From positions 1,179,351-1,243,350 of the forward strand of contig NZ_SMFQ01000002.1 in NCBI RefSeq assembly GCF_004339015.1: a DNA stretch of 64,000 nucleotides. Direction: 5' to 3'. Positions 1-64,000 of this stretch are shown here, piece by piece. Source of the stretch: Cocleimonas flava (GTDB lineage Bacteria; Pseudomonadota; Gammaproteobacteria; Thiotrichales; Thiotrichaceae). Below the pieces are notes generated by a model. That model was not told the DNA's origin. It worked only from the letters and a program-made list of their open reading frames with translations, and did not search any database. Numbering within the stretch: the first letter of the stretch is position 1; each line of letters opens with the position of its first letter. Both the position numbers and the translations under genes were made by a program.

Positions 1-288
1 ACTCTGCTTCTATTAATAGGAATATTGGTCATTGCTACGCTAGTGGTTATATCCAACTATTTTTTGCGACCCGGATTGGAATTAAGCATCAAAGATGAGG
101 TTCATGGTGGCCTTATTGATAGTGGTATAAAAACGGTCAAAGTAAGTGTTGAAGGCAGAAATGTATTACTGGAAGGGTTTATTCCAACCCATGAAGATAG
201 AAAGAGAGCCGAAAATATCGTGAATAACATCAGCGGTATTAGTCAGGTAAAGAGCCAGCTTGTGGTTAAAAACCAAACAAACGACTAA
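1..288 (+). CDS. BON-domain membrane-anchored protein, 5' end missing
   Basis: The reading frame is open from base 1, so the gene starts before the window. A TTG at 25 exists but would cut off part of a hydrophobic run (LLLLIGILVIATLVV), which looks like a single membrane anchor. The following ~60 residues fit a BON domain: a short alpha/beta unit with a conserved Gly in VSVEGRNVLLEG and then helix EDRKRAENIVNNISG ending in a beta strand. BON domains usually bind membranes or partner proteins in the periplasm. The full architecture (for example a C-terminal OmpA domain) cannot be judged because the protein ends at the BON domain. Stop at 286-288. Confidence 0.6.
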   Translation, partial: TLLLLIGILVIATLVVISNYFLRPGLELSIKDEVHGGLIDSGIKTVKVSVEGRNVLLEGFIPTHEDRKRAENIVNNISGISQVKSQLVVKNQTND

Positions 289-581
289 AAACTATACAGA
301 TTCTCTGATAAACAAGCAGCTAGTACTGATGAACAGAGACACATATTTTACGTTTCGTTGCTAAACTAATAGTGATGGAAATATAAATAAAGATTTATGC
401 AGGAAACATTATTACAAAAAAAGATAAGACTAATTTAACGTTTGTTACGTTGGTCGAAGAGCAAACAATCAAGCAAGGATTGCTGGTTGTTTATAACTGA
501 GAGACATGCGCAGTACTGCGTAAGGTAAATTAACGATGAATCAAGGGTTAGATGCATCGTTATTAATCAAGGATGATATTT

Positions 582-902
582 ATGACATACTTTTTATTTC
601 AGATAGCACTTATTAGTACGGTTGCTATTGTTACTGGTTCACTAATAGGTTGGTGGTTGCATCATTTCTACGGACAGAACAGACAACAAGAGTCAGATAA
701 AGATTTAACATTGGTAAAAGACTATTTAGGGGAATCTATTAAAGAAAACGCACGGTTAAAATTACAGTTAAAACAAATGGAAGAGAAGCTGGAAAAATTA
801 TCCTACGAAGAAGTGCCTAAAATTAGTGGTGTAGATTTCGAAGCTTATAAAGCGTTTGAAAACACAGTAAAAGAAGCTAATTTACAAAAGTATTTAAATT
901 AA
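582..902 (+). CDS. small membrane protein with coiled coil, unknown function
   Basis: About 106 residues. One N-terminal membrane span (YFLFQIALISTVAIVTGSLI) is followed by a charged, Leu/Lys/Glu-rich helix likely to form a coiled coil (KENARLKLQLKQMEEKLEKL), then a short C-terminal tail. This is the shape of YhcB/ZapG (DUF1043) type envelope proteins, but I cannot see enough identity to name it. An ATG at 573 is in frame, but AAGG at 569-572 is 9 nt from the ATG at 582 and would be too close to the earlier one, so 582 is chosen. A strong terminator follows. Confidence 0.5.
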   Translation: MTYFLFQIALISTVAIVTGSLIGWWLHHFYGQNRQQESDKDLTLVKDYLGESIKENARLKLQLKQMEEKLEKLSYEEVPKISGVDFEAYKAFENTVKEANLQKYLN

Positions 903-943
903 AAAAACATCAATCAATAAACATCAAATAATGTATTTCCAAT

Positions 944-972
944 AAAAAAGCCCCGCATTGCAGGGCTTTTTT
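944..972. terminator. bidirectional intrinsic terminator
   Basis: A6 (944-949), GCCC, nine-base loop region, GGGC, T6 (967-972). It lies between the small coiled-coil gene (plus) and the end of pfp (minus), and the A/T tracts allow termination from both sides. Confidence 0.85.
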
Positions 973-990
973 ATTGTCAGAAACGAAATA

Positions 991-2253
991 TTATTTCATC
1001 TTAAATTCAGATAATTTCTTTTCAACCAGTTCTTTTTTTAATGTGACATAGTTCGGCATACCATTTTTATAAGGTGGGTAAGATTCACCTTCAATCAATG
1101 GCAGTAAATATTCACGACAAGCCGCTGTGATACCGAAACCATCTTCACTGATGTAATCCATTGGCATCATTTTTTCTACATTTGCAATATCAGCTAAATT
1201 TCCTGAACCAATTTCCCATTTATATGGATTGTTAGAAGTGCGAATAATTGCAGGCATCACAGAATTTTTTCCTGCTACTGCCATTTCAACAGCAGCTTCG
1301 CCTAATGCATACGCTTGTTCAACATCAGACTGTGATGCTAAATGACGTGCTGCACGTTGTAAGTAATCGGCTACAGCCCAATGGAATTTGTATCCAAGTG
1401 CTTCTTTGATCATATTCGCCACGACAGGTGCCGCGCCACCCAGTTGCGCATGGCCAAAATCATCCCGCGTTCCTTGTTCTGCTAAAAATCTTCCATCAGG
1501 CCAAGCGGTTCCTTCGGAAACCACAATGCTGCAATAGCCATGACTTTTTACTTTTGAATCAACTAACGCCAGGAATTTTTCTTGATTAAATTCGATTTCG
1601 GGGAATAACACGATCACAGGAATATCGTTATCTTCATCAGCCGCTAATGCGCCAGCAGCAGCGATCCAGCCAGCATGTCTGCCCATGACTTCAAGAACAA
1701 AAACTTTCGTAGAGGTTTCGGCCATAGAAGCTACATCGTAACTGGCTTCACGTGTTGAAACGGCAATGTATTTAGCTACAGAACCAAATCCAGGGCAGTT
1801 ATCTGTCACTGGTAAGTCATTATCTACTGTTTTAGGCACATGAATCGCCTGAATTGGGTAACCCATTTTTTCTGACAATTGAGAAACTTTTAGACAGGTG
1901 TCTGCTGAATCTCCACCACCGTTGTAAAAGAAATAGCCAATATTGTGCGCTTTAAAAACTTCGATCAGACGATCGTATTCCACTTTGTTTTCTTCAAGAC
2001 TTTTCATTTTATAGCGACAAGAGCCAAATGCGCCAGAAGGCGTGTGCAGTAGTCCTGCGATATCTTCGTCGGATTCTTTGCTTGTATCAATCAGGTTTTC
2101 GGTGAGAGCGCCTATGATGCCGTTTTTGCCAGCGTAGACAGTACCAATTTTATCACTGTGTTTTTTTGCAGTTTGAATGACGCCACAAGCCGAGGCGTTA
2201 ATGACTGAGGTGACTCCACCCGATTGTGCATAAAAGGCATTTTTTACCGACAT
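991..2253 (-). CDS. pfp: pyrophosphate-dependent 6-phosphofructokinase
   Basis: 420 residues of the PFK family. It phosphorylates fructose 6-phosphate reversibly with PPi in glycolysis/gluconeogenesis. The phosphate-binding loop SGGVTSVINA is at 11-20. The donor-site signature is NGGGDSADT (111-119) and the catalytic loop is PKTVDNDL (140-147). Asp115 in place of the ATP-enzyme Gly, and Lys141 in place of Gly, are the two residues that mark PPi-dependent enzymes. MGRHAGW (190-196) binds fructose 6-phosphate. AGGAGAG sits about 7 nt upstream of the ATG. It is transcribed alone and ends at a bidirectional terminator. PPi-PFK is common in methylotrophic and sulfur-oxidising gammaproteobacteria. 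Confidence 0.93.
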   Translation of the reverse strand: MSVKNAFYAQSGGVTSVINASACGVIQTAKKHSDKIGTVYAGKNGIIGALTENLIDTSKESDEDIAGLLHTPSGAFGSCRYKMKSLEENKVEYDRLIEVFKAHNIGYFFYNGGGDSADTCLKVSQLSEKMGYPIQAIHVPKTVDNDLPVTDNCPGFGSVAKYIAVSTREASYDVASMAETSTKVFVLEVMGRHAGWIAAAGALAADEDNDIPVIVLFPEIEFNQEKFLALVDSKVKSHGYCSIVVSEGTAWPDGRFLAEQGTRDDFGHAQLGGAAPVVANMIKEALGYKFHWAVADYLQRAARHLASQSDVEQAYALGEAAVEMAVAGKNSVMPAIIRTSNNPYKWEIGSGNLADIANVEKMMPMDYISEDGFGITAACREYLLPLIEGESYPPYKNGMPNYVTLKKELVEKKLSEFKMK

Positions 2254-2528
2254 ACTCTCTCCTGACGATTATTTATGTTTAGGTTATTAATTAGTTATTC
2301 CTGTTCTGCGCGATATTTAATTAGAGTCAGGATTTTATTATTATTGTTCACAAGATACATTAAAGTATTACTCACTTAATTAGAATATATCTCAATATTT
2401 GAGGTACTTGCGGTTCTAAAAGCACAGGATAATACGTGACTCCAGTGAATAAATCATTAATTGCGCGCGAATTAGTATTATAAGTAGATGACAGGAATGT
2501 CTTTTTGTCTAAAAATGTGAAGAACGAC

Positions 2529-2558
2529 TAGCCAGTTATTATCACAAATGACTGGCTA
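2529..2558. repeat. 8-bp inverted repeat
   Basis: TAGCCAGT and ACTGGCTA separated by 14 nt. It lies downstream of the rhodanese gene and the repeat/terminator at 2578-2606. It may be a second hairpin in the 3' untranslated region or a regulator site for pfp; there is no adjacent T-run on the minus strand. Confidence 0.4.
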
Positions 2559-2577
2559 TTAATTTTTAAGATAATAG

Positions 2578-2606
2578 AAAAAAGTGCCCCAAAGTAGGGG
2601 GGTGAC
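2578..2606 (-). repeat. dispersed G-run repeat, copy 1 (terminator orientation)
   Basis: Exact 13-mer AAGTAGGGGGGTG at 2592-2604, preceded by A6-GTGCCCC. On the minus strand it reads C-run, CCCC(TACTTT)GGGG hairpin, then T6 after a 3-nt spacer, 13 nt past the rhodanese stop, so it can serve as that gene's terminator. Confidence 0.85.
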
Positions 2607-2618
2607 TTTTAAATATAA

Positions 2619-2963
2619 TTAACCGTTTGCCTGCATTTCATCGGGCTTAATAACTTCGTTCCCTGATTGATACCAAGAGATAATCCCACCGCGAAGGTTT
2701 AATGCTTCAATGCCTGTATTTTCAGCAACATATAGACATGCCTGAGCAGATCTCGCGCCACTGCGGCAATAAAAAACGATCGTTTTATCTTTTGGCAAAT
2801 CGTGCATTTTTACCGGTATCGTATGCAGTGGAGCAAACTCTCCTCCCCTGATGATGCCTTGTGCAAACTCAGCTTGTGAACGGACGTCATAAAGACAAAT
2901 GTCTTCACCATTATCCATCATCTCTTTTAGGGCAGTTGCATCAATTTCTTTTACAGACATCAT
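2619..2963 (-). CDS. single-domain rhodanese-like sulfurtransferase
   Basis: About 114 residues from the chosen start. It contains one rhodanese domain with DVRSQAEFAQGII (the conserved Asp-Val-Arg and CH2A-type helix) and the active-site loop YCRSGARS, where Cys carries the persulfide in a six-residue CRSGAR loop. The family moves sulfane sulfur to thiol acceptors; GlpE is the simplest example. The frame stays open back to an ATG at 3050, but the extra 29 residues do not look like part of the domain. The ATG at 2963 has GGTG 8 nt upstream. It is followed at once by dispersed repeat copy 1 acting as a terminator. Physiological partner unknown. Confidence 0.8.
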   Translation of the reverse strand: MMSVKEIDATALKEMMDNGEDICLYDVRSQAEFAQGIIRGGEFAPLHTIPVKMHDLPKDKTIVFYCRSGARSAQACLYVAENTGIEALNLRGGIISWYQSGNEVIKPDEMQANG

Positions 2964-3150
2964 TATCGGAACACCAATATAAGCTAATACTAATTTACTT
3001 ATATTACATTTGCCCTGTTTATTAGTCAAGATCATTGTCTTGGATGGCAAAGCTTTTATGACAGTTATTCCGCAGATATAGAAGATATTGATAGCGCTTT
3101 TTAATCAAATCCTTAACGGAACTATCTAACTACGCTACTATCATAAAAGT

Positions 3151-4578
3151 ATGAATAAACTAAATACATTGCTGCTTTCTGTGTTGTTGTCCACGCCTTT
3201 ATTGCTGAGCTCATCTGTAAAGGCCGATTTGAATTTGGAATTGCCTGATTTCAACTTGCCACAACTTGGTGGTCATACAGGCAGTATTGCAGCATCAATT
3301 AAGGAGAGAGAAACGGGACTGGATGTACTGCGTAGCTTAAGAGCGCGTGGACTTCTCATCGAAGATCCTGAAGTGAATTTATGGATTCGCTCACTGGGTA
3401 ATCGTTTAACAGCGCGTGCGCCAAGCTCTCCAAACCCATTCTATTTTGTTGTCGCCAGAGATACTGCTATTAATGCATTCGCTACATTGGGCGGTGTCAT
3501 TGTAATAAATTCAGGTTTAATTCTGAATACCAGCTCAGAAAGCGAATTAGCAGCAGTGTTATCTCATGAAATTGCGCATGTTACTCAACGACATATTCCG
3601 CGAATGATTGAAAAAGCTAAGAATAATAAATTTGCTACCGGAGCCGCTTTATTGGCCGGTGTGATTGCCGCGACTAAAGATAGTCAGGCAGGTGGTGCAA
3701 TCATAAATGCAACTCTTGCAACTACAGCACATCAACAATTGGCATTCGGTCGTGAAGCAGAGGCTGAAGCTGATCGTGTGGGATTAAGAATACTGGCAAG
3801 TGCGGGCTTAAACCCACAAGGGATGCCTAAATTTTTGCAAAAATTAGAGGAATATGGCGACAGTAAAACCGCGGAGATCAGAGAGTTTTTACAGAATCAT
3901 CCGCTTACCATAAAACGCGTGAGCGATACTTCCTTTAGAGCGAGCCAGTTTGGTGTGTTTAAAGGTAAAGAAAATATAAGTTATCAATATATGCGAGAGA
4001 AAGTGAGATCGCTTGCTAATACTACCTCGCGTGCGCCAGTTTCTGTTTCTGCGCAGATTAAAAACTATTCGAATATTCTGCTTCTCAGAAAACAGGGTGC
4101 TTTCCAGCAAGCCTATAATCTCGCAGAAAAACAACTCTCAACGAAAAATATTTCTGAAGCTGCTTTATATGCTGAGTTAGCGATAAAACAGAGACAATAC
4201 AATAAAGCTATTTCTATACTTTTGCCGCTATCTAAAATCTATCCAGGCAATGAAGTCATCGCCATTCCGCTATCACAGGCATATATTTCTTTAGGTCAGA
4301 TAGGACCAGCGTGGAAAATTATTCGAGAAATACATACCACCGAACAAACGAGTCTTGAGTTTTTTGAAGTACTGCAAGAATTGTCGAGACTGCGTGGTAA
4401 TAGCTCTTATGCCTACCGTGCAGTGGCTGAACGCAATATACGCACGAGTCATTATCAGTCTGCCAGAATTCAACTGACCAAGGCGATGAGACTGCCTGGT
4501 TCTAACGTCAATGAATTGCAGGAAATGCGCCAAATGCTTGATCAGATTAAGCATAAAAAACTTAAAAAAGGTAACTGA
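3151..4578 (+). CDS. bepA: periplasmic M48 metalloprotease with TPR domain (BepA/YfgC family)
   Basis: 475 residues, close to E. coli BepA (487). An N-terminal signal peptide (LLLSVLLSTPLLLSSSVKA) is followed by an M48 domain with zinc motif HEIAH at 139-143 and the third ligand in EAEADR (about 203-208). The C-terminal third (about 300-470) is made of TPR-like helices (QAYNLAEKQL, SLGQIGPAWKII). BepA assembles or degrades outer-membrane proteins such as LptD at the BAM complex. The stop codon TGA abuts the A-tract of dispersed repeat copy 2. Transcribed alone. Confidence 0.92.
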   Translation: MNKLNTLLLSVLLSTPLLLSSSVKADLNLELPDFNLPQLGGHTGSIAASIKERETGLDVLRSLRARGLLIEDPEVNLWIRSLGNRLTARAPSSPNPFYFVVARDTAINAFATLGGVIVINSGLILNTSSESELAAVLSHEIAHVTQRHIPRMIEKAKNNKFATGAALLAGVIAATKDSQAGGAIINATLATTAHQQLAFGREAEAEADRVGLRILASAGLNPQGMPKFLQKLEEYGDSKTAEIREFLQNHPLTIKRVSDTSFRASQFGVFKGKENISYQYMREKVRSLANTTSRAPVSVSAQIKNYSNILLLRKQGAFQQAYNLAEKQLSTKNISEAALYAELAIKQRQYNKAISILLPLSKIYPGNEVIAIPLSQAYISLGQIGPAWKIIREIHTTEQTSLEFFEVLQELSRLRGNSSYAYRAVAERNIRTSHYQSARIQLTKAMRLPGSNVNELQEMRQMLDQIKHKKLKKGN

Positions 4579-4604
4579 AAAAAACGGCTATAAGTAGGGG
4601 GGTG
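4578..4604 (+). repeat. dispersed G-run repeat, copy 2
   Basis: A-tract, CGGCTAT arm, exact 13-mer AAGTAGGGGGGTG at 4592-4604. It directly follows the bepA stop, but its terminator-like direction is the minus strand, so it does not terminate bepA. It lies 145 nt upstream of the PIMT-like gene. Confidence 0.85.
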
Positions 4605-4749
4605 TATTTCATTAAATATACTCTAGTAACAACCTCTAGATTTTATTAACGGCTGCCTTTTCGGCTCAACCTTTTAATTACTTGCAATTAATCAGCCGTA
4701 CCTTAAGATAAATCTAGGTCTTTTATTTCTATAAATTCAGGGTTATCGC

Positions 4750-5400
4750 ATGGATATGGAACAAGCACGTTTCAATATGATCGAGCAGCAAATACGTACA
4801 TGGGAAGTTTTAGACGATACGGTGTTGCAGACGATGGGTAGTGTGCCTCGTGAAATTTTTGTCCCTGAGTCTTTAAAATCCTTGGCTTATGCCGATATCG
4901 AAGTGCCTCTGGGAAATGACGAAGCGATGATGTTCCCGCGCGTAGAAGGTCGTATGCTTCAAGAACTAGAAATTAACATTGATGATAACTGTTTAGAAAT
5001 AGGGACAGGCAGTGGTTATGTAACGGCATGTATGGCGAATATGTCGAATCACGTACATAGCATTGATATATACGAAGAATTTCTGCTTTCGGCTGAGAAA
5101 AATTTGGCTGAAGTGAATGTGGCTAATGTCGAATTAGAGCAGAAAGATGCGTTTTTTGATTGGGGAGCTGGTAGAAAGTACGACGTTATCGCGATAACAG
5201 GCTCAATTCCTGAGTATCTGCCAATGTTTGAAAATTTATTAGAGCCAGAAGGGCGTTTATTCGTTGTTGTGGGAAGTAAGCAGGTAGCGCATGCAATGAA
5301 AATTGTAAAAATGGATGATGATTTCATCCGCTCTAGCTTATTCGAAACCGAACTCAAGCCTCTTGTTGGTAAAGAGGCTAAACCTACGTTTCATTTTTAA
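4750..5400 (+). CDS. PIMT-family SAM-dependent methyltransferase
   Basis: 216 residues related to protein-L-isoaspartate O-methyltransferase. The Rossmann motif I LEIGTGSGY is at 82-90, and the acidic ribose ligand follows in HSIDIYEE. The N-terminal helix (RFNMIEQQIRTWEVLDD) and PREIFVP are typical of the shorter PIMT-like clade that often sits next to tolC and rhodanese genes in gammaproteobacteria. The E-V-P-L-G-N-D segment replaces the usual substrate loop of true Pcm (VPIGxGQTIS), so isoaspartate repair is doubtful. A specific substrate cannot be named. Stop at 5398-5400; convergent with hemY. Confidence 0.8.
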   Translation: MDMEQARFNMIEQQIRTWEVLDDTVLQTMGSVPREIFVPESLKSLAYADIEVPLGNDEAMMFPRVEGRMLQELEINIDDNCLEIGTGSGYVTACMANMSNHVHSIDIYEEFLLSAEKNLAEVNVANVELEQKDAFFDWGAGRKYDVIAITGSIPEYLPMFENLLEPEGRLFVVVGSKQVAHAMKIVKMDDDFIRSSLFETELKPLVGKEAKPTFHF

Positions 5401-5424
5401 ACAGACTTCTCTTGATACAAAAAA

Positions 5425-6738
5425 CTACAAAGGATAAGTATCGTTTTCGTCAGTCTCCGGGACAATAGAAAGCTTAGGATTATCAGTTATGCGTTGTCGG
5501 GGATGTTTATGATTTGCGTGCTGTTTGAGGGTTAAAATCTCCCCTTTCTTATGAATGCTGTAATTAAGGCCCATTTTGTAACAGGTCTGTGCATTGTCAT
5601 CTTCATTAAGCTCTTCTAATAGTCCTGCAAGTTCCAGATACACCGCTGCAGATGGCGAGAAATTAAGACTGGTATTGTAGAACGTCTTACTCTTACCCCA
5701 GAGTTGGTATTTTCTATTGAGGCGAGCCAAGGCAAGTAGCAACATAGGGCTTCTTTCATTGCCCTCTAACCACTTTTCGGCCTGTTTGATAGCATCACCT
5801 AAAACGGGGTGATCAATTAATCCGTATCGTTCTACGAGCTTTTCATCAAACGTTTTATTGAGTTGCGAAATTAATAATTTATTACTCGTATTTTCATCGC
5901 CAGCATCTGTCAACGCCTCGCAGTATAATAAAACTGCTTGCGGGTTTTCTCTTAGATTAGCAGGCAACTTTTTCCATAATGCGTTAAGACTTGTAATATC
6001 CTTTTTGTGTGAAAGAGTATGAAAAATACCCGACAACGCTGTCGTTTGGTATTTCTTATGATCTTTCTCTTTAATCAAAGACAGTTTTTCAAGGTCTGGT
6101 AATAACTCAAACAAGTTGGCCCAATCTTCCTGTTGATAGTAGACCTTTGCTAATAACTTAATCGCATAAGGGTGCTTTGGAGAAACTTCCAGCAAATGGA
6201 TCAACGTCGCTCTGGATTGCTCCAGTTGATCACTATTAAATTGCATTTCTGCCTGCGAAACTGATACCGCAATCTGGGCGTCATCGCCTTGTTCGCTGGC
6301 TACTTTCAAATAACGATCTCTTCTGTCATAAGCACCTTGCATGTGCGCCGCTCTTGCGGCAGCAAGATAGTTCAGTAATGGTGCTTCAGAATGATCAACA
6401 TTATTCAATAAAGTATCTTCAGACTCAGACCAGTGCCCTTCAGTGAAAGATACAAGACCTTTAGTGAGTTCCTGATTTGCTTTGGCGGCTAACTTTGCTG
6501 CTTTTCTTTGCTTTAGGCGCTTACTTAATCCGAATAGAAATTTGGATATTGAAAACAGAAAATATAAACCAATCAGCCCGATAATACTTGCGATGAGTAG
6601 CGTCGTACTCGTCAAACTTACGCTGATAGGATTTTTGTCCCACTGATAATTGATAGTGACATCAGATGAATGTTGGACTGCAAATATACCCAACCAAAAT
6701 GCAGCAACAATTAAAAAGAAGAACAGTATATATTTCAT
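5425..6738 (-). CDS. hemY: HemY-like inner-membrane TPR protein
   Basis: 437 residues. The start is shared with the hemX stop (TAATG, 1-nt overlap). Two N-terminal membrane spans (ILFFFLIVAAFWLGIFAVQ and LLIASIIGLIGLYFLF) match the HemY N-terminal domain, followed by a long TPR-type helical region with repeats such as PYAIKLLAKVYYQQEDWANL and SPMLLLALARLNRKYQLW. E. coli HemY lies in the same hemCDXY operon; it is thought to influence late heme synthesis or coproporphyrin handling, but its molecular role is not settled. It is the last gene of the operon. Confidence 0.9.
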   Translation of the reverse strand: MKYILFFFLIVAAFWLGIFAVQHSSDVTINYQWDKNPISVSLTSTTLLIASIIGLIGLYFLFSISKFLFGLSKRLKQRKAAKLAAKANQELTKGLVSFTEGHWSESEDTLLNNVDHSEAPLLNYLAAARAAHMQGAYDRRDRYLKVASEQGDDAQIAVSVSQAEMQFNSDQLEQSRATLIHLLEVSPKHPYAIKLLAKVYYQQEDWANLFELLPDLEKLSLIKEKDHKKYQTTALSGIFHTLSHKKDITSLNALWKKLPANLRENPQAVLLYCEALTDAGDENTSNKLLISQLNKTFDEKLVERYGLIDHPVLGDAIKQAEKWLEGNERSPMLLLALARLNRKYQLWGKSKTFYNTSLNFSPSAAVYLELAGLLEELNEDDNAQTCYKMGLNYSIHKKGEILTLKQHANHKHPRQRITDNPKLSIVPETDENDTYPL

Positions 6739-7886
6739 TATTCAGTGCCTTTTTTAGCAGTTTCGGTTGGCTCACTGTCTTTCGTTGATTGTGTTTCAAC
6801 CATCAGTTTTTCGAGTAGCTTTAATGAAGATGAAATGTCAGGGACGACCGGTGCTAAATTAACAGTCGATAATGTATCGAGTTGTTTATTGAAGGCAATG
6901 GCGTCCGCCTCAGAATAGTATTTTTCTAATAAGGTTTTGATTCTGGCAATTTGCTTATGGAAATTCTCATCATCGCCTTGAAGTAACATAATGCGCAGTG
7001 TTTCAAGTCGTAAAGAGAATAACTGAAACAGATTTTCTTTGGCATCTGCATTCATCTCTTCTTGTAGAGGTTTATCAAACTTCTTGATGATTACGGCGTT
7101 ATTAATAGTGTTTTTAACTCTGGAAACAATGGACGGTTTTTCTTTCTTTTTTGTGATGTCTGTCGTCGTGTCTTCATTATTGTCATTTGATAGCAACTCA
7201 ACTTTTTCACCGGTCTCGATCGCTTTATTTTCAGCCGGTTTCAGTTGAAGCATTAAGGCATCAATTTTTTGTGAAAGCGCGCTAATGTCTGCTATTTCGA
7301 ATTGATTCACCGTCGCAATGTCGTTACTGATTTGTTTACGCACTGGCAACAAATCAATTGAGCCACGTTCTAATAACAAATTATCTGCCAGTTTGAGTGC
7401 GGCTATTGCCCCGGACTTATCCTTTTTCAGTTCAAAGTTCTGTACAGCGGTTTGTAGCAGAAAATGTACTTCGCCTAATGACCAGTCATTTATCGTCGGC
7501 GTTTGTACTTTTAAGGGTGCTTGTTGTTTAGTAAGTTGTTCAACTTGAACATAAACAGTTTCGGCGATGTGTTGCGTACTATCCTGAATACTACGAAGTT
7601 CGTGCATCGCTTCGTTTAGATGTGTTTTATTTTCTTTGATGTTTTCGTTGATTTCTTGTTGTAACAATTCCACTTTGGATTTTTGGGCAAAATCAGGCAT
7701 ATCACCGCGAATTTCTTCAATCTGTTTTAAGCTTAGTTTTGCTTTATCGTGAATTCGTAGCCAGTTTTTATAGCCTGCAGCAATTCCCACCGCAGTAAAA
7801 AAGAGGGCTAGCCATGCTAAAAACTGAGTAAACCGAGTTCGTCGATTGATTTTTTTTAGTAGTTTTATTTGGTCTTCGTTGTTCAT
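6738..7886 (-). CDS. hemX: HemX-like membrane-anchored protein
   Basis: 382 residues, similar in size to E. coli HemX (393). There is a short cytoplasmic N-terminus, one membrane span (FTQFLAWLALFFTAVGIAAG), a coiled-coil stretch (QKSKVELLQQEINENIKENK), then the conserved core with WSLGEVHFLLQTAVQNFEL and the later LRLETLRIMLLQGDDENF. A linker rich in Asn/Asp/Thr/Lys separates the two conserved parts. It starts inside the hemD stop (ATGA, 4-nt overlap), so it is translationally coupled. Function is unproven; roles in tetrapyrrole synthesis control have been proposed. Confidence 0.9.
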   Translation of the reverse strand: MNNEDQIKLLKKINRRTRFTQFLAWLALFFTAVGIAAGYKNWLRIHDKAKLSLKQIEEIRGDMPDFAQKSKVELLQQEINENIKENKTHLNEAMHELRSIQDSTQHIAETVYVQVEQLTKQQAPLKVQTPTINDWSLGEVHFLLQTAVQNFELKKDKSGAIAALKLADNLLLERGSIDLLPVRKQISNDIATVNQFEIADISALSQKIDALMLQLKPAENKAIETGEKVELLSNDNNEDTTTDITKKKEKPSIVSRVKNTINNAVIIKKFDKPLQEEMNADAKENLFQLFSLRLETLRIMLLQGDDENFHKQIARIKTLLEKYYSEADAIAFNKQLDTLSTVNLAPVVPDISSSLKLLEKLMVETQSTKDSEPTETAKKGTE

Positions 7887-8695
7887 AATTTATTATCAAT
7901 CGTTAACTCTTTTAAGAGTGTGTCATCATTCGGGTCTTCGGCAAAAATCACTTTGCCTTTAAAACTATCGGGTATATGTGATTTCAATCTTTCACTACCA
8001 AGCAGTAATGTCACTGAATTCATCCAGTTGTTTTCGTTACTTTTGTTGTTACTGTTTGCTACAGCAGTCTCAGAATGTTTATCGGCCAGCTCAAAGAAAT
8101 GATCAATACTGAAACCGCTCGTGAGAATGATTATATCAAGCTCTTGGCGTTGTTGGTGATTTTTCAGAAGCGCTAAATTATGCTGTGGACACGTTCTGCG
8201 ATAAACATTAATACTATCAACGTCACCCCCCCACTTTAGAAGGCTTTTTTGAAGTAGGTCTCTGCCACCTTCTCCTTTAATCAGCGCTATTTTTTTACCC
8301 GGTATAAATTGTTGGAAAGCATCTAGTGCGAGTAATGCTTCGCTGTTAAAAAAACGCTCGGGGCAAAAGTCACTATCAAGACCATGTTTTTTTAGAGCTA
8401 ACCCGGTTTTTTTACCGACACATGCAAGCTTCAGCTTTTTTAAAGTGCTTACATCAACCTTATCCAAGGTGCGCTCAACAGCATTGGTGCTAATAAATAT
8501 AGCCAGATCATACTGTTCCAGTGCTGATAGTTGATGCTCGACATCTTCATAATTTTCAGGAGCATCTATTTCGAGTAATGGAAAGTTGATAACAGTAGCG
8601 CCGGCATCTCTTAATTTTTCAGTTAGTGGCTGAGCTTGATGCGCAGCTCTGGTATTGACTATCCATTTGTTTTTTAACGGCAGAGAAGCTTCCAT
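7883..8695 (-). CDS. hemD: uroporphyrinogen-III synthase
   Basis: 270 residues. It cyclises hydroxymethylbilane with ring-D inversion, the branch point to heme, siroheme and cobalamin. The family is poorly conserved, but the two alternating alpha/beta lobes are visible: N-terminal VNTRAAHQAQPLTEKL, FPLLEI, FISTNAVE; second lobe ALIKGEGGRDLL and IILTSGFSIDHF. It follows hemC after 6 nt and overlaps hemX by 4 nt. Dispersed repeat copy 3 lies inside the gene and encodes the residues LLKWGGD between the two lobes. Confidence 0.88.
   Translation of the reverse strand: MEASLPLKNKWIVNTRAAHQAQPLTEKLRDAGATVINFPLLEIDAPENYEDVEHQLSALEQYDLAIFISTNAVERTLDKVDVSTLKKLKLACVGKKTGLALKKHGLDSDFCPERFFNSEALLALDAFQQFIPGKKIALIKGEGGRDLLQKSLLKWGGDVDSINVYRRTCPQHNLALLKNHQQRQELDIIILTSGFSIDHFFELADKHSETAVANSNNKSNENNWMNSVTLLLGSERLKSHIPDSFKGKVIFAEDPNDDTLLKELTIDNKL
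8222..8250 (-). repeat. dispersed G-run repeat, copy 3 (inside hemD)
   Basis: On the minus strand: A6, GCCTTCT arm, exact 13-mer AAGTGGGGGGGTG (8224-8236). It is read in the hemD frame as AAG TGG GGG GGT. The G-rich strand is the sense strand, so it is not in terminator orientation for hemD. Confidence 0.85.
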
Positions 8696-8701
8696 TTTCG
8701 A

Positions 8702-9631
8702 CTAGGTATCTATACCAAGCTGTTTCAATATCTCATCACCGCCTTGAGCGAGTAAGTCTTCTGCGACTGCAATACCGAGACTTTCTGGATCAGCTTGAGG
8801 TCCCGTTTTTTCACAACGGTATATTTTTGACCCATCCGGGAATCCGATCAATCCACTTAAGTGAATATCGTTACCTTGCAAGGTAGCAAAGCCGCCAATC
8901 GGTGCCTGACAGCCACCGTTTAAGCGTGTATTTAGCGCTCTCTCTGCATAGACGCGGGTAGCAGTTTTGTCGTCATGGAGGGGCGCGAGCAGGGCATTCA
9001 CTTCTTCGTCATCACTACGACATTCTATGCCTACAGCTCCTTGTCCAGCGGCTGGTAAGCTTTGCTCTACAGAAATTCCGTGTTTGATTCGGTCTTCAAA
9101 GCCTAAACGAATCAGTCCGGCAGAAGCGAGGATGATTGCATCGTAGTCGCCGTTATCCAGCTTTGCCAAACGCGAATTCACATTACCACGTAAGTTAAGA
9201 ATTTTGATATCAGGTCTTTTCTCGACGAGTTGCGTCTGGCGCCTTAGACTGCAAGTACCCACTTTTGCGTATTGTGGTAACTCATCTAAAGACGATACAG
9301 TATTAGAGACGAAAGCATCAGTTGGATCTTCACGTTGCATAATGACGGAGAGATGTAAGCCATCAGGTAATTGCATGGGAACATCTTTCATTGAATGTAC
9401 GGCGATATCTGCGCGACCTTCAAGCATGCCGGTTTCAAGTTCTTTTACGAACAGGCCTTTGCCACCAATTTTGGCCAAGGGTGTGTCTAAGATGATATCT
9501 CCCTGAGTGGTCATGGTGACTAACTGGACCTCTAAATCAGGGTGATGGAGTTTTAATTGTCGTGCAACTTCCTCAGCTTGCCATAAGGCGAGTGGGCTTT
9601 TTCTGGTTGCTATGCGTATCGTTTTCGTCAT
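8702..9631 (-). CDS. hemC: porphobilinogen deaminase (hydroxymethylbilane synthase)
   Basis: 309 residues, normal length. It polymerises four porphobilinogens on a covalently bound dipyrromethane cofactor. The cofactor-attaching cysteine is C241 in [11 protein letters not shown]. Other family blocks are [11 protein letters not shown] (10-20), [11 protein letters not shown] (56-66), HSMKDVP (79-85) and GTCSLRRQ (125-132). It is the first gene of hemC-hemD-hemX-hemY. The ~190 bp between it and the divergent thioredoxin gene must hold both promoters. Confidence 0.97.
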
Positions 9632-9820
9632 AAATTTATTCTGTTGTGTGCACTGAAAACGTAAATAATACGTAATGAATGTGCAATAAAACCGTTAGAT
9701 AAGAGTCGAATGAGACTGTGTGTTATAAAGCTTGCATCTGGCTCAAACAGGATAACGTAAAAAAGTTATGTTATCCCTCCGAACTTTACGTGAATTAGTC
9801 TTTAGAGGCAAAAACCCTCC

Positions 9821-10291
9821 ATGAAATTCTTTACATATTTTCTACTTTTATTGATCTCCGTTAACAGTAGTGCATCAAATGACAGTGTTGTCATTGAAGA
9901 AAATGATTTCCAGCAACTTGCTCAACAAATGAAGCAAGAAAATCGTGGTCTGGTTTTAATGCTACATGCGGAATACTGTAGTTATTGTAAACAAATGGAC
10001 GAAGAGATTTTATCGCCGATGGTACTCAGCGGCGAATACGATAAACGTATTTTTATCAGGAAGTTACAGATTGACGATGTCAGAGATGTGGTTGATTTTT
10101 CAGGTAAGACAGTAGAGCCTGCCGATATCTCGGGTGAATATCATGCGATGTTAACGCCTACCCTGGTGTTTTTAGACTATCAAGGTAAAGAAGTCGTTAA
10201 GCAAATGATGGGAATTAATACCATCGAATTATTCGGTGCCTATCTGGATCGAGAGATAGACAATATGATGGATAAATTGACTAAAGATTGA
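9821..10291 (+). CDS. periplasmic thioredoxin-fold protein (CSYC)
   Basis: 156 residues. A signal peptide (KFFTYFLLLLISVNSSAS) directs it out of the cytoplasm. The thioredoxin fold has a CSYC redox motif (Cys53, Cys56) in HAEYCSYCKQMDEEIL and the cis-proline in MLTPTLVF (Pro113). Among thioredoxin-like families it resembles SoxW/thioredoxin_2 type proteins that keep periplasmic partners reduced; no partner is encoded beside it. Divergent from hemC, convergent with the algZ-algR pair. Confidence 0.85.
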   Translation: MKFFTYFLLLLISVNSSASNDSVVIEENDFQQLAQQMKQENRGLVLMLHAEYCSYCKQMDEEILSPMVLSGEYDKRIFIRKLQIDDVRDVVDFSGKTVEPADISGEYHAMLTPTLVFLDYQGKEVVKQMMGINTIELFGAYLDREIDNMMDKLTKD

Positions 10292-10336
10292 GAAGATCAA
10301 GCTAGTCTAAACCAGATCAAATAAATACCAAAAAGA

Positions 10337-10360
10337 AACGGCCCAATAAATTGAGCCGTT
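10337..10360 (-). terminator. intrinsic terminator after algR
   Basis: Ten-base stem AACGGCCCAA / TTGAGCCGTT with a TAAA loop. On the minus strand it has one U-G wobble and is followed by TCTTTTT, so it fits termination of the algZ-algR transcript; the plus-strand side lacks a T-run. Confidence 0.65.
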
Positions 10361-10434
10361 AGCGGATAAACGTTTTTGTTAAAAAGTCATTAACTAAAGA
10401 TAATTATTAACTAACAAAAATCCGTTTAATCGTA

Positions 10435-11178
10435 TTAACGATTTCGTACAAAGCGACGAATTTCCGCCACGTGACGACGACTTACTTCTAGTTGATCGTC
10501 AATCTTCTCAATTTTCACTTGTACTCGACCGATATTATTCTTAGCTAAGCCAGTAATACGGCTTTTAGCTACTAATGCATTTCTGTGAATACGAATAAAC
10601 TTATCCGCTAAATCCGTTTCCAAAGATTTAAGTGATTCTTCAATGATCACTTCTCCCTGCTTGTGTCTTACCGTTACATATTTTTGATCAGCCTGGAAAT
10701 AATAAACATCTTCAATGGGAATCAGTTCCAGATTACCGCGCATTCTTGCGCAAATGTGTTTGCGTCCTGCACCTGTTACTTCGTTGTCATCCAGTACTTT
10801 AGATCGCTGTGCACGGTTAAGTGAGCGGGCCTGTTGTAGACTTTTTAATAGTTGTTCTTGTCTTATTGGTTTCATGAGGTACCCTGTTGCTTTGGTTGAA
10901 AAGGCTTCTAATGCATACTCCCCATATGCAGTAGTAAAGATTACGGCTGGTGGATTTGGCATGCCTGATAAGTGTTTTGCTACTTCTAACCCATCCATCA
11001 CAGGCATAGAAATATCGAGTAATATCAAATCGGGCTGATGGCGCTCAACCATCATTAATGCTTCGGCTCCGTTTTCTGCCTCTGCACAAATTTTGTATTC
11101 AGAATTTTCCTGAAGTAAGCTTTGTATTCTTTGTCGAGCTAGTTCTTCATCGTCAACGACTAGGATATTCATTGTCAT
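10435..11178 (-). CDS. algR: LytTR-type response regulator, AlgR-like
   Basis: 247 residues. An N-terminal receiver domain has the acidic pair DD (9-10), phospho-acceptor Asp55 in LILLDISMP, Thr in FTTAYGEYA and Lys in YLMKPI. The C-terminal LytTR DNA-binding domain runs from about 140 to 245 (VYYFQADQKYVTVRH, FIRIHRNALVA). Its position between hemC and algZ-argH is the conserved location of AlgR in Pseudomonas. AlgR controls type IV pili/alginate there; the regulon here is unknown. It starts 2 nt after the kinase stop. Confidence 0.9.
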   Translation of the reverse strand: MTMNILVVDDEELARQRIQSLLQENSEYKICAEAENGAEALMMVERHQPDLILLDISMPVMDGLEVAKHLSGMPNPPAVIFTTAYGEYALEAFSTKATGYLMKPIRQEQLLKSLQQARSLNRAQRSKVLDDNEVTGAGRKHICARMRGNLELIPIEDVYYFQADQKYVTVRHKQGEVIIEESLKSLETDLADKFIRIHRNALVAKSRITGLAKNNIGRVQVKIEKIDDQLEVSRRHVAEIRRFVRNR

Positions 11179-11180
11179 TA

Positions 11181-12233
11181 TTATGTCTCCTTCGGTATAG
11201 AAAATGAGACGCGGTATTGGTGTTCGCTTTTTGTTATTTTTAGATTAGCGCGATCACCGTATGCGAGTCTCAGACGATTCTTTAGGTTTTCTTGGGCGAT
11301 GTGGTTGCCCTTTTGGTGTGAATTGGTTCCTACTGGTGGCACAGGATTCGTTACAACAACATCTAAACGAGGTCCTGCATCATATAAACTGATTCCTAAA
11401 GTGCCGCCGTCTTTACAAGGTTGAATGCCATGGTAGATAGCGTTTTCAACTAAAGGTTGTAATAACAGAGGCGGAATTTCCATATTAAAAGGAAGCGTTT
11501 GACGATCCATATCCCAAACGATGTTTAATCTGCGTTTTCCTAATCGTAAACCTTCCATACGTAAATAACGTAAAGTCACATCAAGCTCTTCGCCTAGTGA
11601 AATACGGTTTCGGGTATCGAGGGTCGATCGGAAAATATCAGCGAGGTCTAACAAAGCATCTTCAGCCTTGTTTTGGTCAACTTGAATCAGTTGAGCAATG
11701 CTGTTTAAACTATTAAAGAGAAAGTGAGGACGCATTCTAGATTGAAGTGCATCGTATTTAGCGCCTGAATCAGCACTCAAAAGCTCAGCTCTTTGGCTAT
11801 GCACATAAAAATAATGCAACGTCATAAGACTAATAACCAGTGCTACAAATACATTTCTAAGAATAAAAGGCGTATCCCAAAAGTACATCACGCCAACTTT
11901 CTGGTAACTATCCATCATAATGGCAAGAACAGAAGCTCCAATGGTAAATGCAACTACGATTCCACTTACTGCTGCCGCAAATTTAATAACAGGTAATCGT
12001 TTGATTTTATTGGATAAAAGACAGATCGTTAATGTCGAGCTTAAAGCAACCCATTGCACAAACAAAGAAGTTAAACCTAAACGTAAAATCGATGCCTGAT
12101 AAGTCGCAGAAGAACTGGTTAACGCTAACACCAAAGCCAACACTTCAGCACCAACCATAACGCGAAGCACTGCCTGTGGCGTGCAAAGCTCTGGTAGGAA
12201 ACCGATAGAGTTTTCAGTGGTGGTTATATTCAT
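11181..12233 (-). CDS. algZ: LytS-family sensor kinase, AlgZ/FimS-like
   Basis: 350 residues. The N-terminal half has about four membrane spans (for example ALVLALTSSSATY, FVQWVALSSTLTICLL, AAVSGIVVAFTIGASVLAI, NVFVALVISLMTLHYFYV). The His_kinase (LytS-type) block has the phospho-accepting His170 in RMRPHFLFNSLNSIAQL. The ATPase motif is PPLLLQPLVENAIYHGI. Cognate regulator algR follows immediately. This membrane sensor plus LytTR regulator pairing is the AlgZR arrangement. No periplasmic sensor domain is evident, so the signal is probably sensed within the membrane. Confidence 0.88.
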   Translation of the reverse strand: MNITTTENSIGFLPELCTPQAVLRVMVGAEVLALVLALTSSSATYQASILRLGLTSLFVQWVALSSTLTICLLSNKIKRLPVIKFAAAVSGIVVAFTIGASVLAIMMDSYQKVGVMYFWDTPFILRNVFVALVISLMTLHYFYVHSQRAELLSADSGAKYDALQSRMRPHFLFNSLNSIAQLIQVDQNKAEDALLDLADIFRSTLDTRNRISLGEELDVTLRYLRMEGLRLGKRRLNIVWDMDRQTLPFNMEIPPLLLQPLVENAIYHGIQPCKDGGTLGISLYDAGPRLDVVVTNPVPPVGTNSHQKGNHIAQENLKNRLRLAYGDRANLKITKSEHQYRVSFSIPKET

Positions 12234-12277
12234 TTATTATTATTAACTTATTTATTGGATCTAAGGTTTACAGGCTT

Positions 12278-12286
12278 TGCTATAAT
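12278..12286 (+). promoter_or_regulatory. extended -10 promoter for argH
   Basis: TGCTATAAT is a perfect extended -10 element, 149 nt before the argH start. No convincing -35 hexamer lies at the right spacing, as expected for extended -10 promoters. Confidence 0.55.
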
Positions 12287-12329
12287 GCGTAGCTTGATAT
12301 AAATACCTTAAATCTTATTTTTATTTAAA

Positions 12330-12390
12330 GTAGCGTAAACGCTACGACTATCATTTTTTTTATTATATTCGTCGCTTTTTTTGTAGCGTT
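12330..12390 (+). promoter_or_regulatory. argH leader with competing hairpins
   Basis: GTAGCG (12330-12335) can pair with CGCTAC (12340-12345). The latter, as AACGCTAC (12338-12345), can instead pair with GTAGCGTT (12383-12390). The two structures exclude each other and a T-rich run (12353-12361) lies between. This is the geometry of an attenuator, but no leader peptide or known regulator site was identified. Confidence 0.35.
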
Positions 12391-12434
12391 CGTCATATTG
12401 TATGTAAACCTTACTGACTGGAAACTGAACAACC

Positions 12435-13871
12435 ATGCCTGATAGCAAAAATTCTTCAAATGATAACCAAAATAGCCTTAATCCCGAAAAGAGCGGTACT
12501 GCGGACAAGCTTTGGGGCGGACGTTTTACTGAATCTACCGATGCGTTTGTAGAAGCATTTACCGCATCAATTAATTTTGATCAACGTTTATACAAGCACG
12601 ATATCGCAGGTTCAAAAGCACATTCGCAAATGCTGAATAAAGTAGGCATCCTGACTGATGAAGAAATGAATGATATCCATCAAGGTCTGGCTGAGATTCA
12701 GGCAGATATTGAATCAGGCAATCTGGAATGGTCAATACAGTTAGAAGATATTCACATGAATATCGAAGCACGTCTGACTGACAAGATTGGCATTACGGGT
12801 AAAAAATTACACACTGGACGTTCAAGAAACGACCAAATTGCTACAGACATTCGTCTTTGGTTACGTGAAGAAATCGATGCAATTTCAGCTGAATTAAAAC
12901 GCTTACAAAGTGGTTTATTAAAAGTAGCCGAGCAAGAGGCAGAAACGATTCTACCTGGCTTCACTCATTTACAAGTCGCACAACCGATTACCTTTGGCCA
13001 CCACATGCTTGCATGGTACGAAATGCTGGTTAGAGATTTCGAACGTCTGCAAGATTGCCGCAAGCGCGTAAATATCATGCCATTAGGTTCTGCAGCATTG
13101 GCAGGTACCACTTACCCAATCGACAGAGCTTACACTGCAGAGCTATTAGGTTTTGATAGACCTTGTAACAACTCGCTAGATGGCGTGAGCGATCGTGACT
13201 TCGCCATTGAGTTTGTCTCAGCCGCGTCTTTAATCATGATGCACCTATCACGTTTCTCAGAAGAATTAGTGCTGTGGACATCAGCGCAGTTTAACTTTAT
13301 TAATCTGCCAGACCGTTTTTGTACCGGCTCATCCATCATGCCGCAAAAGAAAAATCCAGACGTGCCTGAGCTAGTACGTGGTAAAAGTGGCAGAGTATTC
13401 GGTAGTTTATTCTCACTGCTGACATTAATGAAAAGTCAGCCACTGGCATACAATAAAGACAACCAGGAAGATAAAGAACCACTTTTTGATACGGTTGATA
13501 CCTTATTAGGTAGCTTGCGTGCGTTTGCCGATATGGTGCCAAATATCACTACTAATAAAGACGCCATGCGTGCAGCAGCGATGCAAGGCTTCTCAACCGC
13601 GACTGACTTAGCTGATTACCTCGTAGGTAAAGACATGCCATTCCGTGATGCGCATGAAGTGGTAGGTAGTGCGGTTGCTTACGGTGTGGAAACAGGCAAA
13701 GACCTAAGTGAAATGAGTCTTGAAGAATTACAGAAATTCTCAACCATCATCGATCAGGATGTATTTGAAGTATTAACGCTAGAAGGTTCGGTAGCAGCGC
13801 GTAATCACTTAGGCGGAACTGCACCAGAGCAAGTTAAAGCGAGAGTAGCTGAAGCCAAGAAGAATGGATAA
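12435..13871 (+). CDS. argH: argininosuccinate lyase
   Basis: 478 residues. It cleaves argininosuccinate to arginine and fumarate, the last step of arginine synthesis. The fumarase/aspartase superfamily signature [12 protein letters not shown] is at 298-309. Other blocks are [34 protein letters not shown] and [15 protein letters not shown]. The first ~25 residues (rich in Ser/Asn) extend beyond the usual start near DKLWGGRF, but the only ATG in front of that motif is at 12435. It is divergent from algZ, a conserved neighbourhood in gammaproteobacteria. Confidence 0.96.
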
Positions 13872-13944
13872 ATTGAGCTATATCGTTGCAGCGGTATTAT
13901 TGATAGCTACCTTTACTATTAGTTATCTTTGGCTGTTTGATTAG
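13864..13944 (+). CDS. possible 26-residue membrane peptide overlapping the argH end
   Basis: ATG at 13864 overlaps the last codons of argH in another frame and opens 26 codons that are almost entirely one hydrophobic span ([19 protein letters not shown]) bracketed by MDK and FD. AAGAAG precedes it at 13857-13862. There is no lipobox cysteine, so it is not an LptM-type lipopeptide. Small single-span proteins are often missed; chance cannot be excluded at this length. Confidence 0.35.
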
Positions 13945-13958
13945 CCATTTGTGAAAAA

Positions 13959-13994
13959 CAGGCGTGTGATTTTGTATTTAAAATCACACGCCTG
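13959..13994. terminator. strong bidirectional hairpin between argH and eamA
   Basis: Perfect 15-bp stem (CAGGCGTGTGATTTT and its complement) with a 6-nt loop. On the minus strand it is followed by T5, fitting the end of the EamA gene; on the plus strand CACTTTCTG follows, a weaker terminator for argH. Confidence 0.85.
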
Positions 13995-14075
13995 CACTTT
14001 CTGACAGTACTTGAACATTGAGGGTTTGATTGATTTGGCCTGAGTTTTTCAACAACTCAGCAAAACTCTCAAGCA

Positions 14076-14969
14076 TCATTTTCGATCAGCGACTCGTTTG
14101 CGCGTTAACGCTATCCCCAAAATTATCAATAACATCGCCGCTAGGCTAGTCCATTCAATCGCTTCGCCCAAAATAAGCGCACCAGTGAAATACGCCACTG
14201 CAGGAATCACGTAATTAATATATGAAAGAAAGGTTGGGCCTGCCGAGCTGATAACGGCAAACAAAATAATGGTGGCAAATGCCGTTGGACCGACACCTAA
14301 CCACAATAACGATAAGGTGGGTTTTAAAGAGTAGCTTTGTTGCCACGGTAAATCTTGCCACAACCACAATGGCACGATAACAATGCTGGAAATTATCATT
14401 ACGCCAGCTGCCGTTACAATAGGGTTATAGGAAGGCAAGCGCCGCACCAAAATGGCATTTATCGCATAGCTAAAGGTGGCGAGTAAAATCAATAGACCAC
14501 TCAGTAAGTTACTGTGAACGCCGACTATAGATGGCCAAAGCACAATTGCCACACCAGATATGCCCAATAGAAAACCGAGTATTTTAAAGCGGTTGAGACT
14601 TTCCCCTGCCACAAAATAATGCGCCAAAATCATCGTCGCCAGCGGCATAAACGCCATCAATAAACCCGCGATGCCCGAGCTAACATCCTTCTGACCTGTA
14701 GAGATCAGAAAAAACGGTAACAGGTTGCCCATAATTCCCAATAGTAGAAACACCGCCCAGGCCAATGGGTCGGAAGGCAATCGCAAACCTTTAGTAAATA
14801 AGAAAAGCGTCAAAATAATCGCTGCAATCAACACCCTAAGAGAGACTATACCCACAGGGCTAAAACTTTGCAGTGAGACAGCGGTAAACATAAATGATGT
14901 TCCCCACAGAAGAATAAGCAACAGTAGAGAAAACCAGTCTTTAACAGTAGGTGTGTCGTTGAGAGTCAA
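14076..14969 (-). CDS. EamA/DMT-family transporter
   Basis: 297 residues with ten predicted membrane spans in two EamA repeats; the first starts LLLILLWGTSFMFTAVSL and the second LSGLLILLATFSYAINAILVRRL. The motif FxxxLxxxGPTAFATI near the C-terminal half is typical of the drug/metabolite transporter superfamily. Substrate cannot be predicted; relatives export amino acids or metabolites. It is transcribed alone and ends at the 15-bp terminator hairpin. Confidence 0.88.
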   Translation of the reverse strand: MTLNDTPTVKDWFSLLLLILLWGTSFMFTAVSLQSFSPVGIVSLRVLIAAIILTLFLFTKGLRLPSDPLAWAVFLLLGIMGNLLPFFLISTGQKDVSSGIAGLLMAFMPLATMILAHYFVAGESLNRFKILGFLLGISGVAIVLWPSIVGVHSNLLSGLLILLATFSYAINAILVRRLPSYNPIVTAAGVMIISSIVIVPLWLWQDLPWQQSYSLKPTLSLLWLGVGPTAFATIILFAVISSAGPTFLSYINYVIPAVAYFTGALILGEAIEWTSLAAMLLIILGIALTRKRVADRK

Positions 14970-15230
14970 GAGTATGAGGCGGTTAACATGATTAGTGGAG
15001 TGTAGACGACGCCTTCTTATTTTGTTGATCTTTTTAAAGATTAAATACCTTTTAATGACTTGCTAAAAAGCGATGAATAATGGGTTCAGTGTATGTGTTA
15101 ATTGCAGGCAATTTTAAGCATCTTGTATGGTTAGTAAAACTAACATAAGGGTAGAGAGCCCAAGAAAACGCTAAATTATTCCAAGAAAGATATTTATCTT
15201 TTAAGACTATTGGATTAAGATTTTTTCCGT
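14970..15230. other. intergenic region before the FMN riboswitch
   Basis: It holds the upstream region of the EamA gene and the promoter region of the ribH transcript. I see no coding sequence or recognisable RNA other than the riboswitch that follows. Confidence 0.5.
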
Positions 15231-15382
15231 AAGTCTTCGGGGTTGGGTGTAATTCCCTACCGGCGGTAAAGTTTTCAACATTGTTGATGAAAACAAGCCC
15301 GCGAGCGTCAAAGTGATAACTTTGAGTCAGCAGATTTGGTGTAATTCCAAAGCCGACGGTTAAAGTCCGGATGATAGAAGTT
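15231..15382 (+). promoter_or_regulatory. FMN riboswitch (RFN element)
   Basis: The conserved RFN blocks are all present in order: TCTTCGGGG, GGTGTAATTCCCTACCGG, GCGGTAAAG, AGCCCGCGAGC, GTCAGCAGATTTGGTG, TAATTCCAAAGCCGACGG, TTAAAGTCCGGATGATAGAA. P1 closes with CTTC/GAAG. It lies 116 nt upstream of the type II lumazine synthase, which it should switch off when FMN is plentiful. The expression platform lies in 15383-15498; I could not assign terminator and antiterminator stems with confidence. Confidence 0.96.
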
Positions 15383-15498
15383 TACAGGTTGTAAGTCCTA
15401 TCTAAGGTCTTAGCGCGTGCGTTCTAGAAATGCCTTCGCGTTTTCCTGCGTTATTTCTTCATGCCCATTATTGTTAATTGTAAAAATGGTAGTGAAAA

Positions 15499-15984
15499 AT
15501 GAATAATCATAATCAAGCAAAAATTTGTTATATCCAATCCTCATGGCATAAAAACATTGTCAATGAGCTTAAAAATTCGTGTATAAATACTCTAATTGAG
15601 CAAGGAATTGCAAAAGAGAATATTAGCGAAGTTGATGTACCCGGCGCTCTTGAAATACCTTTGCAGGCAAAACTGCGAGCAGAAACAGGGCAGTACTCTT
15701 TAATTATCGTTGCAGGATTAATTGTTGATGGCGGTATTTATCGTCACGAATTTGTCGCTGATAGCATAATTAAATCGATTATGGACATTCAGCTAGATAC
15801 TCGAATCCCCATTATTCACTCCATAATGACGCCAATTAATTTCCACGAAGGCGCTGAACACGAAGCGTTCTTTTTTAAACACTTTGCGACAAAAGGCAAA
15901 GAGGCCGCGGAAGCCTGTATCCAGACTTTAAATAACTGCGAAGATGTTAAGCAGTATTCCCATGAAAAATTGAAAATTGCCTAA
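15499..15984 (+). CDS. ribH: 6,7-dimethyl-8-ribityllumazine synthase, type II
   Basis: 161 residues. It condenses the ribityl pyrimidine with dihydroxybutanone phosphate in riboflavin synthesis. VPGALEIP (47-54) is the family loop. VDGGIYRHEF (76-85) is characteristic of the decameric RibH2 clade of Brucella and Mesorhizobium rather than the GAVIRGxTxHF of icosahedral RibH1. It is the only gene behind the FMN riboswitch and is closed by a repeat in terminator orientation. A housekeeping ribH presumably lies elsewhere with ribBDE. Confidence 0.9.
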   Translation: MNNHNQAKICYIQSSWHKNIVNELKNSCINTLIEQGIAKENISEVDVPGALEIPLQAKLRAETGQYSLIIVAGLIVDGGIYRHEFVADSIIKSIMDIQLDTRIPIIHSIMTPINFHEGAEHEAFFFKHFATKGKEAAEACIQTLNNCEDVKQYSHEKLKIA

Positions 15985-16090
15985 AAGTAGAAATGTTTTC
16001 ACAACACACTAAAGCCCAGCGACGATTTCTTATGGAATCGTCGATGGGTAATGGTCAAACCAGCTTAAATATTATGTAAATAAGATTTAA

Positions 16091-16119
16091 GCCACCCCCC
16101 TACTTATAGAGGGTTTTTT
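16091..16119 (+). repeat. dispersed G-run repeat, copy 4 (terminator of ribH)
   Basis: C-rich strand on plus: exact complement of AAGTAGGGGGGTG at 16093-16105, then TATAGAGGG and T6. The stem CCCCCTA(CTTA)TAGAGGG has six of seven pairs, the best hairpin of the set, about 110 nt after the ribH stop. Confidence 0.88.
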
Positions 16120-16183
16120 GCTTAAGGTCGGTTAAACACCTATAACAAAGACTGACATTGATCTATCTAATCGGATAAGCCTT

Positions 16184-16915
16184 TTGAAAGAAACCACAAA
16201 TTTTCTTATCGCAGGTGCCACAGGTGGCATCGGCCATGCAATCTGCGAAGCATTAGCAATTCGTTATCCTGATGCAACCTTGATTCGAATGGCGCGCAAT
16301 CTGGAAAAATTAACTGCCCTGAGTTGCAAAACTATCGATATCCAGTTTGATCTGGCTTCGGAAGATTCTTTACTGCAAGCAATAGAACAAATCCCTGCGG
16401 ATATTAATATCGACTGGGCCTTTATAGCCTCAGGTTGGTTGCACGATGAACATACGCAACCAGAGAAAACCTATCGAAGCCTGTCGGCTGAACAACTAGC
16501 ACAATCGTTTAGTTTAAATGCCATTGGCCCGTCATTGCTGGTGAAGTATTTATTAGAACAAAACGACAAGAAACATCCGCTTAAAATCGGCGTGCTATCT
16601 GCGCGAGTCGGGAGTATTAGCGATAACCGCCTTGGTGGCTGGCATTCGTATCGCGCCAGTAAAGCCGCTTTGAATATGCTGATAAAAAATTATGCGATTG
16701 AGCTTACTCGTATGAAAAGACCCGTGGTTATCGTTGGCTTGCAACCCGGAACAACAGACACCTTATTATCAGCACCGTTTCAACAAGGCGTTCCAGAAGG
16801 GCATTTACAAATGCCAGAATTTACCGCCAGTAAATTGATTGATGTTGTGGATAATTTAAAGCCCGACGATAGTGGTTACCTATTCGATTTCTTAGGTGAG
16901 AAATTCGAGCCTTAA
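16184..16915 (+). CDS. short-chain dehydrogenase/reductase
   Basis: 243 residues starting at TTG; an in-frame TAA lies just upstream and the NAD(P)-binding motif GATGGIGHA is already at residues 11-19, so no later start is possible. The catalytic triad is Ser139 (GVLSARVGS), Tyr156 and Lys160 (YRASK). The size and the ALNMLIKNYAIEL helix resemble the CsgA/C-factor-like SDR clade. The substrate is unknown. It stands alone between two C-rich repeats that can act as terminators on either side. Confidence 0.82.
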   Translation: MKETTNFLIAGATGGIGHAICEALAIRYPDATLIRMARNLEKLTALSCKTIDIQFDLASEDSLLQAIEQIPADINIDWAFIASGWLHDEHTQPEKTYRSLSAEQLAQSFSLNAIGPSLLVKYLLEQNDKKHPLKIGVLSARVGSISDNRLGGWHSYRASKAALNMLIKNYAIELTRMKRPVVIVGLQPGTTDTLLSAPFQQGVPEGHLQMPEFTASKLIDVVDNLKPDDSGYLFDFLGEKFEP

Positions 16916-16965
16916 AGCGTGTTGTTAACTGCATATCGGAGGCTTGGAATCTGTTGGCTGATTTA

Positions 16966-16994
16966 GCCACCCTCCTACTTTAGGGCACTTTTTT
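16966..16994 (+). repeat. dispersed G-run repeat, copy 5 (terminator of the SDR gene)
   Basis: C-rich on plus; core variant with one change (AAGTAGGAGGGTG on the minus strand, 16968-16980). Hairpin CCTA(CTT)TAGG, then GCAC and T6. It lies 50 nt after the SDR stop. Confidence 0.82.
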
Positions 16995-17426
16995 CTATAC
17001 CTTTACAAAGCAACTGAATTATTAACGATGATATCAAAGCTCAAAAAGGTTCTTATCATGATCAGCCTGAGTATTCAGATAGGCGTTTACTCTGTTTTAT
17101 AAACCCTATTGAATGCGGCCTTCTATCGTAAGTATTTGATTTTAGGTATCGAGAAAAGTATATTTACCTTTCTAGCAAATAATTTTCGTATGGTTTTTTA
17201 AGAGCGAAAAATAAGCGCGGATAGTTTCATCTGAATCACTGAAGCAAGCAACTTTAACAGTTCTTCTTTATACGTTGTGCGTCGACTTGGTTTTGTATGA
17301 AATGATGTAATACCCCTCACGTTTAGTACTTTCCCATTGTAAGAAGTCATAATAATGGACAAGGTATGGTCTAGGTTCAGGTCTAAATATAAATTTCAAA
17401 TCAAATTTCACAAGGACAGAAATTTG

Positions 17427-17453
17427 AAAACACGGCCTAAAGTAGGGGGGTGG
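17427..17453 (+). repeat. dispersed G-run repeat, copy 6
   Basis: Exact AAGTAGGGGGGTG at 17440-17452 after a short A-tract and CGGCCT arm. It lies 220 nt before bufA, G-rich on the sense strand of the downstream operon. Confidence 0.85.
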
Positions 17454-17672
17454 GTAACAAACTGGTAATTAATGAACAATAAATAAAGAAAAAAGGAAAT
17501 AAGGATAAATCCTTATGGTTTGTTAAGCCGGTAAAATATGTACTTTTTAAACTAACACTTTGTCTTTTAACGTTAAATTAAATTAATTTGATCTGAATTT
17601 CAAAATGTGTCGTATAACACTACAGATATCAAATGATGTCTTAAACCATTATTAATTAAGAGATTTATTACT

Positions 17673-18026
17673 ATGAAAAATTCTACGAATTCTGCACTAA
17701 TCGCTGGCGCTGCTCTAGCTGTTCTAACTTCTGTTGCTACTGCAAAGCCTAACGACCAATTAACAATTTCTGCAGATGCTTCTGATAGCGCTAAAAAGAG
17801 CTTTAATTCTTGGGTTGCAGGTGCTGAGATTTCAGGACGTAAAGATAAATGTTTCGGTATTGCATTAACAGCTGAGAACGATTGTGCAGCAGGTCCAGGT
17901 ACAAGTTGTCAGGGTACTTCAACAAGTGATTTCCAGGGTAATGCATGGACTTATGCACCAAAAGGCACTTGTGAATTCATCAAGACACCAGTAGGCATGG
18001 GTTCTAAGTCTGAAATTAAAGCGTAA
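17673..18026 (+). CDS. bufA: bufferin precursor peptide (DUF2282)
   Basis: 117 residues. A signal peptide with Ala-rich core ([18 protein letters not shown]) is followed by the DUF2282 core containing four cysteines in the order [30 protein letters not shown]. Two Cys-containing blocks and the NAW..PKGTC ending are the family hallmarks. In characterised bufferins the neighbouring MNIO enzyme converts cysteines to thiooxazole-type heterocycles and the secreted product chelates copper. First gene of bufABCD; bufB begins 26 nt downstream. Confidence 0.92.
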
Positions 18027-18052
18027 TATTTCTAAGCTTTAATACACTGAAT

Positions 18053-19006
18053 ATGCAAAGTCATTTGGCCCAATTTGATTCGAAGCAGTCAACGCTGACA
18101 GGCGCGGGGATAAACTTGAAACCCCAGCACTATGAAGCAGCACTTTTATTAGCTGATGGACATTTTTCAGCTGACGCAGGCTCCCAGCCCAATGCTGTAT
18201 CAGAACTCTGGTTTGAAGTTCATACCGAGAACTACTTCGTACAAGGCGGGCCAAGACTTCGTTATTTACAAGAAATCGCCGATCGCTTTCCGCTTAGCTT
18301 TCACGGCGTCGCAGGTTCTCTCGGATCCTTTAACGAGAAACCTGCCACTATTACTACCAGTCATTTGGCACAGGTATCCAGTTTAGTTAAACGTTTTAGC
18401 CCTGTGTTAGTGTCTGAACATGCGACTTGGTCAACAAGTCAGCATGCTTATTTTTCTGACTTATTGCCTTTGCCGCGAACACAACAGGCTTTGAATTGCC
18501 TTTGTGATGGTATTGATCGCTATCAAGAGGCGATAGGTCGTACTATTCTGATTGAAAATCCAACCAATTATTTAGATTTTATCTCAGAAATGGATGAAGC
18601 AGATTTCTTGATGGAAGCTGCAAACCGAACCGGAGCAGGATTACTGGTCGACGTAAATAATTTATACCTCAGCTACCGTAATACTGCTTTAAACCCTCAG
18701 CAATACCTGGAATCTTTAAATCCTGCCAAAGTCGGTGAGATTCACATAGCCGGTTTTGATGCCGACCCTAATTTTCCCGATGATTTATTAATCGACAGTC
18801 ATGGAGCTCCAGTAGATGAAGCTGTGTGGGATTTATTAGAAACGGCTATTTCAATTTTAGGGCCTAAACCGGTGCTATTAGAACGTGATGATAATGTGCC
18901 CGAGTTTAGTGAGTTAATGACCGAGCGTAATCGCGCTTATTCGATTTTGATGGACTCATCCAGAATGGCTCAACAGCCTCAATTGGCGGTGACTAATGCC
19001 AGCTGA
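18053..19006 (+). CDS. bufB: MNIO enzyme (DUF692) for bufferin maturation
   Basis: 317 residues of the multinuclear iron oxidase family (MbnB, TglH). The TIM-barrel metal ligands can be read along the chain: WFEVHTENYF (53-62), FHGVAGSLG (83-91), SEHATWS (121-127), then ENPTNYL, DVNNLY, EIHIAGFD, DSHGAP and LERDDNVPE. With bufC it should modify cysteines of BufA. About 20 residues precede the usual family start (GINLKPQHY); no better start with a ribosome site is evident. Overlaps bufC by 11 nt. Confidence 0.93.
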   Translation: MQSHLAQFDSKQSTLTGAGINLKPQHYEAALLLADGHFSADAGSQPNAVSELWFEVHTENYFVQGGPRLRYLQEIADRFPLSFHGVAGSLGSFNEKPATITTSHLAQVSSLVKRFSPVLVSEHATWSTSQHAYFSDLLPLPRTQQALNCLCDGIDRYQEAIGRTILIENPTNYLDFISEMDEADFLMEAANRTGAGLLVDVNNLYLSYRNTALNPQQYLESLNPAKVGEIHIAGFDADPNFPDDLLIDSHGAPVDEAVWDLLETAISILGPKPVLLERDDNVPEFSELMTERNRAYSILMDSSRMAQQPQLAVTNAS

Positions 19007-19850
19007 TCATTCTTCACACAGTGAGTATTTGCGTGCATTTCAGCAATTCATGCAAACGGGAGAAAAAGCACAGTTAGCTTCTTTCCTCGAAGACAGCAGA
19101 CCTGAAGCATTCTTAAGCGTTTACCGGAATGGTTTTATCCGAGCCAGTGTTTCTGCACTTGAAAGTAATTTCCCGACGCTGGTTAAACTTTGGGGAGACG
19201 ACTACTTCGCACAAGTGGCAGGCGCTTATGTCAACGCTACACCGCCATCCAATGCAACGCTAATAGGCTATGGTTTTGAAAACCGTACCGAACAATCTGT
19301 GGATGATGAATTAGAGCCGTCAACCCTTAGCTTTTTAGAGTTCCTTCAGCAACATCTCGCTGAGGTGTTAGTTCAATTTCCTTATGTGCCTGATATCTGT
19401 CGTTTAGATCAAGCCTGGTTAGAATCACTCAATGAGAATGGAGAGTCGTTTCTAACACTTGAGGTTGTTCAGGATTTAATAGCACAAGGGGAAGATTTAT
19501 CGGAATTACCATTAACAGTGGTTGATTCAAGCCGAGTGGTTGATCTGGAGTTCGATATCTTTGAATTATGGGGGCAACTGCGGTTCGGAGAAATTTCAGA
19601 AGACCATAAAATAGAGTTAAATCCACATCAGAACTCCGTGATTTTTTGGCAGATGGATTTACAGGTGCAAGCTAAACCTTTGTCTGCCGTTGAAGCGGTA
19701 TTCATGAAGTGTTTGAAACAGACTGCAGATATTGATGAAGCAACAAAGCAGGCGTTGGCAATGGATGAAAGTTTTGATATTTCAACCTTATTTGCTGAGC
19801 TACTGAACGCCCATCTATTACAACGCTTACAAAAACTTCCACAAAAATAA
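18996..19850 (+). CDS. bufC: bufferin maturation partner (DUF2063 / MbnC-like)
   Basis: 284 residues. The N-terminal DUF2063 domain has FLSVYRNGFIRASVSALESNFPTLVKLWGDDYF, given here as the motif YRNGF then LESNFPTL, and the family ending AYVNATPPSNATLIGYG. It is the peptide-recognition partner of DUF692 enzymes: it presents the precursor to BufB. The C-terminal part (about 150-284) is the less conserved helical/beta extension seen in other BufC proteins. Start overlaps the bufB end, implying coupled translation in a 1:1 complex. Confidence 0.9.
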   Translation: MPADHSSHSEYLRAFQQFMQTGEKAQLASFLEDSRPEAFLSVYRNGFIRASVSALESNFPTLVKLWGDDYFAQVAGAYVNATPPSNATLIGYGFENRTEQSVDDELEPSTLSFLEFLQQHLAEVLVQFPYVPDICRLDQAWLESLNENGESFLTLEVVQDLIAQGEDLSELPLTVVDSSRVVDLEFDIFELWGQLRFGEISEDHKIELNPHQNSVIFWQMDLQVQAKPLSAVEAVFMKCLKQTADIDEATKQALAMDESFDISTLFAELLNAHLLQRLQKLPQK

Positions 19851-19871
19851 AATTTAATCGAGTAACACGCT

Positions 19872-20405
19872 ATGAATTTAATCCGATCATTTTATATTGC
19901 CGTATTTGAATGGCTGAATATATTGTTTAAACCACTGGCTATGCTGGGCTTACGCTGGCAACTTTTCAGTGTGTTCTTTTATTCTGGTTTAGCCAAATGG
20001 AATGGTTTTTTGAAACCCGATCCCGGCGTCTATGATTTATTTCTGTATGAGTTTTTCTGCCCTGAAGAACCACGAGAAGGCGCGCTTTTGCTGTGTGATC
20101 CTAAAACTTTAGAGTATGTGGATGGCTCATCTACCGTTGCTTATATTAAGTACTTTGCTGTAGCTGCAGGCGTGGCAGAAATCGTATTGCCACTAATGAT
20201 CATCGTTGGATTGTTTACGAGATTTGCCGCACTAGGCATCCTCGGTATGACTATCTTTATCCAGTTAGCAGTATTCCCGACATGGTCGCACTGGGTGAAT
20301 CCTGCAATGTGGTGGGCCGGAGTTGCGGCCGCATTGATTGTTATCGGGCCAGGTAAGTTGTCGCTAGATTACTGGTTGGGTTTAGAGAAAAAGACCAGCA
20401 AATAA
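19872..20405 (+). CDS. bufD: DoxX-family membrane protein of the bufferin operon
   Basis: 177 residues. DoxX fold with four membrane spans; the first contains the conserved RWQLFSVFFYSGLAKW and the fourth region ends WAGVAAALIVIGPGKLSLD. An inserted loop (DPGVYDLFLYEFFCPEEP) carries two cysteines, and FFCPEEP..LLCDPKT is reminiscent of other buf-linked DoxX proteins. It lies 21 nt after bufC. Its task in bufferin export, redox or copper handling has not been shown. Convergent with znuB. Confidence 0.85.
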   Translation: MNLIRSFYIAVFEWLNILFKPLAMLGLRWQLFSVFFYSGLAKWNGFLKPDPGVYDLFLYEFFCPEEPREGALLLCDPKTLEYVDGSSTVAYIKYFAVAAGVAEIVLPLMIIVGLFTRFAALGILGMTIFIQLAVFPTWSHWVNPAMWWAGVAAALIVIGPGKLSLDYWLGLEKKTSK

Positions 20406-20438
20406 CTCCAGCAAGAATACACGAATACGATTCCAATT

Positions 20439-20466
20439 GTAATCGACGGCTTGTGCTGTCGATTAC
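20439..20466. terminator. inverted repeat between bufD and znuB
   Basis: GTAATCGAC (20439-20447) and GTCGATTAC (20458-20466) form a 9-bp stem with a 10-nt loop. A weak T-rich stretch follows 14 nt later on the plus strand. It is a plausible end of the bufABCD transcript, without the classic adjacent T-tract. Confidence 0.5.
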
Positions 20467-20487
20467 CGCAAGCTAAGCACCTTTTTC

Positions 20488-21273
20488 TTAAATACGTTTG
20501 CTAAAAACCTGGCTCAACAAAAATAAAGAAGAAGCAGCTACTACGATCGATGGGCCCGCAGGCGTGTCCCATAAGAAAGAAGCGCTTAATCCCAGAATCA
20601 CAGAAATACAGCCCACGACGATAGCAAGCACTGCCATTTGTTCTGGTGTTTTAGAGAATTGTCTAGCCGTTGCCGCGGGTATAATTAACAGTGATGTGAT
20701 TAGCAAGGCGCCGATTATTTTCATCGCTATTGCCACCAAAACCGCAATCAGCAATGTATAGATCGCGCTGATTAGTGAGATATTAACGCCTTCTACCAAA
20801 GCCAGTTCTTCATGTACGGTTAATGATAATAATGGTTTCCAGATCACGGTGAGTACGGCTAAAACCACCCCCACACTTACAGCGATTAATCCTAAATCTG
20901 TCCATGTAACCGCGAGGATGTCACCGAATAACCATGCATTCAAATCAACCCGCATGCCATGCACAAAGCTGATTAAGACTAAGCCTAGCGACAATGCGCT
21001 GTGTGAAATGATGCCGAGTAGGGCGTCGCTACCCAGTCGTTTTTGCCGCTGCGATAGTATCAGTAAGGCAGCGACCAATAATGTAGAAACCAGGATGCCA
21101 ATATTCACATTGATCGACATGAGCATGCCGAGAGCCACACCTAATATCGCTGAGTGAGATAAGGTATCGCCAAAATATGCCATCCGACGCCAGAGTAGAA
21201 AAGCACCTAATGGGCCGGCAATTAATGCAATCGCGACGCCTGCCAGAATGGCGCGGACTAAAAAATCATCCAT
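20488..21273 (-). CDS. znuB: zinc ABC transporter permease
   Basis: 261 residues of the ABC-3 family (ZnuB/TroC). Seven to eight membrane spans begin FLVRAILAGVAIALIAGPLGAFLLWRRMAYFGDTLSHSAILGVALG (motif LWRRMAYFGDTLSHSAILG), which is the conserved N-terminal block of zinc permeases. It sits at the end of a two-gene unit and overlaps znuC by 8 nt. Together with ZnuC and the divergently encoded ZnuA it forms the high-affinity zinc importer. Confidence 0.93.
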   Translation of the reverse strand: MDDFLVRAILAGVAIALIAGPLGAFLLWRRMAYFGDTLSHSAILGVALGMLMSINVNIGILVSTLLVAALLILSQRQKRLGSDALLGIISHSALSLGLVLISFVHGMRVDLNAWLFGDILAVTWTDLGLIAVSVGVVLAVLTVIWKPLLSLTVHEELALVEGVNISLISAIYTLLIAVLVAIAMKIIGALLITSLLIIPAATARQFSKTPEQMAVLAIVVGCISVILGLSASFLWDTPAGPSIVVAASSLFLLSQVFSKRI

Positions 21274-22135
21274 GCGTGTGTTTTTCCTGCTCTTTAGTTG
21301 TTACTTTTTCAATGGCGATATCTGTATGTTCATGATGCGAATGATTGTGGTCTGCATGTTTACATTCGCCCACCACAACATCACCGTTTAACTCGTGACA
21401 ATGATTATGGTGATGGGTGTAAACAGCTAAACCTTCGGCGGGTAAATTGCCAAATAGTCGCTGATATTCTGGGTGTTTGCTGACATCATCCGGTTGTCCG
21501 CTACAGCAGATATGCTGATTTAAGCACAGCACCTGATCTGTTTTTTGCATCACTAAATGTAAGTCATGAGAAACCATTAAAACACCGAAACCATAGGTGT
21601 TTTTTAAGGCGGCAATTTGTTCGTAAAGCTCTGCTTGGCCGGTAACATCAACACCTTGTGCAGGTTCGTCGAGTATCAGTAATTCGGGTTTACGTAGCAA
21701 TGCTCGTGCCAGTAAAACGCGCTGAAATTCGCCGCCAGATAATTGTTGAATCGCTTGTTTTGCAAGGTGCTTAACCCCGGTTTCTTCTAACGCGTCTTTT
21801 GCTTTTGCGGTATTGCTAAATGATCGGGAAGACAGCGACACAAACCGTTCTACAGTAAGCGGCAACAGTGAGTCGATTGCCATTTTTTGTGGGACATAAC
21901 CAATGCGTAATTTGGGTTTTCGATACACCCCCCCACTTTGAGCCGTTTCTAATCCTAAAAGAATGCGAATCAGTGTCGATTTGCCTGCGCCATTAGGGCC
22001 AATAACCGTCAGGATTTTTCCTGCTTGCAATTGCAGGCTTACATCATGCAGAATCGTCTTCCCTTGCAGGCTAAGGTTGATATGATCTAGCGAAGCCAGT
22101 AACTCAACATTTTTATTTTGGATAGGATCAGACAT
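21266..22135 (-). CDS. znuC: zinc ABC transporter ATPase with His-rich tail
   Basis: 289 residues from ATG at 22135. Walker A GPNGAGKST, signature LSGGEFQRVLLARAL, Walker B LLILDEPAQGVD and the switch His in VMVSHDLH are all intact. The C-terminus ends in a histidine-rich tail (HHHNHCHE and later HADHNHSHHEHTD) that could bind zinc. The open frame continues upstream to 22297, but that stretch is antisense to the znuA signal peptide and has no ABC similarity. The chosen ATG forms CATG with the znuA start. Dispersed repeat copy 7 lies inside, encoding SGGVYRK. Confidence 0.92.
   Translation of the reverse strand: MSDPIQNKNVELLASLDHINLSLQGKTILHDVSLQLQAGKILTVIGPNGAGKSTLIRILLGLETAQSGGVYRKPKLRIGYVPQKMAIDSLLPLTVERFVSLSSRSFSNTAKAKDALEETGVKHLAKQAIQQLSGGEFQRVLLARALLRKPELLILDEPAQGVDVTGQAELYEQIAALKNTYGFGVLMVSHDLHLVMQKTDQVLCLNQHICCSGQPDDVSKHPEYQRLFGNLPAEGLAVYTHHHNHCHELNGDVVVGECKHADHNHSHHEHTDIAIEKVTTKEQEKHTHG
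21924..21948 (-). repeat. dispersed G-run repeat, copy 7 (inside znuC)
   Basis: Minus strand: AAACGGCTC arm, exact 13-mer AAGTGGGGGGGTG (21926-21938), read as A AGT GGG GGG GTG in the znuC frame, a different frame from the hemD copy. Confidence 0.82.
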
Positions 22136-23363
22136 GCGCGGTATTGTACTCTTTTTTTTGCTTTCTGGAATGCTCACTGCGTGTGGAAATAATGGTGGCG
22201 ATAAAGAGTCGGTAGAAAACAAAGCAGAAAACAAAGCAGAAACTAAAACAGTAACCGAAAAAATTAAAGTATCCGAACCATTACATATTGTTACCACGAT
22301 TAAGCCATTGCAATCGATTGTTTTGGCGATTTTGGGTGATCAGTTAGAAGACCATGTGAGTAGTTTTCAACTAATCCCCGACTATTCATCACCGCATAAT
22401 GCCAGTTTTAAGCCTTCTGATATTCGTAAAGTGTCGCAGGCGGATATCATTTTCCGTATCGATGAGCACATGGAAGTGATGCTAAACCCTTTGCTGGAAA
22501 AGCATAAAGACAAACTCATCTCATTAGCCGAAGTTGAAGGTATCGCGTTAATAGACTGGGATAGCATGCGCAAAGCAAAAAACAAAATATTAAAACAAGC
22601 GGCGCTGGAATTGGGACATGGCGAACATGATCACGATCATGAGCCACACGAAGGTCATGTCGATGGTGACGAACATGAATCTCATGCGTCTGAAGCGTCT
22701 GAAGTAAAACCTGATGATAATGTTGAAGTCAGCTCTGAGACCATTTCTGAGACTAGTCCCGAGACCAAAGCTGAAGAGGAAGCATTAACATCTAAAGAAG
22801 TCATTGCTGAAACGAAAATTTTCGATAGTCATAATCATGGGAAACAGGATATGCATATCTGGACATCCCCCAAAAATGCACTATTAATGGCACGTAAAAT
22901 CACTCAGGAATTGTCCAGGCTAGACCCAGAGAATCAGAAAATATACGAGAAAAATCTGGATACGTTTGACGCTAAACTGGGTCAGGAGTCAATGCAGATA
23001 ACGCAGCAATTAAATGGTAAAACAGCCATTCCGTATATTGTGTTTCATAATTCATGGCAGTATTTTGCACACGAATTTGGAATCGCCGATCCAATCGTTC
23101 TTAATACACATGAAGGTTTAACAAGTGGAGCGAAGAAACTAAGCGCAACCCGCCAGTTAATTTCTGATTTGAATATACGTTGCGTTTTTACTGGCCCAGA
23201 TATCACAAAATCTCAGGTAGATAATTTGCTGCCTAAAAATGCCAGTAAGGAAATAAGAGTGGTAGAAATAGATGTACTTGCCAGAAAAATAGAGCCAAAC
23301 CAAGATGCATATCTTGGTTGGCTCAACAATATGGGCAAAGCCATATCGAACTGCTTGCAATAG
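22134..23363 (+). CDS. znuA: zinc-binding lipoprotein of the Znu transporter
   Basis: 409 residues, longer than most ZnuA because of an acidic/His-rich insert. Lipoprotein signal peptide LFFLLSGMLTAC; zinc ligands expected at His in DYSSPHNASFKPSD, His in MHIWTSPKNALLM, His in VFHNSWQYF, and the C-terminal EIDVL. The insert (about 160-235) has HGEHDHDHEPHEGH and many Glu/Ser, a zinc-gathering loop. AGGA lies 8 nt before the ATG. The start codon overlaps that of znuC on the other strand. Confidence 0.92.
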   Translation: MRGIVLFFLLSGMLTACGNNGGDKESVENKAENKAETKTVTEKIKVSEPLHIVTTIKPLQSIVLAILGDQLEDHVSSFQLIPDYSSPHNASFKPSDIRKVSQADIIFRIDEHMEVMLNPLLEKHKDKLISLAEVEGIALIDWDSMRKAKNKILKQAALELGHGEHDHDHEPHEGHVDGDEHESHASEASEVKPDDNVEVSSETISETSPETKAEEEALTSKEVIAETKIFDSHNHGKQDMHIWTSPKNALLMARKITQELSRLDPENQKIYEKNLDTFDAKLGQESMQITQQLNGKTAIPYIVFHNSWQYFAHEFGIADPIVLNTHEGLTSGAKKLSATRQLISDLNIRCVFTGPDITKSQVDNLLPKNASKEIRVVEIDVLARKIEPNQDAYLGWLNNMGKAISNCLQ

Positions 23364-23423
23364 TATTAATTGGGAGATTTCACTATTGCCAGCGGTACCT
23401 TGAAAACCAGAAGCTGCTAGCAA

Positions 23424-24392
23424 CTACCAACGCAGCTCAACTGGGAATGGAGAAAGATAACGCTGTTTAGCAATGTAGTCATTAGGGTGTCTCGAAAAAT
23501 GATGCTTGAGCAATGTAAGCGGCATTATTAATGGCACTTCGCCTTTTTGAAAAGACATAATGCTATTTAACAATTCCTGACGGTCATCGCTATCAATCTT
23601 CTTTCGTAAGTAACCCATAATGTGCTGTAACGCATTAGTGTGACGTTTACGGTCTGGTTGTTTCTTTAGTACATTCATTGCCAGTGAGATGTACGACTCA
23701 GCTAACTCATCGATATCGGCACTGCCTGCTGTGGCGATCATTTGACCGAGTTCGCGAGCAATGTGCTGGTTGTGCGCCATAAACAAATATTTTTGTTGTG
23801 CATGGAAGTTTACCAGGCCACGTGGTGTGATACCTTCTTTAACCATACACTGCCAGTCGTTGTATAAGTAAACACGGGTGAGGAAGCTTTCACGAAGATT
23901 TACATCGTTCAAGCGGCCTTCTTCTTCCATTGGCATGTGTGGGAAGTGCTCTTTGATTACAGCCGCGTAAATGCCAACGCCGTCTTTATGTACAAAATGT
24001 CCTTCAGGGCTGTACACCTTTACACGTTCCATGCCGCAACTAGGTGAGTCCTTCTTGAAAATATAACCACTGATATCAGATAGATAATTTTTTGCGATCA
24101 TCTCTGAGTATTCATGTAGGTCATTGGTAAAATCTAATTCGTTATTTTTAACATCTACTGCGTACGCTTTTTTACCATCATCTTCTGACTTACGTACTAA
24201 ACGAATAGGTTTACGAGGGATACCCATACCTATGGCAACTTCAGGACAAAATGTCTGGAAATCAAAAAAACGGGCTAATGTATTTTGAATATATTGACTG
24301 CGCTTGTGTCCGCCATCAAAGCGAACTTCATTGCCAAGAAGGCAACTGCTGATACCGAGTTTTAGTTTTGGGAAATTATTGTTACTTAGCAT
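23424..24392 (-). CDS. DUF523-DUF1722 (YbgA-like) protein
   Basis: 322 residues. The N-terminal DUF523 domain (about 10-155) has KLGISSCLLGNEVRFDGGHKR, with SSCLLG, FCPEVAIGMGIPR and the cysteine motif KDSPSCGMERVKVY. The C-terminal DUF1722 domain (about 195-310) has FHAQQKYLFMAHNQ. E. coli YbgA is the DUF1722 part alone and also sits beside phrB. The family turns up repeatedly in light- and UV-response clusters; DUF523 has been linked to thiouracil desulfidase (TudS) activity. Divergent from phrB with a light-operator between. Confidence 0.9.
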   Translation of the reverse strand: MLSNNNFPKLKLGISSCLLGNEVRFDGGHKRSQYIQNTLARFFDFQTFCPEVAIGMGIPRKPIRLVRKSEDDGKKAYAVDVKNNELDFTNDLHEYSEMIAKNYLSDISGYIFKKDSPSCGMERVKVYSPEGHFVHKDGVGIYAAVIKEHFPHMPMEEEGRLNDVNLRESFLTRVYLYNDWQCMVKEGITPRGLVNFHAQQKYLFMAHNQHIARELGQMIATAGSADIDELAESYISLAMNVLKKQPDRKRHTNALQHIMGYLRKKIDSDDRQELLNSIMSFQKGEVPLIMPLTLLKHHFSRHPNDYIAKQRYLSPFPVELRW

Positions 24393-24425
24393 TTCAGTCT
24401 CCTGAAGTAGGTTATTTTCAATCAG

Positions 24426-24473
24426 TATACATGGCTATACATAAGTTGTACAATTAATTTAAATAGTTATACA
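24426..24473 (-). promoter_or_regulatory. predicted LitR/CarH operator A (phrB / DUF523 intergenic)
   Basis: Four TRTACA hexamers on the plus strand at 24426, 24436, 24447 and 24468, that is steps of 10, 11 and 21 bp. Read on the minus strand they give TTGTATAACT and TTGTACAACT, 21 bp apart. A further TGTATA is at 24493. Direct repeats at one or two helical turns are what CarH/LitR dimers and tetramers bind. It lies between divergent promoters. Confidence 0.65.
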
Positions 24474-24541
24474 ATTATGATCAAAATAGAGTTGTATATT
24501 TAATAATTTAAGGCGTTTAAACGCGCTAAGGAAAAGCATTT

Positions 24542-25963
24542 ATGATTGGTATCGTCTGGTTTAGGCAAGATTTACGGTTAGCGGATAACGCTGCATTGCT
24601 ACACGCGTGCAATGAGTGTGATGTCGTAATCCCCGTATTTATTGACGATGCTATGGAGGAAAGTATTAGTAGTATTGGTGGTGCAAGTAGTGCCTGGTTA
24701 CATCGAAGCTTAGAAAGTTTGTCAGCAGATTTAAGCTCTCAGCAGTCAAAGTTAATTTTTAGGCAGGGCGAACCGTTAAAGGTTTTAAGCGAACTGATCA
24801 ATGAAACTAAGGCTACACATCTGTACTGGAATCGTTGCTATGAGCCAAAAGTAAGAAAACGCGACGAAGAAATTAAAACGACCTTAAGTAAGCAAATCTT
24901 AAGCAAGCAAATAAAGGTAAAAAGTTTTAAAGGCAGTTTATTACTGGAGCCATGGGAGGTATCAAAACAAGACGATACACCGTATCGCGTATTTACGCCT
25001 TATTGGAAAGCATTGGTACAAAAACTCATCCTTACATCGCCGTATGAAATGCCATCGGATTTAAAGCCGGCAGAAAAGTGGCCAGATTCTTTAGAGCTTA
25101 ATCAACTTAAACTTCTCCCTCAGGAACCTATCCCAAGATGGGATGAAGCAATGATGAAGCATTGGAAAGTAGGCGAAGATGCTGCACATGATGCATTGCA
25201 TGAGTTTTTAGAAGATGGCGTACAAAACTACAAAGAAAAACGAGACTTCCCTGCAATTGGTGGCACTTCGTTACTTTCACCACATTTACACTTTGGTGAA
25301 ATAAGCCCATTACAGGTATTTCACTACAGCAATATGCATAAAGCACAAAACCCGCATCACGATCACGGCGTTGGACATATTTTACGTCAAGTCGTGTGGC
25401 GTGAGTTTGCCTATGCATTGTTGTACCACTTTCCTGAAACGGTTACCGATCCTTTATTCGAAAAATACAAAGGATTTGAATGGCGTAACAATGAAGAAGA
25501 ATTAAAACGCTGGCAGCAGGGTAATACGGGTTTTCCTATCATTGATGCGGGTATGCGAGAGCTTTGGCAAACAGGTTATATGCATAATCGTGTCAGGATG
25601 ATCGCTGCGTCCTTCTTAACCAAAAATTTATTAATTCATTGGCACAAGGGCGAAGCATGGTTTCGCGATACTTTGGTTGATGCAGATATCGCCAATAACA
25701 CAATGGGTTGGCAATGGGTTGCAGGAAGTGGTGCGGATGCTGCGCCGTACTACCGAATATTTAACCCTGTGTTACAAAGCAATAAATTTGATGGCAAGGC
25801 AGAATACATTCGTCGGTGGGTTCCAGAGCTAAGTAAACTGGATAATAAAGCGATTCATCAGCCTTCTGAAGAGCAAGCAAAGCAATGCAATTACCCAGAA
25901 GCGATGGTTGATCTGAAAGCTACGAGAGAGCGTGCGCTTGATAGATACTCCCAAATTAAATAG
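24542..25963 (+). CDS. phrB: CPD photolyase, class I
   Basis: 473 residues. Repairs cyclobutane pyrimidine dimers using blue light. The N-terminal antenna domain (IVWFRQDLRLADNAAL) is Rossmann-like. The FAD domain carries GGTSLLSPHLHFGEISP, VVWREFAYALLYHFP, and the dimer/FAD-binding block TGFPIIDAGMREL, MHNRVRMIAASFLTKNLLIHW, DADIANNTMGWQWVAGSG. Trp and Asn positions match the electron-transfer and FAD-contact residues of CPD enzymes. Followed by repeat copy 8 in terminator orientation. The light-operator A lies upstream. Confidence 0.97.
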   Translation: MIGIVWFRQDLRLADNAALLHACNECDVVIPVFIDDAMEESISSIGGASSAWLHRSLESLSADLSSQQSKLIFRQGEPLKVLSELINETKATHLYWNRCYEPKVRKRDEEIKTTLSKQILSKQIKVKSFKGSLLLEPWEVSKQDDTPYRVFTPYWKALVQKLILTSPYEMPSDLKPAEKWPDSLELNQLKLLPQEPIPRWDEAMMKHWKVGEDAAHDALHEFLEDGVQNYKEKRDFPAIGGTSLLSPHLHFGEISPLQVFHYSNMHKAQNPHHDHGVGHILRQVVWREFAYALLYHFPETVTDPLFEKYKGFEWRNNEEELKRWQQGNTGFPIIDAGMRELWQTGYMHNRVRMIAASFLTKNLLIHWHKGEAWFRDTLVDADIANNTMGWQWVAGSGADAAPYYRIFNPVLQSNKFDGKAEYIRRWVPELSKLDNKAIHQPSEEQAKQCNYPEAMVDLKATRERALDRYSQIK

Positions 25964-26023
25964 TGCCTTAGCTTATTTAATCAGAATTTAATCAGAGAAT
26001 TAGTAATAGCAAATTAGTTAAAA

Positions 26024-26051
26024 GCCACCCCCTACTTATAACCATTTTTTT
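26024..26051 (+). repeat. dispersed G-run repeat, copy 8 (terminator of phrB)
   Basis: C-rich on plus with one fewer base in the run (CACCCCCTACTT, 26026-26037), TATAACCA arm, T7 (26045-26051). It is 60 nt after the phrB stop and forms an inverted pair with copy 9. Confidence 0.82.
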
Positions 26052-26056
26052 AGTAT

Positions 26057-26085
26057 AAAAAAACGCCTCAAAGTAGGGGGGTGGC
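26057..26085 (-). repeat. dispersed G-run repeat, copy 9 (terminator of litR)
   Basis: A7, CGCCTCA arm, exact 13-mer AAGTAGGGGGGTG at 26071-26083. On the minus strand it ends in T7 and lies 25 nt after the litR stop. Facing copy 8, the outer arms GCCACCCCC and GGGGGGTGGC can also pair over the whole 62 bp. Confidence 0.88.
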
Positions 26086-26110
26086 ATAGGCTAGATTGAA
26101 TAGGTGTTGA

Positions 26111-27142
26111 TTAAGCTAATGTCGCATCAATCACTTTTAATTGCTCAATAGCATTATCTGCTAATAACACAAGCCCACTTTCAAGCAGGTTTTTTGTTTC
26201 AGTTTCGCTGTGTTGTCCCGCAATAAATACTGGAATCTTCTGGCTATCTGCAACCGCTTTGATAGATGTAATCATTTCGGTTGCGTGCGCAGGCTCATTT
26301 TCTTCCGGGGTTGATAATGCGTTTGTAGATGGTACGGCAGAATAAATAATCAGCGCATCGCAACTCGCACGAGATAAAGTCATCGGGATGGCATCGAATG
26401 GGATATCGCTGCCAAGCACGACGACTCGGTAACCATGAGTTAGCAGTGGCAGCCCGAATAACATTAGCTCTACATTTGCTTGAGGGTCACCATAAGCCAT
26501 TAACAGAATTTTTTTACCGCGATTCTGCAAGGTGCTTTTTAAGAATAAACCACCGATTCGTTGTTGCAGGAATTGCCAGTAAAAATGGTAATTGCCAGAC
26601 AAAGATTGCAGTTGATCAGCCTGACTACGGAGTTCGTGCAGTAACGGTTTTAACAAACTGTGGTTAATAATTTCTATCGGATAGAGCGAGAAGATCTCAT
26701 GATTGAGTCTTTCAAGTGTCTCTAAATCATAACTATTAACAGCCGCCATTAGTTTATCTTTATAGATTTTCCACTGATTTTCAGAAGGGGTTTCTGTCTT
26801 CTGTTGATCTGCTGCTAACAGATTATCCTCGGTCTTGACGATATCGTTTTGCAAGGTGATATCTTTAAGGTCTTCTAGCTTGGCTTCTTTGTTTAAAGCA
26901 TTAGATACTCGCCCTATAGACACACCCTTTTCGAGCAATTGTAAAACTTGCTGAATGCGCAAAATATCTTGCTGGCTGTATAAACGATGCCCTTTCGGAG
27001 TTCGTTGTGGTTTAAATAACCCGTAGCGTCTTTCCCAGGCACGAAGCGTTATGGCGTTTACGCCTGTCACTTCGGAAACGGTTCTAATCGGGTAGAAACC
27101 TTCTTCCGATGCGGGTAATAAGCTATCAAGATCTTCGTTCAT
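26111..27142 (-). CDS. litR: LitR/CarH-family MerR regulator, probably not B12-binding
   Basis: 343 residues. MerR-type winged helix at about 16-85 (YPIRTVSEVTGVNAITLRAW, RRYGLFKPQRT, GHRLYSQQDI). A central helical bundle (125-205) and a Rossmann domain (210-340, KILLMAYGDP, RVVVLGSDIPFDAIP) match the CarH cobalamin module. However, the loop DPQANVEL (219-226), where CarH has a cobalamin-ligating His, has none, and the bundle lacks the WxxxEH motif. This is the pattern of class II LitR (PplR of Pseudomonas putida), which depends on a LOV partner; a LOV gene lies 2.5 kb away. Confidence 0.88.
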   Translation of the reverse strand: MNEDLDSLLPASEEGFYPIRTVSEVTGVNAITLRAWERRYGLFKPQRTPKGHRLYSQQDILRIQQVLQLLEKGVSIGRVSNALNKEAKLEDLKDITLQNDIVKTEDNLLAADQQKTETPSENQWKIYKDKLMAAVNSYDLETLERLNHEIFSLYPIEIINHSLLKPLLHELRSQADQLQSLSGNYHFYWQFLQQRIGGLFLKSTLQNRGKKILLMAYGDPQANVELMLFGLPLLTHGYRVVVLGSDIPFDAIPMTLSRASCDALIIYSAVPSTNALSTPEENEPAHATEMITSIKAVADSQKIPVFIAGQHSETETKNLLESGLVLLADNAIEQLKVIDATLA

Positions 27143-27195
27143 GCTGTTAACCAGTTAATTTGTCGTGTGTAAAAAATGGCGCTATATTAACATGC

Positions 27196-27212
27196 TGTAC
27201 AGATATTGTATA
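27196..27212 (+). promoter_or_regulatory. predicted LitR/CarH operator B (upstream of litR)
   Basis: TGTACA (27196) and TGTATA (27207) in direct repeat exactly 11 bp apart, 54 nt before the litR start and 20 nt after the GPx stop. Suggests that LitR controls its own transcription. Confidence 0.6.
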
Positions 27213-27231
27213 AGCGCGTATTTAGACTGTT

Positions 27232-27861
27232 CTAAGGTAAGTGTTTTTCTATTAGGGAGACGATTTCTTTGCTCTCAGGAGTAACCTGACTTTTAAATGA
27301 GCCAATCAAATTCCCGTTAGTATCTAACACGTATTTATGAAAATTCCATTGCGGAAACTCACCTGCCATCTTCCCTAGGGTTTTATAGATTGGTGAGGCA
27401 TTACTCTCGGCGGCATGGGTTTTCTGGAACATCGGAAATTTCACGCCGTAAGTGAGGCGGCAAAATTTAGCGATATTTTTTTCATTCTCTGGATCTTGAT
27501 TGGCAAAGTCATTGGAAGGAAAGCCTAAAACGACTAAACCTTTATCCTGGTATTTTTGGTATAAGGCTTCAAGCCCATCAAACTGGCCAGTGAAACCACA
27601 TTTGCTCGCGGTATTGACGATCAAAACCACCTTGCCTTTGTATTCTTCACATAAATTTACTTTATCAGATTTAGCTAATTTTCTAAGATCAAAATCCAGT
27701 GTCGCAGGACAACCATTTGAGTTAACTGGAGCTGAAATCGTTTTGGCGGTTGCTATGGAAAAGAAGGGTATTAATAGTGAGAAACCAAGCAGTAGCGCTA
27801 ACAAGGTCGATACCTTGAATAGTTGGCTTACTGCTGGGTTATTGATGCTTTGTTCATTCAT
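27232..27861 (-). CDS. glutathione-peroxidase-family protein with membrane/secretion signal
   Basis: 209 residues. A hydrophobic segment (STLLALLLGFSLLIPFFSIATA) puts the enzyme in the periplasm or on the membrane, unusual for GPx in gammaproteobacteria. Catalytic Cys88 is in VNTASKCGFT; the second conserved region is LGFPSNDFANQDP (Gln present), and Trp-Asn in QWNFHKYVLD complete the tetrad. It is a Cys-type, thioredoxin-dependent style enzyme that reduces organic hydroperoxides. Third gene of an SDR-SnoaL-GPx unit; fits protection against lipid peroxides made in the light. Confidence 0.9.
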   Translation of the reverse strand: MNEQSINNPAVSQLFKVSTLLALLLGFSLLIPFFSIATAKTISAPVNSNGCPATLDFDLRKLAKSDKVNLCEEYKGKVVLIVNTASKCGFTGQFDGLEALYQKYQDKGLVVLGFPSNDFANQDPENEKNIAKFCRLTYGVKFPMFQKTHAAESNASPIYKTLGKMAGEFPQWNFHKYVLDTNGNLIGSFKSQVTPESKEIVSLIEKHLP

Positions 27862-27885
27862 GTCTTTGTGCCTTATTAACCGATA

Positions 27886-28377
27886 CTATTTGCTGTAATC
27901 GTTACTTGCTGTTAATCGTGATTTAAGAAAATTCATAAGCGGTCTAAGTAATCCCACTTTGCTGTAAATTTGTTCAGCAGGATCCCAGTAATCTATGTGC
28001 TCTTTTACTTGGTCGTTATTATCAAAGGTCACCATGCTGGAGCCATCTATTGCCCACATGGTTTTGTTTTTACCAAAACTGAATTGCCATTGGATAAAGA
28101 GTATTTGCTGATTAGATGCGTAATGATTGATCCTGAATTTTGGTCTTTCTGTCGTATCAAACATGTGAGTGAACACGGTTTTAATCGCATCTATTCCGTA
28201 TACATCATTGAATGGATCTTTAAAGTGCGCATCAGGGGCAAATATCTCGTTAATCTGGATAAGATTCTCAGCGGTTAACTCCGTGAAAAAACGCATGAAT
28301 GTTTTTTCACGGCTTTTTTCATTGTTATCTATAGCGCTATTTTCGATGTTAATTGTTTGATTTGCTTGTTGATTCAT
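27886..28377 (-). CDS. SnoaL/NTF2-like fold protein
   Basis: 163 residues. The NTF2-like core reads FFTELTAENLIQINEIFAPDAHFKDPF, with the DAHFKDPF strand-turn typical of SnoaL_2 proteins, then FRINHYASNQQILFIQW and DGSSMVTFDNNDQVKEHIDYWD. The family contains ketosteroid-isomerase-like enzymes and ligand binders; no catalytic set can be assigned. The same family travels with photolyase, SDR and DUF1365 genes in many light-stress clusters. One nt separates it from the SDR stop. Confidence 0.8.
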   Translation of the reverse strand: MNQQANQTINIENSAIDNNEKSREKTFMRFFTELTAENLIQINEIFAPDAHFKDPFNDVYGIDAIKTVFTHMFDTTERPKFRINHYASNQQILFIQWQFSFGKNKTMWAIDGSSMVTFDNNDQVKEHIDYWDPAEQIYSKVGLLRPLMNFLKSRLTASNDYSK

Positions 28378-28378
28378 T

Positions 28379-29146
28379 TCAGGCTTCCTTCACTTGATCG
28401 GTTTGAAGTGAGGATTTTGTTAACGCAAAATAGAGTCGATAAGGGAGTATTCGAAACGTTTTCATAATGTAGGCAAAACGTTTTGGGAAAGTGATTTCAA
28501 AGTTACTTTTAGGTAACTCTTTATAGATGTATTCAGCTGCTTTCTCGGGGCTAATCATAAAAGGCATCTTAAAGTTGTTCTTATCAGTCAGCGGAGATTT
28601 AACAAAACCAGGATTGATTAAACGCAAGGTTATTCCTTGCTGTTCAAGTTCTAATCGAAGTGATTCTGTCAGGCTGATTACGGCCGCTTTACTGGCGTTG
28701 TAAGGAGCAGATTTTGGGAGGCCACGATAGCCTGCAAGACTAGCTGTTACATAAATTTCACCAGATTTCTCGCCTTGCATATAAGGCAGGATGGTATCCA
28801 GTCCGTTAACTACGCCAAGATAATTAATGGAGATTAACTGTTCAAATAAAGCAGGGTCGAATTCATCCAGTGGCATTGGGGTGTAATCCCCGGCGTTTAG
28901 AAATAGCGAATTAATAGAGCCGAGTTTATCAAGAATTAAACCTCTGGCCGTTGCTAAACTTTCTTTGTCTGTAATATCTAAAGAGAAAGGATGGAGGTTT
29001 TCGTGGTTGCTGGCGATGTCTTCTAAGGCGTTTTGGTTGCGGCTGCTAATGGCAACCTGCCAGCCATTTTTGACCATTAGCTCGGCAAGACATTTGCCTA
29101 TTCCTGAGCTTGCTCCAATAATCCACGCTGTTTTCTGTTTATGCAT
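28379..29146 (-). CDS. short-chain dehydrogenase/reductase of the light cluster
   Basis: 255 residues. NAD(P) motif GASSGIGKCLAE (11-22), NAG in LFLNAGDYTP, catalytic Ser in VTASLAGYRG, Tyr and Lys in YNASKAA. The C-terminal basic/aromatic stretch (FPKRFAYIMKTFRILPYRLYF) suggests membrane association. It heads the SDR-SnoaL-GPx unit, and its start codon lies 8 nt from a three-repeat light operator, so transcription is probably light-dependent. Confidence 0.88.
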   Translation of the reverse strand: MHKQKTAWIIGASSGIGKCLAELMVKNGWQVAISSRNQNALEDIASNHENLHPFSLDITDKESLATARGLILDKLGSINSLFLNAGDYTPMPLDEFDPALFEQLISINYLGVVNGLDTILPYMQGEKSGEIYVTASLAGYRGLPKSAPYNASKAAVISLTESLRLELEQQGITLRLINPGFVKSPLTDKNNFKMPFMISPEKAAEYIYKELPKSNFEITFPKRFAYIMKTFRILPYRLYFALTKSSLQTDQVKEA

Positions 29147-29154
29147 ATTCTATT

Positions 29155-29182
29155 TATACTAAAATTATACATAACTTGTACA
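29155..29182 (-). promoter_or_regulatory. predicted LitR/CarH operator C (upstream of the SDR)
   Basis: Three hexamers in direct repeat with exact 11-bp steps: on the minus strand TGTACA (29182-29177), TGTATA (29171-29166), AGTATA (29160-29155). This is the clearest of the five sites. It ends 8 bp before the SDR start codon, so a bound tetramer would block initiation. Confidence 0.7.
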
Positions 29183-29191
29183 GCTTTATTT

Positions 29192-29659
29192 TTATTCGTT
29201 GATTTTTGCCTTGGCAATAGCGAGTTCTTCTTCAAGCGCTTTAAAGCTACTGATGTCTTTTTGTACACCAATGTAATACATCACGCTTTCTACTTTGTCG
29301 AAATAAGGGGTGATAGTGAGATCGTTCCAGAATAGGGTGCCATTTTTGCGGTAGTTTCTAAGGACTACTCTAACAGGCTCTTCATCTTGAATCGCTTTGT
29401 GAATTTTCTTAATTTCTTCTTGCTGCTTATCTTCACCCTGCAGAAAACGGCAATCCTTATATAGGCATTCATCTGGCGTGTAGCCTGTCATTTTTTCAAA
29501 CGCCTGATTCACATAAAGCAGAATTGTATCGTCACCTTCACGCTCAGCAATGGTTATACCATGTTCTGCATGATCAATAAGGGCGTGCAGTAAGTCGGGC
29601 CTTATTGGGGTTTGTTCCGGTATTGAATCGTTTTCGTTCGTATTATGGTCATTGCTCAT
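29192..29659 (-). CDS. short LOV blue-light photoreceptor
   Basis: 155 residues from the ATG at 29659, which has GGAAG 7 nt upstream; an ATG 24 nt earlier is in frame. It is a single PAS/LOV domain with short flanking helices and no effector. The flavin-adduct cysteine is in YKDCRFLQG (consensus GxNCRFLQ); GITIAER, YVNQAFEKMTGY and NYRKNGTLFWNDLTITP complete the LOV fold. The C-terminal helix (KALEEELAIAKAKI) is a likely dimer coiled coil, as in PpSB1-LOV of Pseudomonas putida, where such proteins work with LitR homologues. Divergent from the FAD oxidoreductase operon. Confidence 0.93.
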   Translation of the reverse strand: MSNDHNTNENDSIPEQTPIRPDLLHALIDHAEHGITIAEREGDDTILLYVNQAFEKMTGYTPDECLYKDCRFLQGEDKQQEEIKKIHKAIQDEEPVRVVLRNYRKNGTLFWNDLTITPYFDKVESVMYYIGVQKDISSFKALEEELAIAKAKINE

Positions 29660-29864
29660 ACGATTGCTTCCATATCTCTTCATTTCTTAATGTAAACACC
29701 ATATCAGTCTATAACAAAATTGATAGTTAAATGCTGTGTTTTTAGGGTTTTTCACGGTTTTTTTATTCCTTTTTGCCATGCCTATTTTCACTCATAAATT
29801 TTCACATCCATTTCGCATTTATTTCACAGAGTTAGCAATAAAATGGCACATAGTAAAAAATAGT

Positions 29865-29911
29865 TATACAAACAGACTCAAATGCTATACATTATGTATA
29901 ACTATTGTATA
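29865..29911. promoter_or_regulatory. predicted LitR/CarH operator D (LOV / FAD oxidoreductase intergenic)
   Basis: Two opposed pairs: TATACA at 29865 and 29886 (21-bp step, minus-oriented) and TGTATA at 29895 and 29906 (11-bp step, plus-oriented). The middle two form the palindrome TATACATTATGTATA. It lies 24 nt before the operon start and 200 nt from the LOV gene. Confidence 0.65.
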
Positions 29912-29934
29912 GTAAATTAATTTGGTGTGATCAC

Positions 29935-31311
29935 ATGATTAAAGAAAAACAGTCAATTTCAATTATCGGTTCAGGGGTAACAGGATTATCTGCGGCTTGG
30001 CTTTTGAGAGATAAATATGATGTCACACTGTTTGAAAAAAATGATTACCTCGGTGGTCACACTCACACTCACGATGTAGTCGAAAATAATAAAGAGCTGG
30101 CTATAGATTCTGGCTTTATCGTCTACAACGAAAAAAATTACCCAAATCTGGTTGGTCTTTTTGAAGAGCTTGAGGTTGAGACGCAGGCTACCGATATGTC
30201 TTTTGCGTTCTCTATGAATCAGGGAGAGCTTGAATACGCAGGTTCCGGATTGAAAGGGATGTTTGCACAGCGCGGCAATCTGGTAAGCATCAAGCACTGG
30301 CGTTTAATCCAGGAGATAGTTCGATTCAATAAAACGGCTCATGCAGAGTTGCCTGTGTTAGAAAAAGATAAATCCAGCGAACACTCGCTTGGTGACTTTC
30401 TCAAGCAGCACAAATTTTCCAAAGACTTGCAACAAAATTACCTGCTACCGATGGGTGCTGCGATTTGGTCTTGTCCTGTCGAGATTATGAATAGCTTCCC
30501 GGCTTACAGCTTTTTGAGATTTTTCGCGAATCACGGACTGATTGATTTGCAAAATAGACCACAATGGAGAAGTGTGGTGGGTGGTAGTCGAGAATACATA
30601 CGTAAAATGATGCCTGATTTAAATGATCAGATTTCGATTAAAGGCGGCGTTCAATCTGTCAGACGCGACAGCAATAATGAAAAGGGTGCTGTTGAAGTCA
30701 TTAGTGGTGATGAACGTTTTTATTTTGATCAAGTGATCTTTGCCTGCCATGCAGACGAAACGCTTAAACTGATTGATCAGCCAAGTGACACTGAACAGGA
30801 AATTCTGGGTTGCTTTAATTATCAGGAAAATATCACCTACTTACACACTGACGAAAACCTGATGCCTAAGCGCAAAAATGCCTGGTGTTCGTGGAATTAT
30901 TTAGCTCAATCTGGCGCTAAATTAGCGGATGGCTCAGATGAAAGTAAGGTCACAGCAACCTACTGGATGAATAATTTACAGAAGGTTGAAGCAGAAAAAA
31001 ATTATCTGGTAACACTCAATCCATACCAGCAATTAGATGAAAGCAAAGTCATTAAGAAAATGACTTATCACCATCCTGTTTTTGACCGTGATGCTATTTA
31101 TGCTCAGTCTCGTTTGAATGAATTGCAAGGCGAAAATAATAGTTGGTTCTGTGGCAGTTACACCGGATATGGATTCCATGAAGATGCGTTATCTTCATCT
31201 GTAAACGTCTGTGAACAGCTAGGTGTTATTGCACCGTGGAATAAGGTAATAACAGGATCAAACGCTGAGCAAAAAGTTGAACCACAAACAAGTTTGGGGA
31301 GTGCTCAATGA
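29935..31311 (+). CDS. FAD-dependent amine-oxidase-like oxidoreductase
   Basis: 458 residues from ATG at 29935 (GGTG 8 nt upstream); an upstream TTG in frame would overlap operator D. FAD-binding IIGSGVTGLSAAWLL (10-24), then FEKNDYLGGHTHTHDV and a C-terminal CGSYTGYGFHEDALSS. COG2907-type proteins like this are almost always followed by DUF1365 and CFA-like methyltransferase genes in RpoE-ChrR or LitR regulons. A role in modifying unsaturated acyl chains, as in furan fatty acid synthesis, is inferred from the neighbours. First gene of a seven-gene operon. Confidence 0.9.
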   Translation: MIKEKQSISIIGSGVTGLSAAWLLRDKYDVTLFEKNDYLGGHTHTHDVVENNKELAIDSGFIVYNEKNYPNLVGLFEELEVETQATDMSFAFSMNQGELEYAGSGLKGMFAQRGNLVSIKHWRLIQEIVRFNKTAHAELPVLEKDKSSEHSLGDFLKQHKFSKDLQQNYLLPMGAAIWSCPVEIMNSFPAYSFLRFFANHGLIDLQNRPQWRSVVGGSREYIRKMMPDLNDQISIKGGVQSVRRDSNNEKGAVEVISGDERFYFDQVIFACHADETLKLIDQPSDTEQEILGCFNYQENITYLHTDENLMPKRKNAWCSWNYLAQSGAKLADGSDESKVTATYWMNNLQKVEAEKNYLVTLNPYQQLDESKVIKKMTYHHPVFDRDAIYAQSRLNELQGENNSWFCGSYTGYGFHEDALSSSVNVCEQLGVIAPWNKVITGSNAEQKVEPQTSLGSAQ

Positions 31312-32069
31312 GCTCAGCCGTATCATTATATGAATGCGATGTAATGCACCGCAGGCATTTTCCTCAAAACTATCGTTTTAATTATAAAGTATTTAGTTTT
31401 CTGATCGATATTGATGAAGTTAAGCAAAGTAAGGTAAATCCACTGCTTTCATTTAATCGCTTTAATTTATACAGCGTTTATACCAAAGATCATGGCGCTA
31501 GAAATGGTTCAGAATGGAGAGCATGGATTGATACGGTTCTGGATGAGCGCAATTTGAGCAAGGCAAAACATCAGGTGAAATTACTGTGTTTCCCTAGAAT
31601 TTTAGGTTATGCATTTAATCCATTAAGTTTGTGGTACTGCTTCGGTGAAGATGGTCAGCTATATGCAGTTGTTTGCGAAGTCAGCAATACTTTCGGAGAG
31701 CATCATCACTACGTTCTACATAACGATAATCAACCCTATAAAGGCAGAGTTAAAGCCCACAAGAAAAAGCATTTTCACGTGTCGCCATTTATCAGTATGG
31801 ATGCTGAATATAGATTCACCATTGGTACGCCTAAAGACGAATTAATGATAGTGATAAACGAGTATCAGGATAACGAATTGATGTTAACCGCTACTCAAAT
31901 GGGCGAACAGCAAGAGATAACCACCCCCCACCTTTTAGGCCAATTTTTTCGCTTGCCTCTAATGACATTCAAAATCATGTGGCTGATCCATTGGCAGGCT
32001 CTAAAAATATGGATGAGAGGCGGTGTTTATCATAAAAAGCCAGAAGCACCCAAAGAAGACTTTAGTTAG
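31308..32069 (+). CDS. DUF1365 protein
   Basis: 253 residues; overlaps the preceding gene by 4 nt (ATGA). DUF1365 blocks visible are YECDVMHRRHFPQNYRFNY, the motif FPRILGYAFNPLSLWYC and EVSNTFGEHHHYVL, then KKHFHVSPFISMDAEYRF. Conserved His and Asn suggest an enzyme or lipid-binding fold, but no activity is known. Always linked with FAD oxidoreductase and CFA-like methyltransferase. Dispersed repeat copy 10 encodes TTPHLLGQFF near the C-terminus. Confidence 0.88.
   Translation: MSSAVSLYECDVMHRRHFPQNYRFNYKVFSFLIDIDEVKQSKVNPLLSFNRFNLYSVYTKDHGARNGSEWRAWIDTVLDERNLSKAKHQVKLLCFPRILGYAFNPLSLWYCFGEDGQLYAVVCEVSNTFGEHHHYVLHNDNQPYKGRVKAHKKKHFHVSPFISMDAEYRFTIGTPKDELMIVINEYQDNELMLTATQMGEQQEITTPHLLGQFFRLPLMTFKIMWLIHWQALKIWMRGGVYHKKPEAPKEDFS
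31920..31949 (+). repeat. dispersed G-run repeat, copy 10 (inside DUF1365 gene)
   Basis: C-rich strand is sense: CACCCCCCACCTT at 31922-31934 (core variant AAGGTGGGGGGTG), then TTAGGCCAA and T6. In terminator orientation within the coding region. Confidence 0.75.
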
Positions 32070-32129
32070 TTTGTTGAATGATTATTAAACGTAATAGTTG
32101 ATACATCCTGAGATATTCGAGGAATAAAT

Positions 32130-33368
32130 ATGAATAATGAAATGACGTTAACTCGTGTTTTACCGCCAAGTTTTGATCATTTGCCGGCATTTAAGCGCTG
32201 GTTAATGAAATCTTTAGCAAAAATACATCATGGAACATTGTTCGTGCACATTGATGGGCATTGCTATGCTTGTGGAAATGATGATTCCATAACGGCTACC
32301 TTACGAATCCATCAGCCTTTAAAAATGGCATGGCGATGCCTGGCAAAAGGAGACTTGGGTTTTGCAGAAAGTTTCCTAGAGGGAGACTGGAGCAGCGATG
32401 ACGTAACGCAATTGCTTAAACTGTTTCTTAAAAATAGAAACAAGTTAGGCAATGCTTATGGTGGAAAAAGCATGCTTCGTGCTACCGCTAATATTTATCA
32501 CAAGTTGCGTAAAAATAGCATAAAGGGGAGCCGAAAGAATATTCAGTATCATTATGATCTGGGTAATGATTTCTACAAGTTGTGGCTCGATGAAGGCATG
32601 ACTTATTCATCGGCGCTATTTGAATCAGAAGAGACTTACAACGTTGCGCGTGAAGACCAGTCCTTGCTGGAAGCCCAAAATAATAAATACGACAGAATTC
32701 TAAATGAAATAGATGCAAAAAAAGGCCAATCGATATTAGAAGTCGGTTGTGGCTGGGGCGGGTTTGCAGAAAAAGCGTTGGAAAAAGGCTGTCATTTACA
32801 CGGTGTAACACTCTCTGAAGAGCAGTTGGAATTTGCAAAGCAACGTTTGTCTCATTTTGGTGATAACGCCCAATTAGAAATTAAAGACTATCGCGAGATA
32901 GATCAGCAATATGATCATATTGTCTCAATAGAGATGTTTGAAGCAGTGGGTGAGCAATACTGGCAAACTTACTTTGAGATGTTGAAGCGTAGCTTGAAGC
33001 CGGGTGGTAAAGCGGTATTACAGATCATCACCATCAAAGATCAGTATTACGATTTGTACCAGCGACGTGCGGATTTTATTCAGCGTTATATTTTCCCGGG
33101 TGGCATGTTGCCATCTGAAAGTATTTTGTCTGATTTAGTCTCTAAAAATGATTTAAAAGTGGATAACCGTATCAGTTTTGGTCACGACTATGGTGAAACA
33201 CTGGCTCGCTGGGAGCAGAGCTTCCTGAACGTGATTCCAGAAATGGAAGCCTTAGGTTATGACAAGCGCTTTCAACGTATGTGGTTGTATTACTTAGGTT
33301 ACTGTCAGGCAGGCTTCGAAGAAGAACGTATCGATGTAATTCAGTTGACGTTGACACATTCGGGATAA
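32130..33368 (+). CDS. cyclopropane-fatty-acid-synthase-like methyltransferase
   Basis: 412 residues. N-terminal lipid-binding domain, then the SAM domain with IQYHYDLGNDFYKLWLDEGMTYSSALF (motif HYDLGNDFYKLWLD), SAM loop LEVGCGWGGFAEKA (about 205), VSIEMFEAVGEQYW, and the C-terminal FQRMWLYYLGYCQAGFE. It transfers a methylene or methyl group to unsaturated acyl chains of phospholipids. In light- or singlet-oxygen-induced clusters paralogues such as UfaM make furan fatty acids; the neighbouring FAD enzyme makes that plausible here, but CFA synthesis is equally possible. Confidence 0.9.
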   Translation: MNNEMTLTRVLPPSFDHLPAFKRWLMKSLAKIHHGTLFVHIDGHCYACGNDDSITATLRIHQPLKMAWRCLAKGDLGFAESFLEGDWSSDDVTQLLKLFLKNRNKLGNAYGGKSMLRATANIYHKLRKNSIKGSRKNIQYHYDLGNDFYKLWLDEGMTYSSALFESEETYNVAREDQSLLEAQNNKYDRILNEIDAKKGQSILEVGCGWGGFAEKALEKGCHLHGVTLSEEQLEFAKQRLSHFGDNAQLEIKDYREIDQQYDHIVSIEMFEAVGEQYWQTYFEMLKRSLKPGGKAVLQIITIKDQYYDLYQRRADFIQRYIFPGGMLPSESILSDLVSKNDLKVDNRISFGHDYGETLARWEQSFLNVIPEMEALGYDKRFQRMWLYYLGYCQAGFEEERIDVIQLTLTHSG

Positions 33369-33372
33369 CATT

Positions 33373-34983
33373 GTGAGCGGTAAACTCAAATCATATTTGG
33401 TTTTTTTATATGGATTACCGGGATTGCCTTTGGCGATGCTAGGGCTTCCCTTATTCGTATACTTGCCAAGTTATTATAGTCAGAACTTGGGTTTATCTTT
33501 AACTGCCGTAGGCTTGGCGTTACTGTTAGCGCGTTCTTTGGATGTGATTACTGATCCAATAATTGGGTTGCTGAATGATCGTTATCCTGAGTTTCGATCC
33601 GTTTCATGGCGAAGAAAGAGTTTTATCATTGCTGGCATCCCATTGTTGCTGGTTGGGTTGAATTATTTACTTCGACCAGAAGAAACAGCTACGGCCTTTT
33701 ATTTATTCTTTTGGTCATTCGTCACCTATTTAGGCTGGACTTTAATAAACATTCCCTGGTTAGCCGTAGGTGCTGAAATTAGCGATGATTATCATGAGAA
33801 AAGTGCGCTGGCATCCAGTCGGGAGATTTTTGCAGTAATAGGCACTGTTGCGGTCATTAGTTTACCCGTGTTGATGTCGATCGAAACAGATATAAAGTCT
33901 GTGTTGTCGATGCTTGCAAATTACCTGACCTTTTTAGTACCGCTGACATTGCTGCCTCTGTTATGGGTGTTATCGCCAAAATTACTGTCTGGCTCAAAAC
34001 CTGATAAGCAAAGACCAAACAACAAGAAGCTTTTCAGTAAAGAGACGTTTGAACTTTTAAAACATCCTGCAATTAAAAGGTTATTACCTGCTTATTTCAT
34101 CAATAGCATCGCTAACGCTTTACCTGCAACCTTATTTATTCTTTTTGTCAGCTATGTTCTACAAACGCCAGAGATGATCGGAATACTGTTAGTCAGTTAT
34201 TTTATATCGGCAATAGTAGGGATTCCTTTCTGGTTATATTTAGCACGCAAAACAGACAAGCATATTAGTTGGTGTACTGCGCTCTACGGTTCTATAGCGA
34301 GTTTTATCTGGGTACCTTTCCTGAATACTGGTGACTTTCTGAGTTTTCTATTCATCTGTGTGGCGAGTGGTTTTTGTTTGGGCGCTGATGTTGTTATGCC
34401 AGCATCTATTCAGGCGGATATCTCTCAGGATATTTCTGCTAACAAAGCTAACAAAGCTACTCAGCAGTCAGATGATATTTCTAACGTTAAAGAAGGTCAA
34501 AATTCAACCGCATTGTTGTTTGGTATCTGGGGCTTGTTGACAAAGCTATCACTCGCGTTAGCCATTGGAATAGCTTTCCCCTTATTAGACATGGTCGGTC
34601 TTAAACTGGATGGTTCAACTACTGAAGGTTCTAGTCAGATAGCGGTTGTGACTTTAGTGGTTTTGTATGCGCTGATTCCTATTCTTTTTAAGATATGGGT
34701 CCTCTTTCAAATGTGGCATTTCCCATTTAACCGAAGTTATTTCACAACGTCACGACTGGAAAAGCTGTCATTGGAAATGTCTCCACGACAGCCAGCAACA
34801 CTATTATCAACACCATTAATAGAAGCAACAACAAAATCACAAACTGAAGAACCGATCAAGGCAGTAAAGAATGTATCAACTCAAGAAGCACATGAAAAAG
34901 TAGGTAATCACGATGATAAATATAACTCAAAGATTAATTCTCACACTATTTCTTTTGTTACCAATAATGAGCGGATGCAGTAG
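33373..34983 (+). CDS. GPH/MFS-type transporter
   Basis: 536 residues starting at GTG, 4 nt after the preceding stop. Twelve membrane spans; GLALLLARSLDVITDPIIGLLNDRYPE (motif ARSLDVITDPIIG) is the glycoside-pentoside-hexuronide family signature. A poorly conserved, Ser/Lys-rich insert lies near 355-375, and the hydrophilic C-terminal tail is long (about 465-536). The last 71 nt overlap the next gene. Substrate unknown; homologues sit in the same photo-stress operons. Confidence 0.85.
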   Translation: MSGKLKSYLVFLYGLPGLPLAMLGLPLFVYLPSYYSQNLGLSLTAVGLALLLARSLDVITDPIIGLLNDRYPEFRSVSWRRKSFIIAGIPLLLVGLNYLLRPEETATAFYLFFWSFVTYLGWTLINIPWLAVGAEISDDYHEKSALASSREIFAVIGTVAVISLPVLMSIETDIKSVLSMLANYLTFLVPLTLLPLLWVLSPKLLSGSKPDKQRPNNKKLFSKETFELLKHPAIKRLLPAYFINSIANALPATLFILFVSYVLQTPEMIGILLVSYFISAIVGIPFWLYLARKTDKHISWCTALYGSIASFIWVPFLNTGDFLSFLFICVASGFCLGADVVMPASIQADISQDISANKANKATQQSDDISNVKEGQNSTALLFGIWGLLTKLSLALAIGIAFPLLDMVGLKLDGSTTEGSSQIAVVTLVVLYALIPILFKIWVLFQMWHFPFNRSYFTTSRLEKLSLEMSPRQPATLLSTPLIEATTKSQTEEPIKAVKNVSTQEAHEKVGNHDDKYNSKINSHTISFVTNNERMQ

Positions 34984-35455
34984 CGCGATGAAAATTGAAG
35001 ACTATAAACAGAACAAACCGAGCTTTACTTTGTTTGAGTACTTTCAGGGTAAAACACGTGGCTGGGGAATGTTTCAGGATCGAAGCGGCAATCTTAAACG
35101 ACAGTTTGTTGTTGATATCAATGGTTATACAAATGACCAGGGTCAGTTGGTTTTAGAAGAAGACTTTGTCTGGAATGATGGTGAAAAATCCAGACGCGTC
35201 TGGACAATCAGTAAAGGTAGCGACAATCAATATATCGGTAAAGCTGATGATGTTATTGGCGAAGCTAAGGGAGTTAGTGCAGGTAATGCCCTACATTGGA
35301 AGTATGACTTGAGCCTGCCAGTCGATGGTAAAACGTATAAAGTGAGTTTTGATGATTGGATGTTCTTACAACCAGACGGCGTTCTGCTCAATAGGGCAAA
35401 AATGAGTAAATTTGGTTTCAGGCTGGGTGAAGTTTTTATCAGCTTCAAAAAGTAG
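34913..35455 (+). CDS. DUF3833 lipoprotein
   Basis: 180 residues. Lipobox PIMSGC with acylated Cys22. The DUF3833 core has FTLFEYFQGKTRGWGMFQDRSG (motif GKTRGWGMFQDR) and LVLEEDFVWNDGEKSRRVW, ending DDWMFLQPDGVLLNRAKMSKFG. It is a lipocalin-like beta barrel by composition, probably outer-membrane associated and lipid-binding. It starts 71 nt inside the MFS gene in another frame, with AGTAGG 9 nt before the ATG. Part of the FAD oxidoreductase operon. Confidence 0.88.
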   Translation: MINITQRLILTLFLLLPIMSGCSSAMKIEDYKQNKPSFTLFEYFQGKTRGWGMFQDRSGNLKRQFVVDINGYTNDQGQLVLEEDFVWNDGEKSRRVWTISKGSDNQYIGKADDVIGEAKGVSAGNALHWKYDLSLPVDGKTYKVSFDDWMFLQPDGVLLNRAKMSKFGFRLGEVFISFKK

Positions 35456-35480
35456 AAAAGACTGATTCTCGGAGTTAATT

Positions 35481-36032
35481 ATGCGCTTATTTAAAACGAT
35501 ATTTCCCTTGATTGTAATGATCATGGTAATGGTATTAAGCACGATTTTTTCTTCAGCATTTGCTTATACCAAACAGTGGCCACTGCACAGCAAGGGTGAA
35601 GTGCGTTATTTAAAAATGATAAAGGTTTATGATATTAGTCTTTACAGCCCTAATGCAGTAAAAGCGGAAACGATACTTAACACGAACGTATCAAAATGTT
35701 TAAAACTGGATTACGCCGTTGATTTATCGGTGGACAAATTTAGGTTGGCAACATTTAAAGTATTAAGTCGCCAGCACAACGCCGAATACCTTGAGAAAAT
35801 TAAAGCCCCTTTAGATGCTTTTCAACAAGCTTATAAACCCGTAAAGAAAGGTGATAGTTATAGTCTTTGCTATAACGGTAGAAATCAGCTGATGCGGCTG
35901 GATTTAAATGACAAGAACCTAATCGAGATTAAATCTGCAGAATTGGCAAAAGCATATCTGGGTATCTGGTTGTCAAAAAACAAACCAATATCCAATCCTC
36001 TGTATCGATCTTTTTTTCCTGTTAGTGGCTAA
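35481..36032 (+). CDS. chalcone-isomerase-like periplasmic protein
   Basis: 183 residues with a signal peptide (IVMIMVMVLSTIFSSAFA). The CHI-like fold shows GEVRYLKMIKVYDISLYSP, then CLKLDYAVDLSVDKFRLAT and AYLGIWLSKNKPISNPLYRSFF (motif YLGIWLSKNPIS-like ending). Bacterial members are fatty-acid-binding rather than flavonoid enzymes. The position between DUF3833 and DUF4174 genes matches other LitR/ChrR-controlled lipid-modification operons. Confidence 0.85.
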   Translation: MRLFKTIFPLIVMIMVMVLSTIFSSAFAYTKQWPLHSKGEVRYLKMIKVYDISLYSPNAVKAETILNTNVSKCLKLDYAVDLSVDKFRLATFKVLSRQHNAEYLEKIKAPLDAFQQAYKPVKKGDSYSLCYNGRNQLMRLDLNDKNLIEIKSAELAKAYLGIWLSKNKPISNPLYRSFFPVSG

Positions 36033-36040
36033 GGCTGGTT

Positions 36041-36424
36041 ATGAAAAACATCCTGATATTACTATTTATGATTATGTCTTCCACAAGTGTTTCAGCCGCT
36101 GAAAAAGCAACTGACAAGGTAAGATTGGCCTTGAACAATTACGCATGGGAAAAACGTCAGCTAATCGTTTTTGCTCCGAGCAATGAGCATCGTCAATATC
36201 AACTTTTTAGAAAGCTAGAAGCAGAATTCAGAGATGAGTTTAAAGAACGTAAATTGCACAGTTGGCATGTGATTGGGAACGATCCTGTAAGGTTAGGCGT
36301 CAAAGTGCAAACAGGCATAACAAATGGTATATCAAGTCAAGATTTCAGAGAGACTTACAATGTCAGTAATAATGAATTTCGCCTACTATTGATTGGTTAT
36401 GATCAAGGTGAAAAGCTTAGGTAG
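36041..36424 (+). CDS. DUF4174 secreted protein
   Basis: 127 residues with a signal peptide (NILILLFMIMSSTSVSAA). The core YAWEKRQLIVFAPSNEHRQYQLF and the ending FRLLLIGYDQGEKLR match DUF4174, a thioredoxin-like fold without redox cysteines. It lies 8 nt after the CHI-like gene and closes the operon. Function unknown. Confidence 0.8.
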   Translation: MKNILILLFMIMSSTSVSAAEKATDKVRLALNNYAWEKRQLIVFAPSNEHRQYQLFRKLEAEFRDEFKERKLHSWHVIGNDPVRLGVKVQTGITNGISSQDFRETYNVSNNEFRLLLIGYDQGEKLR

Positions 36425-36529
36425 GAAAAAGTAAACATCGATTATCTATTTTCTGAGATTGACCAGATGCCGATGCGCATTCAAGAAATGCAGTAGTGGT
36501 CTTGTATATTAAGAAAAAATAACAATTAT

Positions 36530-36556
36530 AAAAAAGTGCCCCAAAGTAGGGGGGTG
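36530..36556 (+). repeat. dispersed G-run repeat, copy 11
   Basis: A6-GTGCCCC arm identical to copy 1, exact 13-mer AAGTAGGGGGGTG at 36544-36556. It lies 55 nt upstream of the Lon-N-domain gene, G-rich on its sense strand. Confidence 0.87.
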
Positions 36557-36611
36557 TATTCTAGAAAATTCGCAATAAGGCTATATTAAAGCCTAATCAA
36601 CAAGGATGAAA

Positions 36612-37259
36612 ATGAGTAAATTAAGTCCATTTATGCAAAGCTTTGATCAGCTTCCCAGCACACTTCCCGTGTTTCCACTGGCAAATGCCGTTGTTATGCC
36701 GGGTGGCCATTTGCCCTTGAATATTTTTGAGCCGCGTTACATAAACATGCTGCAAGATGCGATGGAGAATCACCGATTGATTGGCATGATCCAGCCGCGT
36801 GACGAAAGCGCCAAACCTGAACTGTATAATATTGGGTGTGCGGCGAGGATTACCCGTTATGAAGAAACCAACGATGGTCGGTTAGAAATTTCTCTGACGG
36901 GACTGTGCCGTTTTGAAATAAAAGATGAAATAGTAACAACCCGTGGTTATCGTCTGATCGTTCCAGACTGGTCTAAATTTGCAAGGGATTATGACGATCA
37001 ATCTGAGCCTGACGTCGCTACGCAAAAATCATTTATTAGTGCGTTAAAATCTTATTTCAATCAAACCGATATGAAATTAGATTGGGAAGTTATGGAGAAA
37101 TTAGATTCTGAAAATTTACTGAATGCTCTTTTCTATTTTCTTAATTTATCGGATGAAGACAAGCAGATGTTGATTGAAATCGATACCATCGAACAAAGAA
37201 TAAAAGCGTTAACTGCGATACTGGAGAGTACTAGCAAGATATCTGAAGTTCGTCATTAA
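36612..37259 (+). CDS. LON N-terminal substrate-binding domain protein
   Basis: About 215 residues. It consists only of the N-terminal (PUA-like) domain of Lon: LPVFPLANAVVMPGGHLPLNIFEPRY (motif PLNIFEPRY) followed by MIQPRDES, LYNIGCAARITRYEETNDGR and LTGLCRFEI. There is no ATPase or protease domain. Stand-alone forms are widespread; their role is unclear. ATG at 36606 is also in frame, but AAGG at 36602-36605 favours the ATG at 36612. Confidence 0.9.
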   Translation: MSKLSPFMQSFDQLPSTLPVFPLANAVVMPGGHLPLNIFEPRYINMLQDAMENHRLIGMIQPRDESAKPELYNIGCAARITRYEETNDGRLEISLTGLCRFEIKDEIVTTRGYRLIVPDWSKFARDYDDQSEPDVATQKSFISALKSYFNQTDMKLDWEVMEKLDSENLLNALFYFLNLSDEDKQMLIEIDTIEQRIKALTAILESTSKISEVRH

Positions 37260-37279
37260 TCGTCTAATCTGCCCAGTCG

Positions 37280-37495
37280 TTACTTCCAGCCCATCAACCA
37301 TTCTTCATTGTTTTTTAAACGTTGCCACTGGATTTCGTAGTGATTCTTGTTAATGACGGCTTCTAATTTACAGCCAATGATTTTCTCTTCTTCATCTTTT
37401 ATTAATTCAGAAACAATGAAGTGACGCTCCTTGTTTACAGGCGCTGTTGCAGTCCATTTTGATAGTAGCAGCTTTTTTGGATTTATCTGGTTCAT
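37280..37495 (-). CDS. small Trp-rich protein, TIGR02450 family
   Basis: 71 residues. LLLSKWTATAPVNKERHFIV and the ending WQRLKNNEEWLMGWK match the family of small tryptophan-rich proteins that accompany photolyase/cryptochrome clusters. No function is established. Last gene of the six-gene minus-strand operon; 3 nt after the DCC gene. Confidence 0.8.
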   Translation of the reverse strand: MNQINPKKLLLSKWTATAPVNKERHFIVSELIKDEEEKIIGCKLEAVINKNHYEIQWQRLKNNEEWLMGWK

Positions 37496-37498
37496 GAC

Positions 37499-37993
37499 TC
37501 AAACCCCTTTGTTTGTTGTTTTGTTGATCTCGTTATTAGTAGTTTCGTTAGTAGTTTTACAGGTAACTTCAGAAGCAGGTGTAAGCGGCTTTTTACCTGT
37601 TAGTGGTAAGCGATACCTGGCAAACACGGTGTAAATGCTTTCCAGAATTGGTAACAGTAAAGGTGTATGCTCGATGACAGGAACGATTCTTCGATAATAA
37701 GGCAGTTGTTTCCACACAGTCATAAAGCCTCGGACACCGGATAACATATTCTGGTTTTCGTCTTGCACATGGATTCTTGCCATGGCTTGTTGGTAACTGA
37801 TGCCGGAGTCTTCTAGCGCTTTTTTATCTTTTGTGATGTCCACCCAGCGTATTGCTTTAGCGGTGTCTAGTTTTTGCATAGTCTTGACTTCAAACTTGCA
37901 TAAAGGGCAGTCACCATCGTGATACATGGTGACTTTAGATTTCATTGCTTGAGCATCACTTGTGTTTTCAGCGACTGGATTACTGTTTTCCAT
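37499..37993 (-). CDS. DCC family (DUF393) thiol-disulfide protein
   Basis: 164 residues. The DxxCPLC motif is YHDGDCPLCKFEV with Cys29 and Cys32, followed by IRWVDITKD and the RIHVQDENQNMLSG strand pair. DUF393 proteins are thioredoxin-like and are presumed redox-active. Overlaps the CIA30 gene by 14 nt. Confidence 0.88.
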   Translation of the reverse strand: MENSNPVAENTSDAQAMKSKVTMYHDGDCPLCKFEVKTMQKLDTAKAIRWVDITKDKKALEDSGISYQQAMARIHVQDENQNMLSGVRGFMTVWKQLPYYRRIVPVIEHTPLLLPILESIYTVFARYRLPLTGKKPLTPASEVTCKTTNETTNNEINKTTNKGV

Positions 37994-38555
37994 AAAACCT
38001 CACCGAAGCAACACATAAATCCGCATCAAAATTCTTACCTATGGCTACTAATCCAAGGCGCTTGATTTTACTGGCCTGAAATTTTTTGCTGGTTTTATAC
38101 TGAGTCATCATGCTGAATGGTATTTTTACAATGCCCCATTCAGGTGAGACTTTGAAGCTTGCCCTATACGATTGCCAAGGCATCCAAAGTCCACTGGTAC
38201 GATAATGCAGGTTATAGACTTCATTATTTCCTGCGATTACGAGTTCCAAGCCTTGGAAATTACTGGCGTCAAACTCTTTGCCATCATTCAAATCCAGCGC
38301 CATTTGCACGAAACCGCCATTATTTTCGGTGGATACTTCACCCTGCATTCGTAGACATTTTTTATCCAGATATGATTCTGGAGTTAAGCTGCCTTTTGAA
38401 ATACCTCCCATCACTCTGTCTGTTACTAGTCGCCAGTCTGCACCTATATTAGAACGGGTGTCTCCAGTGCTGCGGTCGTCAATGATCAGGTCTTGGGCGG
38501 ATGCATTCATAAGGCAAAAAAGGTAAGTTAAAGTAGTGGCTAGAAGTAGTTTCAT
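37980..38555 (-). CDS. CIA30-domain protein
   Basis: 191 residues with a signal peptide (LLLATTLTYLFCLMNASA). The jelly-roll CIA30 domain reads WRLVTDRVMGGISKGSLTPE, GFVQMALDLN, FDASNFQGLELVIAGN, LHYRTSGLWMPWQSYRASF. Bacterial members recur in LitR and RpoE-ChrR clusters; the mitochondrial relative is a complex I assembly factor, but transfer of that role is not justified. Overlaps lipocalin by 4 nt and DCC by 14 nt. Confidence 0.85.
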   Translation of the reverse strand: MKLLLATTLTYLFCLMNASAQDLIIDDRSTGDTRSNIGADWRLVTDRVMGGISKGSLTPESYLDKKCLRMQGEVSTENNGGFVQMALDLNDGKEFDASNFQGLELVIAGNNEVYNLHYRTSGLWMPWQSYRASFKVSPEWGIVKIPFSMMTQYKTSKKFQASKIKRLGLVAIGKNFDADLCVASVRFYGKQ

Positions 38556-39082
38556 CTTGTGGCAAGACTGTGGTCAACATAAATGAGTTTATCTACTGGA
38601 AAGCCTAGATTTTTAGCTTTCGCGATAAGCTTTTTTTGTATATTTGGCGCAAGTTTCGGTGTTCGAGATAGAATCCAGAAATAACTACGATCATTTCCTG
38701 CAATCATCACGTATTGATAGTTTTGCTTGTCTAGCTCGATAATATTGTAACCACCATAAAATGGTCCAAAGAAGGAAACCTTCAAACTTCCGGTATCACT
38801 TGACCCTGTGAATTTGGCTTTGCCTTCAGCGTCTTGCCATTTCTTCTTTTTGATATTGTAACCACGATTAAGTACACGCAAATTGCCATCTTCACGAAGA
38901 CTATATTCAGCGCTTATATTGTTTAGACCACGTTCGAATGAATGATCCAGGCGTGCAATTTCGTACCATTTTCCTAAATAGCGATTTACTTCAAAGCCAG
39001 AGACTGGTTCGATTCCATCAGGAATGCTTGCTGAGCAGCCACTCAAGAATAAAGTGATAATCATAAAGTATAGTTTTTTCAT
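38552..39082 (-). CDS. blc: bacterial lipocalin (Blc-like)
   Basis: 176 residues from ATG at 39082, where a lipoprotein signal begins (KKLYFMIITLFLSGC, acylated Cys16). An upstream in-frame extension has no ribosome site and would hide the signal. Lipocalin motifs: VNRYLGKWYEIARLDHSFERG (GxW), NISAEYSLREDGNLRVLNRGY, and YFWILSRTPKL near the end. Blc binds lysophospholipids and oxidised acyl chains at the outer membrane. Its ATGA start overlaps the kinase stop. Confidence 0.92.
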   Translation of the reverse strand: MKKLYFMIITLFLSGCSASIPDGIEPVSGFEVNRYLGKWYEIARLDHSFERGLNNISAEYSLREDGNLRVLNRGYNIKKKKWQDAEGKAKFTGSSDTGSLKVSFFGPFYGGYNIIELDKQNYQYVMIAGNDRSYFWILSRTPKLAPNIQKKLIAKAKNLGFPVDKLIYVDHSLATR

Positions 39083-40407
39083 GTGTTGTCCTGAGTCTCT
39101 TTTTCTATTTTCGTTAGTGTCGCCAGAATGCCCTGATCTACATTGTTTTGAATGGAAATATCCCAATCAAATTGATCGCACAGCCTTTTAACGATGGCAA
39201 GCCCTATGCCTTCACCCGCTTGATGTAGACCCCTGCCTCTTACATGGCGTTCAAATAATTTAGGCAATAATTCATCTGGTATCCCGATTCCGGTATCAGA
39301 AACCATGACCTGATTACCTGCCACGGTTACTTCAATGGCACCTCTTTCCGTGTATTTGATGGCATTGCCAAGAATATTACCGATGATTATTTCTAGTGCT
39401 TTTCTATGTGTATTGACGCTGAGTTCGTTTTGAATGTTGATTGATAGATCGATTTTGGAAGAATCAATCAGTGAGCTCAGTTTAATTACTTCATTTTCGA
39501 TGATTTCAGTGACATTGGTTTTGCTGCCGTCAAGCTCTGGCTTTTGTTCTCTAGCCATAAGGAAAAAGGCCGAAGTTAGATCATTTACATCGCTACAAGC
39601 ACGACGAATCATTTTGACCCGAGCGATGCCTTTGCTGCTGATTCCGGACTCGGTTTCAAGAAATTGTGCTGCACCATCAATAATAGTCATTGGTGTGCGT
39701 AACTCATGGCTGACATCTGCGGTAAACTGGCGTTCTCTCTCGACAAATACGTCAATTCGTTTAGCGTATTCATCTAGCGCTTCGGCCAGCTCTTTTGTTT
39801 CACCGCTTAAATTTTTTGTTGAGACTTTTAATGCAAAGCTATCGGTGCCTGATGTCCCGGAATTTCTGAGGTTACGGGCGATGTTCAGTACGGGGGAGGC
39901 TGCTCGCCACGTTAGCTTGTAGGCTATCCAGCTGCTGGAATAAATAAGAATGAGTAAAATACTCATCGGGATTAAGCCAAAAACACCTACCAGACGATCT
40001 ATGTTAGCGCCTTCAAAAATCAAATATAGTCGGTTGTTATCAAAGTCTCGTATATATACAGGTACGGGTTTATCACGACCAGATATGATCACTTTAGGAT
40101 AAAGGCCTGCTGCAAGACCGCTGATTTCAGCAGGGGTTTCTGCTGTTGATTCAGGGGTTGTGAGATAGCCAATAAGGTTTCTGGTTCTTGGTAAAGGAAA
40201 GCTTTTATCTTTCTGGTAATGGCTTATAAAAGCATCGGCTTCTAATTCCATCGCTTGCTTGACCAGACTTTTCTCTAATATCCAGGTAATGGTAATGATG
40301 CTCACCAGTACAGCGAATATGATAAAAAGTGTTTGTAGTATCCACCGTTTGGAAAAAATTCTATTTAGGTCAAAGCTGTTAGCTAAATTAAGCTGCTTGG
40401 TCATCAT
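39079..40407 (-). CDS. sensor histidine kinase
   Basis: 442 residues. Two membrane spans (WILQTLFIIFAVLVSIITITWIL and VFGLIPMSILLILIYSSSW) bracket a ~100-residue periplasmic sensor. HAMP-like linker, then the dimerisation helix with His234 in DVSHELRTPMTII, N box NILGNAIKYTERGA, G1 VSDTGIGIPDELLPKLFER and G2 GEGIGLAIVKRLC. Partner of the OmpR-type regulator overlapping by 20 nt. Followed by lipocalin in one transcript, so it may sense envelope or lipid damage; that is inferred from context. Confidence 0.92.
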   Translation of the reverse strand: MMTKQLNLANSFDLNRIFSKRWILQTLFIIFAVLVSIITITWILEKSLVKQAMELEADAFISHYQKDKSFPLPRTRNLIGYLTTPESTAETPAEISGLAAGLYPKVIISGRDKPVPVYIRDFDNNRLYLIFEGANIDRLVGVFGLIPMSILLILIYSSSWIAYKLTWRAASPVLNIARNLRNSGTSGTDSFALKVSTKNLSGETKELAEALDEYAKRIDVFVERERQFTADVSHELRTPMTIIDGAAQFLETESGISSKGIARVKMIRRACSDVNDLTSAFFLMAREQKPELDGSKTNVTEIIENEVIKLSSLIDSSKIDLSINIQNELSVNTHRKALEIIIGNILGNAIKYTERGAIEVTVAGNQVMVSDTGIGIPDELLPKLFERHVRGRGLHQAGEGIGLAIVKRLCDQFDWDISIQNNVDQGILATLTKIEKETQDNT

Positions 40408-41092
40408 AAAGACGATACCCCACGCTATGAATGGTATGTAATAACTTGTTCTCGAAGGGTTTGTCTATCGCCTGTCTGATGGCTGATAAATGTGTTCTCA
40501 ATGCATCGCTTTCTGTTGGGTCATCTCCCCAGATATGTGTTTCCATTTCCCTGCGCGAAACAACGCGATGGGTATTTTCCATTAACAAACGTAGAATTTT
40601 GAGCCTAATGGAGTTTAGCTTAATGGCTTGACCTTCTCTAACAACTTCCAGAGTTTCGTAATTGAACGCAAGGTTAGAAACGTTGATGACTGTTTGATTG
40701 TCATTATTAGAACGTCTCCACAGCGCTTGTACTCTTGCATATACTTCTAATAGATCGAACGGTTTTACTAAGTAATCATCTGCACCTACATCAAAACCGA
40801 TTAGTTTTTCATCCAGAGAGTCCCGAGCGGTTAACATTAAAATAGGCGTAGTGGAATGAAGATCTTTGCGTAGCTTCTGACATAAGTTGATCCCATCGAT
40901 GCCGGGAAGCGCTAAATCAAGCAAAATGACATCGTATTCATTTACGGTAACGAGGTGTAAACCGGTTAATCCATCACTTGCGTAATCGGCAATATGACCT
41001 TTGTCGGTAAAGAAATCGACGAGCAAAGAGGCAATGTCAGTATTATCTTCGACTACCAGAATGCGCCCATGAAAATCATTTAAGCTACTCAT
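40388..41092 (-). CDS. OmpR-family response regulator
   Basis: 234 residues. Receiver domain: VVEDNTD (13-19), phospho-acceptor Asp59 in ILLDLALPGIDG, Thr-Ala in LTARDS, Lys in YLVKPFD. The C-terminal winged-helix domain (about 130-230) ends RTHLSAIRQAIDKPF and LLHTIHSVGYRL. First gene of the operon RR-kinase-blc-CIA30-DCC-TIGR02450. Confidence 0.93.
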   Translation of the reverse strand: MSSLNDFHGRILVVEDNTDIASLLVDFFTDKGHIADYASDGLTGLHLVTVNEYDVILLDLALPGIDGINLCQKLRKDLHSTTPILMLTARDSLDEKLIGFDVGADDYLVKPFDLLEVYARVQALWRRSNNDNQTVINVSNLAFNYETLEVVREGQAIKLNSIRLKILRLLMENTHRVVSRREMETHIWGDDPTESDALRTHLSAIRQAIDKPFENKLLHTIHSVGYRLYDDQAA

Positions 41093-41108
41093 AAATCCTC
41101 GTTAAACT

Positions 41109-41152
41109 AAAAAACTGAAAAGATCAGATAGATATGATCTTTTCAGTTTTTT
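41109..41152. terminator. 18-bp terminator hairpin
   Basis: Perfect 18-bp stem (41109-41126 and 41135-41152) with an 8-nt loop, A6 at the left and T6 at the right. It lies between the end of the DUF4397 gene (minus) and the start of the response-regulator operon, so it insulates that operon. Confidence 0.88.
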
Positions 41153-41172
41153 ATAAATTAACCTCGCAATAA

Positions 41173-42489
41173 TTAATTGAGGTCAGCAAGTAAAATAACA
41201 CCGAAGTCCGCAGATCCCGGAACAGGGTCTACGGCAAAAGCAGTCCTTATTTGCCCGTCATCCAAGCTTAGTGTGCCAGTATCAATCGCCACTGTTTTGG
41301 TGGTCGCCAATGTGATTCTCACTTGGTAATCACCAGCTACAACTTCGAGATAATCTGAGTTATCTTTGAAGTCAAAATTACTGATTGTGGGTGATATCGA
41401 ATTGATGTCAGCGTCTGGCGCGGTTATGTAGATATCCACTAAACCAGCACTTGGTGCTGCATGTATTAGACGAACTTTCACATTTCCAGCATCGGGAGGC
41501 TGGTTGTCATCTAATAAAACGATGGGTTCGATATTGTTTAAAGAGTTTACTGCTGCAATGGTGTAATCCATTTGTGAATCAAATGTAAGATCAGCATTAA
41601 TCACGCTTGCAGAATTAGCAGCGGCAGCCACATCTATATTGTAAGAGTCACCGAGTATTTCAAGGTAATCAGAGCCTACCCCAAAAGGAACATCACTCAG
41701 CACCTCAGAACCATCTACTGAAATATCGACTGGTGGCGCATCTGCCGAAGCATGTACCACGCGTAATCTTGCTCTCGCATCATCCACATTTACAAAAGGT
41801 GTAGAGTCTTGATCAGTCAGGATAGTGAGTCCGATTGGCGACAAGCCACCACTAGATTCTGCGGCAATCGCTATGTATTCAATGCCTGATGCTAATGAGA
41901 TAGTTCCTGAGTCATATATAACAGTACTGTCATCTGCTAATGTAATTCGTACTCTATAATCACCCGCTGGAACTTCTAGCTCACCTGAATTCGCTTTAAA
42001 AGCTACACCCTGAAGCGTCGGTGAGAGGCTCGAGAAATCATCGGTGGGTGCAGACAAGTAAACGTCGACTGGGGGAGCTGATGGTGCGCCATGAACAGCA
42101 GTTATCGCGGCATAACCGTTTGTTGGGCTTTCAATATCATCTGCAATAACAATAGGCTCAATGTTGGCTACAGTATTCACTGCAAGTACCGTATATTTCA
42201 TATCTGTTTGTAGCTCGAGTGTTTCATCTATTACTGCGGTAGTCGTGTCTGCTACAAGTATCTTTACGTTATTGCTTCCGGCATCTAAGGATAAGAATCC
42301 GCTGGCTTGTCGATACGTAACATTTTCCAACGCGGTATCACCCTCAATGCTTACATCAACTGCTGGCGCATCTGGTGATAAATGTACTGCTCTTAATTGT
42401 GGATCGTGTGTATTACTACTCGATCCGCCGCAACCTATGAGTAAGAACGAACTGACTAAAATAAATAATAATGTTGTTATACGTTTCAT
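41173..42489 (-). CDS. DUF4397 repeat lipoprotein
   Basis: 438 residues. Lipobox SSFLLIGC with Cys20. Four related modules follow, each starting with an RxVH..PxAPxVDV-type strand: RAVHLSPDAPAVDVSIEG, TAVHGAPSAPPVDVYLSAP, RVVHASADAPPVDISVDG, RLIHAAPSAGLVDIYITAP. Modules 1 and 3, and 2 and 4, are most alike, so an ancestral two-module unit has been duplicated. DUF4397 domains are extracytoplasmic beta sandwiches of unknown ligand. Very low basic-residue content. Upstream region is shared with operator E. Confidence 0.85.
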   Translation of the reverse strand: MKRITTLLFILVSSFLLIGCGGSSSNTHDPQLRAVHLSPDAPAVDVSIEGDTALENVTYRQASGFLSLDAGSNNVKILVADTTTAVIDETLELQTDMKYTVLAVNTVANIEPIVIADDIESPTNGYAAITAVHGAPSAPPVDVYLSAPTDDFSSLSPTLQGVAFKANSGELEVPAGDYRVRITLADDSTVIYDSGTISLASGIEYIAIAAESSGGLSPIGLTILTDQDSTPFVNVDDARARLRVVHASADAPPVDISVDGSEVLSDVPFGVGSDYLEILGDSYNIDVAAAANSASVINADLTFDSQMDYTIAAVNSLNNIEPIVLLDDNQPPDAGNVKVRLIHAAPSAGLVDIYITAPDADINSISPTISNFDFKDNSDYLEVVAGDYQVRITLATTKTVAIDTGTLSLDDGQIRTAFAVDPVPGSADFGVILLADLN

Positions 42490-42602
42490 TTTTGTTCTCC
42501 CGAAATTAAGTGTGAATAAGATGATTCACGATCGGTAGCTTCACATCGGGGATGTGAAATGAGTGCGAATTAAATGTGAAATTTGTGCAAAACCATTAAT
42601 AT

Positions 42603-42630
42603 TGTATCGTTATTGTATAAGATTATATAA
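42603..42630 (+). promoter_or_regulatory. predicted LitR/CarH operator E
   Basis: TGTATC (42603) and TGTATA (42614) in direct repeat 11 bp apart, followed by TATATA at 42624. A lone TGTATA occurs at 42668. It lies between the DUF4397 gene and the HNH-like gene, 77 nt before the latter, and would link both to the light regulon. Confidence 0.5.
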
Positions 42631-42706
42631 AGTAACTCTACTTTTTAACCCGATTTCTTATCATTTATGTATAGGTTTTTTGTTGTTAATTAAGGAAACA
42701 GTGAAA

Positions 42707-42988
42707 ATGTATCGAGTTCGTTTACAAGAAAAACTTCGTACTTATAGTCAGGTTGACCCTGTTACAAATTGTTGGGAATGGTTAGGACAAGTTTCCAACA
42801 GTGGGCATGGACGCATTACCGTCAGGGATAATCCGCAGTCTATAAACAAAAAACTAACGGCAGAAACCGCCAGTTATACTGCTTTTATCGGTGATATCCC
42901 TGACGGGATGTTTGTCGGTCAGAGTTGTGGCAATAGACTTTGCATCAATCCAGATCATCTATGTATTAAAAAAATACCTACCAGGTGA
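42707..42988 (+). CDS. degenerate HNH_3-like small protein
   Basis: 93 residues from the ATG at 42707 (AAGGA 10 nt upstream); the frame is open further upstream across operator E but without a ribosome site. The pattern CWEWLGQVSNSGHGRI, then YTAFIGDIPDGMFVGQSCGNRLCINPDHL, given here as IGDIPDG and CINPDHL, follows the HNH_3 homing-endonuclease fold. The catalytic His of the usual VDHxC is Gln in GQSC, while the two zinc-type Cys and the last His remain. It probably binds DNA or zinc without cutting. Confidence 0.6.
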   Translation: MYRVRLQEKLRTYSQVDPVTNCWEWLGQVSNSGHGRITVRDNPQSINKKLTAETASYTAFIGDIPDGMFVGQSCGNRLCINPDHLCIKKIPTR

Positions 42989-43055
42989 ATCGTTTCATCA
43001 ATAATTAGAAAATTGTCTATGAAGCGTGTACCCGTTTTCGTTAGAATGATTGGAT

Positions 43056-43132
43056 GCGCCTGTAGCTCACTTGGATAGAGTGCAACCCTCCGAAGGTTGA
43101 GGCAGCTGGTTCGAATCCAGCCAGGCGCGCCA
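43056..43132 (+). tRNA. tRNA-Arg (anticodon CCG)
   Basis: Acceptor GCGCCTG pairs with CAGGCGC, discriminator G, encoded CCA at 43130-43132. Anticodon stem CAACC/GGTTG holds the loop CTCCGAA (anticodon CCG, reads CGG). T-loop GGTTCGAATCC is intact. A T6 run follows directly and can terminate transcription. Confidence 0.97.
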
Positions 43133-43278
43133 TTTTTTACTCTTTTTTCATTCGAATCAAAGAGCTACTGTTTCCGTAACAAGTGCGATAGCAGTAATTA
43201 TTACTACCATCACCTACTAAAACGGTACAAATTAATCTGAATATATCTGTGTATAAATAATTAAAGGACTAGACGATT

Positions 43279-44571
43279 ATGAGTAATTGGCAACAACGCT
43301 ACGACGATAAATTGCTTTCTGCAAAAGATGCGGCAGCCACTATCAAATCGGGCGACCACATTTGGCTGCCGGTTGGTGCGGGAGAGCCTGATGTGTTTTT
43401 AAAAGCCTTGATAGATCGTAAGCTCAGTCTTAAGGATGTTGTTACTCACCAGATATTACCTGCAAAGCCCGGTTATTTTGATAAAGAGTCCTCAGCACAT
43501 ATTCGTCATGATTCTCTTTTTGTTAGCGGCGCATCTCGAGAAGCTGTGCATCAAGGGTGGGCTGATTTTACTCCTAGTCATTTTCATGAAATACCTCGAC
43601 TCATCCGTGATTACTGGCCTGTAGATGTGGTTAGTGTGGTTGTTTCTCCGATGGACGAGCATGGCTATTTTAGTCTAGGCTTGGGTGTCGATTACACGTG
43701 GGAAGCGATTAAGAAAGCCAAGTCTGTGATCGTCGAAGTCAACCAGGGAGCACCGCGTTGTTATGGTAATTGCCAGCTTCATATCTCTCAGGTGACTCAT
43801 GTTGTTGAATGTTCAAATCCTATTCCAGAACTAGCCTGCGCGCCTTTATCTGAACTGGATATCACCATTGGCGGCTACGTGGCAGAGATGATTGACGATG
43901 GATCTACCTTGCAAATTGGATTTGGCGGTGTACCGAATGCGGTTTGTGAGGCGCTCAAAGGTAAGAAAGATCTGGGTATTCATACAGAGATGGTTACAGA
44001 AGGAATACTCGAGCTTGCTGAATGTGGCGCGGTAAACAATTCTAGAAAAACGTGGAATCCAGGTAAACTTATTGGCACCTTCGCCTGGGGTTCAAAACGT
44101 CTTTATGAATTTATGAATAACAATCCGATGATAGAAATGCACCCCGTTGATTATACCAATAACCCCTACAACATCGGTCGGCACGACAATATGGTCGCTA
44201 TAAATTCCACGATTGAAATTGATTTGTTCGGTCAGTGTTGTTCGGAATCTATGGGCCCTAAACAATGGAGTGGCACAGGTGGCCAAGTAGATTTCTTTAG
44301 AGGAGCCAATATCTCAAAAGGCGGTAAAGGCTTTGTTACGATGCCGTCTACCGCTAAAAATGGCACCATCTCTCGTATAGTGCCTATGTTAAAAGAGGGC
44401 GCGGTAGTGACCACCAGTAAGAACGATGTGGATCATGTGGTTACTGAATATGGGGTCGCAAAATTACGCGGGAAGTGTCTGCGTGAACGTGCCTTGTCAT
44501 TAATTTCGATCGCACATCCTGATTTTCGTGATGAACTTCGTGAGTATGCGCAACAGATGCATATCATTTAA
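43279..44571 (+). CDS. acetyl-CoA hydrolase/transferase family CoA-transferase
   Basis: 430 residues of the Cat/4-hydroxybutyrate CoA-transferase family. Both Rossmann-like halves are present; the catalytic Glu is expected in DLFGQCCSESMG, and the CoA-binding glycine loop is GTGGQVDFFRGA. GFGGVPNAVCEALKGKKDLGIHTEMV (motif GFGGVPNAV) is conserved. It moves CoA between short-chain acids such as acetate and 4-hydroxybutyrate or butyrate; specificity cannot be read from sequence. Transcribed alone, downstream of tRNA-Arg. Confidence 0.9.
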   Translation: MSNWQQRYDDKLLSAKDAAATIKSGDHIWLPVGAGEPDVFLKALIDRKLSLKDVVTHQILPAKPGYFDKESSAHIRHDSLFVSGASREAVHQGWADFTPSHFHEIPRLIRDYWPVDVVSVVVSPMDEHGYFSLGLGVDYTWEAIKKAKSVIVEVNQGAPRCYGNCQLHISQVTHVVECSNPIPELACAPLSELDITIGGYVAEMIDDGSTLQIGFGGVPNAVCEALKGKKDLGIHTEMVTEGILELAECGAVNNSRKTWNPGKLIGTFAWGSKRLYEFMNNNPMIEMHPVDYTNNPYNIGRHDNMVAINSTIEIDLFGQCCSESMGPKQWSGTGGQVDFFRGANISKGGKGFVTMPSTAKNGTISRIVPMLKEGAVVTTSKNDVDHVVTEYGVAKLRGKCLRERALSLISIAHPDFRDELREYAQQMHII

Positions 44572-44797
44572 TTGAGTGAGGTTTTGCCAGTAGAACCAAT
44601 AACAGAGTGATATTGGTTCTACTTTCGAGAACTAAGAGAATATTTTCTTACTTTTAGCAGTTGGGGATCATTTGTTTCATGATCCACATCAACTATTGCT
44701 ATGATTAAAAAATCAATCGCACAAAAAAGTAGAGTATATTAGTGCAGTTGAATATAATCCTGCACCTATTGAATACTGGATGTAAGTTGGAGAGAGT

Positions 44798-45883
44798 ATG
44801 GCAAGTCAAGCACCTAAGGTGGATAATGTATCTAAGATAATGTTTTTACTTAGTGCACTAGCGATTTTAGCGGTAGTTTACGTTTTAATTTCAAGCTTAA
44901 TAAATACCTATCAAAGAAATTCACTGAAAGGTGAAGTCGATAATACCCAGTTAGTTCTCAATGCTGAAAATAACATCAAACCGGTTGGTTTCGCTGCAGA
45001 AGCGGGTGCTGTTGTTGCAAATGCTGCAGGACGTCCACCTAAAGAAATTTATGATGCTGTATGTACCGCGTGTCATGCGACAGGTGTTTTGGATGCGCCT
45101 AAGTTAGGTGATAAGGCAGCTTGGGAAGCACGTGCGGTTAATGGTCTTGCAGGTTTACTGAAATCAGCAACTGAAGGTAAAGGTTCAATGCCAGCTAAAG
45201 GTGGTGATCCATCGATTACAGATTCTGAGCTAGAAGCGGTTATTCTTTATATCACTAAAGAATCAGGCTTAGACCTTGGCGGAGCAGAAGAAGAAGAAGC
45301 ACCTAAAGCGGCAGCAACAGAAGAAACACCAAAAGCAGAAGAAACATCCAACAAAGAGCCTGAAGCAAATAAAGAAGTAGAAGCGGCAACTACAGAAGCA
45401 CCTAAAGTAGAAGAAGCTCCTGTTGCAACAGCAACTACAGAGGCACCTAAAGCGGAAGAGACTGCAGCAGTTGCAGAAGAAGCGCCAGCTAAAGAAGTTG
45501 CGCCAGCTAAAGAAGTAGCACCAACTAAAGAAGTAGCACCAGCTAAAGAAGTAGCACCAGCAAAAGTTGAAGTTCCTGCTGTTCCAGTTACACCTGTTGC
45601 AGCAGCTGTACCAGCTCAACAAGCTGTAGCTGCTAAGGACAATGAAGTGGGTAAGAAAATTTACGATACAGCTTGTTTTGCTTGTCACGCGTCAGGCGTT
45701 GCAGGTTCTCCGATAATGGGTGATAAAGCATTATGGGCACCAAGAATAGCCCAGGGCATGGACGTTTTATACCAAACCGCAATAGCAGGTAAAGGCGCAA
45801 TGCCACCTAAGGGCGGTAATATGTCTCTTGAAGATTCAGCAGTAAAAGCTGCGGTTGATTACATGGTTAGTCAGTCACAGTAA
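44798..45883 (+). CDS. membrane-anchored diheme cytochrome c5-type protein
   Basis: 361 residues. An N-terminal anchor (IMFLLSALAILAVVYVLISSL) precedes two c5-type heme domains: CTACH at 89-93 and CFACH at 293-297, each followed by a GxGxMPxKGG Met-ligand loop (GKGSMPAKGG, GKGAMPPKGG). The ~140-residue linker is rich in Ala, Glu, Lys, Pro and contains five APAKEV units. Two-domain c5 proteins carry electrons between quinol-oxidising complexes and terminal oxidases in sulfur-oxidising and marine gammaproteobacteria. The linker probably spans the periplasm. Confidence 0.92.
   Translation: MASQAPKVDNVSKIMFLLSALAILAVVYVLISSLINTYQRNSLKGEVDNTQLVLNAENNIKPVGFAAEAGAVVANAAGRPPKEIYDAVCTACHATGVLDAPKLGDKAAWEARAVNGLAGLLKSATEGKGSMPAKGGDPSITDSELEAVILYITKESGLDLGGAEEEEAPKAAATEETPKAEETSNKEPEANKEVEAATTEAPKVEEAPVATATTEAPKAEETAAVAEEAPAKEVAPAKEVAPTKEVAPAKEVAPAKVEVPAVPVTPVAAAVPAQQAVAAKDNEVGKKIYDTACFACHASGVAGSPIMGDKALWAPRIAQGMDVLYQTAIAGKGAMPPKGGNMSLEDSAVKAAVDYMVSQSQ
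45482..45570 (+). repeat. 18-bp tandem repeat in the cytochrome linker
   Basis: Five near-identical units starting at 45482, 45500, 45518, 45536 and 45554, encoding APAKEV (third unit APTKEV). The low divergence suggests recent expansion by slippage. Confidence 0.85.
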
Positions 45884-45905
45884 TTTATCGTCACGATGAA
45901 TAATG

Positions 45906-45933
45906 AAAAAGGCGCCTACACGGTGCCTTTTTT
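45906..45933 (+). terminator. terminator of the cytochrome gene
   Basis: A5-GGCGCC, short loop, GGTGCC-T6; stem with one wobble, 22 nt after the stop. Confidence 0.85.
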
Positions 45934-46033
45934 GTGCCTGTTATAATCACGTAGATAAATTAAAAACTATCTGTTGAAATTAGTTTATTTAACCCAATTA
46001 TTTCTTGAATAGATCAAAATAAAGGTTACCCAG

Positions 46034-46060
46034 AAAAAAGCCCTCAAAGTAGGGGGGTGA
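46034..46060 (+). repeat. dispersed G-run repeat, copy 12
   Basis: A6-GCCCTCA arm, exact 13-mer AAGTAGGGGGGTG at 46047-46059; arm CCCTC can pair with GGGGG. It lies 35 nt before hslV, so it is probably in the hslV 5' leader or promoter. Confidence 0.88.
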
Positions 46061-46094
46061 CCTTAAACTTAACACTAATAAATCTGGACTGAAA

Positions 46095-46628
46095 ATGGAA
46101 CAATATCGAGGAACAACCATACTATCCGTGCGCCGCAACGGAAAAGTAGTGATTGGTGGAGATGGTCAAGTCTCTTTAGGTAATACCATTATGAAAGGTA
46201 ATGCACGTAAAGTGCGCCGTATTTATAACGACAAAGTCATCGCAGGTTTCGCAGGCGGAACAGCAGACGCATTTACTCTATTCGAAAAGTTCGAAGCTAA
46301 ACTGCACGAGCACAATGGCAACCTAACGCGTGCCGCAATCGAGCTTGCAAAAGACTGGCGTACCGATAGAGGTATGCGTCAATTAGAAGCATTGCTTGCT
46401 GTAGCAGACAAAGAAACATCACTGATTATTACCGGTAATGGCGATGTCATCGATCCAGAAGATAACTTAATTGCGATAGGTTCAGGCGGACCATTCGCGC
46501 AATCAGCAGCGCGTGCGTTACTAGATAATACAGAGTTGTCGGCGCGTGAGATTGTGGAGAAAGGGTTGGGTATTGCAGGTGATATTTGTATCTACACCAA
46601 CCAGAACCGCACAATCGAAGAATTATAA
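46095..46628 (+). CDS. hslV: ATP-dependent protease subunit HslV
   Basis: 177 residues. Proteasome-like peptidase that works with HslU. The catalytic Thr is exposed after removal of the short propeptide MEQYRG (Thr7 in [13 protein letters not shown]). [22 protein letters not shown] (motif [10 protein letters not shown]), [15 protein letters not shown] and [15 protein letters not shown] are diagnostic. The last codon and stop lie in the end of the palindromic insert that separates hslV from hslU by 233 nt, an unusually wide gap for this operon. Confidence 0.97.
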
Positions 46629-46763
46629 TTTAGAGCATTCATCTTTCGCCCTAGCTCGGCGTTAACATCGTGCTCGAATGGTCACGTATTTAACATACGC
46701 TCACATTCTCCGCCCGATGTTGCCTTGATCTAGAACGAAATCTAAACGCTCTAAAATATAATT
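46624..46763. repeat. MITE-like near-palindromic insertion between hslV and hslU
   Basis: The outer arms AATTATAATTTAGAGCATT (46621-46639) and its complement at 46745-46763 match at 17 of 19 positions. Inner paired segments are AACATCG / CGATGTT (46664-46670, 46715-46721), GAATG / CATTC (46676-46680, 46704-46708) and CGTAT / ATACG (46685-46689, 46695-46699). The direct repeat TATAATT at 46624-46630 and 46757-46763 could be a target-site duplication framing 126 bp, and it contains the hslV stop codon. No transposase; single copy here. Confidence 0.7.
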
Positions 46764-46775
46764 ACAGCATTTTAT

Positions 46776-46802
46776 AAAAAACCTCCTAAAAGTAGGGGGG
46801 TG
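46776..46802 (+). repeat. dispersed G-run repeat, copy 13
   Basis: A6-CCTCCTA arm, exact 13-mer AAGTAGGGGGGTG at 46790-46802. CCTCC pairs with GGGGG (one wobble). It lies 59 nt before hslU and directly after the palindromic insert. Confidence 0.87.
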
Positions 46803-46861
46803 TGTTTTTAAATAGGCACATACCCAATAAAAGAAAATAGCAGCAAAAAACGAGAATTATT

Positions 46862-48223
46862 ATGTCAATGACACCTAGAGAAATTGTTCAAGAATTAGAT
46901 AAGCACGTGGTAGGGCAGCATGATGCCAAGCGTGCCGTTGCGATAGCTTTGCGTAATCGCTGGCGTAGACAACAGCTTGATGCAGATTTACGCCAAGAAG
47001 TAACGCCGAAAAATATTCTTATGATCGGCCCAACGGGTGTGGGTAAAACAGAGATTGCCCGTCGTTTGGCGAAATTGGCAAATGCGCCTTTTATCAAAGT
47101 TGAAGCGACTAAGTTCACGGAAGTAGGTTATGTCGGTAAAGAAGTTGATTCGATCATTCGTGACCTTGCTGATGTAGCGATTAAAGTGACTCGCGAGCAG
47201 GAAGTGGAGAAGGTTAAGAACCGTGCGGAAGATGCTGCAGAAGATCGCGTGTTAGACATTCTAATACCACGACCTAAAGCAGAAGAAGATGCTAACTGGT
47301 TCGGTATGGATAGCGACGGTAACGAGACCGAAAAGAAGCCTGTAGAAGATAGTTCGACACGCCAGAAATTCCGTAAGAAATTACGCGAAGGCGATCTAGA
47401 CGATAAAGAAATTGAAATTGAAGTTTCTGCCAGCCCATTAGGTGTGGAAATCATGACTCCTCCCGGAATGGAAGACATGGCGAGTCAGTTGCAAGGCATG
47501 TTCCAGAACATGGGCAGCACCAAGACTAAAAAACGTAAGCTTAAAATTAAAGATGCGCTGAAAGAGTTGGCAGAAGAAGAAGCGCATAAGCTGGTTAATA
47601 CCGAAGATCTAAAGCTTAAAGCACTCGAGAATGTGGAGCAAAACGGTATCGTATTCCTCGATGAAATAGACAAAGTGATTCAAAAAGGTGAGCAGGGTGG
47701 TGCGGGTGTTTCTCGCGAAGGTGTGCAACGAGATCTTCTACCTCTTATTGAAGGTAGCACGGTAACAACTAAGCACGGTATCATCAAAACAGATCACATT
47801 TTGTTTATTGCGTCGGGTGCTTTCCACATGGCTAAGCCTTCTGATTTGATTCCTGAGCTTCAAGGTCGTTTACCGATTCGTGTAGAGCTTGGTGCATTAA
47901 CAGCGGATGACTTTAAGCGTATTTTGACTGAACCAAACGCATCACTGACTGAGCAATACCAGGGCCTTCTTCAAACAGAAGGTGTAAAAGTAGAGTTTAC
48001 TGATGATGGTATTCAACGAATCGCGGAAACTGCGTTTCAGGTCAATGCACAAACAGAAAACATTGGTGCGAGACGTTTACATACGATTGTAGAAAGATTG
48101 CTTGAAGAAGTATTATTTTGCGCACCGGATTGCACGGAAACCGTGATAGTTGATGCGAAAATGGTTGATGATGTACTGGGCGAACTAATAGAAGATGAAG
48201 ATCTAAGCAGATACATTCTTTAA
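46862..48223 (+). CDS. hslU: ATP-dependent protease ATPase subunit HslU
   Basis: 453 residues, AAA+ unfoldase. N-terminal [17 protein letters not shown]; Walker [10 protein letters not shown] (56-64); Walker B FLDEIDK; sensor regions [22 protein letters not shown] (motif [11 protein letters not shown]). I domain (about 110-235) is partly acidic/basic low complexity (AEEDANW..., [13 protein letters not shown]). The C-terminal DLSRYIL docks into HslV and is intact. Follows hslV at an enlarged distance. Confidence 0.97.
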
Positions 48224-48363
48224 TTTCTTTATTTATTAGTAACATTAGTAATAAAGAAATTCGTGACGTAAAGAAATAGATGCTTTTATCTAATCGATAC
48301 TGATTAGGATAAACTAGCAATGATTAGAATTTCGATCATTAACATATTGAAACAGGATTTAGA

Positions 48364-48729
48364 ATGACACCAACAAATATAGCACTACACCAGAAGTCTC
48401 GAGTTCTGGAACTTACATGGCCTGATGGCGTGGTTCAAAATCTCCCTTGTGAATACTTGCGCGTTTACTCTCCATCGGCGGAAGTACGTGGTCATGGTCC
48501 CGGTCAGGAAGTTTTGCAGCTGGGCAAAGAAAACGTCAATATCAAAGAAATCGAACCCATTGGTCATTATGCTGTAAAACTGGGTTTCGACGACAATCAC
48601 GACAGTGGCCTCTATGACTGGGGATTATTGCGGGAACTTGGCGACAATTACGAAGAATATTGGGCAGATTATCTAGCTCGATGCGAAGAAGCGAAATATG
48701 TACGCAAAGAACCTGGCCAGATAATCTAA
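48364..48729 (+). CDS. DUF971 protein
   Basis: 121 residues. LELTWPDGVVQNLPCEYLRVYSPSAEVRGHG (motif TWPDG, LRVYSPSAEVRGHG) is the N-terminal domain of gamma-butyrobetaine hydroxylase, here alone. In the middle YAVKLGFDDNHDSGLYDWGLL is the conserved end. The stand-alone family is often found downstream of hslVU in proteobacteria and may bind iron-sulfur or zinc; role unproven. 15 nt before hisI. Confidence 0.9.
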   Translation: MTPTNIALHQKSRVLELTWPDGVVQNLPCEYLRVYSPSAEVRGHGPGQEVLQLGKENVNIKEIEPIGHYAVKLGFDDNHDSGLYDWGLLRELGDNYEEYWADYLARCEEAKYVRKEPGQII

Positions 48730-48744
48730 TAACCTAACGCTATT

Positions 48745-49125
48745 ATGAAATTTATCGACGATTTAAAGTATAACGAAGACGGATTAATCCCTGCAGTTGC
48801 CCAGCAATTTGATACTCATGAAGTATTGATGATGGCCTGGATGAATAAAGCGTCGATTGAAGAAACTCTGGAAACGGGACGCGTCTGCTATTGGTCTCGT
48901 TCACGCCAGGCATTTTGGCGTAAGGGCGAAAGCTCTGGGCAAGTGCAAATGCTCAAAGAGTTCAGGGTCGATTGTGATGCAGATACACTGTTAATGTTGG
49001 TCGATCAAACGGGACCTGCTTGTCATACGGGCAGGCGTTCGTGTTTTTATCAAGTCGTTAAAGATGGCGAATTGATAACCGATTCCGAACCACTCATTGA
49101 TCCCGAAGAACTCTACAAAAAATAA
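48745..49125 (+). CDS. hisI: phosphoribosyl-AMP cyclohydrolase
   Basis: 126 residues, HisI domain without HisE. It opens the adenine ring of PR-AMP in histidine synthesis. GRVCYWSRSRQAFWRKGESSG, then VDCDADTLLMLVDQTGPACHTGRRSCF carry the zinc/magnesium ligands: Asp-Asp pair in CDADTL and the cysteines CDAD, ACHTG, RSCF. It is unusual to find hisI away from the his operon; here it is part of DUF971-hisI-yidD with gaps of 15 and 6 nt. Confidence 0.96.
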   Translation: MKFIDDLKYNEDGLIPAVAQQFDTHEVLMMAWMNKASIEETLETGRVCYWSRSRQAFWRKGESSGQVQMLKEFRVDCDADTLLMLVDQTGPACHTGRRSCFYQVVKDGELITDSEPLIDPEELYKK

Positions 49126-49131
49126 AATACG

Positions 49132-49380
49132 ATGAGATGGTTTCTTCTTAAAATCATCCGTGGCTATCAGATATTTCTAAGCCCTGTATTGGGCAGTAGT
49201 TGTCGTTTCGAACCCACCTGTTCCAGTTATACTCATCAAGCCATCGATAAGCACGGTGCCATCAAAGGCACCTGGTTGGGACTCAAACGTATTGGTAAAT
49301 GCCACCCGTGGAATGAAGGTGGCTATGATCCGGTTCCCGATAAGAAACAATCAATACCAAAGCCACCCCCCCACTTATAG
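49132..49380 (+). CDS. yidD: membrane protein insertion factor YidD
   Basis: 82 residues. [25 protein letters not shown] and [24 protein letters not shown] are the family blocks with three conserved Cys in [10 protein letters not shown] and KCHPW. YidD helps YidC insert inner-membrane proteins. It is normally next to rnpA/yidC, so the hisI neighbourhood is atypical. The last codons (PPPHL, stop TAG) lie inside dispersed repeat copy 14, which also acts as terminator. Confidence 0.95.
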
Positions 49381-49390
49381 GGCGTTTTTT
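49362..49390 (+). repeat. dispersed G-run repeat, copy 14 (overlaps yidD end, terminator)
   Basis: C-rich on plus: complement of AAGTGGGGGGGTG at 49364-49376, TATAGGGCG, T6 (49385-49390). Stem CCCCA(CTTA)TAGGG with one wobble in the complementary reading. The yidD stop codon is inside it. Confidence 0.88.
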
Positions 49391-49426
49391 ACGAGAGTGT
49401 TATTGTGACTAAAATGGTCACGCATT

Positions 49427-50812
49427 CTAATTCTCGCGTTTCTCAAATATCTCTTCGGCGAATTGCGCGAACTTACCACGAACCGATCTTTCCAGTTCAA
49501 TCGCATACATAGACACTTCTTCGTGTTTATTGGTAGTTTGCTTGAGTAGTGTCGTTAAACCATTGTTGTAGCGATTCAGGTAGATATTATCTATCTGGCG
49601 GTTTGAGCCAATGATGATCGCTTTACAGCTTTGATCGAGTCGCGATAAGACCAATTGCGTTGTATTGTTTGAGCTATTTTGCCATTCATCCAGTATCACA
49701 ATGGCATTGCTTAATGTACGTCCACGCGCTTCGCCCGGCCAGAGCTTTTCTATGTTGTATTTGTTCACCAAATACTCAACCTTCATTTCAAGGGCTTCTT
49801 GCTGAAGTACACTTTCGCGGCGCTTCAACTGGGTCTTCGCAATAAATTCCAGCGTGTCATACAAGGCCATATTGTAAACGCGAAACTTTTCATCGTTGCC
49901 AGAAAGGAAGCCAACCTCTGCACCTTTGTCTACACTTTCGATGGAGTTTCGAACATAAACGATTTTTTCATAATGCCCCAGATCGATTAATCGCATGGCA
50001 GCAGCAAATGCCAGCAAGGTTTTACCACTTCCTGCCTTGGCATCCACGACGGTGATATCGAAATAGTCACTGAGCATCGCCTTCAACAGAAACATTTGCT
50101 TCATGTTCATCGGCTTAATGCTGAGCCCATTGAAGTCTTCTTTTTCATTGACGATATCTATTTTTCCGCCTTTACTGACGATGCCGTATTGGCGATTGCC
50201 GTCTTTAGAAGCGAATTCGTAGTTAAAATTATCGTTCTGGTAATTATCATCGTAATCGGTGATGTCGCTATTCTGCATGCCATTGAATAAGCTTGAATCG
50301 ACTTCGATGGATTTGAAAAAATGGAAGGGAGGAAGGTCAGATCTGTCTTCGTATAAGGTCTGAACTTTTATACCGCTGAATAAGCCGAACATGCGGGCAT
50401 AAATATCCAGAGAGAGAAACACAATCTTGTGTCCTCTGTAATAGCTTTGCGCGGCTTCTGCGACTTCGACGATACGTTTATCGTTAGATTCTGCAATGTG
50501 TGCAGCATCCAGATCTGATTCGTATTTGTTTTTTGAGAAAAGGTGGATGGAGGCAGAATGATTAAACCGGAGTTTTACCACTCTGCATTCTTTTTTCTGA
50601 TCTATTTTATCGACTTTGCAAGCGGCCAACATGCGTGCGAAGCTTCTTGCCTGGTAGCTCAGTTCTCCTGAGCCTTTTTTAAATTCTTCTAATTCAACTA
50701 AGACTGTTTCTGGTATTACAACGATATTATTGTTGTCTTGTGATAGTTGTTTGATGCCCTGAGGATTATGCAAAATGATGTTGGTATCGATTACATAGAT
50801 CTTATCTGCCAT
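49427..50812 (-). CDS. PIN-PhoH family ATPase
   Basis: 461 residues. N-terminal PIN nuclease domain (about 1-135) with Asp ligands in YVIDTNIIL and ESDLDAAHIAE. C-terminal PhoH-like NTPase domain with Walker A DAKAGSGKTLLAFAAA, SVDKGAEVGFLSG and Walker B NAIVILDEWQN. PIN-PhoH proteins are RNA-unwinding ribonucleases. B. subtilis YlaK has this arrangement. Transcribed alone; converges on yidD. Confidence 0.92.
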   Translation of the reverse strand: MADKIYVIDTNIILHNPQGIKQLSQDNNNIVVIPETVLVELEEFKKGSGELSYQARSFARMLAACKVDKIDQKKECRVVKLRFNHSASIHLFSKNKYESDLDAAHIAESNDKRIVEVAEAAQSYYRGHKIVFLSLDIYARMFGLFSGIKVQTLYEDRSDLPPFHFFKSIEVDSSLFNGMQNSDITDYDDNYQNDNFNYEFASKDGNRQYGIVSKGGKIDIVNEKEDFNGLSIKPMNMKQMFLLKAMLSDYFDITVVDAKAGSGKTLLAFAAAMRLIDLGHYEKIVYVRNSIESVDKGAEVGFLSGNDEKFRVYNMALYDTLEFIAKTQLKRRESVLQQEALEMKVEYLVNKYNIEKLWPGEARGRTLSNAIVILDEWQNSSNNTTQLVLSRLDQSCKAIIIGSNRQIDNIYLNRYNNGLTTLLKQTTNKHEEVSMYAIELERSVRGKFAQFAEEIFEKREN

Positions 50813-51103
50813 ATATTAACGCTCCTAAGTAATTGTTTTTAGTAAAGTTTGTAACTGCTAAATAGTAAGGAATAAACGTTCTACTAATGAGTATAGTAAG
50901 AACCCAGCAAAGTGTGGGGATGTTATTTAAATTTTTAATTAATAAATAAATCATTGTTGTTTTGATTGTTGCAAAGCAAGGGCTGGCTTACAACGAAGCT
51001 GTGTGAAGTCATCAAACTTTAATATTGCATTCATCTTTTTTTAACACGCCAGGTTTATTCTTTGTTGCGATGTTTATTAAAAGAATTCTAAAGGCATAAC
51101 AAA
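50813..51103. other. intergenic region between PIN-PhoH and acyltransferase genes
   Basis: About 290 bp holding two divergent promoters. AT-rich, no repeat of the dispersed family, no recognisable RNA or coding frame. Confidence 0.5.
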
Positions 51104-52855
51104 GTGATTGATTTAGAGAAGAAATTATTAGAAGTGAACCCATCTCTGGCAGATAAGCCGGGCTCAAATTTGTTTTTTAAAACAATCAGGCATTTGTTTC
51201 GAGAAAAGGAGATTAATCGATTTATTGCCGAAAACCAGCATCTAGTGGGCTTTGCTTTTTTGGATAAAGTGCTGCAACACTTTAATTTTACCTATCAGGC
51301 TACTGCTAAATCTTACGACAATATTCCTGCAGAAGGCAGAGTCATTATCGTTGCCAACCATCCCATTGGTTCGCTAGATGGGCTGGCATTGCTGAAAATG
51401 GTTCGATCTGTACGACACGATGTGAAAGTGGTCGCCAATGAATTGCTATCGCAGATCAAGCCCCTAGAATCCTTATTACTTCCTGTTGAAGTCATGTCTG
51501 GCAAGGCTGCTTTCAGAGTGCAATTAAAAAGCATGATTCAAGTACTGGAAAACGAACAGGCGTTGATTATTTTTCCTGCGGGTGAAGTATCCCGAGTGAA
51601 GCCAAATGGCGTAAGAGATGGCAAGTGGAAAACAGGTTTTTTGAAGCTGGCTCGGCGTACGGGTTCGCCAGTATTGCCGGTGTTTGTTAACGCAAAAAAT
51701 TCGGCTTTATTTTACAGCATGTCTACGATTTATAAGCCTCTGGGCACAGCGATGCTAGTACATGAGATGTTTAATAAGGAAAATAAACAATTAAACATTC
51801 ATGTGGGCAAGCCGATTCCTGTTTCAGAATTAATCAGTTCTGATCTGCCCGACAAGCGTATTGCCAAGTTAGTTAAAAAGCAGTTATATCGATTGTCTGG
51901 TAAAAACAAACTGCCGCTGTTTAACACGATACAGACTATTGTTCATCCTGCCAGAAGAAAGGCGTTAAAGACTGCGCTTTATCAAGCACCATTATTGGGG
52001 GAAACGGATGATGGTAAGAAAATATTTCTTTACGATTACGCCGCAGATTCGCCTGTTATTCACGAAATTGGCAGACTTCGCGAATTGAGTTTTCGTTCTG
52101 TCGAAGAAGGTACGGGGAACTCAATAGATATCGATAAGTACGACAGTTATTACCGCCATCTAGTGCTATGGGATGACAACGACTTAGAAATCGTCGGTGC
52201 ATACCGTATTGGTGAATGTGCAAAAATCATCAATGATAAAGGCGTTGCGGGGCTCTACTCGAGCACCTTATTTAGATTTGAAGAAGCATTTACAGACCAT
52301 CTGCCAGAAGCGATCGAATTAGGTCGTAGTTTTGTGCAGCCGCGTTACTGGGGTAAGAGAAGCCTTGATTACTTATGGTTCGGAATAGGTGCTTATTTAC
52401 GCCATAACCCGAACATCAAATACCTGTTCGGTCCTCTTAGCTTGTCTCAAGCTTATTCACGACAGCCTACGGAACTAATCTTGTCTTTTTATAATCTACA
52501 GTTCTCCGCTAAACAAAGAATGGCGTCTGCAATGAAACCGTTTGAATTGACGCCTCAGGTTTTAGCGATTGCGGATGAGGATTTTTCTGGTGAATACAAA
52601 ACCAGTTTCAAACGTTTGAATAAAAAACTCAAACACTATGGAGTCAAAGTCCCAACCTTATACAAACAATACTCAGAAATATGCAAGCCAGGAGGTTGCC
52701 AGTTCATTGCTTTTAACATTGATGCAGAGTTCAACTACTGCATAGATAGCTTGATTCTGGTAGATCTTGAGCAAATGAAAGAAAAAAGAAAGAAACGCTA
52801 TTTAGGAGATATATCCAATGAAAACAAAAATATTGAAGAAAAGAAAACCGCTTAA
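51104..52855 (+). CDS. PlsC-GNAT fusion acyltransferase (OlsF/OlsB-related)
   Basis: 583 residues from GTG at 51104 with AAGG 10 nt upstream. The N-terminal half is a lysophospholipid acyltransferase: acceptor motif ANHPIGSLDG (His86, Asp92; HX5D spacing), FPAGEVSR, PVLPVFV. The C-terminal half is an OlsB-type N-acyltransferase (LRELSFRSVEEGTG, YRHLVLWDDNDLEIVGAYRIG, ELGRSFVQPRYWG). This two-domain form recalls OlsF, which makes ornithine/glutamine lipids, but in OlsF the domain order and acceptor motif should be checked. It could alternatively make another amino lipid. The tiny basic gene below overlaps its end. Confidence 0.85.
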   Translation: MIDLEKKLLEVNPSLADKPGSNLFFKTIRHLFREKEINRFIAENQHLVGFAFLDKVLQHFNFTYQATAKSYDNIPAEGRVIIVANHPIGSLDGLALLKMVRSVRHDVKVVANELLSQIKPLESLLLPVEVMSGKAAFRVQLKSMIQVLENEQALIIFPAGEVSRVKPNGVRDGKWKTGFLKLARRTGSPVLPVFVNAKNSALFYSMSTIYKPLGTAMLVHEMFNKENKQLNIHVGKPIPVSELISSDLPDKRIAKLVKKQLYRLSGKNKLPLFNTIQTIVHPARRKALKTALYQAPLLGETDDGKKIFLYDYAADSPVIHEIGRLRELSFRSVEEGTGNSIDIDKYDSYYRHLVLWDDNDLEIVGAYRIGECAKIINDKGVAGLYSSTLFRFEEAFTDHLPEAIELGRSFVQPRYWGKRSLDYLWFGIGAYLRHNPNIKYLFGPLSLSQAYSRQPTELILSFYNLQFSAKQRMASAMKPFELTPQVLAIADEDFSGEYKTSFKRLNKKLKHYGVKVPTLYKQYSEICKPGGCQFIAFNIDAEFNYCIDSLILVDLEQMKEKRKKRYLGDISNENKNIEEKKTA

Positions 52856-52964
52856 ACGCATCAAAAAAATTAAATACCGTTTTTGGAATGAGTTGCGCGA
52901 AGCTCAATCAAAACAGTTCGTGAAGTCTAATGATGAAGAAAGGTGTGATAGACGCCTACTGTGA
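52818..52964 (+). CDS. 48-residue highly basic small protein
   Basis: ATG at 52818 overlaps the last 38 nt of the acyltransferase gene in another frame. AGGAG at 52804-52808, 9 nt upstream, is one of the best ribosome sites in the window. The N-terminal half is extremely basic (KTKILKKRKPLKRIKKIKYR), the C-terminal half mixed charge with one Cys. It may bind RNA, DNA or acidic lipid. I do not recognise a family. Confidence 0.55.
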   Translation: MKTKILKKRKPLKRIKKIKYRFWNELREAQSKQFVKSNDEERCDRRLL

Positions 52965-53027
52965 TTATTTCTATCGATATTGATAACACTTATTGATTCA
53001 GAATGATTCAGGCGTTATCTTCATGAT

Positions 53028-54536
53028 ATGACAAAATCTAGTGATATTGAGCAAAGGAAATACCCCGAAATGATTGCTGCGGTAGACCTTGGCTCAAACA
53101 GTTTTCACCTAATTGTAGCGCGCGTTGATGAACATGGTAATTTTTCCATGGTTGATCAAATGAAAGAAATGGTGCGCTTACGAGGTGGTCTTGACGAATA
53201 CAATAATATGGACAGGGCAGTCGCGCAAAACGCACTGGAATGTCTGCAACGTTTTGGTGATCGTGTTCGGCATTTAAAATCATCAGCGGTCAAAGCGGCG
53301 GGTACCAATACACTGCGCACCATGAATAACTCCACAGAGTTTCTGCGTAAGGCAAACAAAGCACTCGGTCATCGTATTGATATTATTCCGGGGCGTGAAG
53401 AAGCTCGTCTGGTTTATCTGGGCGTATCGCATACCTTATCCGATGATGAAGGCAAGCAGCTGGTCGTTGATATTGGTGGTGGTAGTACCGAGTTTATTGT
53501 CGGCAAAAAATTTGAGCCTAAACGTCTAGAGAGCCTTAATTTCGGTTCGGTCAGTGTCACTAAACGATTTTTCCCCAATGGTGATTTGAGTCCAGCTAAT
53601 TGGCAGACGGCAAATACCGTTTTACGCCTTGAGATAATGCCGATTCAACGCGAGTATTCTCAACAAAACTGGAAGCGTGCAATAGGTTCTTCGGGAACGA
53701 TCAAGGCTACGCTGGCTATTATTCAGGAACTTGAACTGGGCCGGTTTGTGATAACGCTAGAGGGTTTATACGAAATTCGGGATAGATTAATCGCTATTGG
53801 CAATACCGACGATATAAATTTACCTGGGTTAAATCAAAACCGCGCGCCTGTGTATGCGGGTGGACTTGCTGTGATCATCGCAGTGTTTGAGGCATTGAGC
53901 ATAGAAGAAATGACTGTGTCTGAAGGGGCACTGCGTGAAGGTTTGCTCTACGATATGCTCGGGCGAATAAATCACGAAGATGTCCGTGATCGTTCTGTAA
54001 AAGACCTGATGAGTCGATTTAATATCGATGTTGAGCACGCAGAGCAAGTGAAGAAAACGGCATTGCATTGCTTTTCTCAGGTTAGAAAAGACTGGAGCTT
54101 GAATAAAAAGCGTAGCAATACACTGGCCTGGGCGGCAGATTTGCACGAGTTGGGCATGAGCATTACCCACGATAAACATCAATTACAAGGTGCGCATATT
54201 CTGGATCATGCTGATATACCCGGTTTTAACCAGAGACGTCAGCATTGGTTGGCGGTCATGGTGCAAACGCATCGTAAAAAAATAGAAAGCGAAATATTCG
54301 ACACCTTGCTAGAAGATGACCGTCAAACGATCATCTATCTCTGTGTGCTATTACGTATTTCAGTATTATTGCATCGTTCCAGACAGGATAAAGAAATCCT
54401 GCCGACTGTTACTGCGTCAAAAAACAGTATGCATATCACTTGTTCTAAGTCGCTTAAAGATCAGGCATTGTTAGAAGCAGACCTGACTCAAGAAAAAGTG
54501 TGGTTAGAGAAAATAGGCTTTAATTTAACCTTTTAG
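53028..54536 (+). CDS. ppx: Ppx/GppA phosphatase
   Basis: 502 residues, close to E. coli Ppx (513) and GppA (494). Actin-like fold: AAVDLGSNSFHLIVARV (first phosphate loop), GREEARLVYLGV and DIGGGSTEFIVG (second phosphate loop), GSSGTIKA. C-terminal HD-like helical domain (about 320-500; AWAADLHELGMSITHDKHQLQGAHIL). It hydrolyses polyphosphate or pppGpp; sequence alone does not separate Ppx from GppA. No ppk gene is adjacent, which makes the symbol tentative. Confidence 0.9.
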   Translation: MTKSSDIEQRKYPEMIAAVDLGSNSFHLIVARVDEHGNFSMVDQMKEMVRLRGGLDEYNNMDRAVAQNALECLQRFGDRVRHLKSSAVKAAGTNTLRTMNNSTEFLRKANKALGHRIDIIPGREEARLVYLGVSHTLSDDEGKQLVVDIGGGSTEFIVGKKFEPKRLESLNFGSVSVTKRFFPNGDLSPANWQTANTVLRLEIMPIQREYSQQNWKRAIGSSGTIKATLAIIQELELGRFVITLEGLYEIRDRLIAIGNTDDINLPGLNQNRAPVYAGGLAVIIAVFEALSIEEMTVSEGALREGLLYDMLGRINHEDVRDRSVKDLMSRFNIDVEHAEQVKKTALHCFSQVRKDWSLNKKRSNTLAWAADLHELGMSITHDKHQLQGAHILDHADIPGFNQRRQHWLAVMVQTHRKKIESEIFDTLLEDDRQTIIYLCVLLRISVLLHRSRQDKEILPTVTASKNSMHITCSKSLKDQALLEADLTQEKVWLEKIGFNLTF

Positions 54537-54678
54537 CGGTTATTATTCTGCATAAAAGACGCTTTGGTCATTAAGATCATCATTTCGTCTACTAAAATTA
54601 CCATTTCATGGTTTTTTACTGAATACTTATGCACTGATTGTCTACACAGTAATACAGACAACATAACCGGGGCAATTC

Positions 54679-55728
54679 ATGAAAAAGATCGCAATCATTA
54701 TCGCGGACCTAGATTTAGGTGGCGGACAACGTGTGGCAATTAATCTTGCTAATGCTTTAGCGAAAGAAAATGAGGTTAGTATCGTTATTTTTCAGGATGA
54801 CGATATACACTACGATGCTCCCGGAAAGTTGATTCATCTGGATTGCCCACAAAAAGACAACATTATTGGTAAAGCATTCAATGTTTTGAAACGTGCCTAT
54901 CGTTTAAGAAAGCTGATTAAAAAAGAAAAGTTTAATCATGTTTATGGCTTTATGGAAACCGCTAACTTCCCGACAGCTTTGGTCTTTAATGACGCTGCAC
55001 TGTCCGTGCATTGTAACCCTCGTGAACTCAGCTTCTTCGAATCTACACTTGTGAAGCTTACTTATCCTCGGGTTAAGAATATTATCGCGGTCTCTGAAGA
55101 TGTTGCCTCAATACTCAAAACAGATTATTCATTGAGTAATGTTTCTCGTATTTATAATCCGGTTGATGTGGAAGACATTGTTGCGCAGGTCGAAAAACCT
55201 TATGAACATCCAAAGCCTTATATCGTTGCACTGGGCAGATTCCACGAAGTAAAACGCTACGACTTGCTAATCAATGCATACGCTAACAGCAAGATGAAGG
55301 AGGACTGTGACCTGATTATTGTGGGTGATGGTGACCTGCGAGAAGATCTGGAACGTCAGGTAAATTCATTACAAATCCATCATAAAGTGCATTTTGTAGG
55401 AACCCAAAGCAATCCTTTTCCCTATCTCGCCGGTGCTAAATTCCTGACATTAACTAGTCGTACCGAAGCATTTCCGATGGTTCTTATTGAAGCTTTGGCA
55501 CTTAAAACGCCTGTGGTTGCGACTGATTGCCCGACAGGGCCAAGAGAGATCGTTCGTCATGGTGAAAATGGTCTACTGGTCGAAAATGAAAATACCGAGG
55601 CTTTTACCCAAGCCATAGACGACTTGTTTTATAACGAGCTTATGCTGCAAAAGTTTAGAAATAATGCAATCGATTCGATTCAACACCTTTCTGGTGGTGT
55701 TATCGCGAAAGAGTGGTTATCACTTTAA
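54679..55728 (+). CDS. family 4 glycosyltransferase
   Basis: 349 residues, GT-B fold. N-terminal DLDLGGGQRVAINLANALA, inter-domain VALGRFHEVKRYDLLINAYA, nucleotide-sugar site LTSRTEAFPMVLIEALALKTPVVATDC (motif EAFPMVLIEAL with the second Glu) and PTGPREIVRHGENGLLV. It resembles GalNAc/N-acetylglucosaminyl transferases of LPS or capsule synthesis, but there are no other sugar genes nearby. Isolated; donor and acceptor unknown. Confidence 0.88.
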   Translation: MKKIAIIIADLDLGGGQRVAINLANALAKENEVSIVIFQDDDIHYDAPGKLIHLDCPQKDNIIGKAFNVLKRAYRLRKLIKKEKFNHVYGFMETANFPTALVFNDAALSVHCNPRELSFFESTLVKLTYPRVKNIIAVSEDVASILKTDYSLSNVSRIYNPVDVEDIVAQVEKPYEHPKPYIVALGRFHEVKRYDLLINAYANSKMKEDCDLIIVGDGDLREDLERQVNSLQIHHKVHFVGTQSNPFPYLAGAKFLTLTSRTEAFPMVLIEALALKTPVVATDCPTGPREIVRHGENGLLVENENTEAFTQAIDDLFYNELMLQKFRNNAIDSIQHLSGGVIAKEWLSL

Positions 55729-55847
55729 GCAAGTCTCTTTTACAAGGACTGAAATATTAGGACTAAAATATTCGACTGGGAATAAGATATTCAATCTTCT
55801 TCTGTTCTATCGGTTGTGCTACATTCATTTTAAAAATGGAGCATTTC

Positions 55848-56636
55848 ATGAAAAATAAAAGACACCTCCCCACTTACAGGGCTTTTTTTGCATTGGCTTT
55901 AACATGCCTGTTTTCAGTGACCTCTGTGTTTGCCAGTGATCTTGAGAAAGAAAAGCGCTGGGCAGAACAAATCAGTGATTCTTTGTTTGATGGCGAAGCG
56001 ATAGAGTTGAACGATGGTAGTAATGACTTCTTAGCTATCGATACGCGTGCAGACGAACCAAGTGATGTGGCTGTAATCGTGATCCATGGTATTGGTATTC
56101 ATCCAGATTGGGAAACCGTCGTAAAGCCACTGCGTGTTGAGTTAGCAGAAAAGGGTTGGAATACGCTCTCACTGCAGATGCCAGTTCTTGCAAATGATGC
56201 AGACAGTGAAGACTACGAACCCTTGATGAAAGAAGTACCTGCCAGAATTGATGCGGGGATTCGGTATCTGGCTAAGGAAGGCGCAAAGAAAGTAGTAATC
56301 GTTGCGCATAGTCTGGGCGCACGCATGGCTAACTACTACTTATCGCATAAAAAAGTCTATAAAGAAGCGCATACAGAAACGCCGATAGTTGCTTATATTG
56401 GTATTGGAATGAATACAGATAATGAGCAGTTTCTAAAAAACATTAAAATTCCGGTTTTAGATTTATATGGGGAAAAAGATCTGGAAGGTGTGTTGAGTTC
56501 AACAGAGACTAGAAAACAGGCAGCCTCACAAAACAAAGGATACAAACAGCAGAAAATTGCAGGCGCAAATCACTTCTTTGAGGGCCACGATGATGATTTG
56601 GTGAATGCAGTGGTTATAGAGTTACAAAAATATTAG
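55848..56636 (+). CDS. DUF3530-like alpha/beta hydrolase, secreted
   Basis: 262 residues from ATG at 55848 (GGAG 7 nt upstream; an earlier in-frame ATG at 55836 overlaps that site). Signal peptide FFALALTCLFSVTSVFA. Alpha/beta-hydrolase: oxyanion strand VIVIHGIGIHPDW, nucleophile Ser in VAHSLGARMA, acid Asp in DLYGEKD, His in GANHFFEGHDD. Substrate unknown. The beginning of the signal peptide (HLPTYRAFF) is encoded by dispersed repeat copy 15 in terminator orientation, only 5 codons after the start. Confidence 0.85.
   Translation: MKNKRHLPTYRAFFALALTCLFSVTSVFASDLEKEKRWAEQISDSLFDGEAIELNDGSNDFLAIDTRADEPSDVAVIVIHGIGIHPDWETVVKPLRVELAEKGWNTLSLQMPVLANDADSEDYEPLMKEVPARIDAGIRYLAKEGAKKVVIVAHSLGARMANYYLSHKKVYKEAHTETPIVAYIGIGMNTDNEQFLKNIKIPVLDLYGEKDLEGVLSSTETRKQAASQNKGYKQQKIAGANHFFEGHDDDLVNAVVIELQKY
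55861..55889 (+). repeat. dispersed G-run repeat, copy 15 (inside DUF3530 gene)
   Basis: C-rich sense strand, core variant AAGTGGGGAGGTG on minus (55863-55875), then ACAGGGC and T7. In terminator orientation 13 nt after the start codon. Confidence 0.8.
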
Positions 56637-56670
56637 TGTCAGAGTTCTGTTTGAACAATAAAACGATACA

Positions 56671-56698
56671 AAAAAGCCGACGATAACGTCGGCTTTTT
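56671..56698. terminator. bidirectional terminator
   Basis: 12-bp perfect stem AAAAAGCCGACG / CGTCGGCTTTTT with ATAA loop, between convergent DUF3530 and DsrE2-like genes. Confidence 0.92.
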
Positions 56699-56726
56699 AA
56701 TGTTCGATTGCGATTACTGTAGCTAG

Positions 56727-57239
56727 TTAGATGTATAAACAGATATCTGACTCGCCAGCAAAATCAAAGAAAGTTGCTGCACCTACATAGTCCAGACCAT
56801 CCATAAAATCTTTTTCTGCATCAAAGCCGAAGAGATCAACCGTCATCTGACACGCGAGAAATCTAACTTCTGCTTCCTGACATAACTCACGCAATTCCGA
56901 GATTGAAGCCACACCATTATTGGAAATCGTCTTCTTCATTAAGGTCGTCGCAATGGCTTCGTAGCCAGGTAGGTTCGACTGAATAATATTAGGAATATTC
57001 CAGTTAATATCCTTGAACCATTTTGGTCCCACTGGCATTTTCATCGGCATACCAGGATTTCCAAGTGGGCTAACTTGTAGATCACTGATGTCTTTCTTTA
57101 AAAGTTGTAGGCCATAAAATGTACAAAAAACTTCTACTTCATAACCTAAAGCAGCCGCTGTTGATGCCAGAATAAAAGGAGGGTAAGCCCAGTCCAGTGT
57201 GCCTTTAGTGGCGATAATAGCTAGTTTTTTCTGCTCCAT
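56727..57239 (-). CDS. DsrE2-like peroxiredoxin-family protein
   Basis: 170 residues. DsrE/F-like fold: LAIIATKGTLDWAYPPFILASTAAALGYEVEVF (motif KGTLDWAYPPFILAS), the loop NPGMPMKMPVGPKWF, and the conserved cysteine in FLACQMTVDLFGF that accepts sulfur in related DsrE2/TusA systems. Here no TusA gene is adjacent. C-terminal GLDYVGAATFFDFAGESDICLYI places a second Cys near the end. Suggests sulfane-sulfur traffic in a sulfur-oxidising organism. Confidence 0.88.
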   Translation of the reverse strand: MEQKKLAIIATKGTLDWAYPPFILASTAAALGYEVEVFCTFYGLQLLKKDISDLQVSPLGNPGMPMKMPVGPKWFKDINWNIPNIIQSNLPGYEAIATTLMKKTISNNGVASISELRELCQEAEVRFLACQMTVDLFGFDAEKDFMDGLDYVGAATFFDFAGESDICLYI

Positions 57240-57441
57240 TTTTCTACCTCTGAAATTATATGTTTATATCGTAATTTGCCCGAGTATAACAGAAAACAAT
57301 AATATTCTGAAATACTATAATACATTGTGTGTATAGAATGTATTAATTGCAATATAGCGTCGATTACATAAATATAACGGACAATTTTTATTGCTAGATG
57401 CATAATCAATCGGCAAGTAATTTTAACAGGCATATAGACAA

Positions 57442-58176
57442 ATGAGAGTTTCGCGTTTTTATCAGGAAGGTGACATAAAAGTGGGTGAAGAATTGGCGTT
57501 AACTCAGGCCAATCATCGTCATGCAGTGCAAGTGTTACGCTTAAAAGAAGGAGATGATCTGATTCTCTTTAATGGACAATCAGGAGAATATGCGGCAAAA
57601 GTAAGTGCGACAGATAAGCGAAATTCACAAGTGATTGTGGAAGACTACGATCCTGTAAATCGCGAATCATCACTTTCAATTTCCTTAATATTGGCGAATA
57701 TCAAGCCTGATAAAATGGATTTTGCGATTCAAAAAGCCGTTGAACTGGGTGTTTCTACGATTCAACCGATGTATACAAAACGCAGTGTCATAAAACTCAA
57801 AAGCAACCGCCTCGAAAAAAAGATGCAACATTGGCAAGGCGTTATCATTGCGGCTTGTGAGCAATCAGGGCGAACTGCTATCCCTGCAATAAAAGAACCC
57901 TGTGATTTTGACGAAATTTTCTCTGCTTATGATGGGACTACTCAAATTTCAATGCTGCCTGGTTCGGAAAATAAAATACAACAAATGAAACTCGATGAGA
58001 GCCATAACGGAGTATCGATAATTATTGGGCCAGAAGGTGGCTTTAGCAATGAAGAAGAGCAATTGATGCAATCAAAAAATGTTCAATCTGTGAATTTTGG
58101 TAAACGGATATTACGTGCAGAGACTGCCGTAGTAGCTGGTATAACTGCATGTCAGATGGCCTGGGGTGATTTGTAA
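57442..58176 (+). CDS. rsmE: 16S rRNA m3U1498 methyltransferase
   Basis: 244 residues. N-terminal PUA-like domain (HAVQVLRLKEGDDLILFNGQSG), then SPOUT knot: KPDKMDFAIQKAVELGVSTIQP (motif QKAVELGV), AACEQSGRTAIPAI, IIGPEGGFSNEEEQL and RILRAETAVVAGITACQ. It methylates U1498 of 16S rRNA. Transcribed alone; upstream 200 bp separates it from the divergent DsrE2-like gene. Confidence 0.97.
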   Translation: MRVSRFYQEGDIKVGEELALTQANHRHAVQVLRLKEGDDLILFNGQSGEYAAKVSATDKRNSQVIVEDYDPVNRESSLSISLILANIKPDKMDFAIQKAVELGVSTIQPMYTKRSVIKLKSNRLEKKMQHWQGVIIAACEQSGRTAIPAIKEPCDFDEIFSAYDGTTQISMLPGSENKIQQMKLDESHNGVSIIIGPEGGFSNEEEQLMQSKNVQSVNFGKRILRAETAVVAGITACQMAWGDL

Positions 58177-58385
58177 TTATTATTACCGGTCGCTGTGCTT
58201 ATGTCTGTTTGCAGTGTTTTTCGTCAACAAATCAACAATTGTAGAAGCGTGTTGTGCTTAATTATGCTTTTATCAACACGTGGGAGAGTGTGCGTTCGAG
58301 AGAGTTACTTTATTTTTATAGATATGAAGTGCTTTCAAGTTGAAGTATGGAAATGATATTAATCAATAAGCCTATGGAGACGACT

Positions 58386-58829
58386 ATGATTACGCGACTA
58401 ATTGCAGGTACTGTATCGACTTTGATCACTTTGTGTTTGATAGCTACAACGAATGTGGCTATTGCAGCAGACAAAACAAGTGCTGATATTGGTAAAAAAG
58501 AATTTTTGAATAACTGTGCTGTATGCCATGGTATAACGGGTAAAGGCGATGGTTCTTTTGTTGAATTATTAAAAAAGGCGCCATCTGACCTAACCCTAAT
58601 CAGCAAACGCAATGGCGGCGTTTACCCCTTAATTAAAGTGTATAACCTAATATCAGGAGTCGACAGAATTGCTTCCCATGGAACGCTGGAAATGCCGATT
58701 TGGGGTGAACGATATAATCAAGAGATCGTTAAGGAAGTTGGACCAATGAATACTGGACCAAGTCCATCAGTTCGTGAGCGAATTCTTGAATTAGTTTTCT
58801 ATATCGGAACTCTTCAGCAAAACCCTTGA
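58386..58829 (+). CDS. periplasmic monoheme cytochrome c
   Basis: 147 residues from ATG at 58386 (GGAGA 7 nt upstream); an ATG at 58347 is in frame but has no ribosome site. Signal peptide LIAGTVSTLITLCLIATTNVAIA. Heme motif CAVCH (44-48) and Met in LEMPIWG. Class I cytochrome c, electron carrier or subunit of unknown complex. It ends 16 nt inside the 3' end of lhr on the other strand. Confidence 0.9.
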   Translation: MITRLIAGTVSTLITLCLIATTNVAIAADKTSADIGKKEFLNNCAVCHGITGKGDGSFVELLKKAPSDLTLISKRNGGVYPLIKVYNLISGVDRIASHGTLEMPIWGERYNQEIVKEVGPMNTGPSPSVRERILELVFYIGTLQQNP

Positions 58830-61800
58830 AGTTTGAGATCAGAAACGACAGGAACACCATTGATAAATGATATGTTAGTTAGCGGTGTCACTGGCACTTT
58901 ATCTCCGGGCAGTAGAATACCGATCAAATTTAGTGGATCCGCCGAAGAAATCGTAATCGATTGATCTGCTTTGTTATTTTTACGGGATTTTCGCAGTACA
59001 TTGAGTGCTTCGGGTAAAGCGAACTGCTCGCCACTGACACCATTTACAAAACGTCCACCACGAATTTCACCGCGCGCTTCCATACGCCAGTAAACGCGTA
59101 ATAAATCACGCCATTGCGGTAGGTTGTTTTCGCGTTCTAACACTTTACGGAAGATGACGCCGTAACGATGCAGTAGCGTCCATGCGATGAATTCTATTTC
59201 ATCCTGATTCAGTGAGGCTTGAGTTGTTTCTGTGTTGTTGATTTGTCTGATTAAACTCCAGCGACCGGCATTATCGAAAGGTGAAACTTTGGCGGTGCTT
59301 CTTCCGCGCCGTGCGTGAAATTTGGGGCGTTTAGCTGAAGGCGTAATCAATGCACGTAAGCCTACGTAGGCATCTGATGTAACTAATCCCCAATTCACTA
59401 ACTCGCCCAATGCATCTTCGACCTGAGTACGCAAAATGCCAGTGTGTTGAACAATGTCGAAGAAGAATAAAGCACCATGATTGCTTAACGCTTCAGCGAC
59501 TTTTTCTGCATAGGGGCTGAGTTTGTATTCGTCGGGTTTTCCTGCGAGTTGTTTCCATTGGGAAAGATGGCTTCGTTGCAATAAGGCAATGGGAGTATTC
59601 TTCACGGGTGATTTCTTCTTGGTAAGTTTTTTACTTGAAGAGGCGACATTCAAGCGTAGCCAGTTAATTCTTCCAGAAATACAGAGACTATCTAGCATAT
59701 CGATACTGAAATTTTTGATGCGCGCTGGCAATACGCCATCTTGCCACGCAGCCGCAGAAAGCGAAATACCTTCCAGTTGTTCGAGTACGTGGGCAAGGGA
59801 TTCAGTGCCTTCGCCTTTATCCACCAAACCCTGCCATTCAAATAAGAAGGACATATAGTTGGCGAGTGAAACGGGTTCAATTTCACGGCGTAGTCGAGAA
59901 ATAGTATAGCGATGGATGCGTGCGAGCAGTCTGCGCTCACACCATTCAACTTCGCTATTTTGTCGGGTGAAGTGACCTTGAATAACGAAGCCTTCCTGTT
60001 CAAGCGCCAGTAAAACCTGATTGGTTTTATTTGCATCGATTCCTAATGGTTGACCTAGTTGCTCGGCAGTGACAGGACCGAGCCCTTCCAGCCTACTGCG
60101 TAAAATTTCCAGTAATGGGTTCTCTGTAGAAAAAGTGCCTATAAGTGGGGGGGTGACATTTTGTTTGTTATTAGTAGATTCGAGGCTAGTTATTTCACGG
60201 TTTGATTCAGGTATAACCGCCAGAAACTCGTGTAACCGTTCTGCAGCAACCCATAAAATATCTGCATTACTATCGGAGTGGTTTATCTTAATTTTATGCG
60301 CACGACTATCGTTGGCTAGCTCATCAAACATGTGTTGCCAGCCACAATTGCTAATCACGTCGACAGCGCTATTCGATAATACTTTGCCTTGCTCAGTTTC
60401 AAGAATAAAACCCAATACCATCAGCGCATCGTGTAATTCATCGGCGGTGCGAACAATCGGCCAGGCTTCTTCACGAACTTTATCTATTGCTGCATTATCT
60501 AATTTGCGTAATGAGGCGGCATCCTCCGTGCTCATAAATGGCTGAGATTTAATCGCCATAGTGCGGCGTTCTTCAGCCTCGCCATCGTCGAGGAATGCGT
60601 AAGGTTTAGCGGTAATCACTTCTTGTGAAAGCGGCGATGGAGAGGTTAAATCACAACAGGTGATATTGATTTTGCCCGTTTCGATCTTCTGTAAGACATC
60701 GATTAAACCATCGATATCCATGGTTTCGTTCAGGCAGTCTTTGATGGTTTGTTCTACCAAAGGATGATCAGGAATTTCGCGTTCACCAGCGATATTTTCC
60801 AGACAGGCAATCTGATCGGGAAACACCACGGCCATTAAATCTTCGGCATCAGAGCGCTGAAAGTAGGGGGGTGACCTTCGGCCAAAACGATTGCGTAAAA
60901 CGGCTAATGAAATCGTCGCATTCCAGCGCCAGCGCGTCGGGAATACAGGCGCATCTAGCATCGCCTGGATTAACACTTCACGCACTGTTTTCGAATTTAG
61001 ATAACGGGCGACTTCCTCCATGGGGAAGCTATGAGTGGATGACAATGACAGCACAATACTGTCTTCCAGCGCCGCTGCTTGTAATTCGAAATTAAACTTA
61101 CGGCAAAAGCGTTTTCGTAAAGCCAGACCCCATGCTTTATTGATGCGTGATCCAAAAGTGGAGTGAATCACGAAATGCATATCCCCCACTTCATCAAAGA
61201 AGCGTTCGAAAAGCACATTGCTTTGTGTCGGCAGTAAGCCCAACGCCGCTTTGGCAGCAGCCAGATAAGCAACTAATTGTTCGGCAGCACTTCGTGATAA
61301 GTGATATTCAGCCCGCAAAAAAGCGATTGCGCATTCTTCGCTTTCGTCGAGTAATTCATCGACCGTTTCACGCAAGGCGGATACGGTTCCTGATAATTCA
61401 TCGGTACGACCCAATGCATCACCCACCCAGAAAGGAATGTTAGGTGGTTGACCATCCGCATCTTCGACAAACACTTTGCCGATTTCTGATTTTAAAATTC
61501 GATAAGAGCGATTACCCAATTGGAAAATATCTCCGGGCAGGCTTTCAAAGGCAAAGTCTTCGCCCACGCTTCCAATACGATAACCTTCAGGTTGCAATAC
61601 CACATCACAATCGAATTGATCGGGAATTGCGCCGCCATTTGTCAGCGAAATAATACGCGCACTTTTACGTGGTCGAGCACGACGGTTGATACCATCATAA
61701 TGTATGTAGGCACCGCGTCTGCCGCGTCGCGTAGAAAAACCATCCGCTAGCATCTTTATAATGTCATCGAAGGTTTTTTGCGCAAGCTCGGCGTAGGGTA

Positions 61801-63118
61801 GTGCTTTTTTAAATGTCTGATAGAGTTCGTCGACGTTCCATTCGCGTGCGCTAACTTCTGCCACGATTTGTTGTGAGAGCACATCCAGCGGTTGTTTGGG
61901 AATAATAACCCGATCTAAATCATCCTGATTTGCGGCATGTAATAAGGCGGTGGTTTCAACTAGCTCATCACGACTTAATGGAAAAATACGACCTTTAGGG
62001 GTTGCGCCAACGGCATGCCCTGAACGTCCAACGCGTTGTAAAAATGCGGCAATCGACCGAGGTGAACCGAGTTGCACAACCAGATCAATATCACCAATAT
62101 CGATACCTAATTCTAAGGAGGCTGTGGCGACTAAGCATTTAAGATTACCTGCTTTCAGGCGTTGCTCGGCTTCGAGTCGTTTTTCTTTTGCCATACTGCC
62201 ATGGTGCGCCATGACGTTTTCTTCGCCTATTCGATCAGCCATGCTTTTGGCAACGCGTTCGGCTAAGCGTCGAGTATTTACAAAGATCAGAACCGATTTA
62301 TGCGTATTGGAAAAGTATTCGAGGCGCGCGTAAATCTCTTCCCAGATTTCATTCGACATGATTGCGCTAAGTGGTGAGGCTGGCATTTCAATGGCAAGAT
62401 CGCGCTCGCGAGAATGACCTGTGTCGATAATCGCGCATTCCTCATCGCGATCACCGACTAGAAACTTCGCCATGGTCTCGATGGGTTTCTGTGTGGCGGA
62501 TAAACCGATGCGTTGCAGATGAGATTCTGGATTGTGTTCTTTAGTGAGCGCTTCCAGTCTTTCTAATGAGAGTGTTAGGTGTGAGCCACGTTTACTCCCT
62601 GCGATGGCGTGAATTTCATCGATGATGACGGTTTGCACGGTGCTTAACATTTTTCTGCCAGACTCAGAAGTCAGCATAATGTAGATCGACTCTGGGGTGG
62701 TGACGAGGATATGCGGCGGTGTGCGAATCGCTTTGGCACGCTCAGCCTGAGGTGTGTCACCGGTTCTCACCCAGGCGCGCGCATCGACATCGTGTAAACC
62801 TAATTCTAATAGTGAATCACGGACGCCTTGCAACGGTTGTTGTAAGTTGATTTGAATATCGTTGGAAAGGGCTTTTAATGGTGAGATATAAAGAACGCGG
62901 GTTTCATCTTCCAGCCCGCGTTCCAGTCCTTCTTTTATTAGCTGGTCGATCGCTGATAAAAATGCGGCGAGCGTTTTACCCGAACCTGTTGGCGCTGCGA
63001 GTAATGTGTGTTTCCCCTGATTTATTGCAGACCACGATTGCTCCTGAACATCCGTTGCTGCTTTAAAGTTAGAATTAAACCAGCGGGTGATGGCCGGATG
63101 GAAACTAGGAGAACTCAT
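58814..63118 (-). CDS. lhr: large ATP-dependent helicase Lhr
   Basis: 1434 residues, full-length Lhr (E. coli 1538): SF2 RecA pair, winged helix, Lhr-core beta barrel and the Lhr-CTD. Motif I AAPTGSGKT (38-46), II IDEIHA, III LSATQ, IV ILIFVNTRR, VI LQRVGRSGHAVGA. It unwinds RNA:DNA hybrids and is linked to DNA repair in archaea and bacteria. Two dispersed repeats lie inside, encoding VTPPLIGTFS and RRSPPYFQRS, both in terminator orientation. The start ATG at 63118 is 90 nt from repeat copy 18. Confidence 0.95.
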   Translation of the reverse strand: MSSPSFHPAITRWFNSNFKAATDVQEQSWSAINQGKHTLLAAPTGSGKTLAAFLSAIDQLIKEGLERGLEDETRVLYISPLKALSNDIQINLQQPLQGVRDSLLELGLHDVDARAWVRTGDTPQAERAKAIRTPPHILVTTPESIYIMLTSESGRKMLSTVQTVIIDEIHAIAGSKRGSHLTLSLERLEALTKEHNPESHLQRIGLSATQKPIETMAKFLVGDRDEECAIIDTGHSRERDLAIEMPASPLSAIMSNEIWEEIYARLEYFSNTHKSVLIFVNTRRLAERVAKSMADRIGEENVMAHHGSMAKEKRLEAEQRLKAGNLKCLVATASLELGIDIGDIDLVVQLGSPRSIAAFLQRVGRSGHAVGATPKGRIFPLSRDELVETTALLHAANQDDLDRVIIPKQPLDVLSQQIVAEVSAREWNVDELYQTFKKALPYAELAQKTFDDIIKMLADGFSTRRGRRGAYIHYDGINRRARPRKSARIISLTNGGAIPDQFDCDVVLQPEGYRIGSVGEDFAFESLPGDIFQLGNRSYRILKSEIGKVFVEDADGQPPNIPFWVGDALGRTDELSGTVSALRETVDELLDESEECAIAFLRAEYHLSRSAAEQLVAYLAAAKAALGLLPTQSNVLFERFFDEVGDMHFVIHSTFGSRINKAWGLALRKRFCRKFNFELQAAALEDSIVLSLSSTHSFPMEEVARYLNSKTVREVLIQAMLDAPVFPTRWRWNATISLAVLRNRFGRRSPPYFQRSDAEDLMAVVFPDQIACLENIAGEREIPDHPLVEQTIKDCLNETMDIDGLIDVLQKIETGKINITCCDLTSPSPLSQEVITAKPYAFLDDGEAEERRTMAIKSQPFMSTEDAASLRKLDNAAIDKVREEAWPIVRTADELHDALMVLGFILETEQGKVLSNSAVDVISNCGWQHMFDELANDSRAHKIKINHSDSNADILWVAAERLHEFLAVIPESNREITSLESTNNKQNVTPPLIGTFSTENPLLEILRSRLEGLGPVTAEQLGQPLGIDANKTNQVLLALEQEGFVIQGHFTRQNSEVEWCERRLLARIHRYTISRLRREIEPVSLANYMSFLFEWQGLVDKGEGTESLAHVLEQLEGISLSAAAWQDGVLPARIKNFSIDMLDSLCISGRINWLRLNVASSSKKLTKKKSPVKNTPIALLQRSHLSQWKQLAGKPDEYKLSPYAEKVAEALSNHGALFFFDIVQHTGILRTQVEDALGELVNWGLVTSDAYVGLRALITPSAKRPKFHARRGRSTAKVSPFDNAGRWSLIRQINNTETTQASLNQDEIEFIAWTLLHRYGVIFRKVLERENNLPQWRDLLRVYWRMEARGEIRGGRFVNGVSGEQFALPEALNVLRKSRKNNKADQSITISSADPLNLIGILLPGDKVPVTPLTNISFINGVPVVSDLKLQGFC
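60130..60157 (-). repeat. dispersed G-run repeat, copy 16 (inside lhr)
   Basis: A5-GTGCCTAT arm, exact 13-mer AAGTGGGGGGGTG at 60143-60155 on the plus strand, antisense to lhr; the lhr message carries the C-rich, terminator-like strand (VTPPLIGTFS). Confidence 0.87.
60853..60875 (-). repeat. dispersed G-run repeat, copy 17 (inside lhr)
   Basis: Exact 13-mer AAGTAGGGGGGTG at 60861-60873 but without the A-tract (AGCGCTG instead). The lhr residues encoded are RRSPPYFQR. Confidence 0.78.
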
Positions 63119-63204
63119 TATATGATAATACGCTTTTTGTTCGCTTTTCTCCAGTCTGTAATTATTTTGCCCTTTTAACAGACATTTAGCTGATCTATGT
63201 TCTG

Positions 63205-63232
63205 AAAAAACTCGCTAAAAGTGGGGGGGTGT
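63205..63232 (+). repeat. dispersed G-run repeat, copy 18
   Basis: A6-CTCGCTA arm, exact 13-mer AAGTGGGGGGGTG at 63219-63231, 17 nt before the ion-channel start. G-rich on the sense strand. Confidence 0.87.
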
Positions 63233-63248
63233 ATTGTAGAATAAAGAA

Positions 63249-64000
63249 ATGAGCGAAACGCGACGTAAATGGCTGTATCAAGTATTAGAAAAAAGTCATA
63301 ACAGTACTTTTGGGTATGTCATCAATATCAGTTTGATGGTGTTGATTTTTTTGAATGTGGTCAGCATTGTTGCGGCATCTGAGCAGAGTATTCATGATAA
63401 GTACGCCGTGTTTTTTCGCTGGATGGATTTGTTTGCATTGGTGGTTTTCACCATTGAATACTTTATGCGTATCTGGGTATCTATCGAAAGAGAATCGAAA
63501 GATGAACGTCGCCCGATAATGACTCGTCTACGCTATATGATTACCCCAATGGCACTGGTGGATTTATTGGCGATATTACCGTCTTATTTACTTTTCCTCG
63601 GTCACGATTTTCTTATTTTAAGGGCATTGCGATTAATCAGAGTGTTTAAGTTGACGCGTTATTCGCGGTCGATGGAATTGCTCACCACTGTTTTTAAACA
63701 AGAAGCCGAGACAATTCTTTCGGCAATATTCGTGTTGATGATTCTTATTGTGATTTCAGCATCGGGTATCCATATTGTTGAAGGAAAAATTCAACCAGAA
63801 GAATTCGGAAGCATTCCAAGGGCTTTGTGGTGGGCAACGGTTACATTGACGACGGTAGGTTATGGTGATGTCGTTCCGGTAACCGGAATAGGGCGTGCGC
63901 TTGGTATATTAATAGTAATCACCGGTGTCGGTATGGCAGCGTTACCTGCAGGTATATTGGCTGCTGGTTTTACATCGGAAGTGACGCGTAGGAGAGAGCA
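63249..64000 (+). CDS. voltage-gated-type potassium channel, 3' end missing
   Basis: The frame is open from ATG at 63249 to the window end (250 codons). Six-span ion-transport domain: S1 FGYVINISLMVLIFLNVVSIVAA, S2 WMDLFALVVFTIEYFMRIWV, S4 with spaced arginines (FLILRALRLIRVFKLTRYSRSM), S5, pore with selectivity filter TTVGYGD and S6 ALGILIVITGVGMAALPAGI. Like KvAP/Kv-type bacterial channels. Repeat copy 18 lies just before the start codon. Confidence 0.93.
   Translation, partial: MSETRRKWLYQVLEKSHNSTFGYVINISLMVLIFLNVVSIVAASEQSIHDKYAVFFRWMDLFALVVFTIEYFMRIWVSIERESKDERRPIMTRLRYMITPMALVDLLAILPSYLLFLGHDFLILRALRLIRVFKLTRYSRSMELLTTVFKQEAETILSAIFVLMILIVISASGIHIVEGKIQPEEFGSIPRALWWATVTLTTVGYGDVVPVTGIGRALGILIVITGVGMAALPAGILAAGFTSEVTRRRE

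Follow-up and report, generated by a model that had tools for sequence, protein, structure and literature searches.

Bufferin loci share a core of four genes, encoding a precursor, an MNIO enzyme, a DUF2063 protein and a DoxX protein, and the precursor's central cysteines are modified and its outer pair joined as a disulphide, as described in the available portion of PMC12452194. The sigma-F regulon of Caulobacter includes genes with these four domains, which respond to chromium and cadmium (PMC3511200, in the part available). The 5-thiooxazole chemistry has been proposed as common, captophorins included (PMC12668002, accessible part), and the related MNIO system mmr of Microbulbifer was undetected in the host proteome under copper according to the available text of PMC12538549. 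Set beside these systems, the operon of Cocleimonas flava described here is an ordinary Buf1 (DUF2282) bufferin cluster.

The buf operon and its proteins

Four genes lie on one strand of the 64-kb window, the whole stretch of DNA analyzed:

17673-18026, + strand: bufA, DUF2282 (Buf1) bufferin precursor, 117 aa (Pfam PF10048, 3.9e-20)
18053-19006, + strand: bufB, MNIO enzyme, 317 aa (Pfam PF05114, MbnB_TglH_ChrH, 7.3e-80)
18996-19850, + strand: bufC, DUF2063 (PME type 1) partner, 284 aa (Pfam PF09836, 6.4e-12)
19872-20405, + strand: bufD, DoxX membrane protein, 177 aa (Pfam PF07681, 4.5e-10)

All four Pfam matches exceed the curated cut-offs. A 26-nt gap separates bufA from bufB, bufB and bufC overlap by 11 nt, and bufC and bufD are 21 nt apart. 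An earlier sequence-only reading had called a complete bufferin operon in canonical order with overlap and short gaps, a DUF2282 precursor with four cysteines, and 757 bp of gene-poor upstream DNA carrying two dispersed repeats. These claims hold: the four ORFs occupy the coordinates above, family matches, order and intact frames are those of an ordinary Buf1 cluster, BufA has exactly four cysteines, and the gap (16916-17672) is real, with both repeat copies located. The buf genes are intact and under purifying selection, with dN of 0.11-0.25 and dS from 0.6 to saturated when C. flava is compared with its genus-mate G003 or with L. pacifica, several of these estimates being saturated or failed.

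BufB scores 298.8 bits against the NCBIfam BufB model, by far its best family, and falls 11 bits short of the cut-off of 310, which is a naming threshold; the orthologues of L. pacifica and G003 likewise fall below it. This slightly low score, and nothing else, speaks for a degenerate or inactive cluster, an explanation to which we give almost no weight given the intact frames, retained catalytic motifs and strong purifying selection. The BufB motifs HGVAGSLG, SEHATW, IENPTN, DVNNLY, HIAGFD, DSHG and LLERDDN align with PDB 3BWW, and in that alignment the MNIO metal-ligand motifs with conserved His, Asp and Glu are kept; we take these motif residues to be the metal ligands. For BufC, the closest folds to the AlphaFold2 model (pLDDT 88) are the TglHI complex chains 8hci_A and 8hi7_A (TM 0.56/0.59), the model resembling the 268-residue chain of TglHI. 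With the Pfam match, the model supports a DUF2063 domain plus an RRE-like domain with putative RRE binding.

The fold model of the BufA precursor was poor (pLDDT 66) and was set aside. The precursor's N-terminus, judged by eye, is signal-peptide-like, with a basic start, a hydrophobic core and an end at VATA/KPN. Its cysteines, C60, C71, C79 and C100, are all invariant in an alignment of 25 precursors. The first lies at residue 60, compared with residues 35-42 in six compact members, and to this extent the longer segment before the first cysteine noted from the sequence is real; it is no peculiarity of this protein, since members of its clade have it as a rule. Sequence comparison makes the long linker a clade trait, common to 33 of the 80 related loci together with an additional residue separating Cys2 from Cys3, by which the clade's spacing exceeds that of the other 42 DUF2282 precursors; the remaining five loci (L039, L053, L059, L061 and L071) gave no precursor by pattern. 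Start codons were picked by rule and an inner Met was chosen in some loci, among them L005, L006, L008, L012, L014, L029, L032, L033 and L041, so the short C1 positions of such loci are artefacts. We know of no characterized product of the precursor subtype with the extra C2-C3 residue.

A promoter-like motif before bufA

Upstream of bufA lies a motif whose sequence suggests an ECF-type promoter:

17590-17616, + strand: GATCTGA-N14-CGTATA, promoter-like, ECF-type by inference

It is conserved in the upstream alignment of Leucothrix and Cocleimonas loci and precedes bufA in C. flava and five Thiotrichaceae loci. All five matches in the 80 related loci (912,882 bp) sit upstream of bufA, a count made in the same upstream regions from which the motif was derived. 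The 4.49-Mb genome of C. flava holds a single exact match, the one before bufA, where 56 nt separate the motif from the start codon; in L005 and L006 the distance is 80 nt, counted from the upstream Met. Seven copies with one mismatch occur in the genome. Three are intergenic and end 92-103 nt before the start codon of a gene (encoding an exported DUF302 protein, a small membrane protein and a 282-residue protein), and the other four lie within or opposite ORFs. Two-mismatch matches showed no excess over control in a regulon search of the genome (82/95 versus 67/86), and on both these counts further regulon members are unproven.

An alternative is that BufA has a target other than copper, or others besides it, such as further soft metals or thiol/sulfur stress, and that an ECF sigma factor switches on the operon in response to envelope stress. 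The induction of the Caulobacter sigma-F regulon by chromium and cadmium (PMC3511200, available part) and the three intergenic motif copies favor this view, but the four copies in or opposite ORFs and the two-mismatch result weaken it, and the characterized relatives generally bind copper according to the accessible part of PMC12668002; we consider it unlikely.

As a whole the locus is best explained as a working Buf1 bufferin cluster, at a probability of roughly 0.87, given its gene content, order and intactness, purifying selection, the family of each part and the conserved upstream motif. From a complete Buf1 operon it follows that the product is likely an MNIO-modified periplasmic copper chelator. 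A stress-type promoter, its -10 element ending 56 nt upstream of the bufA start codon, would probably drive transcription, and BufA would be made as a Sec precursor. By analogy with published work on other members, from which modification, export, copper binding and the disulphide are all drawn, the MNIO iron enzyme BufB with BufC would oxidize the two central cysteines, C71 and C79, probably to thiooxazoles, and C60 and C100 would pair as a disulphide. The peptide would then be exported and may buffer copper in the periplasm, with the DoxX protein BufD as a presumed accessory membrane protein.

The zinc-uptake neighbors

Beyond bufD, znuB and znuC are convergent with the buf operon:

20439-20466, unstranded: 12-bp inverted repeat, hairpin in the bufD-znuB gap, perhaps a terminator for both sides
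20488-21273, - strand: znuB (NCBIfam ZnuB, 286.5 bits, cut-off 284), convergent neighbor outside the buf system

The gap from bufD is 82 nt, and a 101-nt bufD-znuB stretch gives an RNA fold z of -2.32, with 3 of 200 shuffles folding as well. This convergence had been taken from the sequence for a metal-homeostasis block. The physical arrangement stands, with its short gap and its hairpin, and would suit a joint block of buf and znu under shared control; the functional block is not supported, and we regard joint control as highly improbable. Convergent genes have no common promoter, and the adjacency is missing elsewhere: none of the 80 related loci gave a znu match (tblastn, E<=1e-4; 66 loci extend 4.5 kb or more beyond bufB), G003 has buf between truB and pnp and znuB on another contig of the draft, and in a second genus-mate, G007, a DUF3592 gene comes after znuB and buf is absent there. 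The znu linkage was rejected after this comparison, which removes a tempting but unsupported tie between bufferin and zinc uptake. The closeness of buf to the zinc-uptake genes looks accidental, and the zinc genes probably became buf neighbors through local rearrangement.

A dispersed intergenic element

The two repeats upstream of bufA belong to a genome-wide family, of which a further copy precedes the SDR gene:

16088-16119, + strand: dispersed element before the SDR gene, in the same place and orientation in G007
16963-16994, + strand: copy 1 of the ~32-bp dispersed element, 53 nt past the SDR gene; core at 16968-16980 with one mismatch
17426-17457, - strand: copy 2 of the ~32-bp dispersed element; core at 17440-17452

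The element has the consensus AAAGN-CACCCCCCTACTT-WNRGSS-NN-TTTTTT. With up to three mismatches allowed, the pattern CACCCTCCTACTTTAGGGC has five matches in the window, compared with an average of 0.00 over 100 shuffles, and the 4.5-Mb genome holds 721 exact cores. Six of 12 genus genomes, C. flava included, carry at least 74 exact cores and the other six at most 2; the element is abundant only in some members of a single Thiotrichaceae genus. Rfam returned only an FMN riboswitch and tRNA over the window. G007 has a copy (L215:6552, + strand) 63 nt after its SDR gene, oriented as copy 1 and followed by no buf operon, so copy 1 probably does not belong to the buf control region. A mobile element inserted here and bounded by inverted repeats at 16968 (+) and 17440 (-) was rejected, the core occurring hundreds of times and the G007 copy lacking buf. 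An intrinsic terminator was also rejected: three single copies form weak hairpins (z -0.95, -1.52 and 0.00) and orientation is unaligned with transcription. An inverted pair of elements at 26015-26090 folds strongly (z -4.6).

Exact copies are almost always intergenic (2 of 78 within ORFs, with three at stretch edges left unclassed) and follow GC skew, not transcription, 63 of the 78 lying on the expected strand. Between tandem gene pairs, 21 are co-oriented and 23 opposed; an earlier, smaller sample (40 of 49 repeat loci kept after repeats seen twice were merged, with a single one lying inside an ORF) had 29 of 39 copies with a co-oriented upstream gene, which the larger sample (21/44 tandem cases) did not confirm. 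Twelve distinct copies, drawn from two overlapping comparisons (L224, one of 11 rows, is the window element at 16093), could be placed in the second species, G007. Eleven have a same-orientation counterpart within 163 nt, nine of the twelve lie within 25 nt of theirs, and one (L310) has none. When 4000 placeable positions were drawn at random, 35% had a G007 element no more than 300 nt away (19% with random orientation), so the shared positions are less surprising than a naive rate would suggest.

We tentatively read the element, at somewhat less than even odds, as a selected binding site of a chromosome-organizing, replication, repair or DNA-uptake machine, with no described counterpart of such size and polarity. 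This reading draws on its replication-oriented, intergenic placement, its GC-skew polarity, and a site and orientation mostly kept in the sister species while neighboring bases change. One-mismatch copies are less regular, which counts against a selected site: of 106, 15 fall within ORFs and 78 lie on the expected strand.

Comparison with known systems

The operon resembles Caulobacter CC3254-3257, of the sigma-F regulon, in its four genes, their order and their domains (PMC3511200 and PMC12452194, available parts). The Caulobacter promoter differs, being a sigma-F GTAACC-N16-CGAA in the accessible part of PMC3511200, and the NrsF anti-sigma gene is absent from the 12 genus genomes, in contrast to the Caulobacter system. 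Compared with Caulobacter-type Buf1, Cocleimonas BufA has a long stretch before C1 and one residue more between C2 and C3 than 42 other DUF2282 precursors have, the Caulobacter sequence being outside that alignment. The captophorins (oxazolin, fontiphorin, gonophorin and bulbicupramide) share an MNIO enzyme with a DUF2063 partner, but their precursors are EGKCG repeats, unlike DUF2282 BufA (PMC12668002, available part).

The nearest relatives form a marine gammaproteobacterial Buf1 subclade (Leucothrix, Cocleimonas, Marinomonas, Amphritea, Neptunomonas and others), the 33 of 80 fetched loci described above, with identities of 48-84% for BufA (24 aligned) and 44-83% for BufB. They share cysteine offsets of 0/11/19/40 and a conserved TPxG tail but differ in gene neighbors, and in L. 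arctica there is a second bufA, whose product ends in an (NPCAAK)n tail. By tblastn, bufA and bufB were found in all 33 loci and bufC and bufD in 31 each; the contigs of L026 and L028 stop inside the operon, and no bufC was detected in L032. Bufferins thereby gain a marine subclade in which an additional residue consistently separates the two cysteines expected to be modified, a natural variant with which to test how spacing sets metal choice.

Like REP, BIME and REPIN sequences, the Cocleimonas element is short and intergenic and occurs hundreds of times, either alone or as inverted pairs. It differs from them in that single copies are hardly palindromic and no Y1/RAYT transposase was found in the C. 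flava genome; RAYT/REP mobilization was rejected with this absence of a Y1_Tnp gene. PF01797 (Y1_Tnp) had no matches in G000, G003, G006, G008 and G011 and four in G007, with G003, G008 and G011 80-89% complete. The element differs further in that most tested positions are shared with the sister species, and an oriented, largely position-conserved intergenic element in part of one genus would give a new handle on the origin of strand-oriented chromosomal signals.

A complete bufferin operon and a second MNIO locus

Four plus-strand open reading frames, all with Pfam matches above cut-off, form a complete bufABCD operon in canonical order, as the sequence-only reading had it, with a 26-nt gap between bufA and bufB, an 11-nt overlap of bufB with bufC, and a 21-nt gap between bufC and bufD.

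17673-18026, + strand: bufA, precursor, 117 aa, DUF2282
18053-19006, + strand: bufB, MNIO enzyme, 317 aa, MbnB_TglH_ChrH
18996-19850, + strand: bufC, partner protein, 284 aa, DUF2063
19872-20405, + strand: bufD, 177 aa, DoxX

BufB has its closest named relatives in Leucothrix pacifica (83%) and in an uncultured Cocleimonas (79%). Among NCBIfam models it matches the bufferin maturase best, with 298.8 bits where the cut-off is 310, and orthologues score 305.0 (L. pacifica), 301.5 (genus-mate G003) and 319.7 bits (Amphritea) against the same model; at the MNIO motifs BufB can be aligned with the solved structure 3BWW. For BufC, a sequence search for solved relatives gave none that was convincing (best E 0.78), and the top fold matches of its structure model (pLDDT 88) are 8hci_A (E 1.1e-5) and 8hi7_A, both chains from the Pseudomonas syringae TglHI complex. 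Compared with G003 or L. pacifica, the buf genes have dN of 0.11-0.25 and dS of at least 0.6, often saturated: they are under purifying selection.

The host genome (4.49 Mb in 10 contigs, the window being 64 kb of contig C1) holds two MNIO genes. At the second locus, the precursor carries a lipobox Cys, judged by eye, and six further Cys, and scores 84.2 bits against NCBIfam BufA2 (cut-off 60); the MNIO protein scores 364 bits against BufB (cut-off 310). The host thus has one Buf1 and one Buf2 cluster.

C1:570211-570993: second MNIO gene, 3' of a lipoprotein-type precursor
G000:C1:568711-572493 (L102): second locus in the host genome, with lipoprotein-type BufA2, BufB and DUF2063 partner

Two spacing groups among Buf1 precursors

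Relatives were sampled as the best 80 BufB loci out of 100 confirmed in one collection scan. A pattern search recovered 76 Buf1 precursors in 75 of these loci, which split by cysteine offsets into 42 with 0/11/18/39 and 34 with 0/11/19/40. The latter group spans 33 loci of Leucothrix, Cocleimonas, Marinomonas, Pseudoalteromonas, Amphritea, Neptunomonas, Colwellia, Reinekea, Idiomarina and others, and includes the BufA of the window, in which C1 is residue 60 and seven rather than six residues separate C2 from C3. The long segment before C1, remarked on from the sequence, stands in comparison with six compact members (C1 at 35-42), but is no peculiarity, being the rule in its own clade; Burkholderiales precursors likewise have a long stretch there (C1 at about 49-60 by the start-codon rule used). 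According to a figure legend (figure 3) of PMC12452194, two cysteines carry the Buf1 modification, and the extra residue of the window-type precursor sits between these two. The portion of that paper's main text that was searched yielded no description of the 0/11/19/40 subtype.

Other precursor architectures were seen among relatives. Leucothrix arctica (L004:4928-5530) has a second, tandem bufA 5' of the normal copy, in which a Cys-repeat is joined to a Buf1 precursor: its C-terminal NPCAA(K) repeat tail adds 14 Cys to the usual four. Four genomes of the same genus encode exported-looking proteins of 22-45 Cys (L284:5161-5991, L285:5047-6129, L288:5831-6823, L289:568-1641) in which an NPCAAK/NPC repeat block precedes a SoxA/TsdA-type cytochrome c domain; tblastn of the fetched stretches found no relatives of BufB, BufC or BufD near them, and "NPCAAK" as a word was not found in the literature searched. 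Loci L168, L169 and L170 of genus-mates G004, G006 and G010 hold 4, 4 and 5 adjoining DUF2282 matches, with divergent precursors.

A conserved motif upstream of bufA

Alignment of upstream regions uncovered one motif, with a single exact match in this genome.

17590-17616: GATCTRA-N14-CGTATA, starting 83 nt 5' of bufA

The motif starts 77-85 nt 5' of bufA in L. pacifica, in G003 (L003), at the first of the L. arctica bufA copies, and in a pair of near-identical MAGs of Thiotrichaceae, where the distance to the upstream Met is 80 nt. All five matches in the 80 loci (912,882 bp) lie 5' of bufA; since the motif was drawn from those regions, its presence there is by construction, and the informative part is its absence elsewhere. 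At the equivalent position, GGAACC-N16-GTCTA stands in two of three Marinomonas loci; it matches three times across the 80 loci, twice 5' of bufA. The hexamers and their spacing resemble an ECF sigma-factor promoter, a role we infer from sequence. Seven one-mismatch sites occur in the genome, four within or opposite ORFs and three intergenic. The latter end 92 nt before the start codon of a DUF302 gene with an exported product, 103 nt before that of a small membrane protein and 96 nt before that of a 282-residue protein (56 nt at bufA), and are no more than leads to further regulon members. At two mismatches the motif is not commoner than control (82/95 versus 67/86).

Zinc-uptake genes as probable chance neighbors

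The proposed metal-homeostasis block of buf and znu genes does not hold up among relatives. No znuA, znuB or znuC was detected by tblastn (E<=1e-4) in the 80 BufB loci, 66 of which extend at least 4.5 kb beyond bufB. In G003, the orthologous operon (BufA 84%, BufB 79%, BufC 69%, BufD 83%) is flanked by truB and pnp, with znuB on a different contig of the draft. In genus-mate G007, a DUF3592 gene follows znuB, other genes follow the SDR gene, and the sole DUF2282 match belongs to a compact-type cluster at another place. The simplest explanation for the convergence of buf and znu is thus a local rearrangement. An inverted repeat between the operons may end both converging transcripts. Elsewhere in the window, an FMN riboswitch lies directly 5' of a lumazine-synthase family gene.

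20439-20466: 12-bp inverted repeat between bufD and znuB
15229-15386: FMN riboswitch
15499-15984: lumazine-synthase family gene

A dispersed element, possibly maintained at fixed sites

Both repeats noticed in the 757-nt gap upstream of bufA are copies of one genome-wide element of about 32 bp. Its 13-base core, CACCCCCCTACTT, has 721 exact copies here, of which 529 read on the given strand and 192 on the opposite one. Among genus-mates, exact copies number 777 in G007, 453 in G003, 388 in G011, 232 in G008 and 74 in G006, with at most two in each of the remaining six; the reversed pattern occurs in none of the 12 genomes. In 12 genomes from other genera of the family, a longer pattern allowing up to two mismatches gave at most five each, near controls. 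The literature searched contains neither the 13-mer nor its complement as a single word.

Exact cores in the window: 2592-, 4592-, 16093+, 17440-, 26071-, 36544-, 46047-, 46790-, 60861-
One-mismatch cores in the window: 8224+, 16968+, 21926+, 49364+, 60143-, 63219-

Form and placement were assessed over 464 kb, made up of the window and 20 further 20-kb stretches. The 78 exact cores in this sequence give the consensus AAAGN-CACCCCCCTACTT-W-N-R-G-S-S-NN-TTTTT(T), with the T run at constant distance. Intergenic copies make up 73 of the 75 classed, against 87% coding sequence by the ORF rule used, and fall between tandem (44), convergent (20) and divergent (9) gene pairs. For 63 of 78 cores (43/53 where skew exceeds 0.03), the strand with the C-rich form is the one of negative GC skew, and copies in tandem pairs run along (21) or against (23) the genes, so that orientation tracks replication, as far as skew marks it, rather than transcription. 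With one-mismatch copies included (n=106), 78 have the expected orientation relative to skew and 15 lie within ORFs. Folding is weak in three single copies. The inverted pair at 26015-26090 forms a strong hairpin (z -4.6) that has the T and A runs base-paired within it, and such a pair is present at the equivalent place in G007.

Twelve distinct copies could be placed on the G007 sequence fetched. For 11 of them G007 has a same-orientation element, all within 163 nt and nine within 25 nt, and one has no counterpart; at random placeable positions, 35% of 4000 draws had a G007 element 300 nt away or less, or 19% with random orientation. Bases 3' of the core often differ between the two genomes. 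In this small sample, the shared positions favor maintenance at fixed sites over recent spread. A search of this genome for the Y1 transposase family found no member. One candidate role is that of a site bound by a machine for chromosome organisation or repair, of the KOPS, Chi and matS classes; a DNA-uptake signal is another. The element is also a candidate for an old family with an insertion bias for one replication strand.

Comparison with described systems

The Caulobacter sigma-F regulon, given in PMC3511200, has the anti-sigma factor NrsF, which was not found in the 12 genus genomes searched. A related Microbulbifer system was reportedly not detected in the proteome under copper (PMC12538549). 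Captophorins have been proposed as a single class for thiooxazole peptides (PMC12668002). A copper role for the present operon is likely, and it adds a member to the bufferin clusters already described in PMC12452194.
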